Part shown: positions 1 to 53,563 of the stretch, piece after piece
How positions within the stretch are numbered: the stretch's first letter is position 1
How the letters are laid out: each line of letters begins with the position of its first letter
Assembly: GCA_900318085.1 (NCBI GenBank)
Contig: ONJF01000014.1
Location: forward strand, 1-53,563
DNA length: 53,563 nt
Source: an uncultured Bacteroidales bacterium
Lineage (GTDB): Bacteria; Bacteroidota; Bacteroidia; Bacteroidales; F082
Direction of reading: 5' to 3'
Position numbers and translations under genes: made by a program
The notes under the pieces: model-generated
What the model saw: only the letters and a program-made list of their open reading frames with translations
The model's database searches: none
Told to the model about the DNA's origin: nothing

Positions 1-2
1 TT

Positions 3-80
3 TTCCCTATCTTTGCCCCTGCCTTTCGCCCTAAAATGCGACTGGCAGACATATTGGATGAAATAGATAGCAGTATCTAA
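3..80 (+). CDS. C-terminal tail of an upstream protein (partial), or a short leader peptide
   Basis: An open frame enters from the left edge and stops with TAA at 78-80, ending in RLADILDEIDSSI. It could be the last 25 residues of a gene lying mostly outside the window. A second reading is possible. TATCTTTG at 8-15 matches the Bacteroidota -7 box, and an ATG at 36 would then open a 14-codon leader ahead of the palindromes at 101-301. The sequence does not decide between the two, and the family is not recognised. Confidence 0.35.
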   Translation, partial: FPIFAPAFRPKMRLADILDEIDSSI

Positions 81-100
81 TTCTACAAGGTTCGACATTC

Positions 101-301
101 AATAGTTCTACCCCAATACTAAATGCCACGAACCGAGGAAAGAGGATACGCCTAAAGAGGCGTACCCCTTCCTTTTGGAATCGTGGCGGCGCGACAATTC
201 TAGGGGTAGAACCGCGCTAAAGTTGAAGAAGAAAGGATGTGGTGTACGCTTTCTTTTTGTCCATACAGAAACAGTTCAAAATCTATAAATAGTTCTACCC
301 C
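101..301. repeat. Nested palindrome with a 14-bp direct repeat upstream of mod
   Basis: The 14-mer AATAGTTCTACCCC occurs at 101-114 and again at 288-301. Its inverted core GGGGTAGAAC is at 203-212. Inside the first pair lie GCCACGA (125-131) against TCGTGGC (181-187), and TACGCC (147-152) against GGCGTA (159-164) around a 6-base loop. The sequence can therefore fold as one roughly 108-bp nested hairpin, or the 203-212 segment can pair with the downstream copy instead. No protein is needed to explain the region. It may be a small palindromic element with flanking repeats, a structured leader of the restriction operon, or a recombination site. Confidence 0.7.
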
Positions 302-323
302 GAATGAAAAAACAAGATTTACA

Positions 324-2153
324 ATGAGCGGACGCATTGACAAAACTGAACTCATAAAAAAGCTCCGTGACCTCGAAGGCCTCACCAATGAGGAAAAGAG
401 CAACCTGATAGGACTGCTCAGGCAGCACAAGAAATACGGCCTCGTGTGGGAGGACAAACCCGAGGACGTTGAAGAACGTCTGCGCGAGGAATTGCCCATA
501 TTGAAAGAAGTGAAAGAGCGGGCACTCATTAGCGACCAGCCCGATGCACCCAACCACATCCTCATTGAAGGCGACAACCTCGAAGCCCTCACCGCACTAA
601 GCTACACCCACGAAGGCAAGATTGATGTCATCTATATTGATCCACCATACAACACGGGCAACAAGGATTTTGTCTATAACGATAGCTATGTTGACACCGA
701 GGACAGCTACCGCCACAGCAAATGGCTCTCTTTTATGAGCAAGCGCCTTCGCATCGCCAAACGGCTGCTCTCAGATAAAGGCGTGATTTTCATTTCCATT
801 GATGATAATGAACAGGCTAATTTGAAGTTGCTTTGTGATGAAGTGTTTGGAGAAAAGAATTTTGTTGACATTTTTTCATGGAACAAAACGGAAACTCCAG
901 CTAATCTTGCGTTAAAAACTAAAAAAGCAATAGAGTACATCATTTGCTATACAAAATTTACATCCCCAACAAAATTTAGGGGGTTAAATAAAACAAGTAC
1001 AAGTAACAATGGTTTGATGAATCAAACAAATTCAGTCCATATTCTTATTTTTCCCGCCAATAAGGTTGATACAAAACTTGCAAATGGTATTTATTCCAAA
1101 GGCAAGTATGGAACTTCATCGTATAACATTGAGTTACTTGAAGATACAGAGGTTAAAGACGGTTACTTTATTAGACCTGTTACTTTGCGTGGTAAATTCA
1201 AATGGGGTCAAGAAAATTTGGATAAGGAGATTTCTAAAGGGACTCAGATTTCCATTAAAACAATCGCTTTTTCACCATCTTATGAAAAGAAAGAATATGA
1301 GCCAGAAGTTCCATGGAATTTGATTAACAAGTCATTTGGTGTTGATACTAACGAAATAGCAGGAGCCCAACTTGTTGAGATAATGGGAGAAACTGTTTTT
1401 AGTTTTCCAAAACCAGTATCATTGGTTAAATATCTTATCAATTTTATTGAGGCAGAAAACACACTTGACTTCTTCGCTGGTTCAGGCACCACGCTCCACG
1501 CCACCATGCAACTCAATGCCGAGGATGGTGGCCACCGACAGTGCATCCTTGTCACCAACAACGAGAACGGTATCTGCGAGCAAGTCACTTACGAGCGAAA
1601 CAAGCGCGTCATTCAAGGCTACACCACACCTAAAGGCCAACAGGTGGAAGGCTTGCACGACAACAACCTGCGTTACTACCGCACGGGTTTTATTCCTCGT
1701 GAGCGTACCCAACGCAATATGCGTGCTTTGGTTAATGCAGCCACCGATTTGCTTTGCATCAAGGAAGATCTCTACCAAGAGAAGCCAATGCTCGGCACAT
1801 TGAAGCTGAAATCTCAGTTGGCTCGCTATTTCAGCGACGGGCAGAAACACATGCTCGTCGTTTACCGCGAAGAGGTGGCCAACGAGTTGGTAGAAGCCAT
1901 CAAAACTTTGGAGCTGGGAAAATCAATGTTGAAAATCTATATCTTCTCACCAGGTCGCTACGCTTTCGATGATGACTTTTACGAAGTCCAGGGCAAAGTC
2001 CAACTTGTGGCACTGCCCGCTGCCATCTACGATGCCTACCAGCGCGTATTGCCAAAGCAGGAGGAACGCCTGTTGGATGAAGCAGAAGTGCCTGCACCGC
2101 AACCCACAGCTTCTGCAATGACCATTGATTTCGAGGAAGGAGGTGAACAATGA
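324..2153 (+). CDS. Type III restriction-modification DNA methyltransferase (Mod)
   Basis: This is a 609-residue adenine-N6 DNA methyltransferase of the beta arrangement, with DPPY (residues 106-109) before the SAM-binding FAGSGTT (384-390). That order and length fit Mod subunits of type III systems, which recognise the target and methylate it. The frame is open from an ATG at 237, but that start has its GGA-rich stretch directly against the ATG and would translate the repeat at 288-301, so the ATG at 324 is preferred. The segment between the two motifs, where the target recognition domain lies, is clearly more AT-rich than both ends, which suggests exchange of specificity. The stop overlaps the start of the helicase-nuclease gene by 4 bp. 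Confidence 0.93.
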   Translation: MSGRIDKTELIKKLRDLEGLTNEEKSNLIGLLRQHKKYGLVWEDKPEDVEERLREELPILKEVKERALISDQPDAPNHILIEGDNLEALTALSYTHEGKIDVIYIDPPYNTGNKDFVYNDSYVDTEDSYRHSKWLSFMSKRLRIAKRLLSDKGVIFISIDDNEQANLKLLCDEVFGEKNFVDIFSWNKTETPANLALKTKKAIEYIICYTKFTSPTKFRGLNKTSTSNNGLMNQTNSVHILIFPANKVDTKLANGIYSKGKYGTSSYNIELLEDTEVKDGYFIRPVTLRGKFKWGQENLDKEISKGTQISIKTIAFSPSYEKKEYEPEVPWNLINKSFGVDTNEIAGAQLVEIMGETVFSFPKPVSLVKYLINFIEAENTLDFFAGSGTTLHATMQLNAEDGGHRQCILVTNNENGICEQVTYERNKRVIQGYTTPKGQQVEGLHDNNLRYYRTGFIPRERTQRNMRALVNAATDLLCIKEDLYQEKPMLGTLKLKSQLARYFSDGQKHMLVVYREEVANELVEAIKTLELGKSMLKIYIFSPGRYAFDDDFYEVQGKVQLVALPAAIYDAYQRVLPKQEERLLDEAEVPAPQPTASAMTIDFEEGGEQ

Positions 2154-4501
2154 AGGAACTAAAATATCAACAGAAAGCCATCCATGAGTTGGTGGAAAAG
2201 ACTATAGAACTGCTTAGCTTCAGTGGGCAACGCCGTACACTCATCTTCAAGGCTCCCACAGGCTCAGGCAAAACCGTCATGGCTTCGCAACTCTTGGCCA
2301 CGCTCACCGAGGAACTGCAATCGCGTGGCGATTGCCCCTACAAGCAGGTGGCCTACATCTGGATTGCGCCCAACAAATTGCACGAACAAAGCTATTTCAA
2401 GCTGAAAAACAGTTTTGCAGAAACCCGCCAGCTTCGCGCCATGCTCTACGACGAAATCGACCAATCCGATGGCTACATCCATCCGGGTGAAATTCTTTTT
2501 GTCAACTGGGAAAGCATCAACAAGGAAAAGAACATCATAGTTCGTGAAAGCGAACAAAACCTGTCGCTTTACGAAATCACCCGCCGCACACAAAACGAAA
2601 AAGGCATCCCCATCATTGTCATCATCGATGAGGAACACTTGTTTTGGTCGAAGACCGCCGACCAATCCAAGAAAGTGCTGGAGCGCATCAATCCCAAGGT
2701 GGAAATCCGAATTTCCGCCACACCGAAGACCCCAAGCGATTACATCGTCAACATACCTCGCGAAGCAGTAGTAAAAGAAGAGATGATCAAGAAGCAGGTC
2801 ATCCTGAATCCTGACATTGCGCAAGGCTACAACGACGACCGTGAGCTGAACCAGCACCTCATTAGCTGTGCCTTGGAGAAACGTAACCGTTTGGCGCAAG
2901 CCTATCAGGAACTCGGCGTAAACATTAATCCGCTGCTGTTGATTCAGTTGCCCAACGACACTTCGCTCAGCATGACGGAAGAGGACAACAAGATTGCCGA
3001 CCAAGTAAAGACCTATCTGAGTGCTGTCAAAGGCATCGATACGGACAATGGCAAACTCGCCATCTGGCTCTCCGGTGAGAAAGCCAACCTCACCGACCTT
3101 GAACAGCCCGACAACCTGGCGCAAGTCCTTCTTTTCAAGCAAGCCATCGCTTTAGGTTGGGACTGTCCCCGTGCTGCTGTATTGCTTATCTTCCGCAAGT
3201 TGCAGAGCGACACCTTCACCATTCAGACCGTCGGTCGCATCCTGCGAATGCCTGAGCAGAAGTTTTACACCAACAACATGCTTAATGTCGGCTATGTCTA
3301 TACCGACATCAGCAAAGACCGCATCCAGATTGTGGCCGAGGATATGGACTACCTCAGCACCGATACCCTGCAAGCCATCAGGCGCGAGAACCTCAACAAC
3401 GTGGAACTCGTTTCCTACTACAGTGAGCGCAAGAGTGCCGACCGCAACCGCCTTGGCCCCGATTTCAAGAAGGTGCTCATCGATACTTTCACCGACAATT
3501 GGCTATTGACCTACCAGCCGCTGTTATTCTCATTTGAGGAACTGGATGGCGAAGAAGTACCAAGGGAAGAGGGCGACGATGGCTTTGTGTCAACATGCTC
3601 CCGCAACCGCGAAATTGCCAAGTCACACATTCGTTTTGATGTCACTACCATCAATGTGGAAATCCCCTCTGATGTGGTCTTCCAAAACGAGTTGGGCATC
3701 ATCGAGGTAGGCGAAAAACGCAAGTTTGCCCGTACCGCTGGCGAAATCCACAGCATCTATATTGCCTATTGTCGTTCCCATCTGGGCAAGTTCGAGAAGA
3801 CGCACAGTACCGATGTCCTGGCCAGCTACTTGCTCGCCGCAATGGAAGAGTTGTTTGAGGTTTTTGAAACCGATGCCAAGAAGGTCATTTTATACCATTC
3901 CAACAAACCCAAGTTCTCAGACATCATTGCAAAGGCGCTCAATCGCTACGAACGCATTCTGCAAGCTCGTCAACGCCAAGCCCGTCAGCGTGGCTTCGAG
4001 CCTTACACATGGGAAGTACCAGCCGAATGTCTTTACAAAGAAGAAACCCATCAGGTCAAGCCTACTGTGAAAGACCATGCGCTGCTGCCCTTCATCGAGC
4101 TGAAGAAGGCTTTCAATCCCGAACAGATGTTCCGCGATTTCCTCGAAAGCCATGTCGCCAGCATCGACTGGTGGTATAAGAACGGCGATGAAGGTAAGCA
4201 GCACTACGCCATACCTTACGAGCAAAGCAATGGCGAGAAGGCGCTATTCTATGTGGATTTCATCATCCGCATGAAAAACGGCCAGGTGTTCCTCTTCGAC
4301 ACCAAGACCGAGAACAGCGACCCCGAAGCACCCAACAAGCACAATGCCCTTTTGGCCTACATGAAGGAACGCCCCGACGAAAACCTGAAGGGCGGTGTGA
4401 TTGTGGAAAAGAACGATGTGTGGTACTACTGCAAATATGCCATCCAAACCACTTCCGATGTTACAGGTTGGGATGCGTTTTTCCCTGACGAGTATAATTG
4501 A
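2150..4501 (+). CDS. Type III restriction enzyme helicase-nuclease subunit (Res)
   Basis: This 783-residue superfamily 2 helicase has a C-terminal nuclease. Visible motifs are Walker A PTGSGKT (36-42), a DEEH form of the DEAH box (160-163), SAT (189-191), and motif VI QTVGRILR near residue 358. Near residues 700-720 there is a PD-(D/E)xK-like pattern, VDFIIR followed by LFDTKT. In type III systems Res translocates or diffuses along DNA and cuts when unmethylated sites meet. The gene begins in an ATGA overlap with mod, so the two are translationally coupled. Length is somewhat shorter than classical EcoP1/EcoP15 Res. Confidence 0.92.
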   Translation: MKELKYQQKAIHELVEKTIELLSFSGQRRTLIFKAPTGSGKTVMASQLLATLTEELQSRGDCPYKQVAYIWIAPNKLHEQSYFKLKNSFAETRQLRAMLYDEIDQSDGYIHPGEILFVNWESINKEKNIIVRESEQNLSLYEITRRTQNEKGIPIIVIIDEEHLFWSKTADQSKKVLERINPKVEIRISATPKTPSDYIVNIPREAVVKEEMIKKQVILNPDIAQGYNDDRELNQHLISCALEKRNRLAQAYQELGVNINPLLLIQLPNDTSLSMTEEDNKIADQVKTYLSAVKGIDTDNGKLAIWLSGEKANLTDLEQPDNLAQVLLFKQAIALGWDCPRAAVLLIFRKLQSDTFTIQTVGRILRMPEQKFYTNNMLNVGYVYTDISKDRIQIVAEDMDYLSTDTLQAIRRENLNNVELVSYYSERKSADRNRLGPDFKKVLIDTFTDNWLLTYQPLLFSFEELDGEEVPREEGDDGFVSTCSRNREIAKSHIRFDVTTINVEIPSDVVFQNELGIIEVGEKRKFARTAGEIHSIYIAYCRSHLGKFEKTHSTDVLASYLLAAMEELFEVFETDAKKVILYHSNKPKFSDIIAKALNRYERILQARQRQARQRGFEPYTWEVPAECLYKEETHQVKPTVKDHALLPFIELKKAFNPEQMFRDFLESHVASIDWWYKNGDEGKQHYAIPYEQSNGEKALFYVDFIIRMKNGQVFLFDTKTENSDPEAPNKHNALLAYMKERPDENLKGGVIVEKNDVWYYCKYAIQTTSDVTGWDAFFPDEYN

Positions 4502-4515
4502 AAAAACACAAGAAT

Positions 4516-4734
4516 ATGAGCAAAGGTATTGATAGCGTTTTCCTGCACTACGGCGTGCGCAAGGAAGATATGGAACTCATCCTCCAAACCTGTCGCGACA
4601 ACGACATCAATGAGGAATGGCTTAAAGAGAACATCTTGAAACCATATAATGAAGCGCGAACCCAGCAAAACACAGTGGATGAGCGCACCCTTATGAAAAT
4701 CATGAAACGTGCCATCAAAAACGTCCAGCCATGA
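4516..4734 (+). CDS. Small protein of a defence operon, unknown function
   Basis: The ATG at 4516 gives 72 residues; a TTG at 4498 is also in frame. The protein is charged and looks helical, with no signal peptide, membrane segment or cysteine motif. Its position, 14 bp after res and overlapping the next start by 4 bp (ATGA at 4731-4734), argues that it is a real part of the operon. I do not recognise the family. A subunit linking the nuclease to the SMC-like ATPase is possible but unproven. Confidence 0.72.
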   Translation: MSKGIDSVFLHYGVRKEDMELILQTCRDNDINEEWLKENILKPYNEARTQQNTVDERTLMKIMKRAIKNVQP

Positions 4735-6269
4735 AGATCAAGAGAATCTACGCCGAAAACTATAAGACCTACAAGAAGTTGGACTTGAACCTTGAAGTCA
4801 CGGCAGACCGTCCCATCATCCTGATAGGTGGTGGTAACGGTTGCGGTAAGACCACGCTTTTCGATGCCATCTATCATGCGTTGTATGGCTTGGAAATCAA
4901 AAGTGTGAAGCACTTTGAGGAGCTTTTCAACGCAGGAGTAATGGTTGAGAACAAAGGCTTTAACAACAGCCAAATCGTGCTGCAAATCGACTTCACGGGC
5001 ATGGTGCTGGCCAAGGAAGAGCAATACAGGCTAAAACGCGCCTATATGGTACTGAACGACCGTGTTGTCGAATCGGTCACGCTCTCCATGGGTGGCAACA
5101 ACTTCGTCTATGGCAGTGGTTCATCCCAGTCCGATAGGGCACAAAACGAAGAGGTGGTGAACAAAATCATCACAGCCAACCTGCCAGCTGAGCTGAGCAA
5201 TTATTTCCTCTTCGATGCCATGAAAACCAGCGAGTTGGTCAAGGAAGAGCAAATCAACAAGTTGATAATGAATAATATCAACTCTGTCATGGGCTTCAGC
5301 AAATACAGCCAAATGCGCAAAGCCGCTGATGCCTTGTTGTCTGAAAAGAAAGCCGAGCGTATGGAGAATGAGAACCAACGCAAAGCGTATGGCAAATTAG
5401 TGGCTGATAAACAACAGTTGGAAAAAGAAGTTGAAAAACTGGACGATGATTATGCCAAAGCCCTCGAATATGCCAACGAGCACAAAGAACAGTATGACCA
5501 ACTGAAAGAAGGCCGTAATGCCGATGACGTTACCCGTGACAAGATTAAGAAAGTAGAACAAACCATACAAGCTACCCTGAAAGCTGAAGCTGAGTACTTG
5601 CAAAATGTCGATGCTATGGCCAAGGATATCGAAACGCAAGTGATCATCCCGAAGCTGGCCAGCATCATCAGCACTGAAGTTGAGGTCATCCTCCACGCCA
5701 AAGAGGAAGTGGCCAGTGCCAGAATCAACCTTTTGACCGACCAACAGATTGAGCTGTTCACCCATAATCTTGTCAAGGTCATCGAAGAACGTTATATGCC
5801 AAGTAAGCGTCTTGATGTTCCTTCGTTGATTGAGGAGATGAAGTTGTGGCAAGAGAAGGAAAACACCGTCGAAGACAGGTTTGCATTCTTCACGTCAGCC
5901 GAAGTGACGCTGTTGAAAGACACGGTTCGCACTGCCATGTCAAATCCCTTCATCCTTTTGGACGAGCAAAGGGAAATGCTCAACCAGGACATTCACGACA
6001 TGCCCAAGCAGCGAGAACTCATTAAGGACTACCAACGCAGCTTGAATGGCAACGACTACACCATCATCCAACTATATGAGAACAATGCAAAGCGTATCGA
6101 CGAACTAAAAGATGCTATTGGCACTAAGAAAGCTACTATCAAAGATTTAGAAGGACAGATTAGCAAATTTGATTACGAGATTCCGCAGATTCCCGACCCA
6201 CAATATGACTTGCTCTGCAAACTGCCCGATTTCTTCAAGCAGCTCTCAACCAAACTGCTTCGTGCCTGA
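4731..6269 (+). CDS. DndD-like SMC-family ATPase, N-terminal part (frameshifted)
   Basis: The protein opens with a DndD/RecN-type ATPase head, with Walker A GGGNGCGKT at residues 33-41. Long charged stretches follow (about 190-300 and 400-490) that look like coiled coil, with no CxxC zinc hook. The frame stops at 6269, before the signature motif and Walker B. Those continue in another frame up to 6712, so a complete DndD-like protein of about 660 residues has been split by one base. Adding one A to the AAA run at 6252-6254 would join the halves. In Dnd systems DndD is an ATPase working with DndC and DndE on DNA; no DndC is visible here. The gene overlaps the small protein upstream by 4 bp. 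Confidence 0.85.
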   Translation: MKIKRIYAENYKTYKKLDLNLEVTADRPIILIGGGNGCGKTTLFDAIYHALYGLEIKSVKHFEELFNAGVMVENKGFNNSQIVLQIDFTGMVLAKEEQYRLKRAYMVLNDRVVESVTLSMGGNNFVYGSGSSQSDRAQNEEVVNKIITANLPAELSNYFLFDAMKTSELVKEEQINKLIMNNINSVMGFSKYSQMRKAADALLSEKKAERMENENQRKAYGKLVADKQQLEKEVEKLDDDYAKALEYANEHKEQYDQLKEGRNADDVTRDKIKKVEQTIQATLKAEAEYLQNVDAMAKDIETQVIIPKLASIISTEVEVILHAKEEVASARINLLTDQQIELFTHNLVKVIEERYMPSKRLDVPSLIEEMKLWQEKENTVEDRFAFFTSAEVTLLKDTVRTAMSNPFILLDEQREMLNQDIHDMPKQRELIKDYQRSLNGNDYTIIQLYENNAKRIDELKDAIGTKKATIKDLEGQISKFDYEIPQIPDPQYDLLCKLPDFFKQLSTKLLRA

Positions 6270-6349
6270 ACCAAAATCTCGTTGTTTATGCTGGTGTCAT
6301 TGGCCGTGTCGAACTCTCCACGGGCAACAGCGATGACATCTCGTTCAAG

Positions 6350-6712
6350 ATGTACCACAAAGACGGCAACGAGATTTTCCTAAGCCAACTCAATGCCGGT
6401 GCCAAGCAAACGGTCATGCAGGTGCTGCTGAAGGTGCTCTATAACCTTGGCGACTATGAGCCACCTGTAATGATCGATACGGTCATGGGTGTACTCGACA
6501 AGGAAAGCCGTGAGGTCATCCTGGAACACTACTTCCCGGATTTGGCGCACCAAACCATCCTGCTCAGCACCGATACCGAAATCACCACCGAGCACGACTT
6601 CGAACGCCTGCAGGCGTATGTGGCCAAGACATATACGCTACACCGCGACAAACAGAATCAGTGTACCACCATCACTGAAGACTATTTCGGACTACAAACC
6701 AAAGAAATCTAA
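6350..6712 (+). CDS. DndD-like ATPase, C-terminal part (after frameshift)
   Basis: This frame carries the second half of the SMC-type ATPase head: the signature LNAGAKQ, the Walker B stretch VMIDTVMGVLD, and the switch-like ILLSTDTEIT typical of DndD ends. It is open back to at least 6242, so the ATG at 6350 is only the first available start and probably not a true one. The usual DndD signature reads LSAGEKQ; here Ser is Asn and Glu is Ala. The piece has no use without the N-terminal half at 4731-6269. The split is either a sequencing or assembly error, a real mutation, or a slippage site. Confidence 0.75.
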   Translation: MYHKDGNEIFLSQLNAGAKQTVMQVLLKVLYNLGDYEPPVMIDTVMGVLDKESREVILEHYFPDLAHQTILLSTDTEITTEHDFERLQAYVAKTYTLHRDKQNQCTTITEDYFGLQTKEI

Positions 6713-6764
6713 CAGCCATGAACAATATCGCACAATTGACAATAAAGGGTGTCATGAACAACGG

Positions 6765-8267
6765 TTGAATCTTGATGAATATACCGAAAACGTCAGACCT
6801 GTTACTTTGAATCAGAGTAATGTGTTGCGTATTTGTCTTCTGGCTGGTCTTAGCGACAAGTCGAAACGTGTTATTGATGAAGCCACCACGAGCTTGACAC
6901 TATCGCGAACACCTTATGCAACTACTTTTTTCACTAAGTCTAACATTGGCGACTTGTTTGAAGCGTTGCTGAAGCTGCGCTATCATGATGTGGATGCCGA
7001 TTGGACAGCTCCCAAGGTGGTAAGCCGTGTGATAGGCCGTGAAATTCTCCGTGGCCGCGACATCCTGCTGAAGGAAGGTGCCATTGACGAATGGCTTACC
7101 TATATGCCGTTGCGTGGCGGACGCTCTCTCTCAGCCATCCCAGAACTTAATCTGCTCATTGGCCAATATGAAAACGGCATGGATGCCACACTCGACATCA
7201 ATAGCCGTAACATCGCCAACACTCAAATCATCATTGCCGGAACGACGGGTTCAGGAAAGTCAAATCTTATCTCGGTACTCATCAATCAGATCAGAAGCGC
7301 GTCATCCGACACGCACTATCCCGTCAACTTCCTGCTCTTCGACTACAAAGGCGAGTTTTCCGACCCCGCCAATGCCGATTGGTTGCAACAGTTTGACACC
7401 GACCGTTCCGCTATCCTTAATCCCATCGAGAAGCCGCTTCCATTCACTCCGTTCAAGGATTTCAGCGACCGCCCCATCAATGAGGTCAATCTCTATGCAA
7501 CTTCGCTTTCCACGGCCTTGTGTGCCATTTCGCCTGCAACCATCAGCTCCAATATGGACAACAGACTGAGCGAAGCCATCATCAATGCCTACAAGAAGCA
7601 GAACTTGAAGCCTATCACCTTCAAGCAAGTCCTCGACGAATACAAGGCATTGTTGCCTGCCAAAAAACATGATGAAGTGGATAGCGTGGTCTCAGTGTTA
7701 AGCCAGCTGGTCAGAAACAACATCTTTGCCGAGGAGGACAAAATCGACTTGCTCCGTAACTGCTATATCATCAATCTCGGCGGCTTCGAGAAAGATGGCA
7801 TCATGGCCAAGGCCATAGTCTATTTCGTTATCTCCAAGTTGAACGCAATTTATGAAAAGTTGCCCAAGCAGGCCACCAATGAAGACCGTGTAGAAATCCG
7901 TCACTTCACCATCATCGACGAGGCTCACTACATGCTGAGCTTCGAAAATAAACCTTTACAGAACCTGATTGCTGTGGGCCGCAACAAGGGTATGAGCATC
8001 ATCCTGGCTACCCAAAACATGGAAAGCTTCAAGAGCAAACATTTCGACTTCTATGCCAATGCCCAATATCCGCTAATCATGCGTCAGCAACAGCAGAACG
8101 ACGCAGTGCTGAAAGACCTGTTTGGCGTGTCAGGTGGCGCATTGCAAGAAATCAAGCAAGCCATTGCTGGACTGGAGAAAGGTGAGCTTATCACCAAAGA
8201 TGCTGCCAATATGGCCTTGGGCATCGGCAAGCATTGGCAGAAGATTAAAGTCACCCATTTGATTTAA
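6765..8267 (+). CDS. HerA/FtsK-like DNA-translocating ATPase
   Basis: About 500 residues with a RecA-fold ATPase of the HerA/FtsK type: Walker A TTGSGKSN near residue 158, DYKGEF after it, and Walker B TIIDEAH near residue 383 followed by a glutamine-rich arginine-finger-like segment. The N-terminal 130 residues weakly resemble DndE in size and in an LRICLLAGL stretch, but this is uncertain. No ATG suits the frame. An ATG at 6718, 5 bp after the previous stop, encodes a 16-residue beginning in another frame, and one extra T in the TT at 6765-6766 would join it to this gene. The TTG at 6765 is used here as the first in-frame start. The next gene's first ATG (8267) touches the stop codon. Confidence 0.85.
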   Translation: MNLDEYTENVRPVTLNQSNVLRICLLAGLSDKSKRVIDEATTSLTLSRTPYATTFFTKSNIGDLFEALLKLRYHDVDADWTAPKVVSRVIGREILRGRDILLKEGAIDEWLTYMPLRGGRSLSAIPELNLLIGQYENGMDATLDINSRNIANTQIIIAGTTGSGKSNLISVLINQIRSASSDTHYPVNFLLFDYKGEFSDPANADWLQQFDTDRSAILNPIEKPLPFTPFKDFSDRPINEVNLYATSLSTALCAISPATISSNMDNRLSEAIINAYKKQNLKPITFKQVLDEYKALLPAKKHDEVDSVVSVLSQLVRNNIFAEEDKIDLLRNCYIINLGGFEKDGIMAKAIVYFVISKLNAIYEKLPKQATNEDRVEIRHFTIIDEAHYMLSFENKPLQNLIAVGRNKGMSIILATQNMESFKSKHFDFYANAQYPLIMRQQQQNDAVLKDLFGVSGGALQEIKQAIAGLEKGELITKDAANMALGIGKHWQKIKVTHLI

Positions 8268-8272
8268 TGCCT

Positions 8273-9142
8273 ATGGATTCCAAGGAACTGAAGAAAGCAC
8301 AAGAGGCCATCGAAATGCTCCAACAGCTGAATCTGCCTGTCGGCGAACAGCAGTTGGAAGCCTTGGCTTCGCTGGAGAAGGAATACCTTGAAAAAGAAGT
8401 GCTGCCTCCTGCCATTGAGGTTATGCGCTCTAAGGTCAGCTACTTAAAAACCACTTTCCTTGTGTCAATCAAGTATTCCGAAAAGGATGGATTACAATTA
8501 GAATCCATTGAAGCGCAAATAGAAAAAACTCCCAAAGACAAGGCCGAGGATTTGGCCACAGTCAAAGACACTGACGAAAGTCGCTATCTGGGAGTAGATC
8601 CTGTAAGCGGAAAGAAGGTATATGTGAAAATTACAAAACGTGGGCTACTGGCTCAGTTGGGTGAACTCAACACTCCAGAAAAGCCAAAGTTCGCCCGTTT
8701 GAGAAGAGGAACAGACATCGACGAGGTCACTTTAGAGGAAGTGTTGTCGATATTCAAGTTCCCTCGCACACTTGGCTTTTTTGAAGGCAAGGAAGTCGTT
8801 GTCGGTATCGGCCCTTTTGGCCCTTATGTCAAGCACAACGAAAAGTACTACAATCTGTCCAGGGAAGACGACCCTCATACGATTAGTTACGAAAGAGCAC
8901 TTGAAATCGTAAAGACCAAACGGGAGCTTGGAATAGGTGAAGTCATTTTGGAGTTTGAAAACGACCCCGACATCCGCGTCATCAATGGACGTTTTGGCCC
9001 TTACATCAAATATAAGAAGAACAATTACAAGGTTCCCCGTCAAATGACACCTTCCTTATTGTCCTATGAGGATTGTCTGGCAATAATAAAAGACCCTGCC
9101 AATGCAGCCCAAAAATGGGTGCCAAGAAACAAGCAAGAATAA
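8273..9142 (+). CDS. Protein with stand-alone topoisomerase-I C-terminal repeats
   Basis: 289 residues in two parts. Residues 1-85 form a helical domain shared with the next gene: MDSKELKKAQEAIEML here aligns with MDKDKLQKAYEAVEML there. The rest contains Toprim-C-repeat-like modules, recognised by FARLRRG, FPRTLGFFEGKEVVVGIG, FGPYVKH and NGRFGPYIKY, which closely resemble the end of Bacteroidota TopA. No Toprim domain or catalytic tyrosine region is present. TopA C-terminal repeats bind single-stranded DNA, so a DNA-binding role is inferred. The ATG at 8273 is chosen over 8267 because the paralogue aligns from it. Confidence 0.82.
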   Translation: MDSKELKKAQEAIEMLQQLNLPVGEQQLEALASLEKEYLEKEVLPPAIEVMRSKVSYLKTTFLVSIKYSEKDGLQLESIEAQIEKTPKDKAEDLATVKDTDESRYLGVDPVSGKKVYVKITKRGLLAQLGELNTPEKPKFARLRRGTDIDEVTLEEVLSIFKFPRTLGFFEGKEVVVGIGPFGPYVKHNEKYYNLSREDDPHTISYERALEIVKTKRELGIGEVILEFENDPDIRVINGRFGPYIKYKKNNYKVPRQMTPSLLSYEDCLAIIKDPANAAQKWVPRNKQE

Positions 9143-9154
9143 AACACTAAAGTC

Positions 9155-9823
9155 ATGGATAAAGACAAACTACAAAAAGCCTACGAAGCCGTCGAAATGC
9201 TGAAGGCATTAGATTTGCCAGTCAGTAGGGAACAGTTGGACACAATATATAACTTGGAAGAGAACTATCTCAAAGAGGAGGTGATTCCATTTATTAAAGG
9301 CGAATTAAATCCATTGGTAAAAGATATGATGGGAGATTTCTATTTGGAGGTTTCGTATTCAAAGAATGACGGGTTAAATGTTCATTATTTAAACGATTTC
9401 AAGACTCAAGAGAATAGCAGAGGAAGGAGAAAAGCAACAGAAACAACACATAAACCTGAAAAACATATAACCAAGGAGGTTCAATATGATGCTTTGAAAA
9501 GTGTACTAGGCACAAAAAAGAAACAAGCGACATCACTAAAAGTATATAGGGAGGACAATAGTGCTATTGAAGAAGCCTCATCAGCGTTGACCCTTTGTGA
9601 AACTATAAAGGAAATTGGTGCAGAAAAAGTATATAACTTGTTTATTCCTTTGGATGGCATGTATCTGGTTATGAAAACCAAGAATTCGGATGTTCGTAGA
9701 GATTTACATTATATAGGCGACGGCTATTATGTCAATACACATAGCAATACGATGTCAAAGAAGCGCCATCTTGAACGAATTTTCCGTGATTTGAAATTAA
9801 GTTGGAAAGTCGAAATAGTCTGA
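9155..9823 (+). CDS. Paralogue of the preceding protein with a different C-terminal domain
   Basis: 222 residues, starting 12 bp after the previous gene. The first 85 residues match the N-terminal domain of that gene, including conserved LP(V), EQL, EENYLKEEVIP and YSKNDGL. A low-complexity linker follows, rich in Lys, Thr and Glu (about 88-120). The C-terminal 90 residues form a separate domain with ALTLCETIKEIG, GDGYYVNTHSNTMSKKRHLE and a WKVEIV end. I have no named family for that domain. The base composition is more AT-rich than the upstream gene. Sharing one domain and varying the other suggests two partners that dock onto the same component of the system. Confidence 0.75.
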   Translation: MDKDKLQKAYEAVEMLKALDLPVSREQLDTIYNLEENYLKEEVIPFIKGELNPLVKDMMGDFYLEVSYSKNDGLNVHYLNDFKTQENSRGRRKATETTHKPEKHITKEVQYDALKSVLGTKKKQATSLKVYREDNSAIEEASSALTLCETIKEIGAEKVYNLFIPLDGMYLVMKTKNSDVRRDLHYIGDGYYVNTHSNTMSKKRHLERIFRDLKLSWKVEIV

Positions 9824-10070
9824 ATTTCTAGTTAAGGAAATGGCGGATTCTTGTCCGCGATGCCGGCAATGGGCGCAGGCATTGTCGTTCCATGAGAGTT
9901 TAAGGTGTGGCAGCCAAAGTCCCAAAGGGACGGCCCTACCCCACCCCGATATGCAATGTCGGGTTTTCATATTGAGATGGGCGGATTCCGGTATGCAGCA
10001 GCCACAGATGCCCGCCATCGCACAAACCCACGTCGGCATGACATGGCCGCTGAGTTCCATTAAAAATATG

Positions 10071-10078
10071 TACTTTTG
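10071..10078 (+). promoter_or_regulatory. Putative -7 promoter box for the gene at 10313
   Basis: TACTTTTG fits the Bacteroidota TAnnTTTG -7 element. It lies about 240 bp before the next start codon, so the transcript would have a long leader containing the direct repeats and CGATA boxes. Confidence 0.45.
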
Positions 10079-10156
10079 CACATCGATTGGCTCGCCTTTG
10101 GCAGGGAGCAGCCTCCTATCAGGCAGGGAGCAAGTCCGACATTTCTTCGTTAGTTG

Positions 10157-10228
10157 TTCGATAGTTCTCCGATAGTTATTCGATAAATTATCGGAATAAT
10201 ATCAAAGCTGTAGCGAAAAACTATCGAA
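10157..10228. promoter_or_regulatory. Cluster of CGATA boxes, possible operator
   Basis: TTCGATAGTT (10157-10166) has an exact inverted copy AACTATCGAA (10219-10228). Between them are CCGATAGTT (10169-10177) and the palindrome CGATAA-A-TTATCG (10181-10193). Four related half-sites in 72 bp, in both orientations, look like a binding site array or a folded RNA leader. No regulator can be named. Confidence 0.45.
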
Positions 10229-10312
10229 TATCGTTCGACTCTGCTACCTGCTTGGTACGAAGCAAATACGAGACAAGACACTCATAACAAACACTTAAAT
10301 GAGAATGAAACC

Positions 10313-11035
10313 ATGGTAAAAATGAAACCCATAGCCGGCATGCAGATCATAGGCAAGATCCCTACACTTGGCGTGACCAATTACATCAGAAACGGCTCGG
10401 TCGTCACGCGCAAGTCCAATTCAGATGGCAGGCGCAGCAACTCCCGCAAGCAGTTCATCCAGCGACAACGCATGCGTCACGCCATGGCGTTGTGGAAGGA
10501 ACTGGCACACTGTCAACCCATGTTCACCGAGGGAAAGACGCACTACCTCGGCTTTATCTCCTTAGCCAACCGACTACCCGTGGTGTTCATTCCCAAACGA
10601 GGGCCACTGAGCGGCGCCACGCTGCTGATGCCCGACATCCCTGTGAGCGGTGGTACACTGCAACCCATCCAACAACAATTAGGAGAAGTGGATGGTACTC
10701 CGGCACTCATCACCAGCCTCAAAGCCAACAACCAAAGGCCTTTTGAGCGGTTCTTGCTGTATACCGCCGAACAACAGTTCTATGCTGATAACGATTGCCC
10801 CGTGGTGGGCTTTCAGGTACGCGAAGTGAAGTACAACGAGTTTACCGAGATGGAAGGTTGTCTAGCTCTGGTGGACAATGTATTTGCAGACGAGATGAAA
10901 GGTTGGGCTTTGGTACATATCATTGGGCAACGCTGCTCGTCGCAAGGCATCGTCACCCGTTGCACCTACTACGAACAATTCACCACAGAAGAAGCCCTGC
11001 AAAACGCAGCAAAAAGCTATGGCGGGCTGAAATGA
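10313..11035 (+). CDS. Conserved Bacteroidales hypothetical protein
   Basis: 240 residues, no signal peptide or membrane segment. The beginning (GKIPTLGVTNYIRNG, then Arg/Ser-rich RRSNSRKQFIQRQRMR and LWKEL) resembles a group of Bacteroidales proteins of unknown function with a basic N-terminal region and a pattern of Gly, Tyr and Arg-Lys. Function is not known. It has a long upstream leader with a possible operator and is followed by a terminator-like hairpin, so it looks monocistronic. A second ATG lies three codons in (10322). Confidence 0.75.
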   Translation: MVKMKPIAGMQIIGKIPTLGVTNYIRNGSVVTRKSNSDGRRSNSRKQFIQRQRMRHAMALWKELAHCQPMFTEGKTHYLGFISLANRLPVVFIPKRGPLSGATLLMPDIPVSGGTLQPIQQQLGEVDGTPALITSLKANNQRPFERFLLYTAEQQFYADNDCPVVGFQVREVKYNEFTEMEGCLALVDNVFADEMKGWALVHIIGQRCSSQGIVTRCTYYEQFTTEEALQNAAKSYGGLK

Positions 11036-11101
11036 CAGTTGGAAATCGGAAGTGGGCAAAACGACTGCCAATAAAAACAAAACCATTAGGGCTTATATTC
11101 A

Positions 11102-11137
11102 CAAAAGCCTCTCAAAAGTTTTTGAAGGGCTTTTTTG
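11102..11137 (+). terminator. Rho-independent terminator-like hairpin
   Basis: An imperfect stem (AAAGCCT paired with GGGCTTT, inner TCAAAA with TTTTGA) is followed by six T residues. It lies after the hypothetical gene and just before the rpe promoter. Confidence 0.65.
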
Positions 11138-11166
11138 TTATCGTTCAAAAATATTCTCTACCTTTG
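11135..11166 (+). promoter_or_regulatory. Promoter of rpe
   Basis: TTG at 11135-11137 and TACCTTTG at 11159-11166 fit the Bacteroidota -33/-7 pattern, 33 bp before the rpe start codon. The frame of rpe is open upstream through this site, which argues against the longer start. Confidence 0.65.
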
Positions 11167-11198
11167 CCGAACAACTAACAACTATCAACCGAACAACT

Positions 11199-11849
11199 AT
11201 GAACTTGATAGCCCCTTCCCTTCTCTCCGCCAACTTCCTTAACTTGGAAGCTGACATCGAGATGGTCAACCGCAGCGAGGCCGACTGGTTCCACTGCGAC
11301 GTGATGGACGGCCGCTTCGTGCCTAACATCTCCTTCGGCATCCCTGTCATACAAGCCATCAAGAAGAAAGCCCAGAAGCCCTTGGATGTCCACCTGATGA
11401 TTGTGGAGCCGGAGAAGTACTTCGAGGCCTTCGCCAAGGCGGGCGCCGACATCATCACCTTCCATTACGAGGCCTGCACCCATATCCACCGCGCCGTGCA
11501 ACAAATCAAAGCCCTAGGCATACATGCAGGCGTGGTGCTCAACCCCCACACCCCCGTCAGCGTGCTGGAGGACATCCTCTGCGACCTGGATGTGGTACTC
11601 CTCATGTCGGTCAACCCAGGCTTCGGCGGGCAACAATTCATCGAACGCACATACGAAAAAATCAAGAAGTTGCGTTTGATGATCAATGAACAACACGCTT
11701 CCGCACTCATCGAAGTGGACGGCGGCGTCAACACAAAGAACGCCAAGGCTTTGTTTGAGGCGGGTGCTGACGTGCTCGTCGCGGGCAATGCGGTATTTAA
11801 GTCGGAGAATCCGATGGAGATGATTAAGGAGTTGAAAAATAGTATTTGA
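11199..11849 (+). CDS. rpe: Ribulose-phosphate 3-epimerase
   Basis: 216 residues, the usual length for Rpe, a TIM-barrel metalloenzyme interconverting ribulose-5-phosphate and xylulose-5-phosphate in the pentose phosphate pathway. Diagnostic stretches are APSLLSANF at the start, FHCDVMDGRFVPN with metal-binding His and Asp, LDVHLMI, MSVNPGFGGQ, and EVDGGVN near the end. The frame extends upstream to 11052 but crosses the terminator and promoter, so the ATG at 11199 is used. The pepD gene follows after 77 bp. Confidence 0.97.
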   Translation: MNLIAPSLLSANFLNLEADIEMVNRSEADWFHCDVMDGRFVPNISFGIPVIQAIKKKAQKPLDVHLMIVEPEKYFEAFAKAGADIITFHYEACTHIHRAVQQIKALGIHAGVVLNPHTPVSVLEDILCDLDVVLLMSVNPGFGGQQFIERTYEKIKKLRLMINEQHASALIEVDGGVNTKNAKALFEAGADVLVAGNAVFKSENPMEMIKELKNSI

Positions 11850-11926
11850 AAATACGGTATTTTAGAATACTATAATTACAATTGAATTTTAAATCTTTGA
11901 ATATTAAATCTTTAAATCAACTAATT

Positions 11927-13582
11927 ATGAGTAACGACATCCTAAAACTCAAGCCGGAAGGCATTTGGAAAGAGTTCAACGGCATCCTCGGTGTGAAGGG
12001 TATGGAAGACCGCCAGACCGTCATCCTGCAAGCCCACATGGACATGGTGTGCGAGAAGAACAGCGACAAAAAGCACGACTTCGAGAAAGACCCCATCGAG
12101 CCTGTCATCAAGGGCGAGTGGCTGCATGCCAACGGAACGACCCTCGGCGCTGACGACGGCATCGGTGTAGCTGCTGCCCTGGCTGTCATCGCCGACCCGA
12201 AGGTGGAACACGGTCCGCTCGAGTGCATCTTCACCGTCGACGAAGAGACGGGCCTCACTGGCGCCATGAAACTCGACCCGGAAGACTTCACCGGCCGTAT
12301 CCTTCTCAACCTCGACAGCGAGGACGAAGGCGAGATCTTCATCGGCTGCGCCGGTGGCATGGACACCATCGTGAAGGTGTGGTACGAACTGGAGCCCGCT
12401 CCGGAGGACAGCACTGCCTACCGCATCACCGTGAGCGGCCTGAAAGGCGGCCACAGCGGCGACGACATCAACAAGAACCTGGCCAACGCCAACAAACTGC
12501 TGACCCGCATCCTGTGGCAAGGCACCAACTGGTTCGACCTTCAACTCTACGACTTCCAAGGCGGCAACCTGCGCAACGCCATCGCCCGCGAAGCCACGGC
12601 AGTGGCCTTCGTGCCGAACGACAGCATCGAGCACTTCCTGCACTATGTGAAGGACATGGAGAAGCACTTCAAGCAAGAATACCAGGTGACCGAACCCGGA
12701 CTGAAAGTCACGGCCGAAGTCGCCGAGGTGCAACCCGACGTGGTCATCGACGAGATGGCCCAGTACAACCTGCTGAACGGCCTCTATGCCTGCCCACACG
12801 GCGTCATCGCCATGTCGCAGACCATCCCGAACTTCGTGGAGACCTCGACCAACCTCGCCTCCTGCAAGAAGAAGGAAGGCTATTTCTTCATCCAGACCTC
12901 ACAGCGCAGCTCCATCGAGTCGTCGAAGCAAGACATCGCCAACATGGTGGAAGCTGTGTGGAGCCTCGCCGACGCCGACGTGGAACACACCGACGGCTAC
13001 CCGGGCTGGGCACCAAACCCCAACAGCGCCATCTTGGACGTCGCAGTGAACTGCTACAAGAAACGCTTCAAGAAAGATCCTAAAGTCAGAGCCATCCACG
13101 CCGGACTGGAATGCGGCCTCATCGGCGACAAGATCCCGGGCATGGACATGATCAGCTTCGGTCCCACCCTGCGCGGCGTTCACTCACCCGACGAGCGTTG
13201 CGAAATCGCCACCGTCCAGATGTTTTGGGACTTCATGTGCGACATCCTGAAGAACGTGCCTACGACTGCTGAAATGCCTAAGCCAAAGAAACAGTCTACC
13301 GCTAATAAGGCAGCAGCCAAGAAAGCCCAAAAAGCAGCCAAGAAGGAGACCAAGAAGGCAACCAAGAAAGCGACAGCTAAGAAAGCAGCCGAAGAAAAGG
13401 TTGTTGACGCGAAGGAAGCCCCTGCCAAGAAGAGCGCTCGCACAAAAGCACCCGCCCAAAAATCCCAAGCCAAGAAAGCCGTTGGCAGCAAGAAGACCGC
13501 GTCAGTCCAGAAAGCCGCTGTCAGCAAAGCCACGGCCAAGCAGACTGCAGCCAAGAGAAACCCTATGAAGAAAGGCAAATAA
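11927..13582 (+). CDS. pepD: PepD-like cytosolic dipeptidase with N-terminal deletion and lysine-rich tail
   Basis: 551-residue M20-family aminoacyl-histidine dipeptidase. Metal-site motifs are LQAHMDMV (His37, Asp39), GADDGIG (about 75-80), VDEETG (Glu106/107) and GLKGGHSGDD. Two features are odd. First, about 40 residues usually present between the start and the first metal motif are missing: the protein passes from FNGIL directly into GVKGMEDRQ. Second, residues from about 450 to the end are almost only Lys, Ala, Thr and Ser in histone-H1-like AAKK patterns, not part of normal PepD. The lysine-rich tail would bind nucleic acid or other polyanions. The frame is open from 11882, but the family start MSNDILKLKP fits 11927. 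Confidence 0.93.
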   Translation: MSNDILKLKPEGIWKEFNGILGVKGMEDRQTVILQAHMDMVCEKNSDKKHDFEKDPIEPVIKGEWLHANGTTLGADDGIGVAAALAVIADPKVEHGPLECIFTVDEETGLTGAMKLDPEDFTGRILLNLDSEDEGEIFIGCAGGMDTIVKVWYELEPAPEDSTAYRITVSGLKGGHSGDDINKNLANANKLLTRILWQGTNWFDLQLYDFQGGNLRNAIAREATAVAFVPNDSIEHFLHYVKDMEKHFKQEYQVTEPGLKVTAEVAEVQPDVVIDEMAQYNLLNGLYACPHGVIAMSQTIPNFVETSTNLASCKKKEGYFFIQTSQRSSIESSKQDIANMVEAVWSLADADVEHTDGYPGWAPNPNSAILDVAVNCYKKRFKKDPKVRAIHAGLECGLIGDKIPGMDMISFGPTLRGVHSPDERCEIATVQMFWDFMCDILKNVPTTAEMPKPKKQSTANKAAAKKAQKAAKKETKKATKKATAKKAAEEKVVDAKEAPAKKSARTKAPAQKSQAKKAVGSKKTASVQKAAVSKATAKQTAAKRNPMKKGK

Positions 13583-13606
13583 CAAAGGTTTAACCTGATC
13601 CGAAAG

Positions 13607-13636
13607 AGTCCGTCGGAGCTATCCGACGGACTTTTT
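13607..13636 (+). terminator. Strong rho-independent terminator after pepD
   Basis: AGTCCGTCGGA (13607-13617) pairs perfectly with TCCGACGGACT (13622-13632) around a GCTA loop, followed by a T-rich run. Confidence 0.92.
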
Positions 13637-13822
13637 CTTTGCAATGCCGCCCGCAATGACTTCCAGAGAGCTCTAACCAAAGTCATCCGAAAGAATCCGA
13701 ATTTGTTTCGGCTATATTCGGTTCTTTTCGGTTAGAAATGAAAAATACTTGTATTCAAATCAATTTTTAATGTGAATATTGCTATTTTTCACCTCAATTT
13801 ATGCTTATTTGTAGTATTTTTG

Positions 13823-13830
13823 TATCTTTG
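13823..13830 (+). promoter_or_regulatory. -7 promoter box of the Fic gene
   Basis: TATCTTTG matches the Bacteroidota -7 consensus, 43 bp before the start codon in a very AT-rich stretch. No clear -33 TTG at ideal spacing is visible. Confidence 0.6.
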
Positions 13831-13872
13831 CGGCGAAAAACAAGATTATTTGTTTCAAAATTTGAATAATTA

Positions 13873-14982
13873 ATGAAGACACCGCTTTGGATATGGCAAT
13901 ATGCCGAATGGCCTCATTTCTGTTGGAGCAACGACAGTGTCATTGGTCCATTGGCACGGGTACGCGAAAAGCAAGGTAGGCTACTTGGACTGATGAACAG
14001 CCTAGGTCTTGACACGCAAAGCACCTCATCGCTTGAGGTGATGACCGAAGATGTGTTACGCAATAGCGAAATCGAAGGCTTGCTCCTTAACCCCAATCAT
14101 GTGCGTTCATCGGTGGCTCGTCATCTTGGCCTTGACACTGCCGGCTTGCCTATGCCCGACCATTACACCGAGGGCGTAGTACAAGTGATGTTGGATGCCG
14201 TACAACACGCCAATGCTCCATTGACCGAGCAACGCCTGTTCAACTGGCATGCCGCCCTGTTTCCCTTGGGACGAAGCGGTATCGTCCCTATCACTGTGGC
14301 AGCATGGCGACAAGGCGCAGAGCCAATGCAAGTGGTCAGTGGTGCCATGGGAAAAGAGACTATTCATTACGAGGCACCACCGTCGGAGGACGTGCCCCAT
14401 CAGATGCAACTATTCTTGGATTGGTTCAACAGTGAGCCTACCACCGACCCCGTGCTGAAAGCCGCCGTAGCCCATCTTTGGTTTGTCAACATTCACCCCT
14501 TTGACGATGGCAATGGACGCTTGACACGCACGCTCACCGATATGCTCTTGGCTCGTGCCGATGGCACACCCCAACGCTTCTACAGCATGTCGGCAGCCAT
14601 CTTGCGCGATAGGAAGAACTACTACGATGTGTTGGAATACATGGGCAAACACGGTCTGGACATCACGCAGTGGCTTTTGTGGTTCTTACAGACTATGGAA
14701 AGCGCCATTGACACCGCCGTTGAAAAGACACATCGGGTGGTGCGCAAATCCTTGTTTTGGCAAGAACATTGTAACGCTGCCCTCAACGAGAGACAAATAA
14801 AAGTCATCAACCTCCTTTGGGACGGTTTCGAGGGCAAACTCAACACCAGCAAATGGGCCAAAATGACCAAGACTTCCACTGCCACTGCTTTGCGCGACAT
14901 ACAAGACCTTGTCGAGAAAGGCATACTTCGCTGCTCCAACGAAGGCGGACGGAGCACGAATTATGAACTAATAGAGGAATAA
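13873..14982 (+). CDS. Fic family protein with N-terminal DUF4172-like domain
   Basis: 369 residues. The Fic core motif HPFDDGNGR is at residues 208-216, with the catalytic His208; such enzymes usually transfer AMP onto target proteins. The N-terminal part (WIWQYAEWPHFCW onward) matches the DUF4172 region of this class, and the last 70 residues look like a winged-helix DNA-binding domain. The inhibitory helix motif of the family is [S/T]xxxE[G/N]; here the segment reads NSEIEG, with Asn at the first position, so autoinhibition may differ. The gene has its own promoter and terminator and no neighbouring antitoxin, which fits a self-contained class II Fic protein. Confidence 0.92.
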   Translation: MKTPLWIWQYAEWPHFCWSNDSVIGPLARVREKQGRLLGLMNSLGLDTQSTSSLEVMTEDVLRNSEIEGLLLNPNHVRSSVARHLGLDTAGLPMPDHYTEGVVQVMLDAVQHANAPLTEQRLFNWHAALFPLGRSGIVPITVAAWRQGAEPMQVVSGAMGKETIHYEAPPSEDVPHQMQLFLDWFNSEPTTDPVLKAAVAHLWFVNIHPFDDGNGRLTRTLTDMLLARADGTPQRFYSMSAAILRDRKNYYDVLEYMGKHGLDITQWLLWFLQTMESAIDTAVEKTHRVVRKSLFWQEHCNAALNERQIKVINLLWDGFEGKLNTSKWAKMTKTSTATALRDIQDLVEKGILRCSNEGGRSTNYELIEE

Positions 14983-15007
14983 ACACGTCATCTATTATTC
15001 GCAAGAA

Positions 15008-15037
15008 AGGCTGTCCCCGATTGAGAGACAGCCTTTT
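15008..15037 (+). terminator. Terminator after the Fic gene
   Basis: AGGCTGTC (15008-15015) pairs with GACAGCCT (15027-15034), followed by a short T-run. Confidence 0.85.
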
Positions 15038-15090
15038 CAGCTTTTATGCAAGTATTTTTGTTGATATAAAAGGCAGAAGAATTTGGCCTT

Positions 15091-15160
15091 CAGCAGTCAG
15101 CCATCATCAGTCAGCCTTAGTGCTACAAAGCTGAGAGTTGACGGCTGATTGCTTACAGCT
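15091..15160. repeat. Degenerate GTCAGCC-type inverted array
   Basis: Copies of CAGTCAGCC occur twice near 15094-15115, and the inverted form (TTGACGGCTGATTGCT) is at 15138-15153. The spacer lies between the Fic terminator and the end of the protease gene. It is one of several short intergenic arrays in this window. Confidence 0.5.
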
Positions 15161-15205
15161 AAAGAAGCTTAGTTCAGTTTCATTTCGAACAGCCACTTAC
15201 TATAT

Positions 15206-18200
15206 TTACTTCGTCTTGTCCGGCCAAGCAGGAATTTCTGGAATGTCAGGATAACTCTTCATCTGCTCAAGAATGACTTCGATGGCCTTGTTGAGCTGGT
15301 CATCGATGCCCTCAAACTCGCGAGCGGGATCGTTGTCGACGACGATGTCGGGATCGACGCCATAGCCCTCGATGACCCAGTTGCCTTTCTCGTCGAAGGG
15401 AGCGAACTCGGGACGGGTCAGCGAGCCTCCGTCAATGAAAGGCAGGCTGCCGCGGATGCCGACCACACCGCCCCACGAGCGCATACCGATAGTCGTACCG
15501 ATTTTGTGCTTCTTGAACTGATACGGGAACAAGTCGCCATCTGAAGCGGAGTACTTGTTAAACAGCAGCACCTTAGGACCCAGCATCATCTTGGTGGGCT
15601 TGGTCTCGGGCTCGCCATTACGCATCACATCGTACATCGACAGCTCGCGACGCAGACGCTCCACAATCATCGGGCTGACATTGCCACCGCCGTTGCCACG
15701 GTCATCGATGATGAGGGCCTTCTTGTCGAGTTGGGGATAGAAGTACTTGGCGAACTCGTTCAAGCCTTCCACACCCATGTCGGGAATGTGGATGTAACCC
15801 ACCTGACCGTTGGTGGCCTTGCTCACCTTCTCCACATTGCCTTGCACCCAATTGTAATAGTACAAACCCGTTTCGTCTGCAATGGGTTTCACCACCACAT
15901 CGCGGGCGCCACTCTCCGAAGCTTTGCTATTCAAGGTCAGCAGCACCGCCTTGTCGGCTTTGCCGATGAGGGCGGCATACATATCTTTCATGTCTTTGGT
16001 GCTCTGTCCATCGATGGCGATGATGAAGTCGCCTTCCTTGGCATTCACACCCACCTCAGTCAGCGGCGAACGGGTCTTCTCGTTCCAGTTCTCGCCCTTC
16101 AGGATCTTGTCGATCTGATAATAACCCGACTTGTCGCGGTGGATGCGGCAGCCCAGCATACCCAAGGGGATGCGCTCGGGTTTCACGCGGTCTCCTTCAC
16201 CCACATATGCGTGACCGATGTTGATCTCACCAATCAGTTCGCCAATGAGGTAGTTCACATCGTTACGGTCGGCGCAATAAGGCAACAGCTTGCCGTATTT
16301 CTCCTTCATGGCAGACCAATCCACGCCATGCATGTTAGGCGCATAGAAGAAGTCGCGCATCTGGCGCCAGGCCTCGTTGTAGATCTGCGTCCACTCGGTG
16401 CGCAGGTCGACCCATTTCTTCATGTTCGAGAGGTCGATGACGTCATCGCCTTTGCCACCTTCACCCGGCTTGCCGCCGCCAGGCGTGGGACCTTTGGGCG
16501 CATTGACGACCTTATAGCCACGGCCTTCGCGCATAAGCATCTTGCTGCCGTCGGGCGTTAGCTGATAGCCAAAGCCACCGATGGAGGTGCATTTCTTCGA
16601 CTTGGCATCGAAATAGCCGAGGCCACCGCCATTGCGTCCGGCCGCCACATAATACAAGCCGTTTTCCACACCCGTCAGGTTCCAGTATCTACCTGCGTTG
16701 ACAGGCAGCACCACCACCCTATTACTGATGCCGTCGAAGTCGATCTTCACCTCCTTGGCTTCAGAGGTCCCTGAGCCTGTCGAAGGGCCTCCCTTCCCTT
16801 CCTTTTTGCCTTTGTCAGCGGAGGTCCCTGAGTCCGTCGAAGGGCCGTCCTTACCCTCTTTCTCTCCATCCACTTTCACCTCGTCATTCTCTGTCAAGAA
16901 CGGCGACGGCGTGTCTTTCTGCAAGGTAATCAGATAGATCTTCGACATATCCGTATAGACATGGTTCCACTCCAGCCAGCCATAGGTCGGGCGGAAGTCG
17001 CGCTCGGAGGTGAAGTACAGATACTTGCCACTCTTGTCGAAGGCAGGCGACGAGGAGTTGTACCAGCTGTCGGTGACCGTCTCATCTTTCCCTGAATCGA
17101 CATTGTAGATGTGGATCTGGCTCACGCTGAAGGTGCTCGGCATGGCATAGGCAATCCAGCGGCTGTCGGGCGACCAGCAGAAGTCGTCCATCTCGCCCGC
17201 CCTGCTGCTGGCCACTTCTGTGACTTTCTTGGAAGCCACATCCACCATATTGATGCGGTTCATTTTGTCGTCCCAAAGGATTTTCTTGCTGTCGGGCGAC
17301 CAAAGGAGACTATATTTATAAGTGTCGGAGTCCTTGGTCAGCTGGATGGCTTCTTCCTTGCCATCCTGGGCCTGGATGTAGATCTCATCCTCGCCCGTAC
17401 GGTCGCTGATGTAAGCGATGTATTTGCCGTCGGGCGACCAAGCCACATTGCGGTCATGGGCATTGTCGCTCTGGGTCAGGTTACGCGTGATGCCCGACTT
17501 GACAGGCACCGTCCACACATCGCCACGGGCACCGAAGGCCACACGCTTGGCATCAGGTGAGATGCTGCTCGTGTTGATGAAATTGGAGGCATCCACATAT
17601 TTGGTGCGCGTCGACTTGTTGTCGTTGGCCATCTGCACAGGGATAGGATACACCTTGCCATCAGCGAGGTTGTAACGGAACAGTTGACCACCGTTTTCAT
17701 AGACGATGTCCTTGTCGCCAAGCGAAGGCCACTTGATGTCATAATAGGTGTAGTCCGTCACCTTGGTGGTCTGCTTCGTGCCACGGTCATAGCAGAACAG
17801 GTTCATCGTGCGGTCGCGATCGGAACAGAAATAGACCTTGTTGCCGACCCACATCGGGAAGATGTCCTGTGCGTTGTTGTTGGTGATGTTCTCGATCTTC
17901 TTCGACTTGAAGTCATAGATCCACACATCGTCGGCCATACCCCCACGGTAGTATTTCCAAGTGCGGAACTCACGCATCACGCGGTTGTAAGCAATCTGTT
18001 TGCCATCGGGCGAATACGAGATCCAGCCGCCTTCGGGCAGCGGCAGCTGCTCGGCCAGGCCACCGTTGATGTTGGCGAGGAAGAGCTGACCCACGAAGTC
18101 GTCCCAACTCTCCTTACGCGAGCGGAAGACGATGTTCTCGTTGTCCTTCCATGCCATGACGATGTTGTTCGGACCCATGCGGTCGCTGATGTCGTCGCGG

Positions 18201-18532
18201 CCCAAGGTAGGCGTATAGGTCAGGCGCGTGGGTGTGCCACACTCGGGATAAGGCATGACATAGACCTCCGTGTTGCCGTCATATTGGGCAGTAAAGGCCA
18301 GATGTTTGCCATCGGGCGAGAAACGCGCAAACATCTCATAGCCGTTGGCATCATTGGTGATTTTGTGGGCAATGCCGCCCTTGATGTCGACGGAATATAG
18401 GTCACCGCCATAGCTGAATACCACGTTATTGCCGTGGATAGTTGGGAAGCGCAGCATTTTGGCTTCCTCCTGGGCAATTAGACTATATGCGCCCAAAAGC
18501 AAAAAAGACAGAATTAAATGTTTGATTTTCAT
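15206..18532 (-). CDS. Tricorn-like S41 protease, exported
   Basis: 1108 residues with an N-terminal signal peptide ending near LIAQEE. The first half contains many WD40-like beta-propeller repeats recognised by SPDGK(H/Q/Y), as in tricorn. A PDZ-like region and an S41 peptidase domain follow; DDRGNGGGNVS and YSASDGDLFP carry the tricorn-type motifs, the latter with the presumed nucleophile Ser. Tricorn-related proteins degrade peptides; Bacteroidota forms have a signal sequence and act in the periplasm. A hydrophilic linker holds a 14-residue duplication (KEGKDGPSTDSGTS and KEGKGGPSTGSGTS) produced by two copies of a short DNA repeat. Its promoter is at 18574-18581. Confidence 0.95.
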   Translation of the reverse strand: MKIKHLILSFLLLGAYSLIAQEEAKMLRFPTIHGNNVVFSYGGDLYSVDIKGGIAHKITNDANGYEMFARFSPDGKHLAFTAQYDGNTEVYVMPYPECGTPTRLTYTPTLGRDDISDRMGPNNIVMAWKDNENIVFRSRKESWDDFVGQLFLANINGGLAEQLPLPEGGWISYSPDGKQIAYNRVMREFRTWKYYRGGMADDVWIYDFKSKKIENITNNNAQDIFPMWVGNKVYFCSDRDRTMNLFCYDRGTKQTTKVTDYTYYDIKWPSLGDKDIVYENGGQLFRYNLADGKVYPIPVQMANDNKSTRTKYVDASNFINTSSISPDAKRVAFGARGDVWTVPVKSGITRNLTQSDNAHDRNVAWSPDGKYIAYISDRTGEDEIYIQAQDGKEEAIQLTKDSDTYKYSLLWSPDSKKILWDDKMNRINMVDVASKKVTEVASSRAGEMDDFCWSPDSRWIAYAMPSTFSVSQIHIYNVDSGKDETVTDSWYNSSSPAFDKSGKYLYFTSERDFRPTYGWLEWNHVYTDMSKIYLITLQKDTPSPFLTENDEVKVDGEKEGKDGPSTDSGTSADKGKKEGKGGPSTGSGTSEAKEVKIDFDGISNRVVVLPVNAGRYWNLTGVENGLYYVAAGRNGGGLGYFDAKSKKCTSIGGFGYQLTPDGSKMLMREGRGYKVVNAPKGPTPGGGKPGEGGKGDDVIDLSNMKKWVDLRTEWTQIYNEAWRQMRDFFYAPNMHGVDWSAMKEKYGKLLPYCADRNDVNYLIGELIGEINIGHAYVGEGDRVKPERIPLGMLGCRIHRDKSGYYQIDKILKGENWNEKTRSPLTEVGVNAKEGDFIIAIDGQSTKDMKDMYAALIGKADKAVLLTLNSKASESGARDVVVKPIADETGLYYYNWVQGNVEKVSKATNGQVGYIHIPDMGVEGLNEFAKYFYPQLDKKALIIDDRGNGGGNVSPMIVERLRRELSMYDVMRNGEPETKPTKMMLGPKVLLFNKYSASDGDLFPYQFKKHKIGTTIGMRSWGGVVGIRGSLPFIDGGSLTRPEFAPFDEKGNWVIEGYGVDPDIVVDNDPAREFEGIDDQLNKAIEVILEQMKSYPDIPEIPAWPDKTK
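16764..16846. repeat. Two copies of a 26-bp repeat inside the tricorn gene
   Basis: GAGGTCCCTGAGCCTGTCG with AAGGGCC following (16764-16789) and a near copy with AGTCCG for AGCCTG (16821-16846). A third, very similar copy is in the substrate-binding protein gene at 43681. The copies are in frame and encode Gly/Ser/Thr-rich linker. Short palindromic elements inserted in coding regions behave this way. Confidence 0.8.
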
Positions 18533-18573
18533 AAAAGGAAGTGTTTGAATTTGTCTATAGTTTCAATTTTTGG

Positions 18574-18581
18574 CAAAGATA
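18574..18581 (-). promoter_or_regulatory. -7 promoter box of the tricorn-like gene
   Basis: CAAAGATA on the + strand is TATCTTTG on the - strand, 42 bp before the start codon. Confidence 0.65.
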
Positions 18582-18704
18582 ATGAGATTTTTCATAGGGA
18601 CAAAAATCGTTTTGATTTTTTTATAAAATAATAACATTCAATAAAATACAGAAATACAAGTCAGAAAAAGCATGGACAAAACGAGACGCCAACCTATCAA
18701 CCAC

Positions 18705-18733
18705 TTGACATGTTCACAAATTGATTAACTTTG
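18705..18733 (+). promoter_or_regulatory. Promoter of the leucine-rich lipoprotein genes
   Basis: TTGACA begins at 18705 and TAACTTTG lies at 18726-18733, a good -33/-7 pair, 72 bp before the ATG at 18806. Confidence 0.65.
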
Positions 18734-18805
18734 CCATCAATTTATAGCAGATGTATATGGGAACATAGCAGCGAGACGCTAATACAAGAATTAAAACCTA
18801 CTTTT

Positions 18806-19771
18806 ATGAAAAAGACGACAACCACAATTATCATGATGATTTGCATCCTGATGGTATCTATTTCTGGATGCCGGAAAACAGAAGCCGACATTCTGGGAAT
18901 CGTTTCCACCGAAGAGGTCGAAAACCTTTTTGGCACTACCGTCAAGGTGCACTATTCCAACAGCACGAAGATGTATTTCCATTTGCTTTCTGACACGACT
19001 GCCGAGGTGGTCAATTCGCGCTGGTTTTATACCGAAGAAGGCGAAACGGCACCTTGGGTTTATCGCGGTGATGTCGTTGTCCCAGACCGTTTTGTCCACG
19101 GTGGCAAGATGTTCAAGGTGACTTGCATCGGGGAAGGCTGTTTTTGGGAAAGCACAGGTCCTGACGGAATCGTCAATCTGATTTCTTCTGTTGAATTGCC
19201 CAACACCATCGACACGATTCGCAAAAACGCTTTCTATACTTGTAAAAACATGACTTCCATTACAATTCCCAATTCGGTGCGATATATCGGAGAGAATGCT
19301 TTCTGCGAGTCAGGCTTGACCTCCTTAACGCTTCCCGAGTCAGTGGAATATGTTGGTAAAGGCGCTTTTTGCAATACCGATTTGACCACATTTGAACTGC
19401 CCCAATCCTTCGAAAAGATTCCTGCTTCTATGTTTTGGGGATGTGTTAATATGACTTCGGTAAAACTGCACGACCGTCTTACTAATATCGGCGATTATGC
19501 CTTTAGTTGGACTGGGGTCAGTAGTTTCGAGATCCCTGCTTCTGTGAAAGAGTTAGGGATGGGGGTTTTGTATGATTCCCGTTCGCTGAAAACTTTGGTG
19601 TGCCTTCCTGTTGTGCCTCCCGTGAAAGATCCCAATAGCAATTATCCAGAGGATTACCTCATCATTTGCGATTCGCTCGAAACCGTATATGTCCCAATGC
19701 AAAGCGTTGAAGCGTATAAGGAATCCCCGCAATGGCGGCTGTACAAGGACATTATTGTCGGAATGCAATAA
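18806..19771 (+). CDS. BspA-like leucine-rich-repeat lipoprotein
   Basis: 322 residues. The N-terminus MKKTTTTIIMMICILMVSIS is followed by GC, giving a lipoprotein signal with the acylated Cys, so it is probably anchored in the envelope. From about residue 130 there are LRR_5 repeats of about 23 residues, with patterns such as LPNTIDTIRKNAF, IPNSVRYIGENAF and LPESVEYVGKGAF. Such proteins bind host or environmental ligands in related bacteria. The next gene is a shorter relative with the same N-terminal plan (STEEV...KMYF). The frame is open from 18731, but the lipoprotein signal fixes the start. Confidence 0.9.
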   Translation: MKKTTTTIIMMICILMVSISGCRKTEADILGIVSTEEVENLFGTTVKVHYSNSTKMYFHLLSDTTAEVVNSRWFYTEEGETAPWVYRGDVVVPDRFVHGGKMFKVTCIGEGCFWESTGPDGIVNLISSVELPNTIDTIRKNAFYTCKNMTSITIPNSVRYIGENAFCESGLTSLTLPESVEYVGKGAFCNTDLTTFELPQSFEKIPASMFWGCVNMTSVKLHDRLTNIGDYAFSWTGVSSFEIPASVKELGMGVLYDSRSLKTLVCLPVVPPVKDPNSNYPEDYLIICDSLETVYVPMQSVEAYKESPQWRLYKDIIVGMQ

Positions 19772-19793
19772 ACTTGGTTGAACTTGAATTTTG

Positions 19794-20522
19794 ATGAATA
19801 TGAAAACAAATAATTTATGGAAAGGCTTATTGGCCATCGTTTTAGGTGTTGTCATGACTGCTTGCCAAAAAGATGACAACGAACCGATGAAAATCATTTC
19901 CACCCAAGAAGTGGTTCGCGAAGGCAAAGTGATTGTAGAAGCCAGTTATCAAAACGAACTGAAGAAGATGTATTTCATCCTCGTTTCGCCCAATACCGCT
20001 GTCGTTACCCGAGCGACGGACTTCAATCCCGAGTTGGTCAATCGGCAGTATTACGGGAAAGAAGTCATTCCGTCCGAGTTCACCCATCTTGGACAGAGCT
20101 ATACAGTGGTCGGAATCAACGATGGGGCTTTCAATGGATGCAACAAGTTGACTTCCGTAGTCATGCCCAATACGGTGACCACAATAGGCAGGTATGTATT
20201 CATGGAATGCACGGTCTTGAAGAACATCACTTTTTCAAACACCTTGGAGTCGATTGGCTACGAATCGTTTGTGCAATGCAGTCAAATCACTTCAATGGAT
20301 TTTCCTGCTTCCCTTCAAGAGTTTTGGACTGATGTCTTCAAGGATTGTTCTTCTATGACTTCGATGACTTGTCGGGCAACGACTCCTCCCCATATCATTG
20401 GGTCGACATGGGAAATGAACGATCAGATTATCCAAGAAATCAAGGTGCCGCAAGCCAGTGTCGAGGCCTATAAGGCTGCACCAGTTTGGAGTATTTTTGC
20501 TGATAGAATAGTGGGGTACTAA
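19794..20522 (+). CDS. BspA-like leucine-rich-repeat lipoprotein, paralogue of the upstream gene
   Basis: 242 residues with a lipoprotein signal ending in VVMTAC. Residues 30-60 (ISTQEVV, KMYFILVSPNTAVV) parallel the upstream protein (VSTEEVE, KMYFHLLSDTTAEVV). Fewer LRR_5 repeats follow, for example MPNTVTTIGRYVF and TFSNTLESIGYESF. Both proteins end with a similar VEAYK segment. It starts 22 bp after the upstream stop. The ATG at 19800 is also possible. The pair probably arose by tandem duplication. Confidence 0.88.
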   Translation: MNMKTNNLWKGLLAIVLGVVMTACQKDDNEPMKIISTQEVVREGKVIVEASYQNELKKMYFILVSPNTAVVTRATDFNPELVNRQYYGKEVIPSEFTHLGQSYTVVGINDGAFNGCNKLTSVVMPNTVTTIGRYVFMECTVLKNITFSNTLESIGYESFVQCSQITSMDFPASLQEFWTDVFKDCSSMTSMTCRATTPPHIIGSTWEMNDQIIQEIKVPQASVEAYKAAPVWSIFADRIVGY

Positions 20523-20561
20523 TATACTGAAAAACAAAACACTACAAAAACGTTAAAAAAA

Positions 20562-21278
20562 ATGAAAAAGACCTCTCTCATCCTCCTTCTTGCTGCCTTT
20601 TTGCTCCTTGGCGGCAACGCCCAAGCACAGGGCAAGAAGAAAATCCGCATTACCTACCGCAGCGCCAAACGCCTGGTGGAGAAAATCAATGCCAATCCCA
20701 ATGCCGAGACACTCTACCTCTTCCGCAATGGTCTCGACTCGCTGCCCGAGGAAATCGGCCAACTCAAGCACCTCAAGAAATTGGTGGTCAGTTCCAACCG
20801 CCTCACATACATTCCACCCGTCATCGGCGAACTCACCGAACTGGAATACATCTCCTTCAAGCACAACGACATCAAGACATTGCCTCCAGAGATAGGCCAA
20901 CTCAAAAACCTGGAGCACCTGGAATTGGACTACAACGACCTCGAGACATTGCCCGAAGCGTTGTGCGAATTGAAGAAACTGGAGCACCTCTCCGTCACGC
21001 ACAACGCACTCCATCACCTACCCAATAACATCGGGCAACTGGAATCGTTGGAGTTCCTATATATAGGCACTAACCTATTGCAGGAACTGCCTGTCAGTTT
21101 GGCCCAACTCACCGAGTTAGTGGAACTCAATGTGGCGGGCAGCGGTGGCATGCTGGTCATCCCTGACCTAAGCAATTGCCGTCGATTGGAGCGGCTTTAT
21201 ATCGATAGCACCACATTGATTGATGCATCCTTTAACCCACGCACTATTCCACACTTGGAAGTGTATATGGTTAGATGA
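20562..21278 (+). CDS. Exported classical leucine-rich-repeat protein
   Basis: 238 residues with a signal peptide (MKKTSLILLLAAFLLLGG, cleavage near NAQAQ). The rest is about seven repeats of 23 residues of the plant/bacterial LRR type, such as LPEEIGQLKHLKKLVVSSN and LPPEIGQLKNLEHLELDYN. It differs in repeat class from the two lipoproteins upstream. Likely a periplasmic or surface protein that binds another protein; the partner is unknown. It ends shortly before the folP promoter. Confidence 0.88.
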   Translation: MKKTSLILLLAAFLLLGGNAQAQGKKKIRITYRSAKRLVEKINANPNAETLYLFRNGLDSLPEEIGQLKHLKKLVVSSNRLTYIPPVIGELTELEYISFKHNDIKTLPPEIGQLKNLEHLELDYNDLETLPEALCELKKLEHLSVTHNALHHLPNNIGQLESLEFLYIGTNLLQELPVSLAQLTELVELNVAGSGGMLVIPDLSNCRRLERLYIDSTTLIDASFNPRTIPHLEVYMVR

Positions 21279-21304
21279 AATGTAGGTAGTGTCAGGAAAA
21301 ACAC

Positions 21305-21312
21305 TACCTTTG
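21305..21312 (+). promoter_or_regulatory. -7 promoter box of folP-cdaA
   Basis: TACCTTTG, 14 bp before the folP ATG. The leader would be only a few bases long. Confidence 0.6.
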
Positions 21313-21326
21313 CAGAAAAAATCAAG

Positions 21327-22175
21327 ATGTTTCAACTGAAAACCCAGAATAAAAGCATCGTCTTCGACCGTCCCGCCCTCTTGGGTATCCTCAATGTAAC
21401 CCCCGACTCGTTCTCCGATGGCGGACGTTACAACGAGATGGACCATGCCTTGCAACACTGCGAGCAGATGCTTTCAGAGGGTGCCGACATCATCGACATC
21501 GGAGGTTGCTCCACCCGACCAAACAATGCCATCGCCACGGAAAGCGAGGAAATGGGACGTGTTATTCCCGTTTTGAAAGCCGTCAGAAAGCGATATCCCG
21601 AGGCATTGGTGTCCATTGACACTTTCCGCAAAAACGTTGCCGAAGCCTGTGTCGCCGAAGGTGCCGACATCATCAACGACATCTCGGGCGGACTATTCGA
21701 CACGGAGATGCTGCCTTACATCGGGCAGAACCACCTACCTTATATATTAATGCATTGTGTAGGCACGCCCGAGACCATGCACCAATATGCCTTGGATGGC
21801 GACATCCACCAAACCGTTCATGACTTCTTTGCTCAACAATGCCAAGTGCTGGAGGCCTATGGCGAACAGCAAATCATCCTTGACCCTGGCATCGGATTCG
21901 GTAAGAGCCTTGAAGCCAATTATCAGTTGCTCAACGATTTGAATCGTTATCGCTACAACAACCTTCCCATCCTCATCGGCATCTCGAGAAAATCATTGAT
22001 CAACAAGGTGTTGGGCACCACGCCACAAGACGCCGAAAACGGCACGACGGTCTTGAACACCATCGCCTTACTCAACGGCGCCGACCTCTTGCGTGTCCAT
22101 AATGTGAAAAATGCACGCGAGGCCATCGAATTGGCAGGGACTTTTTGTAATTTTGCAGCAAAATTAGAATCATGA
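21327..22175 (+). CDS. folP: Dihydropteroate synthase
   Basis: 282 residues, the normal length. The enzyme joins p-aminobenzoate and 6-hydroxymethyl-dihydropterin diphosphate in folate synthesis and is the target of sulfonamides. Motifs: GILNVTPDSFSDGG, IIDIGGCSTRP, INDISGG, DPGIGFGKS and ISRKSLI. The stop overlaps the start of cdaA by 4 bp, so the two are coupled. This pair is common in Bacteroidota. Confidence 0.97.
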   Translation: MFQLKTQNKSIVFDRPALLGILNVTPDSFSDGGRYNEMDHALQHCEQMLSEGADIIDIGGCSTRPNNAIATESEEMGRVIPVLKAVRKRYPEALVSIDTFRKNVAEACVAEGADIINDISGGLFDTEMLPYIGQNHLPYILMHCVGTPETMHQYALDGDIHQTVHDFFAQQCQVLEAYGEQQIILDPGIGFGKSLEANYQLLNDLNRYRYNNLPILIGISRKSLINKVLGTTPQDAENGTTVLNTIALLNGADLLRVHNVKNAREAIELAGTFCNFAAKLES

Positions 22176-22945
22176 TCGACCTCTTCATACAAGTCCGCGT
22201 TTTCGACATCATCGACATTATCCTTGTCGCTGCGTTGTTCTACGGCCTCTTCCGCCTACTGAAAGGCACATCGGCCATGAGCATCTTCATCGGCATCGTG
22301 GCCCTCTTCCTCATCTGGCAGCTGGTCAAGTTCTTGCAGATGGAGATGCTAACCGCCATCCTCGGCGCCTTCGTCAGCGTGGGCTTCATCGCGCTCATCA
22401 TCATATTCCAGCCCGAGATACGACGGTTTTTGTTCACTATTGGCGCACAAGCCCAAGAGGGCAAACTAGCCCGAAAATTCAAGTTTTTGAAGGTAAGGAG
22501 CAACATCGACTTGGACGTCGATTCGCTCACCAAGGCTTGCCTCAACATGTCGGGAATCAAGCAAGGCGCACTCATCCTGCTGACGCGCAAGAACAACTTG
22601 GACGACATCGTCTCTACTGGTGTTACCATCAATGCCGACATCAGCCACTCCTTGATCGAGAACATCTTCTTCAAGAACAGCCCATTGCACGACGGTGCCA
22701 TGGTCATCCGCCACAACCGCATCACGGCCGCGCGCTGCATCCTACCCGTCACACAAAAGACCAACATCCCAGGACATTATGGCCTTCGTCACCGTGCCGC
22801 CATCGGCGTGACAGAAGACAACGACTGCATCGCCTTGGTCGTCTCGGAAGAGACGGGCAACATCAGCATGGTGACCAACGGCGAGATCCAGACCATCAAG
22901 CCATCGGAATTGAAGGAAATGATTGAGAAGGAACTGAAGGGGTAA
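22172..22945 (+). CDS. cdaA: Diadenylate cyclase CdaA
   Basis: 257 residues. Three membrane segments span about residues 10-85, followed by the DAC (DisA_N) domain with the DGA motif at 174-176 and RHR at 206-208, the signature residues for making cyclic-di-AMP from two ATP. CdaA is the membrane-bound diadenylate cyclase; the product regulates turgor and cell wall processes. Start overlaps folP by 4 bp. The gene ends 18 bp from the convergent lipoprotein gene. Confidence 0.96.
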   Translation: MIDLFIQVRVFDIIDIILVAALFYGLFRLLKGTSAMSIFIGIVALFLIWQLVKFLQMEMLTAILGAFVSVGFIALIIIFQPEIRRFLFTIGAQAQEGKLARKFKFLKVRSNIDLDVDSLTKACLNMSGIKQGALILLTRKNNLDDIVSTGVTINADISHSLIENIFFKNSPLHDGAMVIRHNRITAARCILPVTQKTNIPGHYGLRHRAAIGVTEDNDCIALVVSEETGNISMVTNGEIQTIKPSELKEMIEKELKG

Positions 22946-22963
22946 CGAAGAAAGAAGGCTTAC

Positions 22964-23746
22964 TCACTCCTTGATTTCCACAAACCCATCCCCGTCCTCT
23001 GCATAGCGCAGCTGTTTCTTATACGGGTCGTAGCGCAGCGGGAAACGGTTCCAGTAATCCATGTTCTGCTTCTTCAATTCGGCGTCGACATAACCATTCA
23101 TCATGTAGTCGTAAGTGTAGCCCGCATAAAGCCTGCCCAGATACACGGCATAGTTATAGACGTCCTTAAGCTCAAGTGTGTCAATGTTGTAGTTGTAGTC
23201 GATCTTGTTCTCCCAGAAGGAATAATCGGTCGTCGAGTTGAAGCCGTCAATCAAGTTATGCTCACAAAACTGGACGGGATGCCATGTACCGTCGTTGATC
23301 TCGAACCACGAGGCCACGTTGACGGTATTGAGCGGGTGTTTGTAGCTGTATTCGTCAGTATCGCTGAAGAGATAGTCCTCATACTCCGTGATGCGTCCCG
23401 ACACCTCCATCCGCGAAAGCATCACCAGCCAATGCACCGAGTCGACCGGCACATTGTCGATGTCTTCAGGGACATATACGGTCACGCCATAGTCCTGCAT
23501 GGCATCGGCATAGGCGTTGTAGGCGAGATCCAAAAACAAGTCCTGACTGAAGCCGTTCAACACCTCGGTTTGTCTGCCGTATTGGGTGTTATATTCCACC
23601 TTCACTTCGGCCTGCTCCGGGAAGTAGACCGCAGCCTGAATGCCTGTGCGTTCCGCGACATACGACTTGGCCAATTTCAGGTCGGTACGACAACTTGACA
23701 TGGCCAAAATGCACAATAATCCTATGAAATATTTCAGTTTCTTCAT
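22964..23746 (-). CDS. Lipoprotein of unknown function downstream of parC
   Basis: 260 residues with a lipoprotein signal (MKKLKYFIGLLCILAMSS then Cys). The mature part is rich in Tyr, Asp and Asn and has no domain I can name. The start overlaps the parC stop by 4 bp, so it is translated with the topoisomerase subunit, though a functional tie is not evident. Comparable lipoproteins of unknown role are frequent in Bacteroidales envelopes. Confidence 0.85.
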   Translation of the reverse strand: MKKLKYFIGLLCILAMSSCRTDLKLAKSYVAERTGIQAAVYFPEQAEVKVEYNTQYGRQTEVLNGFSQDLFLDLAYNAYADAMQDYGVTVYVPEDIDNVPVDSVHWLVMLSRMEVSGRITEYEDYLFSDTDEYSYKHPLNTVNVASWFEINDGTWHPVQFCEHNLIDGFNSTTDYSFWENKIDYNYNIDTLELKDVYNYAVYLGRLYAGYTYDYMMNGYVDAELKKQNMDYWNRFPLRYDPYKKQLRYAEDGDGFVEIKE

Positions 23747-26478
23747 TGCATATCATCTCCAAACAAATCCATTTGCACGCCGTCGCCCTTGGGTTCCACA
23801 ATCTCCAGCGGCACGTCGGCAGGATTGACGGTTATCTTTTCCGTTACTTCTTCTTCATTAGGTTCGCCCTTGTCATCAGGTTCCTCGGGCTCATCCTCGG
23901 AAGGCTCGGGCTGATAAGGCTCCAAGAACTGCCATTCGTCAATCTCACGCGTCGACAGGCGTTTGCCCTTCGCCTTGTAACTCTTGATACCGATAAATTC
24001 CTCCACGTTGATTTCGTCGTCGGGGAAGCTGTTGCCTGCATCGCTCACCTTGTAGCTCAACCGCAAGCGAGGCAGTTCGTCGGAACTCATGCCCAAGTAC
24101 TTGGCATCAGGATGCTCGCCGATGAAGGAAGCACGTGTGTTCAACTTGGTCTCGGCCTCGATGCTGAAACGTTTCAGGTAGTGCTTCTGCGTCTCGCCTT
24201 CGATGTAGATGACGGAGAAGACTTCATCAGGATCGAACTTACGGATGTCCACCATGTCGTCATCGAAGTGGGTGTTGAGGTCGAAACCCGAAATCTTGAA
24301 CTCGCCATTGGAGAAGATTTGAAGAATTCGTTCCTCGCCCTCGAAGGCACCGAGGTACTGTCCTCGTTTGTCGGCATTGAGGCGACGAACGGTGTCGTCA
24401 TACCAGATGTCGCGGGCGTTGAGGGTCGACACGCCTTCCCCACTCTTCTTGATCTCCTTGACCTCGTATTTCGTGAGCAGGTTGCCGCGCACGCCACGAC
24501 CTTTCACGGCCAAACCAGCGAAGTCATAGTCGACGGTCTTCTGCTTCTTGTTGAACAACAAAAGCGTCACCTTGATGACTTCTGCCTCGCCGTTGGGATT
24601 CGACGAGAAATAGCGCACCTTCGAGCCAGGCTTGCCCTGCGTGACATCGTATTCCTTGTCGCGGGTGACACCCATCACGGCGAAACGTTTCACATAGTGA
24701 GGCGCTCCGTTCTTGCCGTCGCGATACACGACATTATAGGTCGTACGGTCGTCGTTCTTGTGGAACACATCGACATGGATGATCTTCTGCCCCACAAAGA
24801 GCTTCGGTTGGAGCTTCGTCACCATGTACTTGCCATCCTCATGGAAGACGATGATGTCATCCATGTCGGAGCAGTCGCACACATAGGCGTAAGCTTCCTT
24901 GTTCTTCTCGCGTTTCAGGCCCTCGCCTGTGCAAACGAAGCCTTCCTCCTTGTTGACATAGAGTTTCTCATTATTGGCAGCCACGGCCACGGCCGAGATG
25001 TTATCGAAGTTACGAATCTCTGTCTTGCGTTCGCGGCCTTCGCCATATTTCTCTTTAATATGCAAGAAATAGTCGATGGTAAAGTCGACGATATGGTCGA
25101 GGTTATAGCGGGCCTCCTCCATGCGTTGTTCGAGGTCGGCCAGCTGCTCGTCGGCTTTCTTGATGTCGAATCTCGAAATCTTGCGCACGGGTTTCTCGCA
25201 CAGCTTCTCCACATCCTCTCGCGTCACTTCGCGCCTCAACAACTTGCGATACTTGTCGAAACGGCGTTCAATGCCCGTGTAGAGTTCGTCCCAATCGGCA
25301 TATTCCTTGTTTTCCAGTTCTTTATAGATGCCCTTTTCGAAGAATATCTTTTCCAACGACACCCAGTGCCAACTATTCTCTAACTCATCGATCAAGATCC
25401 GCAACTCAAGGCTGAGGAGCTCCATGGTGCGGTCCGTGCTATGTTTGAGAATCTCACTGACGCCCATGAAGGCCGGATGCTTGTTGACGATGACGCAGGC
25501 ATTGGGTGAAATCGACACCTCGCAATCGGTGAAGGCATAAAGGGCGTCGATGGTCTGGTCGGGCGACACACCAGGGTTGAGGTAGATGACAATTTCGCAC
25601 TGCTCGGCGGTGTTGTCGTCGATCTTCTTGATCTTGATCTTACCCTTGTCGTTGCACTTCACGATGCTCTCGATGACGCTGCCCGTGGTGGTGCCGTAGG
25701 GTATCTCGCTTATGACAAGTGTTTTCTTATCCTGTTGACTGATTCTCGCACGAATGCGCACCTTGCCGCCACGCAGACCGTCGTTGTAGTTGGTCACATC
25801 CATCAGGCCTCCCGTCGGGAAGTCGGGATAGAGGGTGAAAGGCTCGTCGCGCAGATAGGCGATGGAGGCGTCGATCAGTTCGTTGAAGTTATGGGGCAGG
25901 AACTTGGACGCCAAGCCTACAGCGATACCTTCGGTGCCTTGTGCCAGCAACAAAGGGAACTTGACCGGCAACGACACAGGTTCGGCGTTACGGTTGTCGT
26001 AAGAACGGGTCCAATCGGTGGTCTTATGGTTGAAGACGACCTCCTTGGCAAACTTCGAGAGGCGCGCCTCGATATAACGAGGTGCTGCGGCATCGTCACC
26101 TGTGAGGATGTTGCCGAAGTTACCCTGCGTGTCCATCAGGAGGTCCTTCTGTGCCAGTTGCACCAAGGCATCGCCGATAGAGGCATCACCGTGCGGGTGG
26201 TATTTCATCGTGTTACCCACGATGTTGGCCACCTTGTTGAAGCGGCCGTCATCCAATTCGTCCATCGAATGCAGGATGCGGCGTTGCACAGGCTTCAGGC
26301 CGTCCTCGATGGCGGGCACGGCGCGTTCCAAGATGACATAAGAGGCATAGTCGAGAAACCAGTTCTCGAACATGCCCTTAAGGGGTATCACATGATAATC
26401 GTCTTCGTGAGCTTGGGCGTCTTCCACGCCTTCCAAAGTCTCATCAAGCGGTTGTTCCTCTTCCCTTTCGTTATCCAT
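23743..26478 (-). CDS. parC: DNA topoisomerase IV subunit A (ParC type)
   Basis: 911 residues. The start (NWFLDYASYVILERAVPAIE, then DGLKPVQRRILHSM) matches the ParC-type A subunit of Bacteroidota rather than the GyrA type. Catalytic Tyr is in AAPRYIEARLS, and HPHGDASIGDAL corresponds to the quinolone-resistance region. The C-terminal half has beta-pinwheel repeats and an acidic tail. With ParE it decatenates daughter chromosomes; parE is not in this window. The gene follows dnaN after 33 bp. Open frames of over 500 codons on the opposite strand are shadows. Confidence 0.95.
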   Translation of the reverse strand: MDNEREEEQPLDETLEGVEDAQAHEDDYHVIPLKGMFENWFLDYASYVILERAVPAIEDGLKPVQRRILHSMDELDDGRFNKVANIVGNTMKYHPHGDASIGDALVQLAQKDLLMDTQGNFGNILTGDDAAAPRYIEARLSKFAKEVVFNHKTTDWTRSYDNRNAEPVSLPVKFPLLLAQGTEGIAVGLASKFLPHNFNELIDASIAYLRDEPFTLYPDFPTGGLMDVTNYNDGLRGGKVRIRARISQQDKKTLVISEIPYGTTTGSVIESIVKCNDKGKIKIKKIDDNTAEQCEIVIYLNPGVSPDQTIDALYAFTDCEVSISPNACVIVNKHPAFMGVSEILKHSTDRTMELLSLELRILIDELENSWHWVSLEKIFFEKGIYKELENKEYADWDELYTGIERRFDKYRKLLRREVTREDVEKLCEKPVRKISRFDIKKADEQLADLEQRMEEARYNLDHIVDFTIDYFLHIKEKYGEGRERKTEIRNFDNISAVAVAANNEKLYVNKEEGFVCTGEGLKREKNKEAYAYVCDCSDMDDIIVFHEDGKYMVTKLQPKLFVGQKIIHVDVFHKNDDRTTYNVVYRDGKNGAPHYVKRFAVMGVTRDKEYDVTQGKPGSKVRYFSSNPNGEAEVIKVTLLLFNKKQKTVDYDFAGLAVKGRGVRGNLLTKYEVKEIKKSGEGVSTLNARDIWYDDTVRRLNADKRGQYLGAFEGEERILQIFSNGEFKISGFDLNTHFDDDMVDIRKFDPDEVFSVIYIEGETQKHYLKRFSIEAETKLNTRASFIGEHPDAKYLGMSSDELPRLRLSYKVSDAGNSFPDDEINVEEFIGIKSYKAKGKRLSTREIDEWQFLEPYQPEPSEDEPEEPDDKGEPNEEEVTEKITVNPADVPLEIVEPKGDGVQMDLFGDDMQ

Positions 26479-26511
26479 CAGTCTTCGCTATCTTCTCTCG
26501 TCAAAAAACCT

Positions 26512-27639
26512 TTAGGCGTTGAGCATGACAGGCATGAGCAGCATAAGCAGGTCCTCGGCTTCATTCTCATTCTCGCTGGGGATGATGATACCGGCACGGT
26601 TGGGGGCCGACATCTCAATCTTCACCATCTCGGAGTCGAAGTTGGCAAGCATCTCTTGCAGGAAGCGCGAGTTGAAGCCAATCTCCATATCATCGCCCTG
26701 ATAGCTGCAGGTGAGGCGCTCCTTGGCTTCGTTGTAGAAGTCGATATCTTCGGCAGTCAAGGTAAGCTCTTGGCCGGCGATGCGGAAACGCACCTGGTGC
26801 GTGGCCTTGCTGGAGAACACAGCCACACGACGGATGGCCGACAGGAAGGTCTGACGGTCGATGGTCAGCTGGTTGGGGTTGTTCTTCGGGATGACGGCGT
26901 CATAGTTGGGGTAGCGGCCTTCGATAAGGCGGCAGATCAACACATAGTCGCCAAAGACAAACGAGGCGTTGGTCTTGTTGAACTCGATACGCACCGGCTC
27001 GTCGGCAAGGGTGGCCAGGATGTTCTTCAACTGGTTGATGGGTTTCTTGGGCATGATGAACGAAGCCACCATGTCGGACTTGACATCCATCCTTCTGTAA
27101 CGCACCAGCTTGTGGGCATCGGTGGCGACGAAGGTGAGGAAGTTCTCGTTCATCTCCATGAGCACACCCGACATGATGGGACGAATCTCGTCCACGCCCG
27201 TGGCGAAGACGGTCTTCTCGAAGCCCTTGGCCAAGACATCGGCGGGAATCTCCCAGGTCGAGGTGTCGGTCATGGCGGGCAGTTGCGGGAACTCGTCGCT
27301 CTTGTGACCGGCCAGCTTGTAGCGACCTTCACCAGCGATCAGCTCGACGGCCAGGGTGTTGTTGTCGATGGCGATGGTGATCGGCACATCGGGGAAGTTC
27401 TTCATGATTTCGAGCAACAGGCGTGCGGGAATCGTCACCTCGCCCGTGCCGTCCACCATGTCGGGCACCATGCTGACCGACATCGTCACATCGAGGTCGG
27501 AGGTCGTGATTTTCAGTTCGTTTTCAGTCAACTGGAACAGGAAGTCATCCAAAATCGGCAAGGTGTTCTTTGAACCGATAACGCCGCTCAAGGCCTGGAG
27601 ATTCTTCAAAAGCTTAAGGCTTGATACTATGAATTTCAT
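26512..27639 (-). CDS. dnaN: DNA polymerase III beta subunit (sliding clamp)
   Basis: 375 residues, normal for the clamp. It starts MKFIVSSLKLLKNLQALSGV and continues with the three-domain DnaN pattern: KNTLPILDDFLF, TIPARLLLEIMKNFPD, and a C-terminal LLMLLMPV. The dimer rings DNA and tethers the replicative polymerase. Here it is not next to dnaA, which is usual in Bacteroidota. Co-directional with parC. Confidence 0.97.
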   Translation of the reverse strand: MKFIVSSLKLLKNLQALSGVIGSKNTLPILDDFLFQLTENELKITTSDLDVTMSVSMVPDMVDGTGEVTIPARLLLEIMKNFPDVPITIAIDNNTLAVELIAGEGRYKLAGHKSDEFPQLPAMTDTSTWEIPADVLAKGFEKTVFATGVDEIRPIMSGVLMEMNENFLTFVATDAHKLVRYRRMDVKSDMVASFIMPKKPINQLKNILATLADEPVRIEFNKTNASFVFGDYVLICRLIEGRYPNYDAVIPKNNPNQLTIDRQTFLSAIRRVAVFSSKATHQVRFRIAGQELTLTAEDIDFYNEAKERLTCSYQGDDMEIGFNSRFLQEMLANFDSEMVKIEMSAPNRAGIIIPSENENEAEDLLMLLMPVMLNA

Positions 27640-27734
27640 ATCGTTAGGTTTTTATTAATCTTTCTTTTTTGAATCGGTAAAAATACGAATAAAAATGGAA
27701 TACGCAGGACTATTTTTCGAAAAAAACTGATTTT

Positions 27735-30700
27735 TTATAGGCCGCCCACGGTCAGTCCAGCATATTTCAGTCGGTTCAGGAAGTCGAGCATCGACTCGTA
27801 GGGCACTGCCACATATTGGAAGTGCTTGTCATCCTTGGTGCGCGTACGGACTTTCTCCTTGGTGTCGTACATCTTCTGGTTGATGTCGCCATAGGTGGCA
27901 TGCACCTGCAGCTGTCCATCGCCGCTGTTGTAGTTGATATAGGTCTGGAACATGTCGTTCTGGAAGTAATAGGTGATATTGCCCAAACGACGGTCGAAGA
28001 CCACGCAGCCGTCCACATACTTGTTGACGATATGGTTGCCGAAGTTGCCCAGACCGATCTTGCCCACCGAGACGAAGGCATGCATCTTGTCGTTCCACAC
28101 CATCTTCAAGTCGGGGATGACGATGGTATTGCAGTAGAAGTCGGACGATTCCATGGGGGGATAGCCTGCCAGCTCTATATTCGACTTCAACTCTTGAGTC
28201 TTCTCCTCCGTATTTTCGGAACGGAAATAGTCGAGGTAACCCGTTTGGGTCAAATCGATGGAAGCACCTTCCATATTGGCGTAGACATCAGCCATAGCCG
28301 CCATCACGTCGTCGTCGAAGACGGGGGCATTGAACACATTGACGCCCTGCATGACAAGGCTATCGTTCGGGTATTGGGTATAGTCGCCAAAGACAATGAA
28401 TTTGGCCAATGGCGTGTCGAAGCCCAAGTCGGTGATGCAGTGGCCGTTGATGACGCCACGCGAATCGAGTTCGAGACGGGCATCATATTGCGTCGTATCG
28501 GTCACCACGAAGCGCAGGCTGTCGGCGTTGAACCAAAGTATGCCATTGCTCGGTGCAGCATCGTCGAGGTCTTTCCTACCCGCAAGCGGCGTGAGGAACG
28601 AGCCAAAGTAGCCGCCATCGATAGCCAACTCATAATAGAGGCCGTTGCACATGTTAGGTTCACTCTCGCGGATACGGTCGATGTTGATGGGGATGCGGAT
28701 ATCCGCCGGATTGACATGCGTCGCCGAGGCAAACCAATGGTTGAGCGAAGCAATAGTGTCTTGCTCGGTCTCTAAACCCCATCTTGGGTCGCCCGGACCG
28801 AAATCATCAAGATTCAAAAACGTCGAGTCATTCTGCTCCTCTTCTCCTTCGACGAGTTCAGGCTCCTGGACCACAATGGTTATAGGTTTAGGTTCCTCAA
28901 AGGCGAGCATGGCATATTGGCCGTCGAAATAGCCCAACTTCTCGGTAGCTTCCAAAATGAGACGGCCTTGGAAACCGAATTGCGTGCTCAACTTAAATTC
29001 AGCAGTGTCCGCGATATGGGCATAGCCATGCGTGATGCCCCCGACAGGCACGATGGTGTCGACTTTGACAGGTGTGTTTGCGCCACCGGCATCGGTGTAG
29101 TCCCATGTGCCTTGCGCATCATAGTAGTTGCGGCTATGGATGTTGACGACAGCATCTTTATAAAGGTGGAAACGGTTGAGCGTGTCGGCCAACAGGTCGC
29201 CGTTCACAGGTTCCAGCTTCGACTCGGCGTTGATGTCAACGTCATGCGTATAAGGGAACACTGCGGCATCGGCCACACGGATGATCTTCACATCGTGAGC
29301 GTGGATGATGTAGTTGGTCATGTCATACTCTGCATTCATGCTGTAGAACTGCAGCGAGTCCTGATCAGGCACCAACGAGATGAACTTGGAGGCGTTGTTG
29401 TGGATGGCAAGCAGTTCCTCGTGGGTGGTGGCGGTGGCATAGTCGCCGAAGGTCTCCACTGGGTTGTAGAGATGCAGGTTGTTGGTGGCCATATCCCACT
29501 CGGCTTCTTTCAGCGAACAGATGTATTGGTTCATCGGGAAGTCGAGGCTACTGTTCTGGTCAAGATAGTCGTATTTCACTTTTTGTGCGTCGAAGTCGAC
29601 ATTGGCGCGGTAGTTCGTGGCGGCGAAGGCCACATTGGCCGTATCGGCCGAATAGAGCAGGAAGTTGGCAGAGTCGGCCACAAAGGTCCTGGAGTCCAAG
29701 GCGAAATGGTCGGAGTCGAACTCCGTCAAGCCGAAGCGCAGCTTACCATCAGCGGAATAGCCGTCGGGAGCCAACACTGTCTTACCCGTGAAATAGGTGT
29801 CGCCATACATGCAGATGGGGTTGTCGATGGTCTCGGTGGTCAACTCGGGCGCACGCACATCCCATTTCAGCCGTAAGGCATCGGCCGAGGCCATGGGGAA
29901 GCCTGTACCGTCCTCTCTCGGCACCATCTTGAACTGGTTGGTGATGGCAGTCACCGAATCGAGGTAAAACATGAACTGATCCGACTTGAAGGCAGAGGTC
30001 TGGTAGTCGAGCTTACCCTCGCCAAAGAACCCGCTTCCTGAGAGGAACACCTTGTTATGGAAACGTCCCAAGTCGCCATACAAGGGATACGACTGCGTCT
30101 CATCCTCACCGATCTGGTGGATGAAGCCCAGCGAAAAGTCCTCCATGACGACAAGTGGCTGTACGATGTTGGGCATGATGCCACCCGACACCAACTCGCC
30201 TTCAAACTTCACCCGCTTCATCGAGAGGTCGTTCAGGCTATCCACCTCGAAAGGATACACCGTATAGAAGAACTTGCCTTCGAGGTCGTCAGCCGTCATC
30301 ACCGAGTCGACAGCACCGGGATGGAACACGCCGCCGTTGATTTTCCGGTAGAACTTGAAGCCCTCGGCATCGCTGTGGAAGATGGGATAGTCAGGCGTCT
30401 CGTAACGGCTCGACTTGTTGTCACCATGGTCGATGTCCAAACGTCCTTTCAGTCGCTCCAAGGTACCGTCGACGGGAATCACGTGGTTGTCGTAACGGGC
30501 ATAGAAACGCAACGAGTCGATCTTCTTCATATCGATCGAAAAGTTCTCATAGTTGAACTCACTGTCTTTGGTAAAGAACTCAAACATACCCGCCAAGATG
30601 CCGCCAGAGAACCTGAAGTTCTGGTCTTTGGTGAAGGTGATGCGAGCCAAGTCGGGCGCGATGACCACACGCTTGCGGTCGCTCAATGAAATGGCGGCAC

Positions 30701-32426
30701 CCTCGTAGCCATCGATTTGGCTCGTGATGCCATAAACCAACAAGTCGTTGGTGTGGAGGTCAAGACGCAGGTTGGGCTGACGGTTGGTGGTGACGGTGTG
30801 TATCTTGATGACATCGTAGTCGATGGTCTCACGGTACGAGTCGACCACGTCGAAGAAACGCGGCAAAGCCGTGGCCCATTTGGTCTCGGAGTCATACTCC
30901 ACATAACCTTCGGCCTGCAGTCGGAGCAACAACGAGATAACCTGCTCGATGGGATAGTGAAGGTAGGAAGCCAAGTCGCCCACGGCAAACTTCACCTGCC
31001 GGTCCACATTGTCGAAGCCTTGTAGGAATTTCTCGATACGAATCATCGGATGCGACGCGTCAAGTCCTTGCAACCGCTTGAAGTCGTCGTGACGGAAGTA
31101 GTTGACCGACACCACGTCGCCCTCACTCGTCGGGTTGACGCCCTCCATCCTCCTAAAGTCCACCTGGTTGCCGTCAATGTCCCAATACATGGCTTCGACA
31201 AAGATGTCGACACCATGGAAATAGTCGTGGAACGGCCCGTCACCGAAGTCCTTCTCGGAGCGGAAGATCATCATCTTACGGGTCTTATTGTCGTAGCGGA
31301 AGCCCAAGTCGTTGTGATAGATGGAGTCCCACTGCGCACCTGGCACCGTGTCTTGCAGATAGAGGCGCATGGCCGCATTGTCGGAGACCAAGAGTTCGTC
31401 CATCGACATCAGGAAGCGGGGGGCTTGCACCCTCACGACTTCCCTACCCTCTTGACGAAAATGGAAGACGGCCTTGTTGTTGACGCCACCAAACACATCG
31501 ACCTGGTTGCCCATCATACCGATGCCGCCCTCAAAGTCGATATTGCGCATCAGGTTCTTGATCTCATAGTCACTACGATACGACTTCACCCGAGGGAACA
31601 TGGTCTTCTCGTTAGGCGCGTTCACCAGCACCTTGTCCTCATAGCGGCACAAGATGTCCTGATCGAAATGCTGGCGCTCATGGAAGATGACCGAGTCGAT
31701 GGCATATTCCGAGCGGTTGAGATCGAGGCGATAAAAGTCGGGCAAGGTGACAAAGACCTTGTCGGCAGGGATGTCGAAACGCGACCAGTCGGCGCGACCG
31801 CCCATGCCCTCCCAATGGTTGTCATCCAGATAGTAGACGCCTTTGGTATTCTTGAGTAGCGACTCGTCTTTTTGCGACATCAAGGCCAAGGTACCATCGA
31901 TGCTCAACTCGAAACGCTCCTTCGACGGGAAACTCCACAAGGCATCGCGCACGGTCCACTTGGAGTTGCCTTTGGCCGACAGCACCTTGTCGACGAAGAT
32001 GTTGCGACACGAAGCCAGATACTTGTCCATGCCGTTCATCGACTTCTGCGCCTTCGCGTTGGTAAAGGTCAGCCAGTTGTTCACATCGGAATGGGTCAGC
32101 CCGCCCGTAGGAATCCTCTGCAACACCTCCACCAGATTGAAGATGTTGGCATAGCCCTTGCCTCCACTCTTGGCATGCAACAGGTTGCAAAGCCCGATGA
32201 TGGTATTGGCCTCGCTATCGGAATAATAGCTATTCCACACCCCTCCAAAACCCTTCATGACGACAGCAGCTTCCTCTCGGTCCTGCTTCGAAGTAGAAGA
32301 GTTAAGATAGGTGGACAACTCGCCGACAAAGGCACTCTTGTCCGTCGAGAAATGACCCTGCGAGAAGGCTGAAGTCAGCCCAAAAAACAGGGTTAAGGCA
32401 ATGATAAGGATTCCTTTTTTCATCAC
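27735..32426 (-). CDS. Very large exported protein of unknown function
   Basis: 1563 residues with a signal peptide (MMKKGILIIALTLFFGLTSA, cleavage near FSQG). The N-terminal 250 residues look helical. A long stretch with many beta-like strands follows, with segments such as SADTANVAFAATNY and YICSLKEAEWDMATNNLHLYN that recall OstA/LptA-like barrels by eye, but the match is weak. Aromatic and Asp content is high and there is no Por-type sorting end. It lies between prmA (19 bp upstream) and dnaN in one - strand run. I treat it as a conserved Bacteroidales envelope protein without known role. An EPELVEG stretch near residue 1190 may come from an old copy of the short repeat noted elsewhere. 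Confidence 0.85.
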   Translation of the reverse strand: MMKKGILIIALTLFFGLTSAFSQGHFSTDKSAFVGELSTYLNSSTSKQDREEAAVVMKGFGGVWNSYYSDSEANTIIGLCNLLHAKSGGKGYANIFNLVEVLQRIPTGGLTHSDVNNWLTFTNAKAQKSMNGMDKYLASCRNIFVDKVLSAKGNSKWTVRDALWSFPSKERFELSIDGTLALMSQKDESLLKNTKGVYYLDDNHWEGMGGRADWSRFDIPADKVFVTLPDFYRLDLNRSEYAIDSVIFHERQHFDQDILCRYEDKVLVNAPNEKTMFPRVKSYRSDYEIKNLMRNIDFEGGIGMMGNQVDVFGGVNNKAVFHFRQEGREVVRVQAPRFLMSMDELLVSDNAAMRLYLQDTVPGAQWDSIYHNDLGFRYDNKTRKMMIFRSEKDFGDGPFHDYFHGVDIFVEAMYWDIDGNQVDFRRMEGVNPTSEGDVVSVNYFRHDDFKRLQGLDASHPMIRIEKFLQGFDNVDRQVKFAVGDLASYLHYPIEQVISLLLRLQAEGYVEYDSETKWATALPRFFDVVDSYRETIDYDVIKIHTVTTNRQPNLRLDLHTNDLLVYGITSQIDGYEGAAISLSDRKRVVIAPDLARITFTKDQNFRFSGGILAGMFEFFTKDSEFNYENFSIDMKKIDSLRFYARYDNHVIPVDGTLERLKGRLDIDHGDNKSSRYETPDYPIFHSDAEGFKFYRKINGGVFHPGAVDSVMTADDLEGKFFYTVYPFEVDSLNDLSMKRVKFEGELVSGGIMPNIVQPLVVMEDFSLGFIHQIGEDETQSYPLYGDLGRFHNKVFLSGSGFFGEGKLDYQTSAFKSDQFMFYLDSVTAITNQFKMVPREDGTGFPMASADALRLKWDVRAPELTTETIDNPICMYGDTYFTGKTVLAPDGYSADGKLRFGLTEFDSDHFALDSRTFVADSANFLLYSADTANVAFAATNYRANVDFDAQKVKYDYLDQNSSLDFPMNQYICSLKEAEWDMATNNLHLYNPVETFGDYATATTHEELLAIHNNASKFISLVPDQDSLQFYSMNAEYDMTNYIIHAHDVKIIRVADAAVFPYTHDVDINAESKLEPVNGDLLADTLNRFHLYKDAVVNIHSRNYYDAQGTWDYTDAGGANTPVKVDTIVPVGGITHGYAHIADTAEFKLSTQFGFQGRLILEATEKLGYFDGQYAMLAFEEPKPITIVVQEPELVEGEEEQNDSTFLNLDDFGPGDPRWGLETEQDTIASLNHWFASATHVNPADIRIPINIDRIRESEPNMCNGLYYELAIDGGYFGSFLTPLAGRKDLDDAAPSNGILWFNADSLRFVVTDTTQYDARLELDSRGVINGHCITDLGFDTPLAKFIVFGDYTQYPNDSLVMQGVNVFNAPVFDDDVMAAMADVYANMEGASIDLTQTGYLDYFRSENTEEKTQELKSNIELAGYPPMESSDFYCNTIVIPDLKMVWNDKMHAFVSVGKIGLGNFGNHIVNKYVDGCVVFDRRLGNITYYFQNDMFQTYINYNSGDGQLQVHATYGDINQKMYDTKEKVRTRTKDDKHFQYVAVPYESMLDFLNRLKYAGLTVGGL
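28841..28868. repeat. Possible degenerate copy of the coding-region repeat
   Basis: On the - strand this reads CCTGAACTCGTCGAAGG in a linker of the large exported protein. It keeps CCTGA and GTCGAAGG of the better copies at 16764, 16821 and 43681, with changes between. It encodes a Glu-rich linker (EPELVEGEEE). Confidence 0.4.
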
Positions 32427-32445
32427 TTCAAAATATTAAAACCCA

Positions 32446-33273
32446 TTATTTAACAAATTCAGCAGCCACCCAATTGTTGCGACTCAAATGACGGCAATAA
32501 CGCAGGCCCAAACGGGCTGCCTCGTCTTGAATCGATGGCAGGTCTTCGGTATAGAAGCCGCTGAAAAAGATGTGCGCGCCTAGGTTCATCGCATCATAGT
32601 AATAATGCATGTCGCGCAAGAGGATGTTGCGGTTGATGTTGGCTAAAACGACATCGAATTTCCCGTTGATGGCCAAAGCATCGCCGAGCACGATTTCGAT
32701 GTCGGAGATGCCATTCAACTCGCAGTTGGTAAAGGCGTTACGGTAGGCCCACTCGTCATTGTCGATGGCCACGGTATGGGCTGCGCCAAGTTTTTTGGCG
32801 AGGATGGCCAGCACCGCCGTACCGCTGCCCATATCGAGCACCGATTTCCCTTGGAAGTCAGTCTCAAGCATCAGCTGGATGATCTGGGCTGTCGTCTCGT
32901 GGTTGGCCGTGCCAAACGACATCTTGGGTTCGATGACCAGGTCGAACTCGAAGCTCGGGTCGGGCTCATGGAAGGGCGCACGCACACGGCATCGCTCATT
33001 GACCACCACGGGCTGATAGGAAGCCTCCCACAACTCGTTCCAGTCTTTGTCGGGCATCTCCTCCACATTCAGCAACTGGATGCCAACAAAAGCGGGGTCA
33101 GCAAGCAGGTCCTCCACCGCTACATCATCACGATGCTCTACCGTGCAATAGGCCTTCAGCACATGCGCCTCGTCCATGAACGAGTCGAAGCCTATCTCGG
33201 CCAACATGGTCACCAGCATGTCGTGCTGAATGTCGGAGCCAGGTGCTGTAAACGAATACTCAAATGTCTTCAT
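32446..33273 (-). CDS. prmA: Ribosomal protein L11 methyltransferase
   Basis: 275 residues. The SAM-binding motif I reads VLDMGSGTAVLAI, and motif IV is NINRNILL where PrmA typically has an N-(L/I)-N sequence. PrmA trimethylates ribosomal protein L11. The short form with this N-terminal domain (FEYSFTAPGSDIQHDMLV) is the Bacteroidota type. It is followed by the giant exported protein gene at 19 bp and preceded by a palindromic spacer. Confidence 0.94.
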   Translation of the reverse strand: MKTFEYSFTAPGSDIQHDMLVTMLAEIGFDSFMDEAHVLKAYCTVEHRDDVAVEDLLADPAFVGIQLLNVEEMPDKDWNELWEASYQPVVVNERCRVRAPFHEPDPSFEFDLVIEPKMSFGTANHETTAQIIQLMLETDFQGKSVLDMGSGTAVLAILAKKLGAAHTVAIDNDEWAYRNAFTNCELNGISDIEIVLGDALAINGKFDVVLANINRNILLRDMHYYYDAMNLGAHIFFSGFYTEDLPSIQDEAARLGLRYCRHLSRNNWVAAEFVK

Positions 33274-33284
33274 TTTTCTTTTTT

Positions 33285-33364
33285 ACACGAATTACCACAA
33301 ATTCATCACGAATTCACCAATAATAATTCATAAAAATTCATGAATCATTCATGGTAATTCGTGT
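33285..33364. repeat. Inverted repeat between tpiA and prmA
   Basis: ACACGAATTACCA (33285-33297) and TGGTAATTCGTGT (33352-33364) are exact inverted copies. Between them are degenerate AATTCAT/ATGAATC units with a period of about 7-10 bp. It fills the 100-bp gap and could fold into a long hairpin in the mRNA. Confidence 0.8.
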
Positions 33365-33374
33365 TGATATAAGA

Positions 33375-34154
33375 TTACTCTTCGCCGATATGTGAGGCTT
33401 GGTTGCAGATGGAGACGAAGTCTTCAGCCTTCAAGGAGGCGCCACCAATCAGGCCGCCATCGACATCAGGTTGCGAGAAAAGCTCCGTGGCGTTCTTGGC
33501 ATTGCAGCTGCCGCCATAGAGGATGCGAATCTCATCGGCAGTGGCCTCATCGTAATGCTCCTTGATGAGCGAGCGGATGTAGGCATGCATCTCTTGTGCC
33601 TGCTCGGGGGTAGCGGTCTTGCCCGTACCGATGGCCCAGACAGGTTCGTAAGCGATGATGGCGTCATAGATGGCATCGCCGTCGAGGTGGAACAATCCTT
33701 TTTCCAGTTGCTCCTTGACCACTTCAAAATGGCGACCGGCCTCACGTTCCTCAAGCACCTCACCGACGCAATAGATGGGCGACATATTGTTCTCGATCAC
33801 GCGGTTGATCTTCTCGGCCAGAATCTCGTTGGTCTCGCCAAAATATTTCCTGCGCTCGCTGTGGCCCACAATGCAATAGTCCACATCGATGGACTTCAAC
33901 ATCTTGGCCGACACCTCGCCCGTGTAGGCGCCCTTGTCGAATGCGCTGCAGTTCTGTGCGCCCACATTGAAGCGCTGCTCGTCAAATTCAAAATCGGTAA
34001 GCAATTCAAGATAAGGGAATGGCGGGCAGATGATGACTTCACAATTCAGTTCATCCTGTTCGTCAAGGCGGTCGAGGATATCGTCGACCAAGGTCTGGGC
34101 CTCATCAAATGTGAGGTTCATTTTCCAGTTTCCTGCTACAATCTTACTTCTCAT
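33375..34154 (-). CDS. tpiA: Triosephosphate isomerase
   Basis: 259 residues. Catalytic and binding motifs: NWKMN (Lys), CIVGHSERR (His), AYEPVWAIGTG (Glu) and LYGGSCNAKN near the end. It interconverts dihydroxyacetone phosphate and glyceraldehyde-3-phosphate. In many Bacteroidota tpiA adjoins the DUF1599 and BT_3928 genes; here those lie about 4 kb away with other genes between, so the cluster is interrupted. Confidence 0.97.
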   Translation of the reverse strand: MRSKIVAGNWKMNLTFDEAQTLVDDILDRLDEQDELNCEVIICPPFPYLELLTDFEFDEQRFNVGAQNCSAFDKGAYTGEVSAKMLKSIDVDYCIVGHSERRKYFGETNEILAEKINRVIENNMSPIYCVGEVLEEREAGRHFEVVKEQLEKGLFHLDGDAIYDAIIAYEPVWAIGTGKTATPEQAQEMHAYIRSLIKEHYDEATADEIRILYGGSCNAKNATELFSQPDVDGGLIGGASLKAEDFVSICNQASHIGEE

Positions 34155-34186
34155 GGTGCTTTTGTTTTATGAATGTTTTAAAACTA

Positions 34187-34214
34187 CAAAGATACAATTT
34201 TTTCTATTACTCAA
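34187..34214 (-). promoter_or_regulatory. Promoter of tpiA
   Basis: On the - strand TATCTTTG (34187-34194) with TTG 17 bp upstream (34212-34214). It is back to back with the promoter of the divergent porin-like gene. Confidence 0.7.
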
Positions 34215-34224
34215 CGATTTTTTC

Positions 34225-34232
34225 TACCTTTG
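34225..34232 (+). promoter_or_regulatory. -7 promoter box of the porin-like gene
   Basis: TACCTTTG, 25 bp before the ATG at 34258. The -33 region would overlap the divergent tpiA promoter. Confidence 0.6.
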
Positions 34233-34257
34233 CATTTTAAATCAAAAACACTTCGAA

Positions 34258-35013
34258 ATGAAAAAGGCATTGGTTCTATTTGTCGCTGTTATGTTGGCCA
34301 GTCTTTGTCACGCCCAAGACGAGCTCCCCGCTCTCGTCCCCGACCGCCCAGGCATGAGTTGGGGCGCCGAAGTGACGCCTCACCATAAAGTCATCTGGGA
34401 CAACGGCTTCGGCTATGAGAAATCTGCTGACGGGGCACAAACTTTCAAGCTCAGCAGCGCCATGTTCCGCTATGGCCTGTTCGAAAATATGGAGCTACGC
34501 GTCGGCACTGAATTCCTGGTGAATAAGGAAGACGGCACCCAAAAGCCGACCTTTGGCATTGCACCTCTGGCCATAGGCGCAAAAATCAAGCTCTACGAAG
34601 GCTCGGGCATCCTGCCATCAGTAGGCGTGCTGGCCGAACTCCGTTCACCGCATGTCGGGACAAAAGACCAACTCCCCTCCTATCTTGCCCCGTCGGCCTA
34701 TCTGCTCTTCGAGCACAGCATCGGCGAGCGTTTCTGGCTTTGCTACAACGCCGGACTGGAATGGGATGGCGAGACAGCCGAACCCACAACATTCCTTGCC
34801 TTGGCCATAGGATGCAACATCACGGGAGATCTCGGAACCTATATAGAAAGCTACAACTACCTCAATTCCGAAGGGAGCCAACACATGGCCGAAATAGGTT
34901 TCACTTGGCTGGTGTCGCGCCGTGTTCAGCTCGACCTTGAAACCGACCTCGACCTGTTGAATCTGGGGAAATACTATAGCGTAGGCTGCGGTGTCTCTTG
35001 GCTCATCAACTAA
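34258..35013 (+). CDS. Outer membrane beta-barrel (transporter-like) protein
   Basis: 251 residues with a signal peptide (MKKALVLFVAVMLASLCHA, then QDELPALVPDRPGMSWG). The mature part has alternating amphipathic strands and ends with a hydrophobic/aromatic strand, as in the phenol-degradation/MetA-like group of outer membrane proteins (PF13557 type). Substrate is unknown. The frame extends upstream to 34030 but would cross both divergent promoters; the signal peptide fixes the ATG at 34258. Only 3 bp separate its stop from that of the convergent hydrolase gene. Confidence 0.86.
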   Translation: MKKALVLFVAVMLASLCHAQDELPALVPDRPGMSWGAEVTPHHKVIWDNGFGYEKSADGAQTFKLSSAMFRYGLFENMELRVGTEFLVNKEDGTQKPTFGIAPLAIGAKIKLYEGSGILPSVGVLAELRSPHVGTKDQLPSYLAPSAYLLFEHSIGERFWLCYNAGLEWDGETAEPTTFLALAIGCNITGDLGTYIESYNYLNSEGSQHMAEIGFTWLVSRRVQLDLETDLDLLNLGKYYSVGCGVSWLIN

Positions 35014-35016
35014 ACC

Positions 35017-35976
35017 TCATTTCACCCGGATCTTCCTACCCTTCCACAACTTGGTGGTTTTCTTGAATTTGTTGAGTTTGCATAAGATGGAGACCGTGGT
35101 GTAGTTCTCCACCGCGATGGAGGCTAATGTGTCCCCCTTCTTGACCACATAGTATTTCTTCCGCTCCCGAAGTGGAGGATAGACCGCCTCTACGATGTTC
35201 ACGGTAAAATTGGGGTCAAAGCCTTCATAGGCCAAATCCAGCAACTCATTGGTCATGAAATATGACCTATTGACCCGCCGGTCTTTGTCTTTCAGGGAAT
35301 GGGAGAACAGCCACTCGTAGGTCTGGTCGAGGTAAAACACCCGTGCCAAGCGCGAATGGTTCACGCCTTCGAGACGGTCGTAGATGAGACGGGTAGTGTC
35401 GCCGCACGCTCGTATGGAGTCGACCACACGGTCGGAGCATTGCACCGGCACCAGATTATCGGCCGTGCCATGGATGATCCAAAGCGGCAAAGTGGTCAAG
35501 CTACACAGTTCCTTGCCCGAGGCACCGCCACACATCGCCATGACAGCAGCCACCCGTTCGGGATAAGCCGTAGCCACATCCAAGGCGCCATAGCCACCCA
35601 TACTCATGCCCAACACATAGAAACGGTTGGTATCGACCTTGTAATGGTCGTCAACCCAGTCGTACAAGGCCATCACCCTATTGGGTTCCCAGGCTTGCTG
35701 GGCTTGAGGCGCCACCACGATAGCATTGATGGGGCGACCCTTCATCAAGGCATGGATACTGCCATAGCGAAGTACCATCTCCAACGAGTCGCCACTCAAG
35801 CTCTTGCCATGCAAGAACATCACCAAGGGCAACTCCTCCGCCTTGTTATAATTGTCGGGAAGATAAAGCCAGAAATCGTACCCTTCCTCAACGAAACCTC
35901 GGCATGCCATCAACTGGGCCATCGAAGTCAATGGCAGCATGAGCAGCATCAATATGAGGAAGAACAGCTTTTTCAT
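35017..35976 (-). CDS. Exported alpha/beta-hydrolase with C-terminal LysM
   Basis: 319 residues. A signal peptide is followed by a serine-hydrolase domain of the poly(hydroxyalkanoate)/feruloyl-esterase-like type: oxyanion segment FLHGKSLSG, nucleophile in GMSMGG, acid in HGTADNLVP and His in GVNHSRL. The last 45 residues are a LysM module (YYVVKKGDTLASIA to GRKIRV), which would hold the enzyme on peptidoglycan. The combination suggests an esterase acting at the cell wall. Its substrate cannot be read from sequence. Confidence 0.88.
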   Translation of the reverse strand: MKKLFFLILMLLMLPLTSMAQLMACRGFVEEGYDFWLYLPDNYNKAEELPLVMFLHGKSLSGDSLEMVLRYGSIHALMKGRPINAIVVAPQAQQAWEPNRVMALYDWVDDHYKVDTNRFYVLGMSMGGYGALDVATAYPERVAAVMAMCGGASGKELCSLTTLPLWIIHGTADNLVPVQCSDRVVDSIRACGDTTRLIYDRLEGVNHSRLARVFYLDQTYEWLFSHSLKDKDRRVNRSYFMTNELLDLAYEGFDPNFTVNIVEAVYPPLRERKKYYVVKKGDTLASIAVENYTTVSILCKLNKFKKTTKLWKGRKIRVK

Positions 35977-35990
35977 ATCTTACCCTATGA

Positions 35991-36752
35991 TTATCCATCA
36001 ACAAACAGCAACTTGCATCGACACACCTCGGCCTGGACGCCCGCCGTAGGATCACTCTTGACCAAACGCACACAAAACTCACCCTCGCCGGTCTGTTCCT
36101 GATAAAAATTCAACAAGTCGCCCTGGTGCGCCTCTGCCACATAGGCAATCTCGAAGCGTTTCAGGTGATGTTCACGATACCAGTCGATATCCCAGAGGTC
36201 GAGCACATGCTCGATATACTTCACCGAGTTGACATGGCCGTTGATGTCGATATCGTTGTAGTTGACGCCAATAGTGCACACCAAATCGTCGTTCCCCGAC
36301 ATCTTCACGCGCCCACCTTTCTCGATGGGGCACGGCTTGTCGTCCACAATCCACGCGTTGATAGCGCCGTTGTCGATGCTGTAGATGTCGGTAGGTTGCC
36401 TTGTCTCGGTATCGATCATGGCCCAGATGGAACGACCGTAGCCGTACACCTTCCCATTGCCGTCCGACACGCAGAAGTTGCGGCTGGTGAAGAACTTCAT
36501 GGCACCCTCCACCCATGTCTCAATGGTGTAATGCTCGTGTTGCGACGGCATCTCCTCCATCTCAATGGCCAACCGCGACAGCACCCACGAACGATTGATC
36601 GTCATCAGGTATTTCATCCCAAAGCCACGGTCGGTGGAATGGAAGTCGGCGGCATTGAGCATCTGGTTGCCCAAATGCCCCAAGAACATCCTTCCCGAAA
36701 AATCGCAATGGAAAGGTTCTGCAACAAACTCGTATTTTCCTATTTTATTCAT
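35991..36752 (-). CDS. Acyl-ACP thioesterase
   Basis: 253 residues of the PF01643 acyl-ACP thioesterase family, with two hotdog folds. The catalytic Asp-Asn-His region is NYNDIDINGHVN (about residues 173-184), and the N-terminal hotdog carries SRLAIEMEEMP and TIETWVEG. It releases fatty acids from acyl carrier protein in the cytoplasm. It lies 14 bp from the hydrolase gene and likely shares its transcript. Confidence 0.92.
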   Translation of the reverse strand: MNKIGKYEFVAEPFHCDFSGRMFLGHLGNQMLNAADFHSTDRGFGMKYLMTINRSWVLSRLAIEMEEMPSQHEHYTIETWVEGAMKFFTSRNFCVSDGNGKVYGYGRSIWAMIDTETRQPTDIYSIDNGAINAWIVDDKPCPIEKGGRVKMSGNDDLVCTIGVNYNDIDINGHVNSVKYIEHVLDLWDIDWYREHHLKRFEIAYVAEAHQGDLLNFYQEQTGEGEFCVRLVKSDPTAGVQAEVCRCKLLFVDG

Positions 36753-36891
36753 TCAACAATTCAGAATTTCAAGATTAAAAATTGGCCACCAAAACAAGCA
36801 ACTGGAAGCCTCTCCTCCGTTATAGGAGATTGCGGTTTCCTCATTCCGCGAATGCGGAACCGCAATGACGCTTTAGGCAGAGTCTTCAGTT

Positions 36892-36992
36892 GCCAGAAGC
36901 CAGAGGCCAGAGGCCAGAAGCAATTCTACATTCTACATTCTACATTCTACATTCCTCATTCCTCATTCCTCATTCCGCATTCTGCATTCCTA
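36892..36992. repeat. Two tandem arrays: GCCAGAA/G units and ten ATTCTAC-type heptamers
   Basis: From 36892, about four 7-8 bp GCCAGAA/GCCAGAG units. From 36923, ten 7-bp units: four ATTCTAC, three ATTCCTC, then ATTCCGC, ATTCTGC and ATTCCTA. The last unit overlaps the stop codon of the permease gene. The preceding stretch 36790-36890 also has inverted segments (GGTTCCGC type). No gene lies here. Confidence 0.85.
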
Positions 36993-38057
36993 ACTAATCC
37001 TCACCCTAGGATCAATAATCCCATAAATAATATCCACCACAATATTCACAATAATCAACATGACCGCGATAAGCAGCACCGCACCCATGATGACCGGGAA
37101 ATCGTATTTGTCCAACGCGTCGACCACCACCACACCGATGCCCTTCCAGTCGAAGACATACTCGACGAAGACCGCACCTGCCAACAGTGAGGCGAACCAG
37201 CCCGACACGGCCGTCACCACGGGGTTCAAGGCATTGCGCAGCGCATGGACGCAGATGACACGCCAAGGCTTCAAGCCTTTGGCACGCGCCGTGCGCACAT
37301 AGTCCATTGACATGGCTTCCAACAGGGAAGTGCGCGTCAGCTCCGTCACCACGGCCAAGGGGCGCATACCCAAGGTCAAAGCGGGCAAGATAAGGTTGTG
37401 CAAACTCAAGAACTCTCCTCTTCCATATTCGTCGACGGTGTAGAGACTGCCCGTCATGCTCAAGCCCGTATAATGCTCAAGCAAGAAGCCGAAGATCCAC
37501 GCCATCAAGATGGCAGCGAAGAACGAGGGCAGCGACATGCCTATCGTCGTGATAAACAAGGTCAACTTATTGAGGAACTTGGTATTGATGACAGCGGCCA
37601 AGATGCCAATCATCAAGCCCAACACCATGGCGATGGAGATGGACACCGCCGCCAGCAACAAGGTATTGGGGAAGGCCTCGCCCAGGACATCAGACACCTT
37701 GCGCTTGCTTTGGTACGATATCCGAAGATAGGGCGACTTCAGCACAACGGCCGTCGAACCCAAAGTGGCAATCTTGGCATAACGGCCAATCTTTTCAAGT
37801 TTTTGTGTGCCCCCCGAAACATCATAGAACGAAATCGGGACCAAGTCATTGAGGTAATCCACATATTGTTTCCCAAGACTTTGATTGAGCCCCAACTCTT
37901 CGCGGATGGCATTCACCGAGGCTTCGTCGGCCCGCTGGCCGAGCATCATCTGGGCAGGATCGCCGGGCAGGATATTGAAGAGGAAAAAAACCAGCGTCGC
38001 GACGCCCCAAAGCACCGCGATGCCGTAAAGCAATTTCCTTATGATATAACTGCCCAT
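36990..38057 (-). CDS. Peptide-type ABC transporter permease (DppB/OppB family)
   Basis: 355 residues. The N-terminus is the classic DppB form (IIRKLLYGIAVLWGVATLVF, then NILPGDPAQMM). Several membrane segments follow, with the binding-protein-dependent transport motif near LLEAMSMDYVRTARAKGL. It would work with the substrate-binding protein encoded at 42398-44026. The second permease and ATPases are not in the window. A middle segment (YDVSGGTQKLEKIGRYAK) is longer than in E. coli DppB. Its stop codon lies within a heptamer array. Confidence 0.93.
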   Translation of the reverse strand: MGSYIIRKLLYGIAVLWGVATLVFFLFNILPGDPAQMMLGQRADEASVNAIREELGLNQSLGKQYVDYLNDLVPISFYDVSGGTQKLEKIGRYAKIATLGSTAVVLKSPYLRISYQSKRKVSDVLGEAFPNTLLLAAVSISIAMVLGLMIGILAAVINTKFLNKLTLFITTIGMSLPSFFAAILMAWIFGFLLEHYTGLSMTGSLYTVDEYGRGEFLSLHNLILPALTLGMRPLAVVTELTRTSLLEAMSMDYVRTARAKGLKPWRVICVHALRNALNPVVTAVSGWFASLLAGAVFVEYVFDWKGIGVVVVDALDKYDFPVIMGAVLLIAVMLIIVNIVVDIIYGIIDPRVRIS

Positions 38058-38061
38058 GGCT

Positions 38062-39297
38062 TCAGAAGGCCTTCAAGGCTTTTGAGAAGTCGAACACGCT
38101 CCACTTATCTTTCACCAAGCCGTTGTCGAGCCAAATCAATCCAGGGTTGGAGCGCACTATCGTCTTGATTTCCAACTCATCAGCAAGATAGACATCGTAA
38201 ACGAAGTCATATTTCGCACGCAGCGAGTCCACCACCTCGGGTTCGGCAGCAACGGTCCATAGCACCACGAAGTCCTTCTTTGCTGCCGCCTCCGTGATCT
38301 CGCGCATTTTCTCCCATTCCTCCTCGGTCACCTTGCTCAAGTCGTGCGAAGTGAACATCAACAGATTCTCTGTATTGAGCACCAAGTCGGTCACATCGTT
38401 GCCGTCTTCGTCCATGGCAGTGAAGCCGAGATAGTCGGCACCACCTTCCAAACGCTGGTCGACGAACTCCCATTCCGACATCCACACCGAGTCGTTCCAA
38501 GGATAGTCGGGCGACAGGTATTCTTGTGTCTTACCGGTGACTTTGTTCCTATAGGTGACATACACTTTGCTGGCCTCCGCAGGTTCGGCATTCAGTTGCT
38601 TACCCACCTTCCAATTCATGAAGTCGATGACGGGCAGGTGACGGTAGTTGTAGATCTCAAAGCCCAAAAATGCTGCGGCAAAGGCGAGTCCGATGACAAA
38701 CTGAAGTCCCTTACCAAAATGGTTTTCAAGATGCTTGTTGTTCATGATCAAAGGAATGAGCACAGCATCGATGACAAGATTCTTATAGAAGGTCTGCCAA
38801 TTGGTCATCTTGATGGCCGAGCCGAAACACCCGCAGTCAGGGACGAGGTTGTAGAGTGCATCGAAAAGCGTCGTGCCCGTAAAGAATAGCATGAGCAGCG
38901 TGGCTCCCAACACGGCCAACCGAGGGAATATCTTCGTTATCAGACAGATGCCGACAAGGAACTCGGCCAAAATCATCAACATGGCCAGCACCATAGCGGC
39001 TCCATTGAGCCAGGTCATGCCATATGCCGAGAGATAGTCGAGCACTTTGTATTTCGTGCCCAACGGGTCGACACCTTTCGTGAAGCTGCTGAAGATGAAC
39101 AGCGCGCCCACCAACAGGCGGCAGATGGTCAAAGCCGACTTGCTATAGCGTTTGCTGAAAACCAACGAAACCAGAAGGTTGAGCAGCAAAATAGCCAGAA
39201 ACCACAGATGATAATCTGGCAGAAAGTATATGCCCACGGCAGAGGCCAGTGCAACGAGGATGCTAATCCAGGGCAAGGATGAGGTTTTCTTTTTCAT
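38062..39297 (-). CDS. BT_3928-family DoxX-like membrane protein
   Basis: 411 residues. About four to five membrane segments in residues 1-230 form a DoxX/MauE-like domain, with CGCFG between the last ones. The C-terminal 180 residues are soluble and look like a thioredoxin-fold-type domain (DFVVLWTVAAEPEVVD). Bacteroidota proteins of this build usually follow a DUF1599 gene, as here (21 bp). Function is unknown; a redox or quinone-linked role is inferred from DoxX. Confidence 0.9.
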   Translation of the reverse strand: MKKKTSSLPWISILVALASAVGIYFLPDYHLWFLAILLLNLLVSLVFSKRYSKSALTICRLLVGALFIFSSFTKGVDPLGTKYKVLDYLSAYGMTWLNGAAMVLAMLMILAEFLVGICLITKIFPRLAVLGATLLMLFFTGTTLFDALYNLVPDCGCFGSAIKMTNWQTFYKNLVIDAVLIPLIMNNKHLENHFGKGLQFVIGLAFAAAFLGFEIYNYRHLPVIDFMNWKVGKQLNAEPAEASKVYVTYRNKVTGKTQEYLSPDYPWNDSVWMSEWEFVDQRLEGGADYLGFTAMDEDGNDVTDLVLNTENLLMFTSHDLSKVTEEEWEKMREITEAAAKKDFVVLWTVAAEPEVVDSLRAKYDFVYDVYLADELEIKTIVRSNPGLIWLDNGLVKDKWSVFDFSKALKAF

Positions 39298-39318
39298 GGC
39301 GAATCGTTTTGCGCAGCA

Positions 39319-39864
39319 TCATTCGCCCAACAGGATGAGGGCAAACACCGCGTAGTTGATCATATCGTAATAATTGGCATCAAGGCCCTCCGACACCAGT
39401 GTCTTGCCGCCGTGGTCCTCGATCGACTTGGTGCGAAGCACCTTGCTCATAATCAGGTCGGTGATGGAGCTGACGCGCATGTCGCGCCAAGCCTCGTCAT
39501 AGTCGTGGTTTTTGCGGTTCATGAGTTCGTAGGCCTCGTTGGTCACCTTGTCGAACAAGGCCGTGGCCTCCTCCGAAGTCAGGTCCGGTTGGTCGACAAC
39601 ACCTAGCTGCAATTGGATAACGCCCATTGTGGCATAGTTGACAATGCCAATAAACTCTGGCTCAATGCCTTCATCGACAAGTCGTTCATTGGTCGTTTGT
39701 ATCGTCCTAATCCTCTTTACCTTAATAAAAATCTGGTCGGTGATGGAAGGTGTGCGAAGGATGCGCCATGCCGGGCCATAGTCCTTCATCTTGTCGACGA
39801 ACAACTTGCGGCATTGGGCCAAAACCGACTGAAACTGGGCTTTCGTATCTTTTTTTTCTTGCAT
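39319..39864 (-). CDS. DUF1599 domain protein
   Basis: 181 residues with two similar halves: KDYGPAWRILRTPSITDQI and HDYDEAWRDMRVSSITDLI, each followed by a VLRTKSIED/IRTIQTT-type segment. This internal duplication is characteristic of DUF1599. Function is not known. The frame reaches 39906, but a promoter box at 39885-39892 lies inside that extension, so the start at 39864 is correct. Confidence 0.93.
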   Translation of the reverse strand: MQEKKDTKAQFQSVLAQCRKLFVDKMKDYGPAWRILRTPSITDQIFIKVKRIRTIQTTNERLVDEGIEPEFIGIVNYATMGVIQLQLGVVDQPDLTSEEATALFDKVTNEAYELMNRKNHDYDEAWRDMRVSSITDLIMSKVLRTKSIEDHGGKTLVSEGLDANYYDMINYAVFALILLGE

Positions 39865-39884
39865 TGTGCTAGGTTTTGATTCTG

Positions 39885-39892
39885 CAAAAATA
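39885..39892 (-). promoter_or_regulatory. -7 promoter box of DUF1599
   Basis: TATTTTTG on the - strand, 21 bp before the start codon at 39864. Confidence 0.55.
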
Positions 39893-39930
39893 AAACAATT
39901 TGGCAAAACGAAGAAAAATAATTGACTTGA

Positions 39931-42306
39931 TCACCTAGCTAACACCAACCGCTTCGCCGTTCTTCCGCGATTCGTGGTTATCTCTAGCACATAAACGCCT
40001 TTTCGCATACGGCTGATATCCAGCCGGGCAGCATCCGTCGGCACATAATCCTTCTTCAGGGCCACCTGACCCATGATGTCGATGATGCGTAGACACACGA
40101 TTCCTTCCGACTGCACCGTCACTTCATTTTGGGCGGGATTGGGGAAAACCACGACAGGAACACCCTCATTCTCATCCAAATCAAACCATGTCGCATTGAT
40201 TTCGACACTGTACACCGTATCGCAATCGTGGTCGGTTCGGGCTATCAGCGTGCCTTGACCGATGTTGGTTACCAACAGATGACAACGGTATCGGTTCTCG
40301 CTTGGGCTAACCATCCAATCAGGGTGCGTGCAACTCCAGTTGAGCGTATTGGGGGCAATGGACAAGGAGTCGGGAACATAATAGTCATAATCGGCAAAAA
40401 TCAAGTTAGTCGCAGCGGCCACCTGCGTCGGTCCTTGAAGGGCTCGTTGCAAGGACTCTTGATTGACTGTAAGATGTAGGGTAACAAGACTATCACAGCC
40501 CAAAGCGGTTTGGAACAATTGTTCGTAGTCGCCCGATGAATCATAAGTACGTCCATGCCAAGTAAATCCGCCACATGAGCTAGCCGTAGTGTCGGAGCCC
40601 ATCACAGGTTCTATGTTGAGATGGAGCCTGATAATGCTGTCACATCCCATCGCCGTTCTTAAGACATGTTCATATTGCCCCGATTCATGATAGGTCTGTC
40701 CGTACCATGTAAACGCCCTGCAAGTGGAGACCATGGTATCCGTTTCCACAGATGTGCTGATGGTCAGATGAAGCCTTACGATGCTATCACAGCCCATCGT
40801 CGTCTGAAGCGTATGCTCGTATTGTCCCGATTCATGATAGGTCTGTCCGTACCATTTAAACGAGTTGCAAACGGTAGCCAAGGTATCCGTCTCCACGGCA
40901 TGACCAATGGTCAAATGAAGCCTAACGATACTATCACATCCCATAGTGCTCTGCATGACATGATCAAATTGACCAGAGTCCTGATAGGTCTGGCCATACC
41001 AAGTAAATGTCTCACAAGCCTCGGCCACGGTATCGGTCAAAATATAATCGCCAAACGTAAGATGCAGCGTCACAATGCTATCGCAACCCATATACGACTC
41101 CAATGTATCAGTGTATATGCCAGGTTCGGTGAGTTGCTGCCCATGCCAGAGATAAGGCACACCATAGCAGGTGAAGGCCTCTTCGCTACCATATTTTGAC
41201 CTGACTTCGATGACTTTAGAAAGATATATCGAATCCATTGCCCGATGCGGATTGTACAACACATTCGTCACCTCATAGAAACCGTCCTCGGCATAGGCAT
41301 GCTGCACATGTAGCCCCTGAGCCGAAGTGCCATCACCAAAATACCATTTCACATTATCATAGCTCCATGTCGTCTCCGTCTCGAAGTCGATGAGGCGATT
41401 GGTGCAAAATTGGTATCCTTCAGGGATTTCCATAGAATACATTCCATCCAATAACATGGCAAACGACATGGGGGACTGGAAACTATTGGCTTCGAGAAAC
41501 ACACCCGAATCTGCAAAAAAGTCTCCAACATCACAAATACCCATCTTGATATGGTATTGCGTCATAGGGACTACCTTGAAACTGACAGTCATCACCACCG
41601 TAAAGCCATCAAACTGGATTGTCCTTCCCCCTGCATTGTCAACATAATACTGCTGATTATGATGGTCGTTCACCGTATTAATGGAAACCACCTCGGTGGT
41701 TCCTGGTATCAAGGCCATATTGGTGTTAGCATACATGCCACCATCGGGATTAAGACCACTCACAAAAAAGCCAAACACATCGTTATAAAGGCCATCGACA
41801 TATTCTGGATATTCCTCTGAACCGAACACATAGGAAAACGAGATAATGCTATCCCAAGGGACAAAATCAAATTCCAATACGGCCACATCATAGATGGAAT
41901 CTGTAGCCAATCGGGCCAAACTGCTATCATAATAGCCAGAACATGTAGTCGAGTCGTTTTTTTCAGTTAAATCATTAGGCCCTTCCGCGACTCTGACATT
42001 TCCCGTAGCGATGACCAAACCACTTTCAATGCCCAGATTGGTGGGCGTTGAGCCCGTCTCGAATATGCCAATGTTATCACAAATCAAATCGTCGTCATAT
42101 CCATTAAAACGCACGTTTGATATCGAAACGCCCCCGCTCATCAAGATGTTTCTGACCAACGAATCAGCCGTCCATCCTTGAATCTCATTTCCAGGCGTAA
42201 TCACGAGTTGGGCCTCTGCTTTCTGTAGCCCAATGCCGATCACGATAACGAATGCCATCAGGCATTTGACAATGGTACCTTTTACTTCCATAGCAATTGT
42301 TTTCAT
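39931..42306 (-). CDS. Type IX secreted protein: choice-of-anchor L, PKD, repeat modules, sorting domain
   Basis: 791 residues. After a signal peptide (cleavage near KAEAQ) comes a choice-of-anchor-L-type domain (GIESGLVIATGNV, FSYVFGSEEYPEYV). Next is a PKD-like domain (VKWYFGDGTSAQGLHVQHAY), then five modules of about 48 residues with CxxFTWYGQTY and MGCDSIVRLHL, and finally a Por/type A sorting domain (VVFPNPAQNEV to KRLVLAR). It is exported by the type IX system and probably displayed or released. The longer frame to 42405 would overlap the substrate-binding protein gene and lacks a signal sequence, so the ATG at 42306 is used. Confidence 0.92.
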   Translation of the reverse strand: MKTIAMEVKGTIVKCLMAFVIVIGIGLQKAEAQLVITPGNEIQGWTADSLVRNILMSGGVSISNVRFNGYDDDLICDNIGIFETGSTPTNLGIESGLVIATGNVRVAEGPNDLTEKNDSTTCSGYYDSSLARLATDSIYDVAVLEFDFVPWDSIISFSYVFGSEEYPEYVDGLYNDVFGFFVSGLNPDGGMYANTNMALIPGTTEVVSINTVNDHHNQQYYVDNAGGRTIQFDGFTVVMTVSFKVVPMTQYHIKMGICDVGDFFADSGVFLEANSFQSPMSFAMLLDGMYSMEIPEGYQFCTNRLIDFETETTWSYDNVKWYFGDGTSAQGLHVQHAYAEDGFYEVTNVLYNPHRAMDSIYLSKVIEVRSKYGSEEAFTCYGVPYLWHGQQLTEPGIYTDTLESYMGCDSIVTLHLTFGDYILTDTVAEACETFTWYGQTYQDSGQFDHVMQSTMGCDSIVRLHLTIGHAVETDTLATVCNSFKWYGQTYHESGQYEHTLQTTMGCDSIVRLHLTISTSVETDTMVSTCRAFTWYGQTYHESGQYEHVLRTAMGCDSIIRLHLNIEPVMGSDTTASSCGGFTWHGRTYDSSGDYEQLFQTALGCDSLVTLHLTVNQESLQRALQGPTQVAAATNLIFADYDYYVPDSLSIAPNTLNWSCTHPDWMVSPSENRYRCHLLVTNIGQGTLIARTDHDCDTVYSVEINATWFDLDENEGVPVVVFPNPAQNEVTVQSEGIVCLRIIDIMGQVALKKDYVPTDAARLDISRMRKGVYVLEITTNRGRTAKRLVLAR
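40464..41180 (-). repeat. Five tandem about 147-bp modules inside the secreted protein gene
   Basis: Each unit encodes Cys, then FTWYGQTY, ESGQY, MGCDSI and LHLTI. Units 2-4 are nearly identical; the first and last have drifted. The period is about 49 codons. Copy number is likely to vary between strains. Confidence 0.8.
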
Positions 42307-42341
42307 AGTTATGCCTCTTGTTATTAACTTGTTAACGCGTG

Positions 42342-42349
42342 CAAAACTA
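42342..42349 (-). promoter_or_regulatory. -7 promoter box of the type IX secreted protein
   Basis: TAGTTTTG on the - strand, 36 bp before the start at 42306, between it and the substrate-binding protein stop. Confidence 0.5.
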
Positions 42350-42397
42350 TAAAAACAATGGAATAAAACGACAAAAAATGAAATCTTTTTTTGATTT

Positions 42398-44026
42398 TTA
42401 ATCAATTATCTTCACCCTTCTCAAATCCAACAGGTTGGTCGGGTTGCTCCCCATGTCCTTCACGCGCTTGTTGACGAAGCGCAGCACCTCGTCGTAGAAC
42501 AGCACCACCACAGGAGCGTCCTGCATCATCAGGCTGTCCATCTCTGTGTAATAGCGGGCACGCTGTTCCATGTCGTTGCAACGCAACGCCTTGTCGAACA
42601 GCTGGTCGTATTTGGGATTGGTGTAATGCGTGTAGTTGGGTCCAGCAGGGCAGTGATTCGATGTCGTGAACAGCGAGAGGTAGTTCTCTCCGTCAGGATA
42701 GTCGGCCACCCACGAGGAGCGGAAGAAAGGCAAGCTGCAGGTGGAGCGCATGCTGCGCATCGTGGCAGGTGGCATCACCTCCATCTTGCATTGCAGGCCG
42801 ATCTGCTCCACCTGGCTCTGCACGAACTTTCCGATGTCGGCATAGTCTGCCACAGTGGAGAGTTGCAGCAGGTAGCCTTCCAAATGGTTCTCCGCCACGA
42901 GGCGTTGCGCCCGTTTCAAGTCGTAACCATAGCCGATGGTGCTGCTGTGCCCAGGCAAACCCACAGGGATCATGCCACCCGTGCCAGGCTCGCCGATGCC
43001 GTTACGCAAATAACGCAGCATCTTCTCGCGGTCGATACAGAGACTCACCGCTTGGCGTAGTGCTCGTGCTCGGTCAGGACCTAACGGGTCGTTGGGATCG
43101 ATGAAGAAGGAGAAATATTCGGTGTTCAAATAGGGTTCTGTGATCAACTCAATTTTGTCCTCGTATTTCTTGCGCAGATTGCCGTCGTAGGTCAGCAGTT
43201 CGTCCTTGTAGCGGGCGTCAATGCCCGACATAAAGTCGAACTTGCCCTTGATGAACTCCAAAAACGCCACCTGTTTGTCGATAAGGAAGCTGACAGAGAC
43301 GGCATCGATATAAGGCAGTCTCTCCCCTGCTTCGTCACGCTCGAAATAATCGGGGTTCTTGCGGAAAACCAGCTTTACGCCCTCTTTCCAATACTGGAAC
43401 TTGAACGGGCCCGTACCGACAGGATGGCTGCGGAAGTCATCGCCATAATATTCGACGGCTTCATGTGGCACCACCGAGGCATAGGTCATCGAGAGAATGC
43501 CCAAAAACGGCGGGAAAGGCTTGGCCAACTCAATCTGGAAGGTGGTGTCATCCAAGGCAGTGAAGGCATAGTGGTCGTCATCGTGCTTGACCGACGAGAA
43601 GATCCACAAACCTGGAGAGTTCAAGGTTTTGTCGACCACACGGTTGAAAGAATAGACGAAGTCTTGAGCAGTGACATACCGAGGCCCCTGAGCCTGTCGA
43701 AGGGCCGACTGATAAAAACATGTATCCTCATGAAACTGCACATCATCCCGCAAATGGAAGGTATAGGTCTTGCCATCCTCGCTGATGTCCCACGACTTGG
43801 CCACCATGGGAACGAGGTTCATCTGATCGTCGAAGGCCACGAGGCTGTTGAACACCTGGTTGCAAGCCCAGATATGCGGAAGGTCCTTGGCATAAATCGG
43901 GTCGAGGGTGAGGATGCCCGCACTTTCGTTGTATTTAAAAATAGCCAATCCATCCTCGGGATCTTGAGGTTTACCACAAGAAACCAACAGCAACGCAGAT
44001 AATATGGCAATTAACAACTTTCGCAT
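42398..44026 (-). CDS. ABC transporter substrate-binding lipoprotein (SBP family 5)
   Basis: 542 residues. Lipoprotein signal MRKLLIAILSALLLVS followed by Cys. The body is that of the oligopeptide/dipeptide-binding family: LDPIYAKDLPHIWACNQVFNSL, TYTFHLRDDVQFHED, SHPVGTGPFKFQYWKEG and ALRQAVSLCIDREKML. It would feed the DppB-like permease at 36990. Near residue 115 an in-frame SALRQAQGPR stretch is encoded by the same short repeat found in the tricorn gene; it sits in a loop and seems tolerated. Confidence 0.94.
   Translation of the reverse strand: MRKLLIAILSALLLVSCGKPQDPEDGLAIFKYNESAGILTLDPIYAKDLPHIWACNQVFNSLVAFDDQMNLVPMVAKSWDISEDGKTYTFHLRDDVQFHEDTCFYQSALRQAQGPRYVTAQDFVYSFNRVVDKTLNSPGLWIFSSVKHDDDHYAFTALDDTTFQIELAKPFPPFLGILSMTYASVVPHEAVEYYGDDFRSHPVGTGPFKFQYWKEGVKLVFRKNPDYFERDEAGERLPYIDAVSVSFLIDKQVAFLEFIKGKFDFMSGIDARYKDELLTYDGNLRKKYEDKIELITEPYLNTEYFSFFIDPNDPLGPDRARALRQAVSLCIDREKMLRYLRNGIGEPGTGGMIPVGLPGHSSTIGYGYDLKRAQRLVAENHLEGYLLQLSTVADYADIGKFVQSQVEQIGLQCKMEVMPPATMRSMRSTCSLPFFRSSWVADYPDGENYLSLFTTSNHCPAGPNYTHYTNPKYDQLFDKALRCNDMEQRARYYTEMDSLMMQDAPVVVLFYDEVLRFVNKRVKDMGSNPTNLLDLRRVKIID
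43681..43706. repeat. 26-bp repeat inside the substrate-binding protein gene
   Basis: GAGGCCCCTGAGCCTGTCGA followed by AGGGCC, one base different from the copy at 16764-16789 in an unrelated gene. Core CCCTGAGCCTGTCGAAGGG is a partial palindrome. Confidence 0.85.
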
Positions 44027-44039
44027 CGCAAGCTCTATT

Positions 44040-44117
44040 AACTACAGATTATACAGATTTTACCGATTGCTCCCCGAAAATCGTCGTGAATCTGTCTCAT
44101 CTGTTCAATCTGTAGTT
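44040..44117. repeat. Inverted repeat between lon and the substrate-binding protein gene
   Basis: AACTACAGATT (44040-44050) and AATCTGTAGTT (44107-44117) are exact inverted copies; inner copies of ACAGATT and AATCTGT lie beside them. It fills most of the 96-bp gap and could act as a terminator-like or mRNA-stabilising hairpin for lon. Confidence 0.8.
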
Positions 44118-44122
44118 TTTAA

Positions 44123-46618
44123 TTATTTCACCTTAAAACCAATCACCTCGGGATGCAGATTGCGAAGGTACTTGTTGTAATCCAAGTCGTTCGTATCCTG
44201 TTCCTTCTCCAAGGCCAGGTCGAGCACCTCCATCATGTTCTGCACATAGTGGAAGTTCAGACCTTCGATGTAGTCTTCCTTGATGTCCTTGATATCGTGC
44301 TCGTTGTCGATGGAAAGGATGATGTCGGTCACGCCATTGCGTTTGGCTGCCAGCATCTTCTCCTTCACGCCACCCACGGGCAGCACCCGTCCGCGCAATG
44401 TGATCTCGCCCGTCATGGCCAGCTGGCTCTTCACCTTGCGTTGGGTGAAGGCCGAAGTCAACGCGGCAAGCATGGTGATGCCCGCCGATGGACCGTCCTT
44501 AGGCGTGGCGCCTTCGGGGATGTGGACATGGACATTCCAAGCCTCAAACACATCAGGGTTGATGTCGAGCTGCGAGGCATGGGCCTTGATGAACTCGTAG
44601 GCAATGGTAGCGGATTCCTTCATCACCTCACCGAGGTTACCCGTCAGCGAGAGGTGGCCGCCGCCACGGCTCAAGCTGACCTCGATGGACAGGATCTCGC
44701 CGCCCACCTGCGTCCAAGCCAATCCAGTGGCCACACCCGGCATGCTGTGCTTCACCTCGTCCTCGTCGTGGTGCATCGGCACGCCGAGCACCTTACGGAT
44801 GTCGTCCATCGTGAGCTTCTTGTCGAACTCTTCCTCGGTGACGACCTGCTTGGCACGGAAGCGCATCATGTCGCCAATACGGCGTTCCAGGTTACGCACG
44901 CCCGCCTCACGGGTGTAGTCATCGATGATGTGCATGACGATGTCCTTCGGGAATGTGATTTGCTTGGCATCGAGGCCGTGTTCCTTCATCTGCTTGGGGA
45001 TGAGGTGGCGCTTGGCGATTTCATATTTCTCCTCGCGCAGATAGCCGCTCAAGTCGATGATCTCCATACGGTCGCGCAAGGCAGGATGGATGGTCGCGAG
45101 GTTATTGGCCGTGGCGATGAAGAGGATCTTCGAGAGGTCGTAGTCCAACTCAATGAAGTTGTCGTAGAAGGTGTTGTTCTGCTCGGGGTCAAGGATCTCA
45201 AGCAAGGCAGCCTGCGGGTCGCCTTGTACGTTGTTGCCACTCACCTTATCGATCTCATCGAGGACGAAGACGGGGTTGCCCGACTTCACCTTGCGCAGGT
45301 TCTGGATGATACGGCCTGGCATGGCGCCGATATAAGTCTTACGGTGACCGCGCAATTCTGACTCGTCGCGCACGCCACCCAATGACATTCTGACATATTT
45401 GCGGTTCAAGGCTCTTGCAATGGACTTACCCAACGAGGTCTTGCCCACACCGGGAGGTCCGACGAGACACAAGATGGGCGACTTCATGTCGTTACGCAGC
45501 TTCAACACGGCGAGGTGCTCGATGATACGGTCCTTCACCTTGTCCAAACCATAGTGGTCGGCATCGAGGATACGCTGGGCACGTTTCAGGTCGAAGTTGT
45601 CCTTGGTAAACTCTTCCCACGGCAGGTCGACGAGGTATTGCAGGTAGTTGAGCTGTATGCCATATTCCGCAGCCTGCGGGTTGGTGCGTTCCAGTTTCTT
45701 CAGTTCGCGTTCAAAGACCTCGGCCACCTCTTTCGACCATTTCTTTTTCGCCGCCTTTTCCGTCAGTTCCTTGACATCCTGCTCGTTGGGCGTGCCTCCC
45801 AGTTCCTCCTGGATGGTACGCAACTGCTGGTTGAGGTAATACTCACGCTGTTGCTTGTCCATGTCGACGCGCACCTTGCTCTGGATCTGCTGTTTCAGCT
45901 CCATCATCTGCTGTTCCTCGGTCAGCACGCTCAACAGGTCGGTAGCCATCTGGTTCAGCGTGCGGGCCTCAAGTAGCATCTGTTTGGTAGGCATGTCGGC
46001 TTCCACGTTGCTGGCCACGAAGTTCATCAAAAACACAGGGTCTTCGATGCTCTTGATGGCGAAGCCAGCCTCTTGGGGCAGGTTGCGCGAACGGCCTACG
46101 ATCTGGATGGCCAAGTCCTTGACCGACTGCACCAAGGCATTGAACTTCTTGGTATGGGGAACCTCTTCAGCCACGACATAGGGAACCACAGTGGCCTTCA
46201 GATAAGGCTCAGTCTGGGTCTCCTCCACCACCTCGAAGCGGCGTTTGCCCTGGATGATGACGGTCGTGTTGCCATCGGGCATCTGCAAGGTCTTGATGAT
46301 TTGAGCCGTCGTGCCCACCTTATACAGGTCTTCCATGGTAGGGTCTTCCACATCGGCATTGGTCTGCGCAATGACGCCAATGGCCTTGCGTTTCTTATAG
46401 TATTCCTTCACAAGCTTGATGGACTTGTCGCGTCCCACAGTGATGGGGATGATAACGCCAGGATAGAGCACCGAGTTGCGCAAAGGCAAAATAGGCAATT
46501 CCTCCGGCACCTCTTCGTCTTGGCCGAGACGTTCATCCTCGATGGTCAGCACGGGGATGAAGTCGCCATTGGGGTCCATCATATCGGAAAACAATTCTGT
46601 ATCTAACTTAAAACTCAT
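44123..46618 (-). CDS. lon: ATP-dependent protease Lon
   Basis: 831 residues: N-terminal LON domain ([18 protein letters not shown]), AAA+ module with Walker [10 protein letters not shown] and Walker B FVLDEID, and the C-terminal protease domain with Ser in [10 protein letters not shown] and Lys in [12 protein letters not shown]. It degrades damaged and regulatory proteins in the cytoplasm. The frame extends nine codons further to 46645; the ATG at 46618 ([10 protein letters not shown]) is preferred by family start. Its promoter overlaps the end of the rpmE2 transcription unit. Confidence 0.96.
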
Positions 46619-46689
46619 AGATTCGATTTGAAATGCAGCCGACATTTTGTCAGTCTGCCGTCGTTTTACACCTTATATTATATATGGCG

Positions 46690-46697
46690 CAAAGATA
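46690..46697 (-). promoter_or_regulatory. -7 promoter box of lon
   Basis: TATCTTTG on the - strand, about 72 bp before the start, immediately after the terminator of rpmE2. Confidence 0.65.
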
Positions 46698-46717
46698 CGA
46701 CAATAATAATGCCAAGG

Positions 46718-46750
46718 CAAAAAAAAAGCCCTCGCTTGGCGCAAGAGCTT
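46718..46750 (-). terminator. Terminator of rpmE2
   Basis: On the - strand AAGCTCTTGC pairs with GCGAGGGCTT (10 bp with two G-T pairs) around a GCCAA loop, followed by nine T residues. Confidence 0.85.
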
Positions 46751-46771
46751 CCTTTTTTGAGGTTGTACAAT

Positions 46772-47041
46772 TTATTTGCCTTCCTTCTTCTCGAAGAACT
46801 TCTTGTACTTGCTGTTGAACTTGTCAACGCGACCGGCGCTGTCGACGAGCTTCATCTTACCCGTGTAGAAGGGGTGCGAAGCGCTGGAGATTTCAAGCTT
46901 CACCAGAGGATATTCGTTGCCGTCTTCCCACTTGATGGTCTCCTTTGTGTTGATGGTCGAGCGCGACAGGAAGGTCACGTCATTCGACATATCTTTGAAA
47001 ACAACCAGTCTGTAATTCTTGGGGTGAATGTCTTTTTTCAT
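46772..47041 (-). CDS. rpmE2: 50S ribosomal protein L31, type B
   Basis: 89 residues. [20 protein letters not shown] and [11 protein letters not shown] mark L31; there is no CxxC pair, so it is the zinc-independent type B form. It has its own promoter and a good terminator. Confidence 0.96.
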
Positions 47042-47070
47042 CGCTTTCTTTCCTTTTGATTTTGAGTGTG

Positions 47071-47078
47071 CAAAAGTA
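47071..47078 (-). promoter_or_regulatory. -7 promoter box of rpmE2
   Basis: TACTTTTG on the - strand, 29 bp before the rpmE2 start codon. Confidence 0.65.
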
Positions 47079-47176
47079 CAACATTTTATTGGAATGGCAA
47101 TCGTTTTGAAGATTTTTTTTTATGCAATATATCAACTGTTTTAATTTCAATAACTTACGCCACTCATCACAGCTCC

Positions 47177-48394
47177 TCACGGATGCTGTGGATCCAAATA
47201 ATGCATGAGGATTTTCCGTCTGGTGTCGTAATCCATTTCTACGGCGAGCACTTTTTCAGGGTCGACGCCATAATCGGCGAGCGTGCGCGTCACCACCGAC
47301 TTGAAGCTGCTGTCCAAGCCAGCCATAAGGACATAATCGTATTCGGCATCGACGATAGACTCCACAGGGTCGACATTCATGCCGACTCGGCGGTACTCCC
47401 AATAGTATGGATCGATCCAACCGGCAATACCCACTTTGCCCGTGGCCTCCAAACGACGGTACATCTGTTGCCCGAAGGTGCCCGCGCCACCGATGACCAC
47501 CTTCTTCCCTTCGATACTCCTGTTATAGATGCTGTTCAGCACCATGTCGTTGGCAATATTGGTAATGCCACCGCAACGCACGATATAGACCGCCAACATC
47601 GCATCATCGACTTGCTTTTTCAACTGATATTCAGAAGGATAGTCCTTGACCGCATTTTGCAAATAATAGTAAACCGACTTCAGCCGTTCCGCTTCGATGG
47701 ACAAACTCGTCATCGACTTCAGCATCGAATCGGAGCGTTGGCGGTAGTGGTAGGCATAATTGTCAGTCAATACAATCTTCTTGGCGGCGAGCATGGCGGG
47801 ATACACCACCGCTCCATCTTCCATCACCGAGAACCCGTCCTCCACGGCCATTTGGAACGGGAGGATAGCCTCACGACGGAAGAGCTTGTTCCAATGGTAG
47901 GTGGTCACGCCAAAGCGAAAGAAGCTACCGTAGGACATCATGTTTTTGCGGAGAAACTCCATCGACTCGCCTTCGTAAACCCCTGATGGCAAAGCGTTTT
48001 GCAGATACATCGACTTACGATACAGGTCGCGCGTGCAACCGCCCACAGCGATATCGGCATCACAGGCCGTGATCGAGTTGAACATCGACTGGAAAAAGCC
48101 AGAGCCCACCCAGTCGTCGCCGTCCACAAAGCCGAAATACTCGCCTTGGGCTATCGATACGCCAACTTTTCTGGCCGTAACGATGCCTCCATTCTCTTTA
48201 TGGATCACCTTGATCCTTTTGTCTTTAGAGGCATAGAGGTCGCAAATCTGCGGACAGCGGTCGGGCGATCCGTCGTCGACCAAGATGATTTCGAGGTTCT
48301 GGTAGGTCTGTTGCATGAGGCTCTCGATGCAGTGCCCCACATATCTTTCTATCCCGTAGATCGGGACAATAACGCTGATTAGAGGTTGATTCAT
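47177..48394 (-). CDS. Family 2 glycosyltransferase with extra C-terminal domain
   Basis: 405 residues. The GT-A domain begins at the start (ISVIVPIYGIERYVGHCIES) and contains VDDGSPD and the metal-binding FVDGDDW. The last 110 residues (KKVVIGGAGTFGQQMYRRLE, later LMAGLDSSFKSVV) form a nucleotide-binding-like fold not needed for the transferase. The likely role is sugar transfer to surface polysaccharide or lipooligosaccharide, but no polysaccharide cluster surrounds it. The frame is open to 48517; the MNQPLISVIVP start at 48394 fits the family. Confidence 0.9.
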   Translation of the reverse strand: MNQPLISVIVPIYGIERYVGHCIESLMQQTYQNLEIILVDDGSPDRCPQICDLYASKDKRIKVIHKENGGIVTARKVGVSIAQGEYFGFVDGDDWVGSGFFQSMFNSITACDADIAVGGCTRDLYRKSMYLQNALPSGVYEGESMEFLRKNMMSYGSFFRFGVTTYHWNKLFRREAILPFQMAVEDGFSVMEDGAVVYPAMLAAKKIVLTDNYAYHYRQRSDSMLKSMTSLSIEAERLKSVYYYLQNAVKDYPSEYQLKKQVDDAMLAVYIVRCGGITNIANDMVLNSIYNRSIEGKKVVIGGAGTFGQQMYRRLEATGKVGIAGWIDPYYWEYRRVGMNVDPVESIVDAEYDYVLMAGLDSSFKSVVTRTLADYGVDPEKVLAVEMDYDTRRKILMHYLDPQHP

Positions 48395-48440
48395 ATTGGT
48401 TGGTTTTTGTAGCCTATGTTTTGTATAAAAAAGTATCGTC

Positions 48441-49160
48441 CTAACGAGAAGAGCATACCGCCCTGACAGGCCGACCGTAGGCCCGGCTGAAAGTATCGTA
48501 TAGGTCGCAATCCTCAAAACTGATGATGAATCGGAAACCTTTCACGCCATCGGGCAGATACTGGTGAAGGGTGCTCGACCAATAGGAGCCTTCGTCGCCA
48601 GTGATACGAGATTCTTCATCATAACGACTATCCCCTGCCGGCAAGAAGATGCTGTTGCCATTGCGAGCGGTGAACAGGCAGCCTTTCACCTCGTTGATGG
48701 TAGTCCAGGAATGGCTGCACTTCGTCAGCAGTTCGACCCACTGGTTGTAGGTCGGAGTGCTCCAGCCCTCGCCCCAGTTGGCAGTGGCGGCATCGTCGCT
48801 CGGCTGCAGGGTTTTCAAGTCGTCGGTGAAGCCGTTATAGCCGAAATCCGATTGAGGGCAATACTTGGTGAGTTGGTTGTAGTCGCCGTTGCAGTATTTA
48901 TAGGTGCTCCAGTTATAGGTGTCTTTCGGCGTCGTCTCTCCCCAAGCGAAATACTCGCCATATTCTGAAGGAGTGTCAGCACCCACATTACACGTCGCCC
49001 ACATCGTGCCGCTCGGCAAACCAAGGTCGACGTAATCGTGGCCCTTGTATGAGCCGTTACCGCCATTGTCTTTTGTGCAACCTGCTGCAAAACACGAGAA
49101 CATAGTGAACAATAAAAAAACTATTGTCTTTGCATTTTTTTGCATAACTCTTAATTTCAT
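48441..49160 (-). CDS. Lipoprotein of the Fibrobacter-type paralogous family
   Basis: 239 residues. A lipoprotein signal (FSCFAAG then Cys) is followed by the family pattern YVDLGLPSGTMWATCNVGA, YGEYFAWGETTPK, and an end with YWSSTL and RPVRAV. Such proteins are numerous in gut Bacteroidales and Fibrobacter; their role at the cell surface is not known. A strong Shine-Dalgarno-like AAAGGAGAA stands 7-8 bases before the ATG at 49160, inside the end of the RhuM gene, so translation is linked to it. Confidence 0.87.
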   Translation of the reverse strand: MKLRVMQKNAKTIVFLLFTMFSCFAAGCTKDNGGNGSYKGHDYVDLGLPSGTMWATCNVGADTPSEYGEYFAWGETTPKDTYNWSTYKYCNGDYNQLTKYCPQSDFGYNGFTDDLKTLQPSDDAATANWGEGWSTPTYNQWVELLTKCSHSWTTINEVKGCLFTARNGNSIFLPAGDSRYDEESRITGDEGSYWSSTLHQYLPDGVKGFRFIISFEDCDLYDTFSRAYGRPVRAVCSSR

Positions 49161-49161
49161 T

Positions 49162-50145
49162 TTATTCTCCTTTCAACCGTTTGATTTCTTTATCAAAATC
49201 TGAAACATAGTTTTGATCTTGAATTATTCGGAAAACCTCATATTCTTTTTCCGCCTTAATCTTTGCTTCCAATGCCGTAACACTACCAGCATCTTCCAAC
49301 ACGGGGCGTTGAGCAAGGTTCAAAAAGTCATCAAGAATAGTACACCAATCATTCATCGTAGTGGGAATCTCCCGCTCTGCCCGATCTTCCGCCAAATCAA
49401 TATAAGCAGTCACCAACCGATTCAACGCATTGATGTTATTCTCATTCAAATAGTTTTTGGCAATGGTCACATCCGACTTCAACACTTTCCCGTCGGGTGA
49501 GTTTTTCCATGTGGTCAACCCCATGTGTGGTTTAGAAGCATCTGCTGATTCATAGATGATTTCTGCAGCAGTCTTGCCCGTAATAGCCCAATGCAGTTTA
49601 TTCTGCACCGTCGCAAAAAACATACGGGTCATGGGAGAATCCTTGTCATAATCGATGGCAAGTGCATACAAGTCGGTGATTTTCTGGTAGAAACGGCGTT
49701 CGCTAGCTCGAATTTCTCGTATTTCGACCAGCAATTCCTTAAAATAGTCATGTCCGAAGGAAGACCCTTTTATCAGCCTTTCCTTGTCAAGCACATAGCC
49801 CTTAACAATAAACTCATTCAAGGTTTTTGTAGCCCAGATGCGAAATTGCGTGGCTTGCTTGCTGTTCACACGATAACCCACTGCAATAATGGCATCTAAA
49901 TGGTAGAAATTCGTCAAATAGTTTTTACCATCAGCGGCAGTTATTCGAATTTTTCGAACAACTGCATCCTCCTGTAATTCACCACTTTGAAATATCTCTT
50001 TCAAGTGATAGTTCACAGTATGAACCTCCACGCCAAACAATTCAGACATTCGCTTCTGTGTCAGCCAAAATGTGCCGTCCTCATACTGAACTTGTACGCT
50101 TACATTTCCAGTGTCTGTTGTGTATAATATGATGTTGCTTTCCAA
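49162..50145 (-). CDS. RhuM family protein
   Basis: 327 residues matching RhuM, a family first seen on pathogenicity islands. The N-terminal half resembles phage Bro/KilA-type regulators: FWLTQKRMSELFGVEVHTVNYHLKEIF looks like a helix-turn-helix, and YHLDAIIAVGYRVNS with FRIWATKTL is diagnostic. The C-terminal half includes an ADASKPHMGL stretch near the Fic-like FDDGNG position, but no HPFxxGNGR. Molecular function is unknown. The gene is AT-richer than its neighbours and has its own promoter, which suggests recent transfer. Confidence 0.9.
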   Translation of the reverse strand: MESNIILYTTDTGNVSVQVQYEDGTFWLTQKRMSELFGVEVHTVNYHLKEIFQSGELQEDAVVRKIRITAADGKNYLTNFYHLDAIIAVGYRVNSKQATQFRIWATKTLNEFIVKGYVLDKERLIKGSSFGHDYFKELLVEIREIRASERRFYQKITDLYALAIDYDKDSPMTRMFFATVQNKLHWAITGKTAAEIIYESADASKPHMGLTTWKNSPDGKVLKSDVTIAKNYLNENNINALNRLVTAYIDLAEDRAEREIPTTMNDWCTILDDFLNLAQRPVLEDAGSVTALEAKIKAEKEYEVFRIIQDQNYVSDFDKEIKRLKGE

Positions 50146-50172
50146 TGATTAAGTCTTTGATGATTTCATGTT

Positions 50173-50180
50173 GCAAAAGT
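50173..50180 (-). promoter_or_regulatory. -7 promoter box of the RhuM gene
   Basis: TACTTTTG on the - strand, 27 bp before the start codon. Confidence 0.6.
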
Positions 50181-50242
50181 AGCGTTTTTCGGGGAAAAAC
50201 ATGCGTTATTGCATAGAAAAACCTAAATATTTCAAAAAAGGC

Positions 50243-50271
50243 TTGGCAGATGGTTTTATTTCTTATCTTTG
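50243..50271 (+). promoter_or_regulatory. Promoter of serC-serA
   Basis: TTG at 50243-50245 and TATCTTTG at 50264-50271, 18 bp apart, give the best -33/-7 pair in the window. The leader to the ATG at 50338 is about 60 bases. Confidence 0.75.
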
Positions 50272-50337
50272 CAGCAAAATACGAGCAACAAACTTAATCA
50301 ACAAATTATAAACCAATACATTAAACATCAAATTGTA

Positions 50338-51441
50338 ATGAAACAGGCTTTTAATTTCAATGCAGGCCCTTGCGTCCTGCCCAAGCAAGCTATCGAAAGC
50401 ACCGTCAAGGCGCTCTATGATTTCGACAACACCGGTATCGGTATCGCCGAGATTTCTCACCGCACCCCCGGTTGGGAGCGCATCATGGCTGAGACCCGCC
50501 AACTGTGGCGCGACCTCCTCAACATCCCCGAGGAGTACGAAGTTCTCTTCCTCGGTGGTGGTGCCAGCACACAGTTCTTCACTGTGCCCGCCAACCTCAT
50601 GAAGACCAAGGCCGCCTACCTCCAGACCGGCGTCTGGGCCAAGAAGGCCGCCAAGGAAGCCAAGCTGTTCGGTAAGGTCGACATCGTCGCCTCTTCCGAA
50701 GAGAAGACCTACACCTACATCCCGAAGGGCTACACCATCCCGCTGGATGCCGACTACTTCCACATCACGACCAACAACACCATCTACGGTACTGAAATCA
50801 AGTACGACATGGACTGCCCCATCATGCTCGTCGCTGACATGAGCTCCGACATCATGAGCCGTCCCGTCGACGTGAAGAAATACGGCCTCATCTACGGTGG
50901 CGCCCAGAAGAACGTCGGCCCCGCTGGCGTGACCTTCGTCATCGTGAAGAAAGACATCCTCGGCAACATAGGCGACCGCGCCTATATGAACCCGCTGCCG
51001 ACGATGGTCGACTACCGCACCCACGCTGCTGAAGAAGCCAAGAACATCAGCATGTTCAACACCCCGCCCGTACTGCCTATCTTCATGATGCACGAGACCC
51101 TCGTGTGGCTGAAGGACACCATCGGTGGCGTCGAGGCTATGAACAAGATCAACATCAAGAAGTCCAACATGCTCTACGAAGAGATCGACCGCAACAGCAT
51201 GTTCGTCGGCACCGCCGAGAAGGAAGACCGTTCCATCATGAACCACTGCTGGGTCATGGCCCCCGGTTACGAGGACAAGCAAGACGCCTTCATGGCCTTC
51301 GCCAAGGAGCGCGGCATGGTCGGCATCAAGGGTCACCGCAGCGTCGGCGGCTTCCGCGCCAGCCTCTACAACGCCTGCCCGATTGAGGCCGTCGAAGCCC
51401 TCGTCCAGTGCATGCAAGACTTTGAGAAAGCGAACAAGTAA
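50338..51441 (+). CDS. serC: Phosphoserine aminotransferase
   Basis: 367 residues. It starts [11 protein letters not shown], typical of SerC, with GGGAS(T)QF for phosphate contacts and the PLP lysine in [12 protein letters not shown]. It makes 3-phosphoserine in serine synthesis and may also serve in pyridoxine synthesis. Codon use is strongly biased (ACC, GCC, CTC, AAC), as expected for high expression. The frame is open to 50269 but crosses the promoter. It is followed by a palindromic spacer and serA. Confidence 0.97.
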
Positions 51442-51445
51442 AAAC

Positions 51446-51546
51446 GGCTATTGGCCATTGGCTACTGGCTCCTGGCAGCTTCAACGAAGAGAAAAAGCAT
51501 CCCATTTGGGTGAAGCTGCCAAAAGCCAGAGGCCAGAAGCCAGAAG
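51446..51546. repeat. Inverted array between serC and serA
   Basis: GGCAGCTTCA (51474-51483) and TGAAGCTGCC (51511-51520) are exact inverted copies. Outside them run TTGGC/TGGCT units on the left and GCCAGA units on the right, complementary in kind, with 7-8 bp periods. The long hairpin would sit in the serC-serA mRNA. Confidence 0.82.
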
Positions 51547-51583
51547 CAATAAAAACAACACTTAAACCAAACAAATAATCGAG

Positions 51584-52501
51584 ATGAAAGTATTAGTTGC
51601 AACTGAAAAACCTTTTGCAAAGGTTGCTGTTGATGGAATTAGAAAAGTCGTCGAAGAGAACGGTTACGAGCTGGCTCTTCTCGAGAAATATACCGATGTC
51701 AATGACCTCTACAAGGCCGTTGCCGACGCCGATGCCCTCATCGTGCGTTCCGATAAGGTGACGAAGGAAGTCATCGACCACGCCAAAAACCTGAAGATCG
51801 TCGTCCGCGCTGGTGCCGGTTACGACAACCTCGACCTCGAGGCTTGCACCGCCCGTGGCATCGTGGCCATGAACACCCCCGGTCAAAACAGCAACGCCGT
51901 TGCCGAACTCGTCATGGGTATGCTGGTCTACGCCGTCCGTAACTTCTACAACGGCAAGAGCGGTAGCGAACTGATGGGCAAGAAGCTCGGTCTGCTGGCC
52001 TTCGGTAACGTGGGTCGTAACGTCGCCCGCATCGCCAAGGGCTTCGGCATGGATGTCTACGCTTTCGACGAATTCGTCCCCGCCGACAAGATTGAAGAGG
52101 CTGGCGTTCACGCCGTCGCCAACCGCGACGCCCTCTTCGAGACCTGCGACGTGGTCAGCCTGCACATCCCGGCCACTGCCGAGACCAAGCAGAGCATCAA
52201 CTACGCTGTGGTGAACAAGATGCACAAAGGTGGCATCCTCGTCAACACCGCCCGTAAGGAAGTCATCAATGAGCCCGAACTGCTCAAGCTGATGGCCGAG
52301 CGTACCGACCTCAAGTACATCACCGACATCATGCCCGATGCCGACGCCGAGTTCAAAGCCTTCGAAGGCCGCTACTTCGCCACGCCCAAGAAGATGGGTG
52401 CTCAGACCGAAGAAGCCAACATCAACGCTGGCCTGGCCGCTGCCCACCAGATCGCTGATTTCTTCAAGACTGGCAACAAGCGCTTCCAAGTGAATAAGTA
52501 A
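51584..52501 (+). CDS. serA: D-3-phosphoglycerate dehydrogenase, lysine type
   Basis: 305 residues, the short form with substrate and NAD domains and no ACT domain. The NAD motif is GLLAFGNVGRNVARIA; NTARKEVIN carries the active-site region. Where most SerA have the catalytic His in TPHxGAST, this protein reads TPKKMGAQTEEA, with Lys. Lysine-type (IIIK) enzymes such as that of Entamoeba are known, so it should be active. With serC and DUF1015 it forms the usual Bacteroidota serine operon. Confidence 0.95.
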   Translation: MKVLVATEKPFAKVAVDGIRKVVEENGYELALLEKYTDVNDLYKAVADADALIVRSDKVTKEVIDHAKNLKIVVRAGAGYDNLDLEACTARGIVAMNTPGQNSNAVAELVMGMLVYAVRNFYNGKSGSELMGKKLGLLAFGNVGRNVARIAKGFGMDVYAFDEFVPADKIEEAGVHAVANRDALFETCDVVSLHIPATAETKQSINYAVVNKMHKGGILVNTARKEVINEPELLKLMAERTDLKYITDIMPDADAEFKAFEGRYFATPKKMGAQTEEANINAGLAAAHQIADFFKTGNKRFQVNK

Positions 52502-52513
52502 ATAAAAGACACG

Positions 52514-52585
52514 AGACTTCGAGACTACGGGACTACGAGACGGGCCTAAACCCCGAAGTCCCGAAGTCTCGTAGTCCCGAAGTCA
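52514..52585. repeat. Inverted array of 8-bp units between serA and the DUF1015 gene
   Basis: The left arm repeats GAGACTTC, GAGACTAC, GGGACTAC; the right arm carries the complementary units. GGGACTACGAGAC (52530-52542) and GTCTCGTAGTCCC (52567-52579) are exact inverted copies, with GGGCCTAAACCCC near the loop. Confidence 0.87.
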
Positions 52586-52613
52586 ATAACAAACACCTCA
52601 AAACCCAATAGAG

Positions 52614-53563
52614 ATGTCAGTAATCAAACCGTTCAAAGGATGGCGTCCCGGCGTGGACATCGTCCAAAAACTGGCCTCCCGCCCCTACGACGTGCTGAAC
52701 ACCGAAGAGGCACGCAAGGAATGCGAAGGCAACCCCTATAGCCTGCTCCACGTGACCAAGGCCGAAATCGACCTGCCCGAAGGCCACAAGGACAGCGACC
52801 TCGAGACCTATCTGAAAGTCGTTGAAAACTTCAATAGCTTCAAAGACTTTGGATGGATCAAGCAAGACCAAGAAGAGAAGCTCTACATCTACGCCCAGAG
52901 CATGAACCCCACCGACGCCAACGCCCACTGGCAGTATGGCATCGTGGCCTGCGCCTACAGCGAAGACTATGTCAACAAGGTCATCAAAAAGCACGAGCTG
53001 ACCCGTAAGGACAAGGAAGAGGACCGCATGAAGCACGTCCGCCTCACCAACGCCAATGTCGAGCCCGTGTTCTTCGCCTACCCTGCCGTCGCCGAAATCG
53101 ACGCCATCGTGAGCAAGATCACGGCCGAGAAGCCCATCTATGACTTCATCGCCAAGGAAGACGGCTTCGGCCATCGCTTCTGGATCATCGACGACAAGGC
53201 CACCATCGCCCGCTTGGTTGAACTCTTCGACAAGAAGGTCCCGGCCATGTACATCGCCGACGGTCACCACCGTAGCGCTGCTGCCGCTCTCGTCGGCCAA
53301 GAGAAGAAAGAGAAGAACCCTGCCCACACCGGCAAGGAAGAGTACAACTACTTCATGACCGTCATCTTCCCCGACAACCAGTTGAACGTCATCGACTACA
53401 ACCGCGTCGTGAAAGACCTTAACGGCCTCAGCACCAAGGATTTCTTCAAAGCCCTGCAAGAGAACTTCGACATCGAGTGCAAGTGCAACTGCACCAAGGA
53501 CGGCGGCAAGTGCAACTGCGAGTTCCCCTGCCACTGCGAGTGCGACACCGAGTACAAGCCCAA
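52614..53563 (+). CDS. DUF1015 family protein, cut by the right edge
   Basis: 316 residues are visible; the frame continues beyond the window. It opens VIKPFKGWRPGVDIVQKLAS with SRPYDVLN, and MYIADGHHRSAAA is the family hallmark. DUF1015 genes often follow serA and have no firmly assigned role. Just before the edge, where the family normally has a plain segment, there is a cysteine cluster (ECKCNCTKDGGKCNC, then CHCECD) with about eight Cys in 30 residues. It could bind metal. Confidence 0.93.
   Translation, partial: MSVIKPFKGWRPGVDIVQKLASRPYDVLNTEEARKECEGNPYSLLHVTKAEIDLPEGHKDSDLETYLKVVENFNSFKDFGWIKQDQEEKLYIYAQSMNPTDANAHWQYGIVACAYSEDYVNKVIKKHELTRKDKEEDRMKHVRLTNANVEPVFFAYPAVAEIDAIVSKITAEKPIYDFIAKEDGFGHRFWIIDDKATIARLVELFDKKVPAMYIADGHHRSAAAALVGQEKKEKNPAHTGKEEYNYFMTVIFPDNQLNVIDYNRVVKDLNGLSTKDFFKALQENFDIECKCNCTKDGGKCNCEFPCHCECDTEYKP

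Follow-up and report, generated by a model that had tools for sequence, protein, structure and literature searches.

A type III restriction pair joined to a Dnd-type DndD-HerA gene set in Bacteroidota

The stretch of DNA analysed here (the window: 53,563 nucleotides of contig ONJF01000014.1, from an uncultured Bacteroidales bacterium) carries seven genes on its plus strand between positions 324 and 9823, in the order mod, res, a gene for a 72-residue protein (sp), dndD, herA, orf291 and orf222. This arrangement raises the question of how a type III restriction pair relates to the ATPase genes that follow it, and which of the seven genes belong together. An earlier note on this DNA had described a single one-strand run. 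The genes are real, and their order, strand and tight spacing (neighbours overlap by 1 to 4 nt or stand a short distance apart) are as it stated, but it missed two deletions that split dndD by a frameshift and put the start of herA off-frame. Family scans of the window genes return a type III methyltransferase and restriction enzyme, DndD/PbeC, and the HerA region of DndH.

The product of mod (324..2153; PADLOC MTase_III 1.2e-89, PF01555 1e-32) carries the DPPY motif and then the FAGSGTT motif of a type III DNA methyltransferase. Its middle, at about 898-1460, is exchangeable, with no blastn alignment there to the sister loci L190 and L191, which align at 80.5 and 85.0% over 321-898 and at 94.5 and 91.2% from 1460 on. 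This middle is also weakly conserved across 53 Mod sequences and is presumed to be the target recognition region. The res gene (2150..4501; PF04851 2.5e-15, PADLOC REase_III 1.6e-19) encodes an SF2 helicase with a C-terminal D..DTK stretch, conserved in 61 Res sequences, which on reading by eye we take to be the nuclease motif; Res matched no solved structure at E <= 0.001. Adjacent genes for a DPPY methylase and for an SF2 helicase with such a by-eye motif are as found in a type III restriction-modification (R-M) system. As the earlier note had claimed, no DndC-like gene was detected: TIGR03183 has no match in the window's genome at E <= 0.001, a profile that matched 5 of 14 control genomes, none above its cut-off. 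Together with the recurrence of mod-res beside the DndD-HerA pair, this supports the note's proposal that methylation is the likely mark.

The 72-residue protein (4516..4734) is present as described, and its kinship with the Sp-DndD family (PF20306) had been overlooked. PF20306 matches every one of the 53 aligned small proteins at E <= 0.1 (best 4.5e-12), and PF25723 matches 43 of them at that limit (best 1e-4). The window copy scores E 0.0049 and 17.4 bits against a curated cut-off of 27.2, and a PF20306 profile search of the window's genome missed it; the profile therefore undercounts this branch. The dndD-like ABC ATPase lies in two parts, an N-terminal one at 4731..6269 (PADLOC DndD 5.7e-33; TIGR03185 7e-31) and a C-terminal one in another frame at 6263..6712 (PADLOC DndD 8.4e-30 at profile positions 540-658; TIGR03185 3.2e-25). 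The PADLOC match identifies the DndD ABC ATPase characteristic of Dnd, and the two pieces score 107.4 and 88.7 bits against TIGR03185, each under the equivalog cut-off of 245.85. In solved-structure searches DndD had no match at E <= 1e-5, and the small protein had only weak matches (0.029-0.13).

The herA/ftsK-like gene (6720..8267, with its 5' end out of frame) matches the HerA region of DndH (6.4e-31), and the family profile matches the solved structure of DptH (7es4) at 1.8e-15. The protein is about as long as the DndE-HerA fusions of Bacteroidales, to which it aligns over the HerA domain with an hhalign probability of 99.7. Profile comparison of its N-terminus with DndE gave E values of 0.24 and 0.16, which are not significant. 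The weak DndE signal at the N-terminus has a median of 4.1 bits over 77 sequences, compared with -0.6 for shuffled ones, although the top score among shuffled sequences (13.9) is above the top score among real ones (11.5). PF08870 (DndE) has no match in the window's genome at E <= 0.001 and is absent among the 25 listed of 64 families for the HerA alignment. Taken together, these profile comparisons suggest that the HerA N-terminus may be DndE-like.

The window copy of the set is damaged. A stop at 6269 interrupts dndD, the C-terminal part of which (149 aa) runs in the other frame to 6712; 37 nt are absent at 6266 relative to L117 and to three sister copies, and herA lacks 49 nt near 6754 relative to the same three sister copies. 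Both genes are open in two of the three close sister copies of the genus, the dndD of L190 has its own 1-nt frameshift, and 5 of 70 other loci have no single dndD frame of at least 640 aa (one of the five, L080, is a fragment). The window copy is probably either decaying or affected by an assembly error, in which case the cassette (sp, dndD and herA) would be inert in this organism and mod-res may still work. Against decay stands the window herA, which has no amino-acid change relative to L189 over 501 aligned codons at a dS of 0.28, so any decay must be very recent. Such damage leaves the wider family unaccounted for and is compatible with each of the readings weighed below.

Judged by gene order and sequence, the first five genes form a conserved system, and related sets are common in Bacteroidota. 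The genes mod, res, sp, dndD and herA occur on one strand in the same order in 56 of 57 loci, counted over those of the best 80 of 184 loci fetched by HerA alone in which 7.5 kb or more of DNA precedes herA. In the Res tree, 63 sequences from cassette-bearing loci, one from a contig edge and one from a cassette-less locus (L171) form one group with support of 99; eight other cassette-less sequences and two edge sequences fall outside it. In 16 of the 80 loci, core genes have unlabelled plus-strand frames of 100 aa or more between them, some of these being defence genes; PtuA-PtuB lies within the operon in G886 and GmrSD_N in L192. HerA had no match at 1e-20 among 72,556 plasmid records, and plasmid spread of the core was rejected on that ground. 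Phage records gave two HerA matches at 1e-10, one at 25% identity (H3) and one on an unverified 15.6-kb contig that carries all five core genes (H2/L147) and could derive from a bacterium. The literature searched yielded no description of the set, and Krishnan 2020 may already mention it.

The five genes evolve as two modules, mod-res and sp-dndD-herA. Over 48 loci, pairwise distances correlate at 0.93 for dndD-herA, 0.89 for sp-dndD, 0.86 for sp-herA and 0.67 for mod-res, with cross-module values of 0.51-0.72. This pattern fits the description in the earlier note of a restriction core with an SMC-HerA add-on. Between sister copies, dN/dS was calculated for five of the seven genes and is 0.05-0.08 for res (three sister pairs), 0.05-0.08 for sp (one pair being identical), 0.03-0.06 for dndD, 0.00-0.015 for herA and 0.08-0.15 for orf291. 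All five are under purifying selection.

The remaining two genes form an accessory pair that belongs to a single genus subclade. The first, orf291 (8267..9142), had been called unknown together with its neighbour, but it encodes topoisomerase I C-terminal repeats (Toprim_C_rpt, PF13368; 3.9e-40, three stretches) behind a short N-terminal domain, and the two proteins have an N-terminal stretch of about 80 residues in common (38% identity) and different C-termini. The second, orf222 (9155..9823), indeed gave no hit, at the limits applied, in PADLOC, Pfam, NCBIfam or PHROGs; it also matched no solved structure at E <= 1, and a scan of viral contigs gave no relative. It is exchangeable, with 97% identity to the L192 copy, yet 37-39% to those of L189, L190, L191 and L193. 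Of 11 fetched loci with its relatives, six also hold a methylase gene of a different restriction system, and relatives are found on a plasmid as well. Recurrence of all seven genes, which had been set as a test, holds within the genus, where 99 genomes were searched and the pair follows herA in six of the nine that bear herA; orf291 orthologues lie immediately 3' of herA in five other genomes. Neither protein has a match in the 80 HerA loci (blastp E <= 1e-5), 65 of which hold at least 2 kb after herA, and a general seven-gene unit was therefore rejected.

We hypothesize that the five genes encode a type III R-M system with a dedicated Dnd-type DNA-scanning module that helps restriction, a reading that we hold to be somewhat probable. 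We infer that Mod methylates host DNA at adenine, its target being set through the variable middle, and that Res together with Mod would cleave DNA that lacks the mark. The small protein, DndD and the DndE-like/HerA protein would make up a second module, whose members co-evolve and which has been passed on along with this Res lineage. In the complex that they may form, DndD would most likely clamp or loop DNA, with which the N-terminal domain of the HerA protein would make contact. The HerA ring would travel along this DNA, allowing DNA that enters the cell or is being replicated to be surveyed, and Res to be brought to unmethylated sites or licensed there. The small protein could serve as an adaptor or a brake, and orf291 and orf222 are perhaps DNA-binding adaptors in their one subclade. 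A bolder formulation is possible but tentative, namely that the set is a distinct R-M class in which a Dnd scanning core has switched from sulfur to adenine methylation and become the obligatory motor and licensing device of a type III endonuclease, with an exchangeable adaptor pair in one genus, one member being built of topoisomerase I repeats.

Several observations bear against help to restriction. L171 has a close mod-res pair but no cassette, which suggests that mod-res may be functional by itself, and the Mod and Res of the window group with different relatives than the window cassette does, which indicates that the coupling is exchangeable. In addition, since the part that DndD and DndE play in Dnd systems is one in modification, Mod rather than Res may be what the cassette assists: DndD and the DndE-like/HerA protein would survey host DNA and place Mod on its sites, as DndD-DndE do for sulfur insertion, and Res would be an ordinary type III enzyme. 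This is in keeping with the published model in Rakesh et al. 2024 (PMC10853773), which places DndD-DndE at target recognition for modification. In five Bacteroidales loci a DndE-HerA gene comes after dndD and a further gene, whose SGGKDST motif points, on reading by eye, to dndC. Nevertheless, we consider a modification role unlikely: a type III Mod can methylate without scanning helpers, and the distances of Res follow those of the cassette more closely (0.70-0.72) than the distances of Mod (0.51-0.53), a comparison to which the hypervariable Mod middle adds noise.

The cassette could also be a separate guard or backup of the HerA capture type that travels with mod-res yet leaves its chemistry untouched; upon failure of restriction it would attack invader DNA or cause cell death. 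In the same source (PMC10853773) such systems are proposed to intercept invader DNA during segregation, transfer or packaging. Sets of Sp-DndD, DndD and DndE-HerA without mod-res, next to a different large gene, exist in L142 and L144, and the PtuA-PtuB and GmrSD_N genes inside the operon would suit a backup function as well. That the five genes stay together in 56 of 57 loci, with Res grouping accordingly, and that neither Pfam nor PADLOC lists a nuclease family for any of sp, dndD and herA, make this distinctly improbable. The additional frames between core genes, some of them defence genes, would also be expected of chance neighbours in a defence island, an explanation that is contradicted by the single gene order and the grouping of Res and that we regard as very improbable. 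Help to restriction by a scanning module is the reading that we prefer.

Many DndD-DndE cores have no dndC next to them, and Rakesh et al. 2024 (PMC10853773) therefore consider that some of these cores might act in modifications other than phosphorothioation. The present set is a common candidate for such a core, linked to a type III methylase. All five genes are long single frames in Xylanibacter ruminicola D31d (L087) and Segatella copri iA622 (L079), and these intact sets in named strains make the question of other modifications testable.

Among known systems, Dnd with DndE-HerA fusions, which Rakesh et al. 2024 (PMC10853773) assign to HerA clade 3, resembles the present set in pairing a DndD-related ABC ATPase with an adjacent HerA/FtsK protein of about 527 aa, some 150 residues of which make up an N-terminal domain. 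It differs in that the window's genome has a type III mod-res pair in place of dndC, which was not detected there, and in that the DndE part is not significant. Sp-DndD proteins are the small proteins of certain Dnd DNA modification systems, whereas here the small protein stands beside type III mod-res; the PF20306-positive L142 and L144 are likewise unlike the present set in their large gene. DndFGH is similar in its HerA domain, with DndH as the best PADLOC match and DptH as the best solved structure, but DndF and DndG are absent among the matches shown for the eight window proteins, and DndH is matched over the HerA region only.

PbeABCD/CxC-DndE systems share with the present set an ABC ATPase of the DndD/CxC group, a small protein and an SF2 helicase enzyme. 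In contrast to them, the present set includes HerA and a type III Mod, and no conserved CxC is seen in the DndD consensus; for Res no HKD/PLD family is listed at E <= 0.01, and a weak PbeA match (0.0016) covers the helicase part alone. DndH and PbeC, as named by PADLOC, were rejected as identities, since the matches are to single domains and the partner genes are not the same. Mod, DndD and HerA also match mad2 (7.7e-7), mad3 (8.2e-11) and mad8 (1.3e-17) of MADS, but these scores lie below those for MTase_III, DndD and DndH, and other mad genes are absent among the matches shown, apart from a weak match of mad8 to Res (0.0011). Type III R-M systems of the EcoP1I/EcoP15I kind are like the present set in having a Mod with a variable middle and a Res with an SF2 helicase and a D..DxK-like stretch. 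Unlike in those systems, Res here has 783 aa with modest REase_III scores, and three further conserved genes are added to a restriction type that is usually described as two-gene.

Seven genes lie on the plus strand between positions 324 and 9823 of the window and encode Mod, Res, a 72-aa protein (sp), a DndD-like protein, a HerA-like protein, ORF291 (8267–9142) and ORF222 (9155–9823). In PADLOC searches, the mod product matches a type III methyltransferase profile (1.2e-89) and the res product a type III restriction endonuclease profile (1.6e-19). The N-terminal and C-terminal pieces of dndD match DndD (5.7e-33 and 8.4e-30), and the herA product matches the HerA region of DndH (6.4e-31). The first five genes can be read as the union of a type III enzyme with a DNA scanner powered by ATP, the latter formed by the cassette sp-dndD-herA. 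A Fic/DOC protein with DUF4172 is encoded a few kb 3' of the locus (13873–14982).

The recurrence of this core was assessed by scanning a HerA alignment over one genome per species, and the best 80 of 184 relatives were kept. These top-scoring loci include near relatives of one another, and most are labelled Bacteroidota. Among the others, L116 is labelled Ignavibacteriales and L104 a bacterium of no given group, while two MAGs, L119 (labelled Alphaproteobacteria) and L063 (labelled Clostridium), may be mis-binned. Of the 80 loci, 57 extend 7.5 kb or more upstream of herA, and 56 of these carry mod, res, sp, dndD and herA in that order; the exception, L080, has only a dndD fragment. Counted singly, dndD was found in all 57, and mod, res and sp in 56 each. 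Because loci were picked by HerA, this count tests for HerA without mod-res, not for mod-res without HerA. An earlier order-wide search found HerA relatives in six further genomes, two of which carry all five genes and two of which are cut by contig ends. The remaining two are G356, in which dndD and herA are broken, res is a remnant and mod was not found, and G128, where the cassette is present and no mod or res was found on a short contig. All five core genes also occur on L147 (MT835906.1), a 15.6-kb contig that is deposited as a bacteriophage and is unverified.

In the reverse test, a search of 386 genomes of the order found Res relatives (E ≤ 1e-15) in 18. No cassette is seen in any of the 14 further Res loci fetched; among the closer ones, L172 and L173 stop at or near res. 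L174 shows only 1.8 kb downstream. At L171, Res is 58% identical to that of the window and no cassette is present despite room for it. L171 (G021:C13:5000-24000) is an additional mod-res of the same group, and its genome carries the full system as well. A Res tree of 75 sequences (63 with cassette, 9 without and 3 at contig edges), made by a quick method and with several long branches flagged, places the cassette rows in one group (support 99) that also contains L171 and the edge row L172; outside it fall the other eight cassette-less rows and two edge rows. The cassette label changes three times on this tree, versus a shuffled mean of 11.3.

Identity matrices were compared for 48 loci in which each of the five genes is a long frame. 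They yield correlations within modules of 0.93 for dndD-herA, 0.89 for sp-dndD, 0.86 for sp-herA and 0.67 for mod-res, and values of 0.51–0.72 between modules. None of 999 permutations reached any of these correlations; such permutations leave the effect of common species history in place. Exchange between modules is visible in the window, whose genes have different nearest relatives: L117 for sp, dndD and herA (57, 61 and 76%), L084 and L088 for mod (60 and 59%), and L089 and L088 for res (72 and 70%). The middle of mod (898–1460) has also been exchanged between the window and two sister copies, L190 and L191, with the rest aligning at 80–94% DNA identity.

Tests of dN/dS on res, sp, dndD, herA and orf291 found purifying selection on all five genes. 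This selection, together with the grouping of Res, argues for the parts of the locus working together. The cassette would help restriction, and we infer this direction because the cassette follows res and tracks it better than mod, and because a close mod-res pair exists without the cassette (L171).

The operon also accommodates guest genes, with 19 guest frames, some perhaps spurious, in 16 of the best 80 HerA loci; their products include RhuM, Abi_2, YhcG and Schlafen AlbA_2 proteins. In L203 (G886:C24:27000-40000), a Septu-like pair (PtuA 5e-91, PtuB 1.6e-38) occupies 3394–5476 on the minus strand and separates mod from res of the sister system. In L192, the stretch from res to sp holds an AAA_15/DUF3696 protein, a frame of 350 aa and a GmrSD_N protein (3159–6866).

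The small protein resembles Sp-DndD (PF20306), which is matched by all 53 small proteins aligned (E ≤ 0.1), with the window member below the cut-off. A PF20306 search of 395 Bacteroidota genomes found four and missed the window copy. Two of the positive loci, L142 and L144, carry an Sp-DndD, DndD and HerA set behind another large gene, without mod-res; in L143 the match lies in a long frame adjoining dndD, and L145 has a small-protein homologue (8250–8525, minus strand; hmmsearch 4.1e-26) with no dndD nearby. The protein heading the Sp-DndD/DndD/DndE-HerA set in L142 (6250–8451) and L144 (6188–8185) has 666–734 aa and a sigma-70 region 4-like stretch, with an additional helicase-associated domain in L142, and may be a further partner for this scanner.

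A search of 149 genomes of the order for DndE (PF08870) gave matches in seven; in six of these the match lies within a frame of 532–547 aa, matching the size of window-type HerA. Five fetched loci carry dndD and an SGGKDST-motif gene, read by eye as dndC, followed by a DndE-HerA gene; a profile search of the window's genome detected no dndC. HerA parts align with DndE-HerA proteins at 99.7% probability, and the N-terminal 150 residues of HerA gave no significant alignment to DndE (E 0.24 and 0.16). The DndE profile scored a median of 4.1 bits on 77 HerA N-termini versus −0.6 for shuffled sequences (95% point 2.2), with top matches mostly in one register, although the highest shuffled score (13.9) exceeded the highest real one (11.5). 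We suggest that the HerA N-terminus may be a diverged DndE.

The window copy itself is damaged. A stop at 6269 interrupts dndD, the remainder of which is in a different frame, and DNA alignment with sister copies from the same genus (L189, L190 and L191; 94.7, 94.5 and 91.2% identical over a long aligned stretch) reveals 37 nt missing in dndD and 49 nt missing near the herA start. Both genes are open in L189 and L191; L190 has an open herA and its own 1-nt frameshift in dndD. Because herA differs from that of L189 by no amino acid over 501 aligned codons at a dS of 0.28, the damage is either recent or an assembly error.

ORF291 contains three stretches of the topoisomerase I C-terminal repeat (PF13368, 3.9e-40), and its residues 105–288 share 53% identity with a segment of another protein of the genome, a 783-aa frame that is presumably TopA. 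Its first ~80 residues are shared with ORF222 (38% identity), for which searches of PADLOC, Pfam, NCBIfam and PHROGs gave no family match within the limits applied. Nine of 99 genomes of the genus carry herA, and in six of these (the window's, G900, G874, G911, G883 and G886) it is followed by orf291 and an orf222-type gene. The five core genes are also present in the other three (G902, G875 and G894), together with one orf291 match per whole genome, from residue 105 onward only, in frames of 777–808 aa that are presumably TopA. Full-length orf291 matches occur in 6 of 173 genomes of the family, among the matches listed. Complete seven-gene stretches are found in G874 (L190) and G911 (L191); G886 (L193 and L203) has such a stretch as well, with additional genes. 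The locus start cuts mod in G883 (L192), and the G900 locus (L189) begins inside res.

The orf222 gene has been exchanged. Its product is 97% identical to the G883 copy versus 37–39% to the other four, and the G+C content of the gene is 0.36 versus 0.51 for the window. Outside the genus, the search covered 392 other genomes of the order and found relatives (E ≤ 0.001) in nine, from which 11 loci were fetched (L033–L043, three from G111). Six of these contain a methylase gene, which is of type I in L033 and L043, Eco57I-like in L034, L035 and L038, and a relative of type III mod in L037. None was seen among the partly scanned neighbours in L036 and L039–L042. On one plasmid, an orf222 relative lies beside an N-6 methylase, an SNF2 protein and a TIR protein.

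Single-protein PADLOC scans place the parts of this locus in different systems. Passages of PMC10853773 describe DndE-HerA fusions next to a DndD-related ATPase and cytosine methylases accompanying CxC systems; the words 'type III restriction' appear a single time in the passages searched, within the reference list. A literature search of limited reach found no published description of the scanner united with a type III enzyme. Each of the two, Dnd-type scanner and type III enzyme, is already known on its own; this locus joins them.
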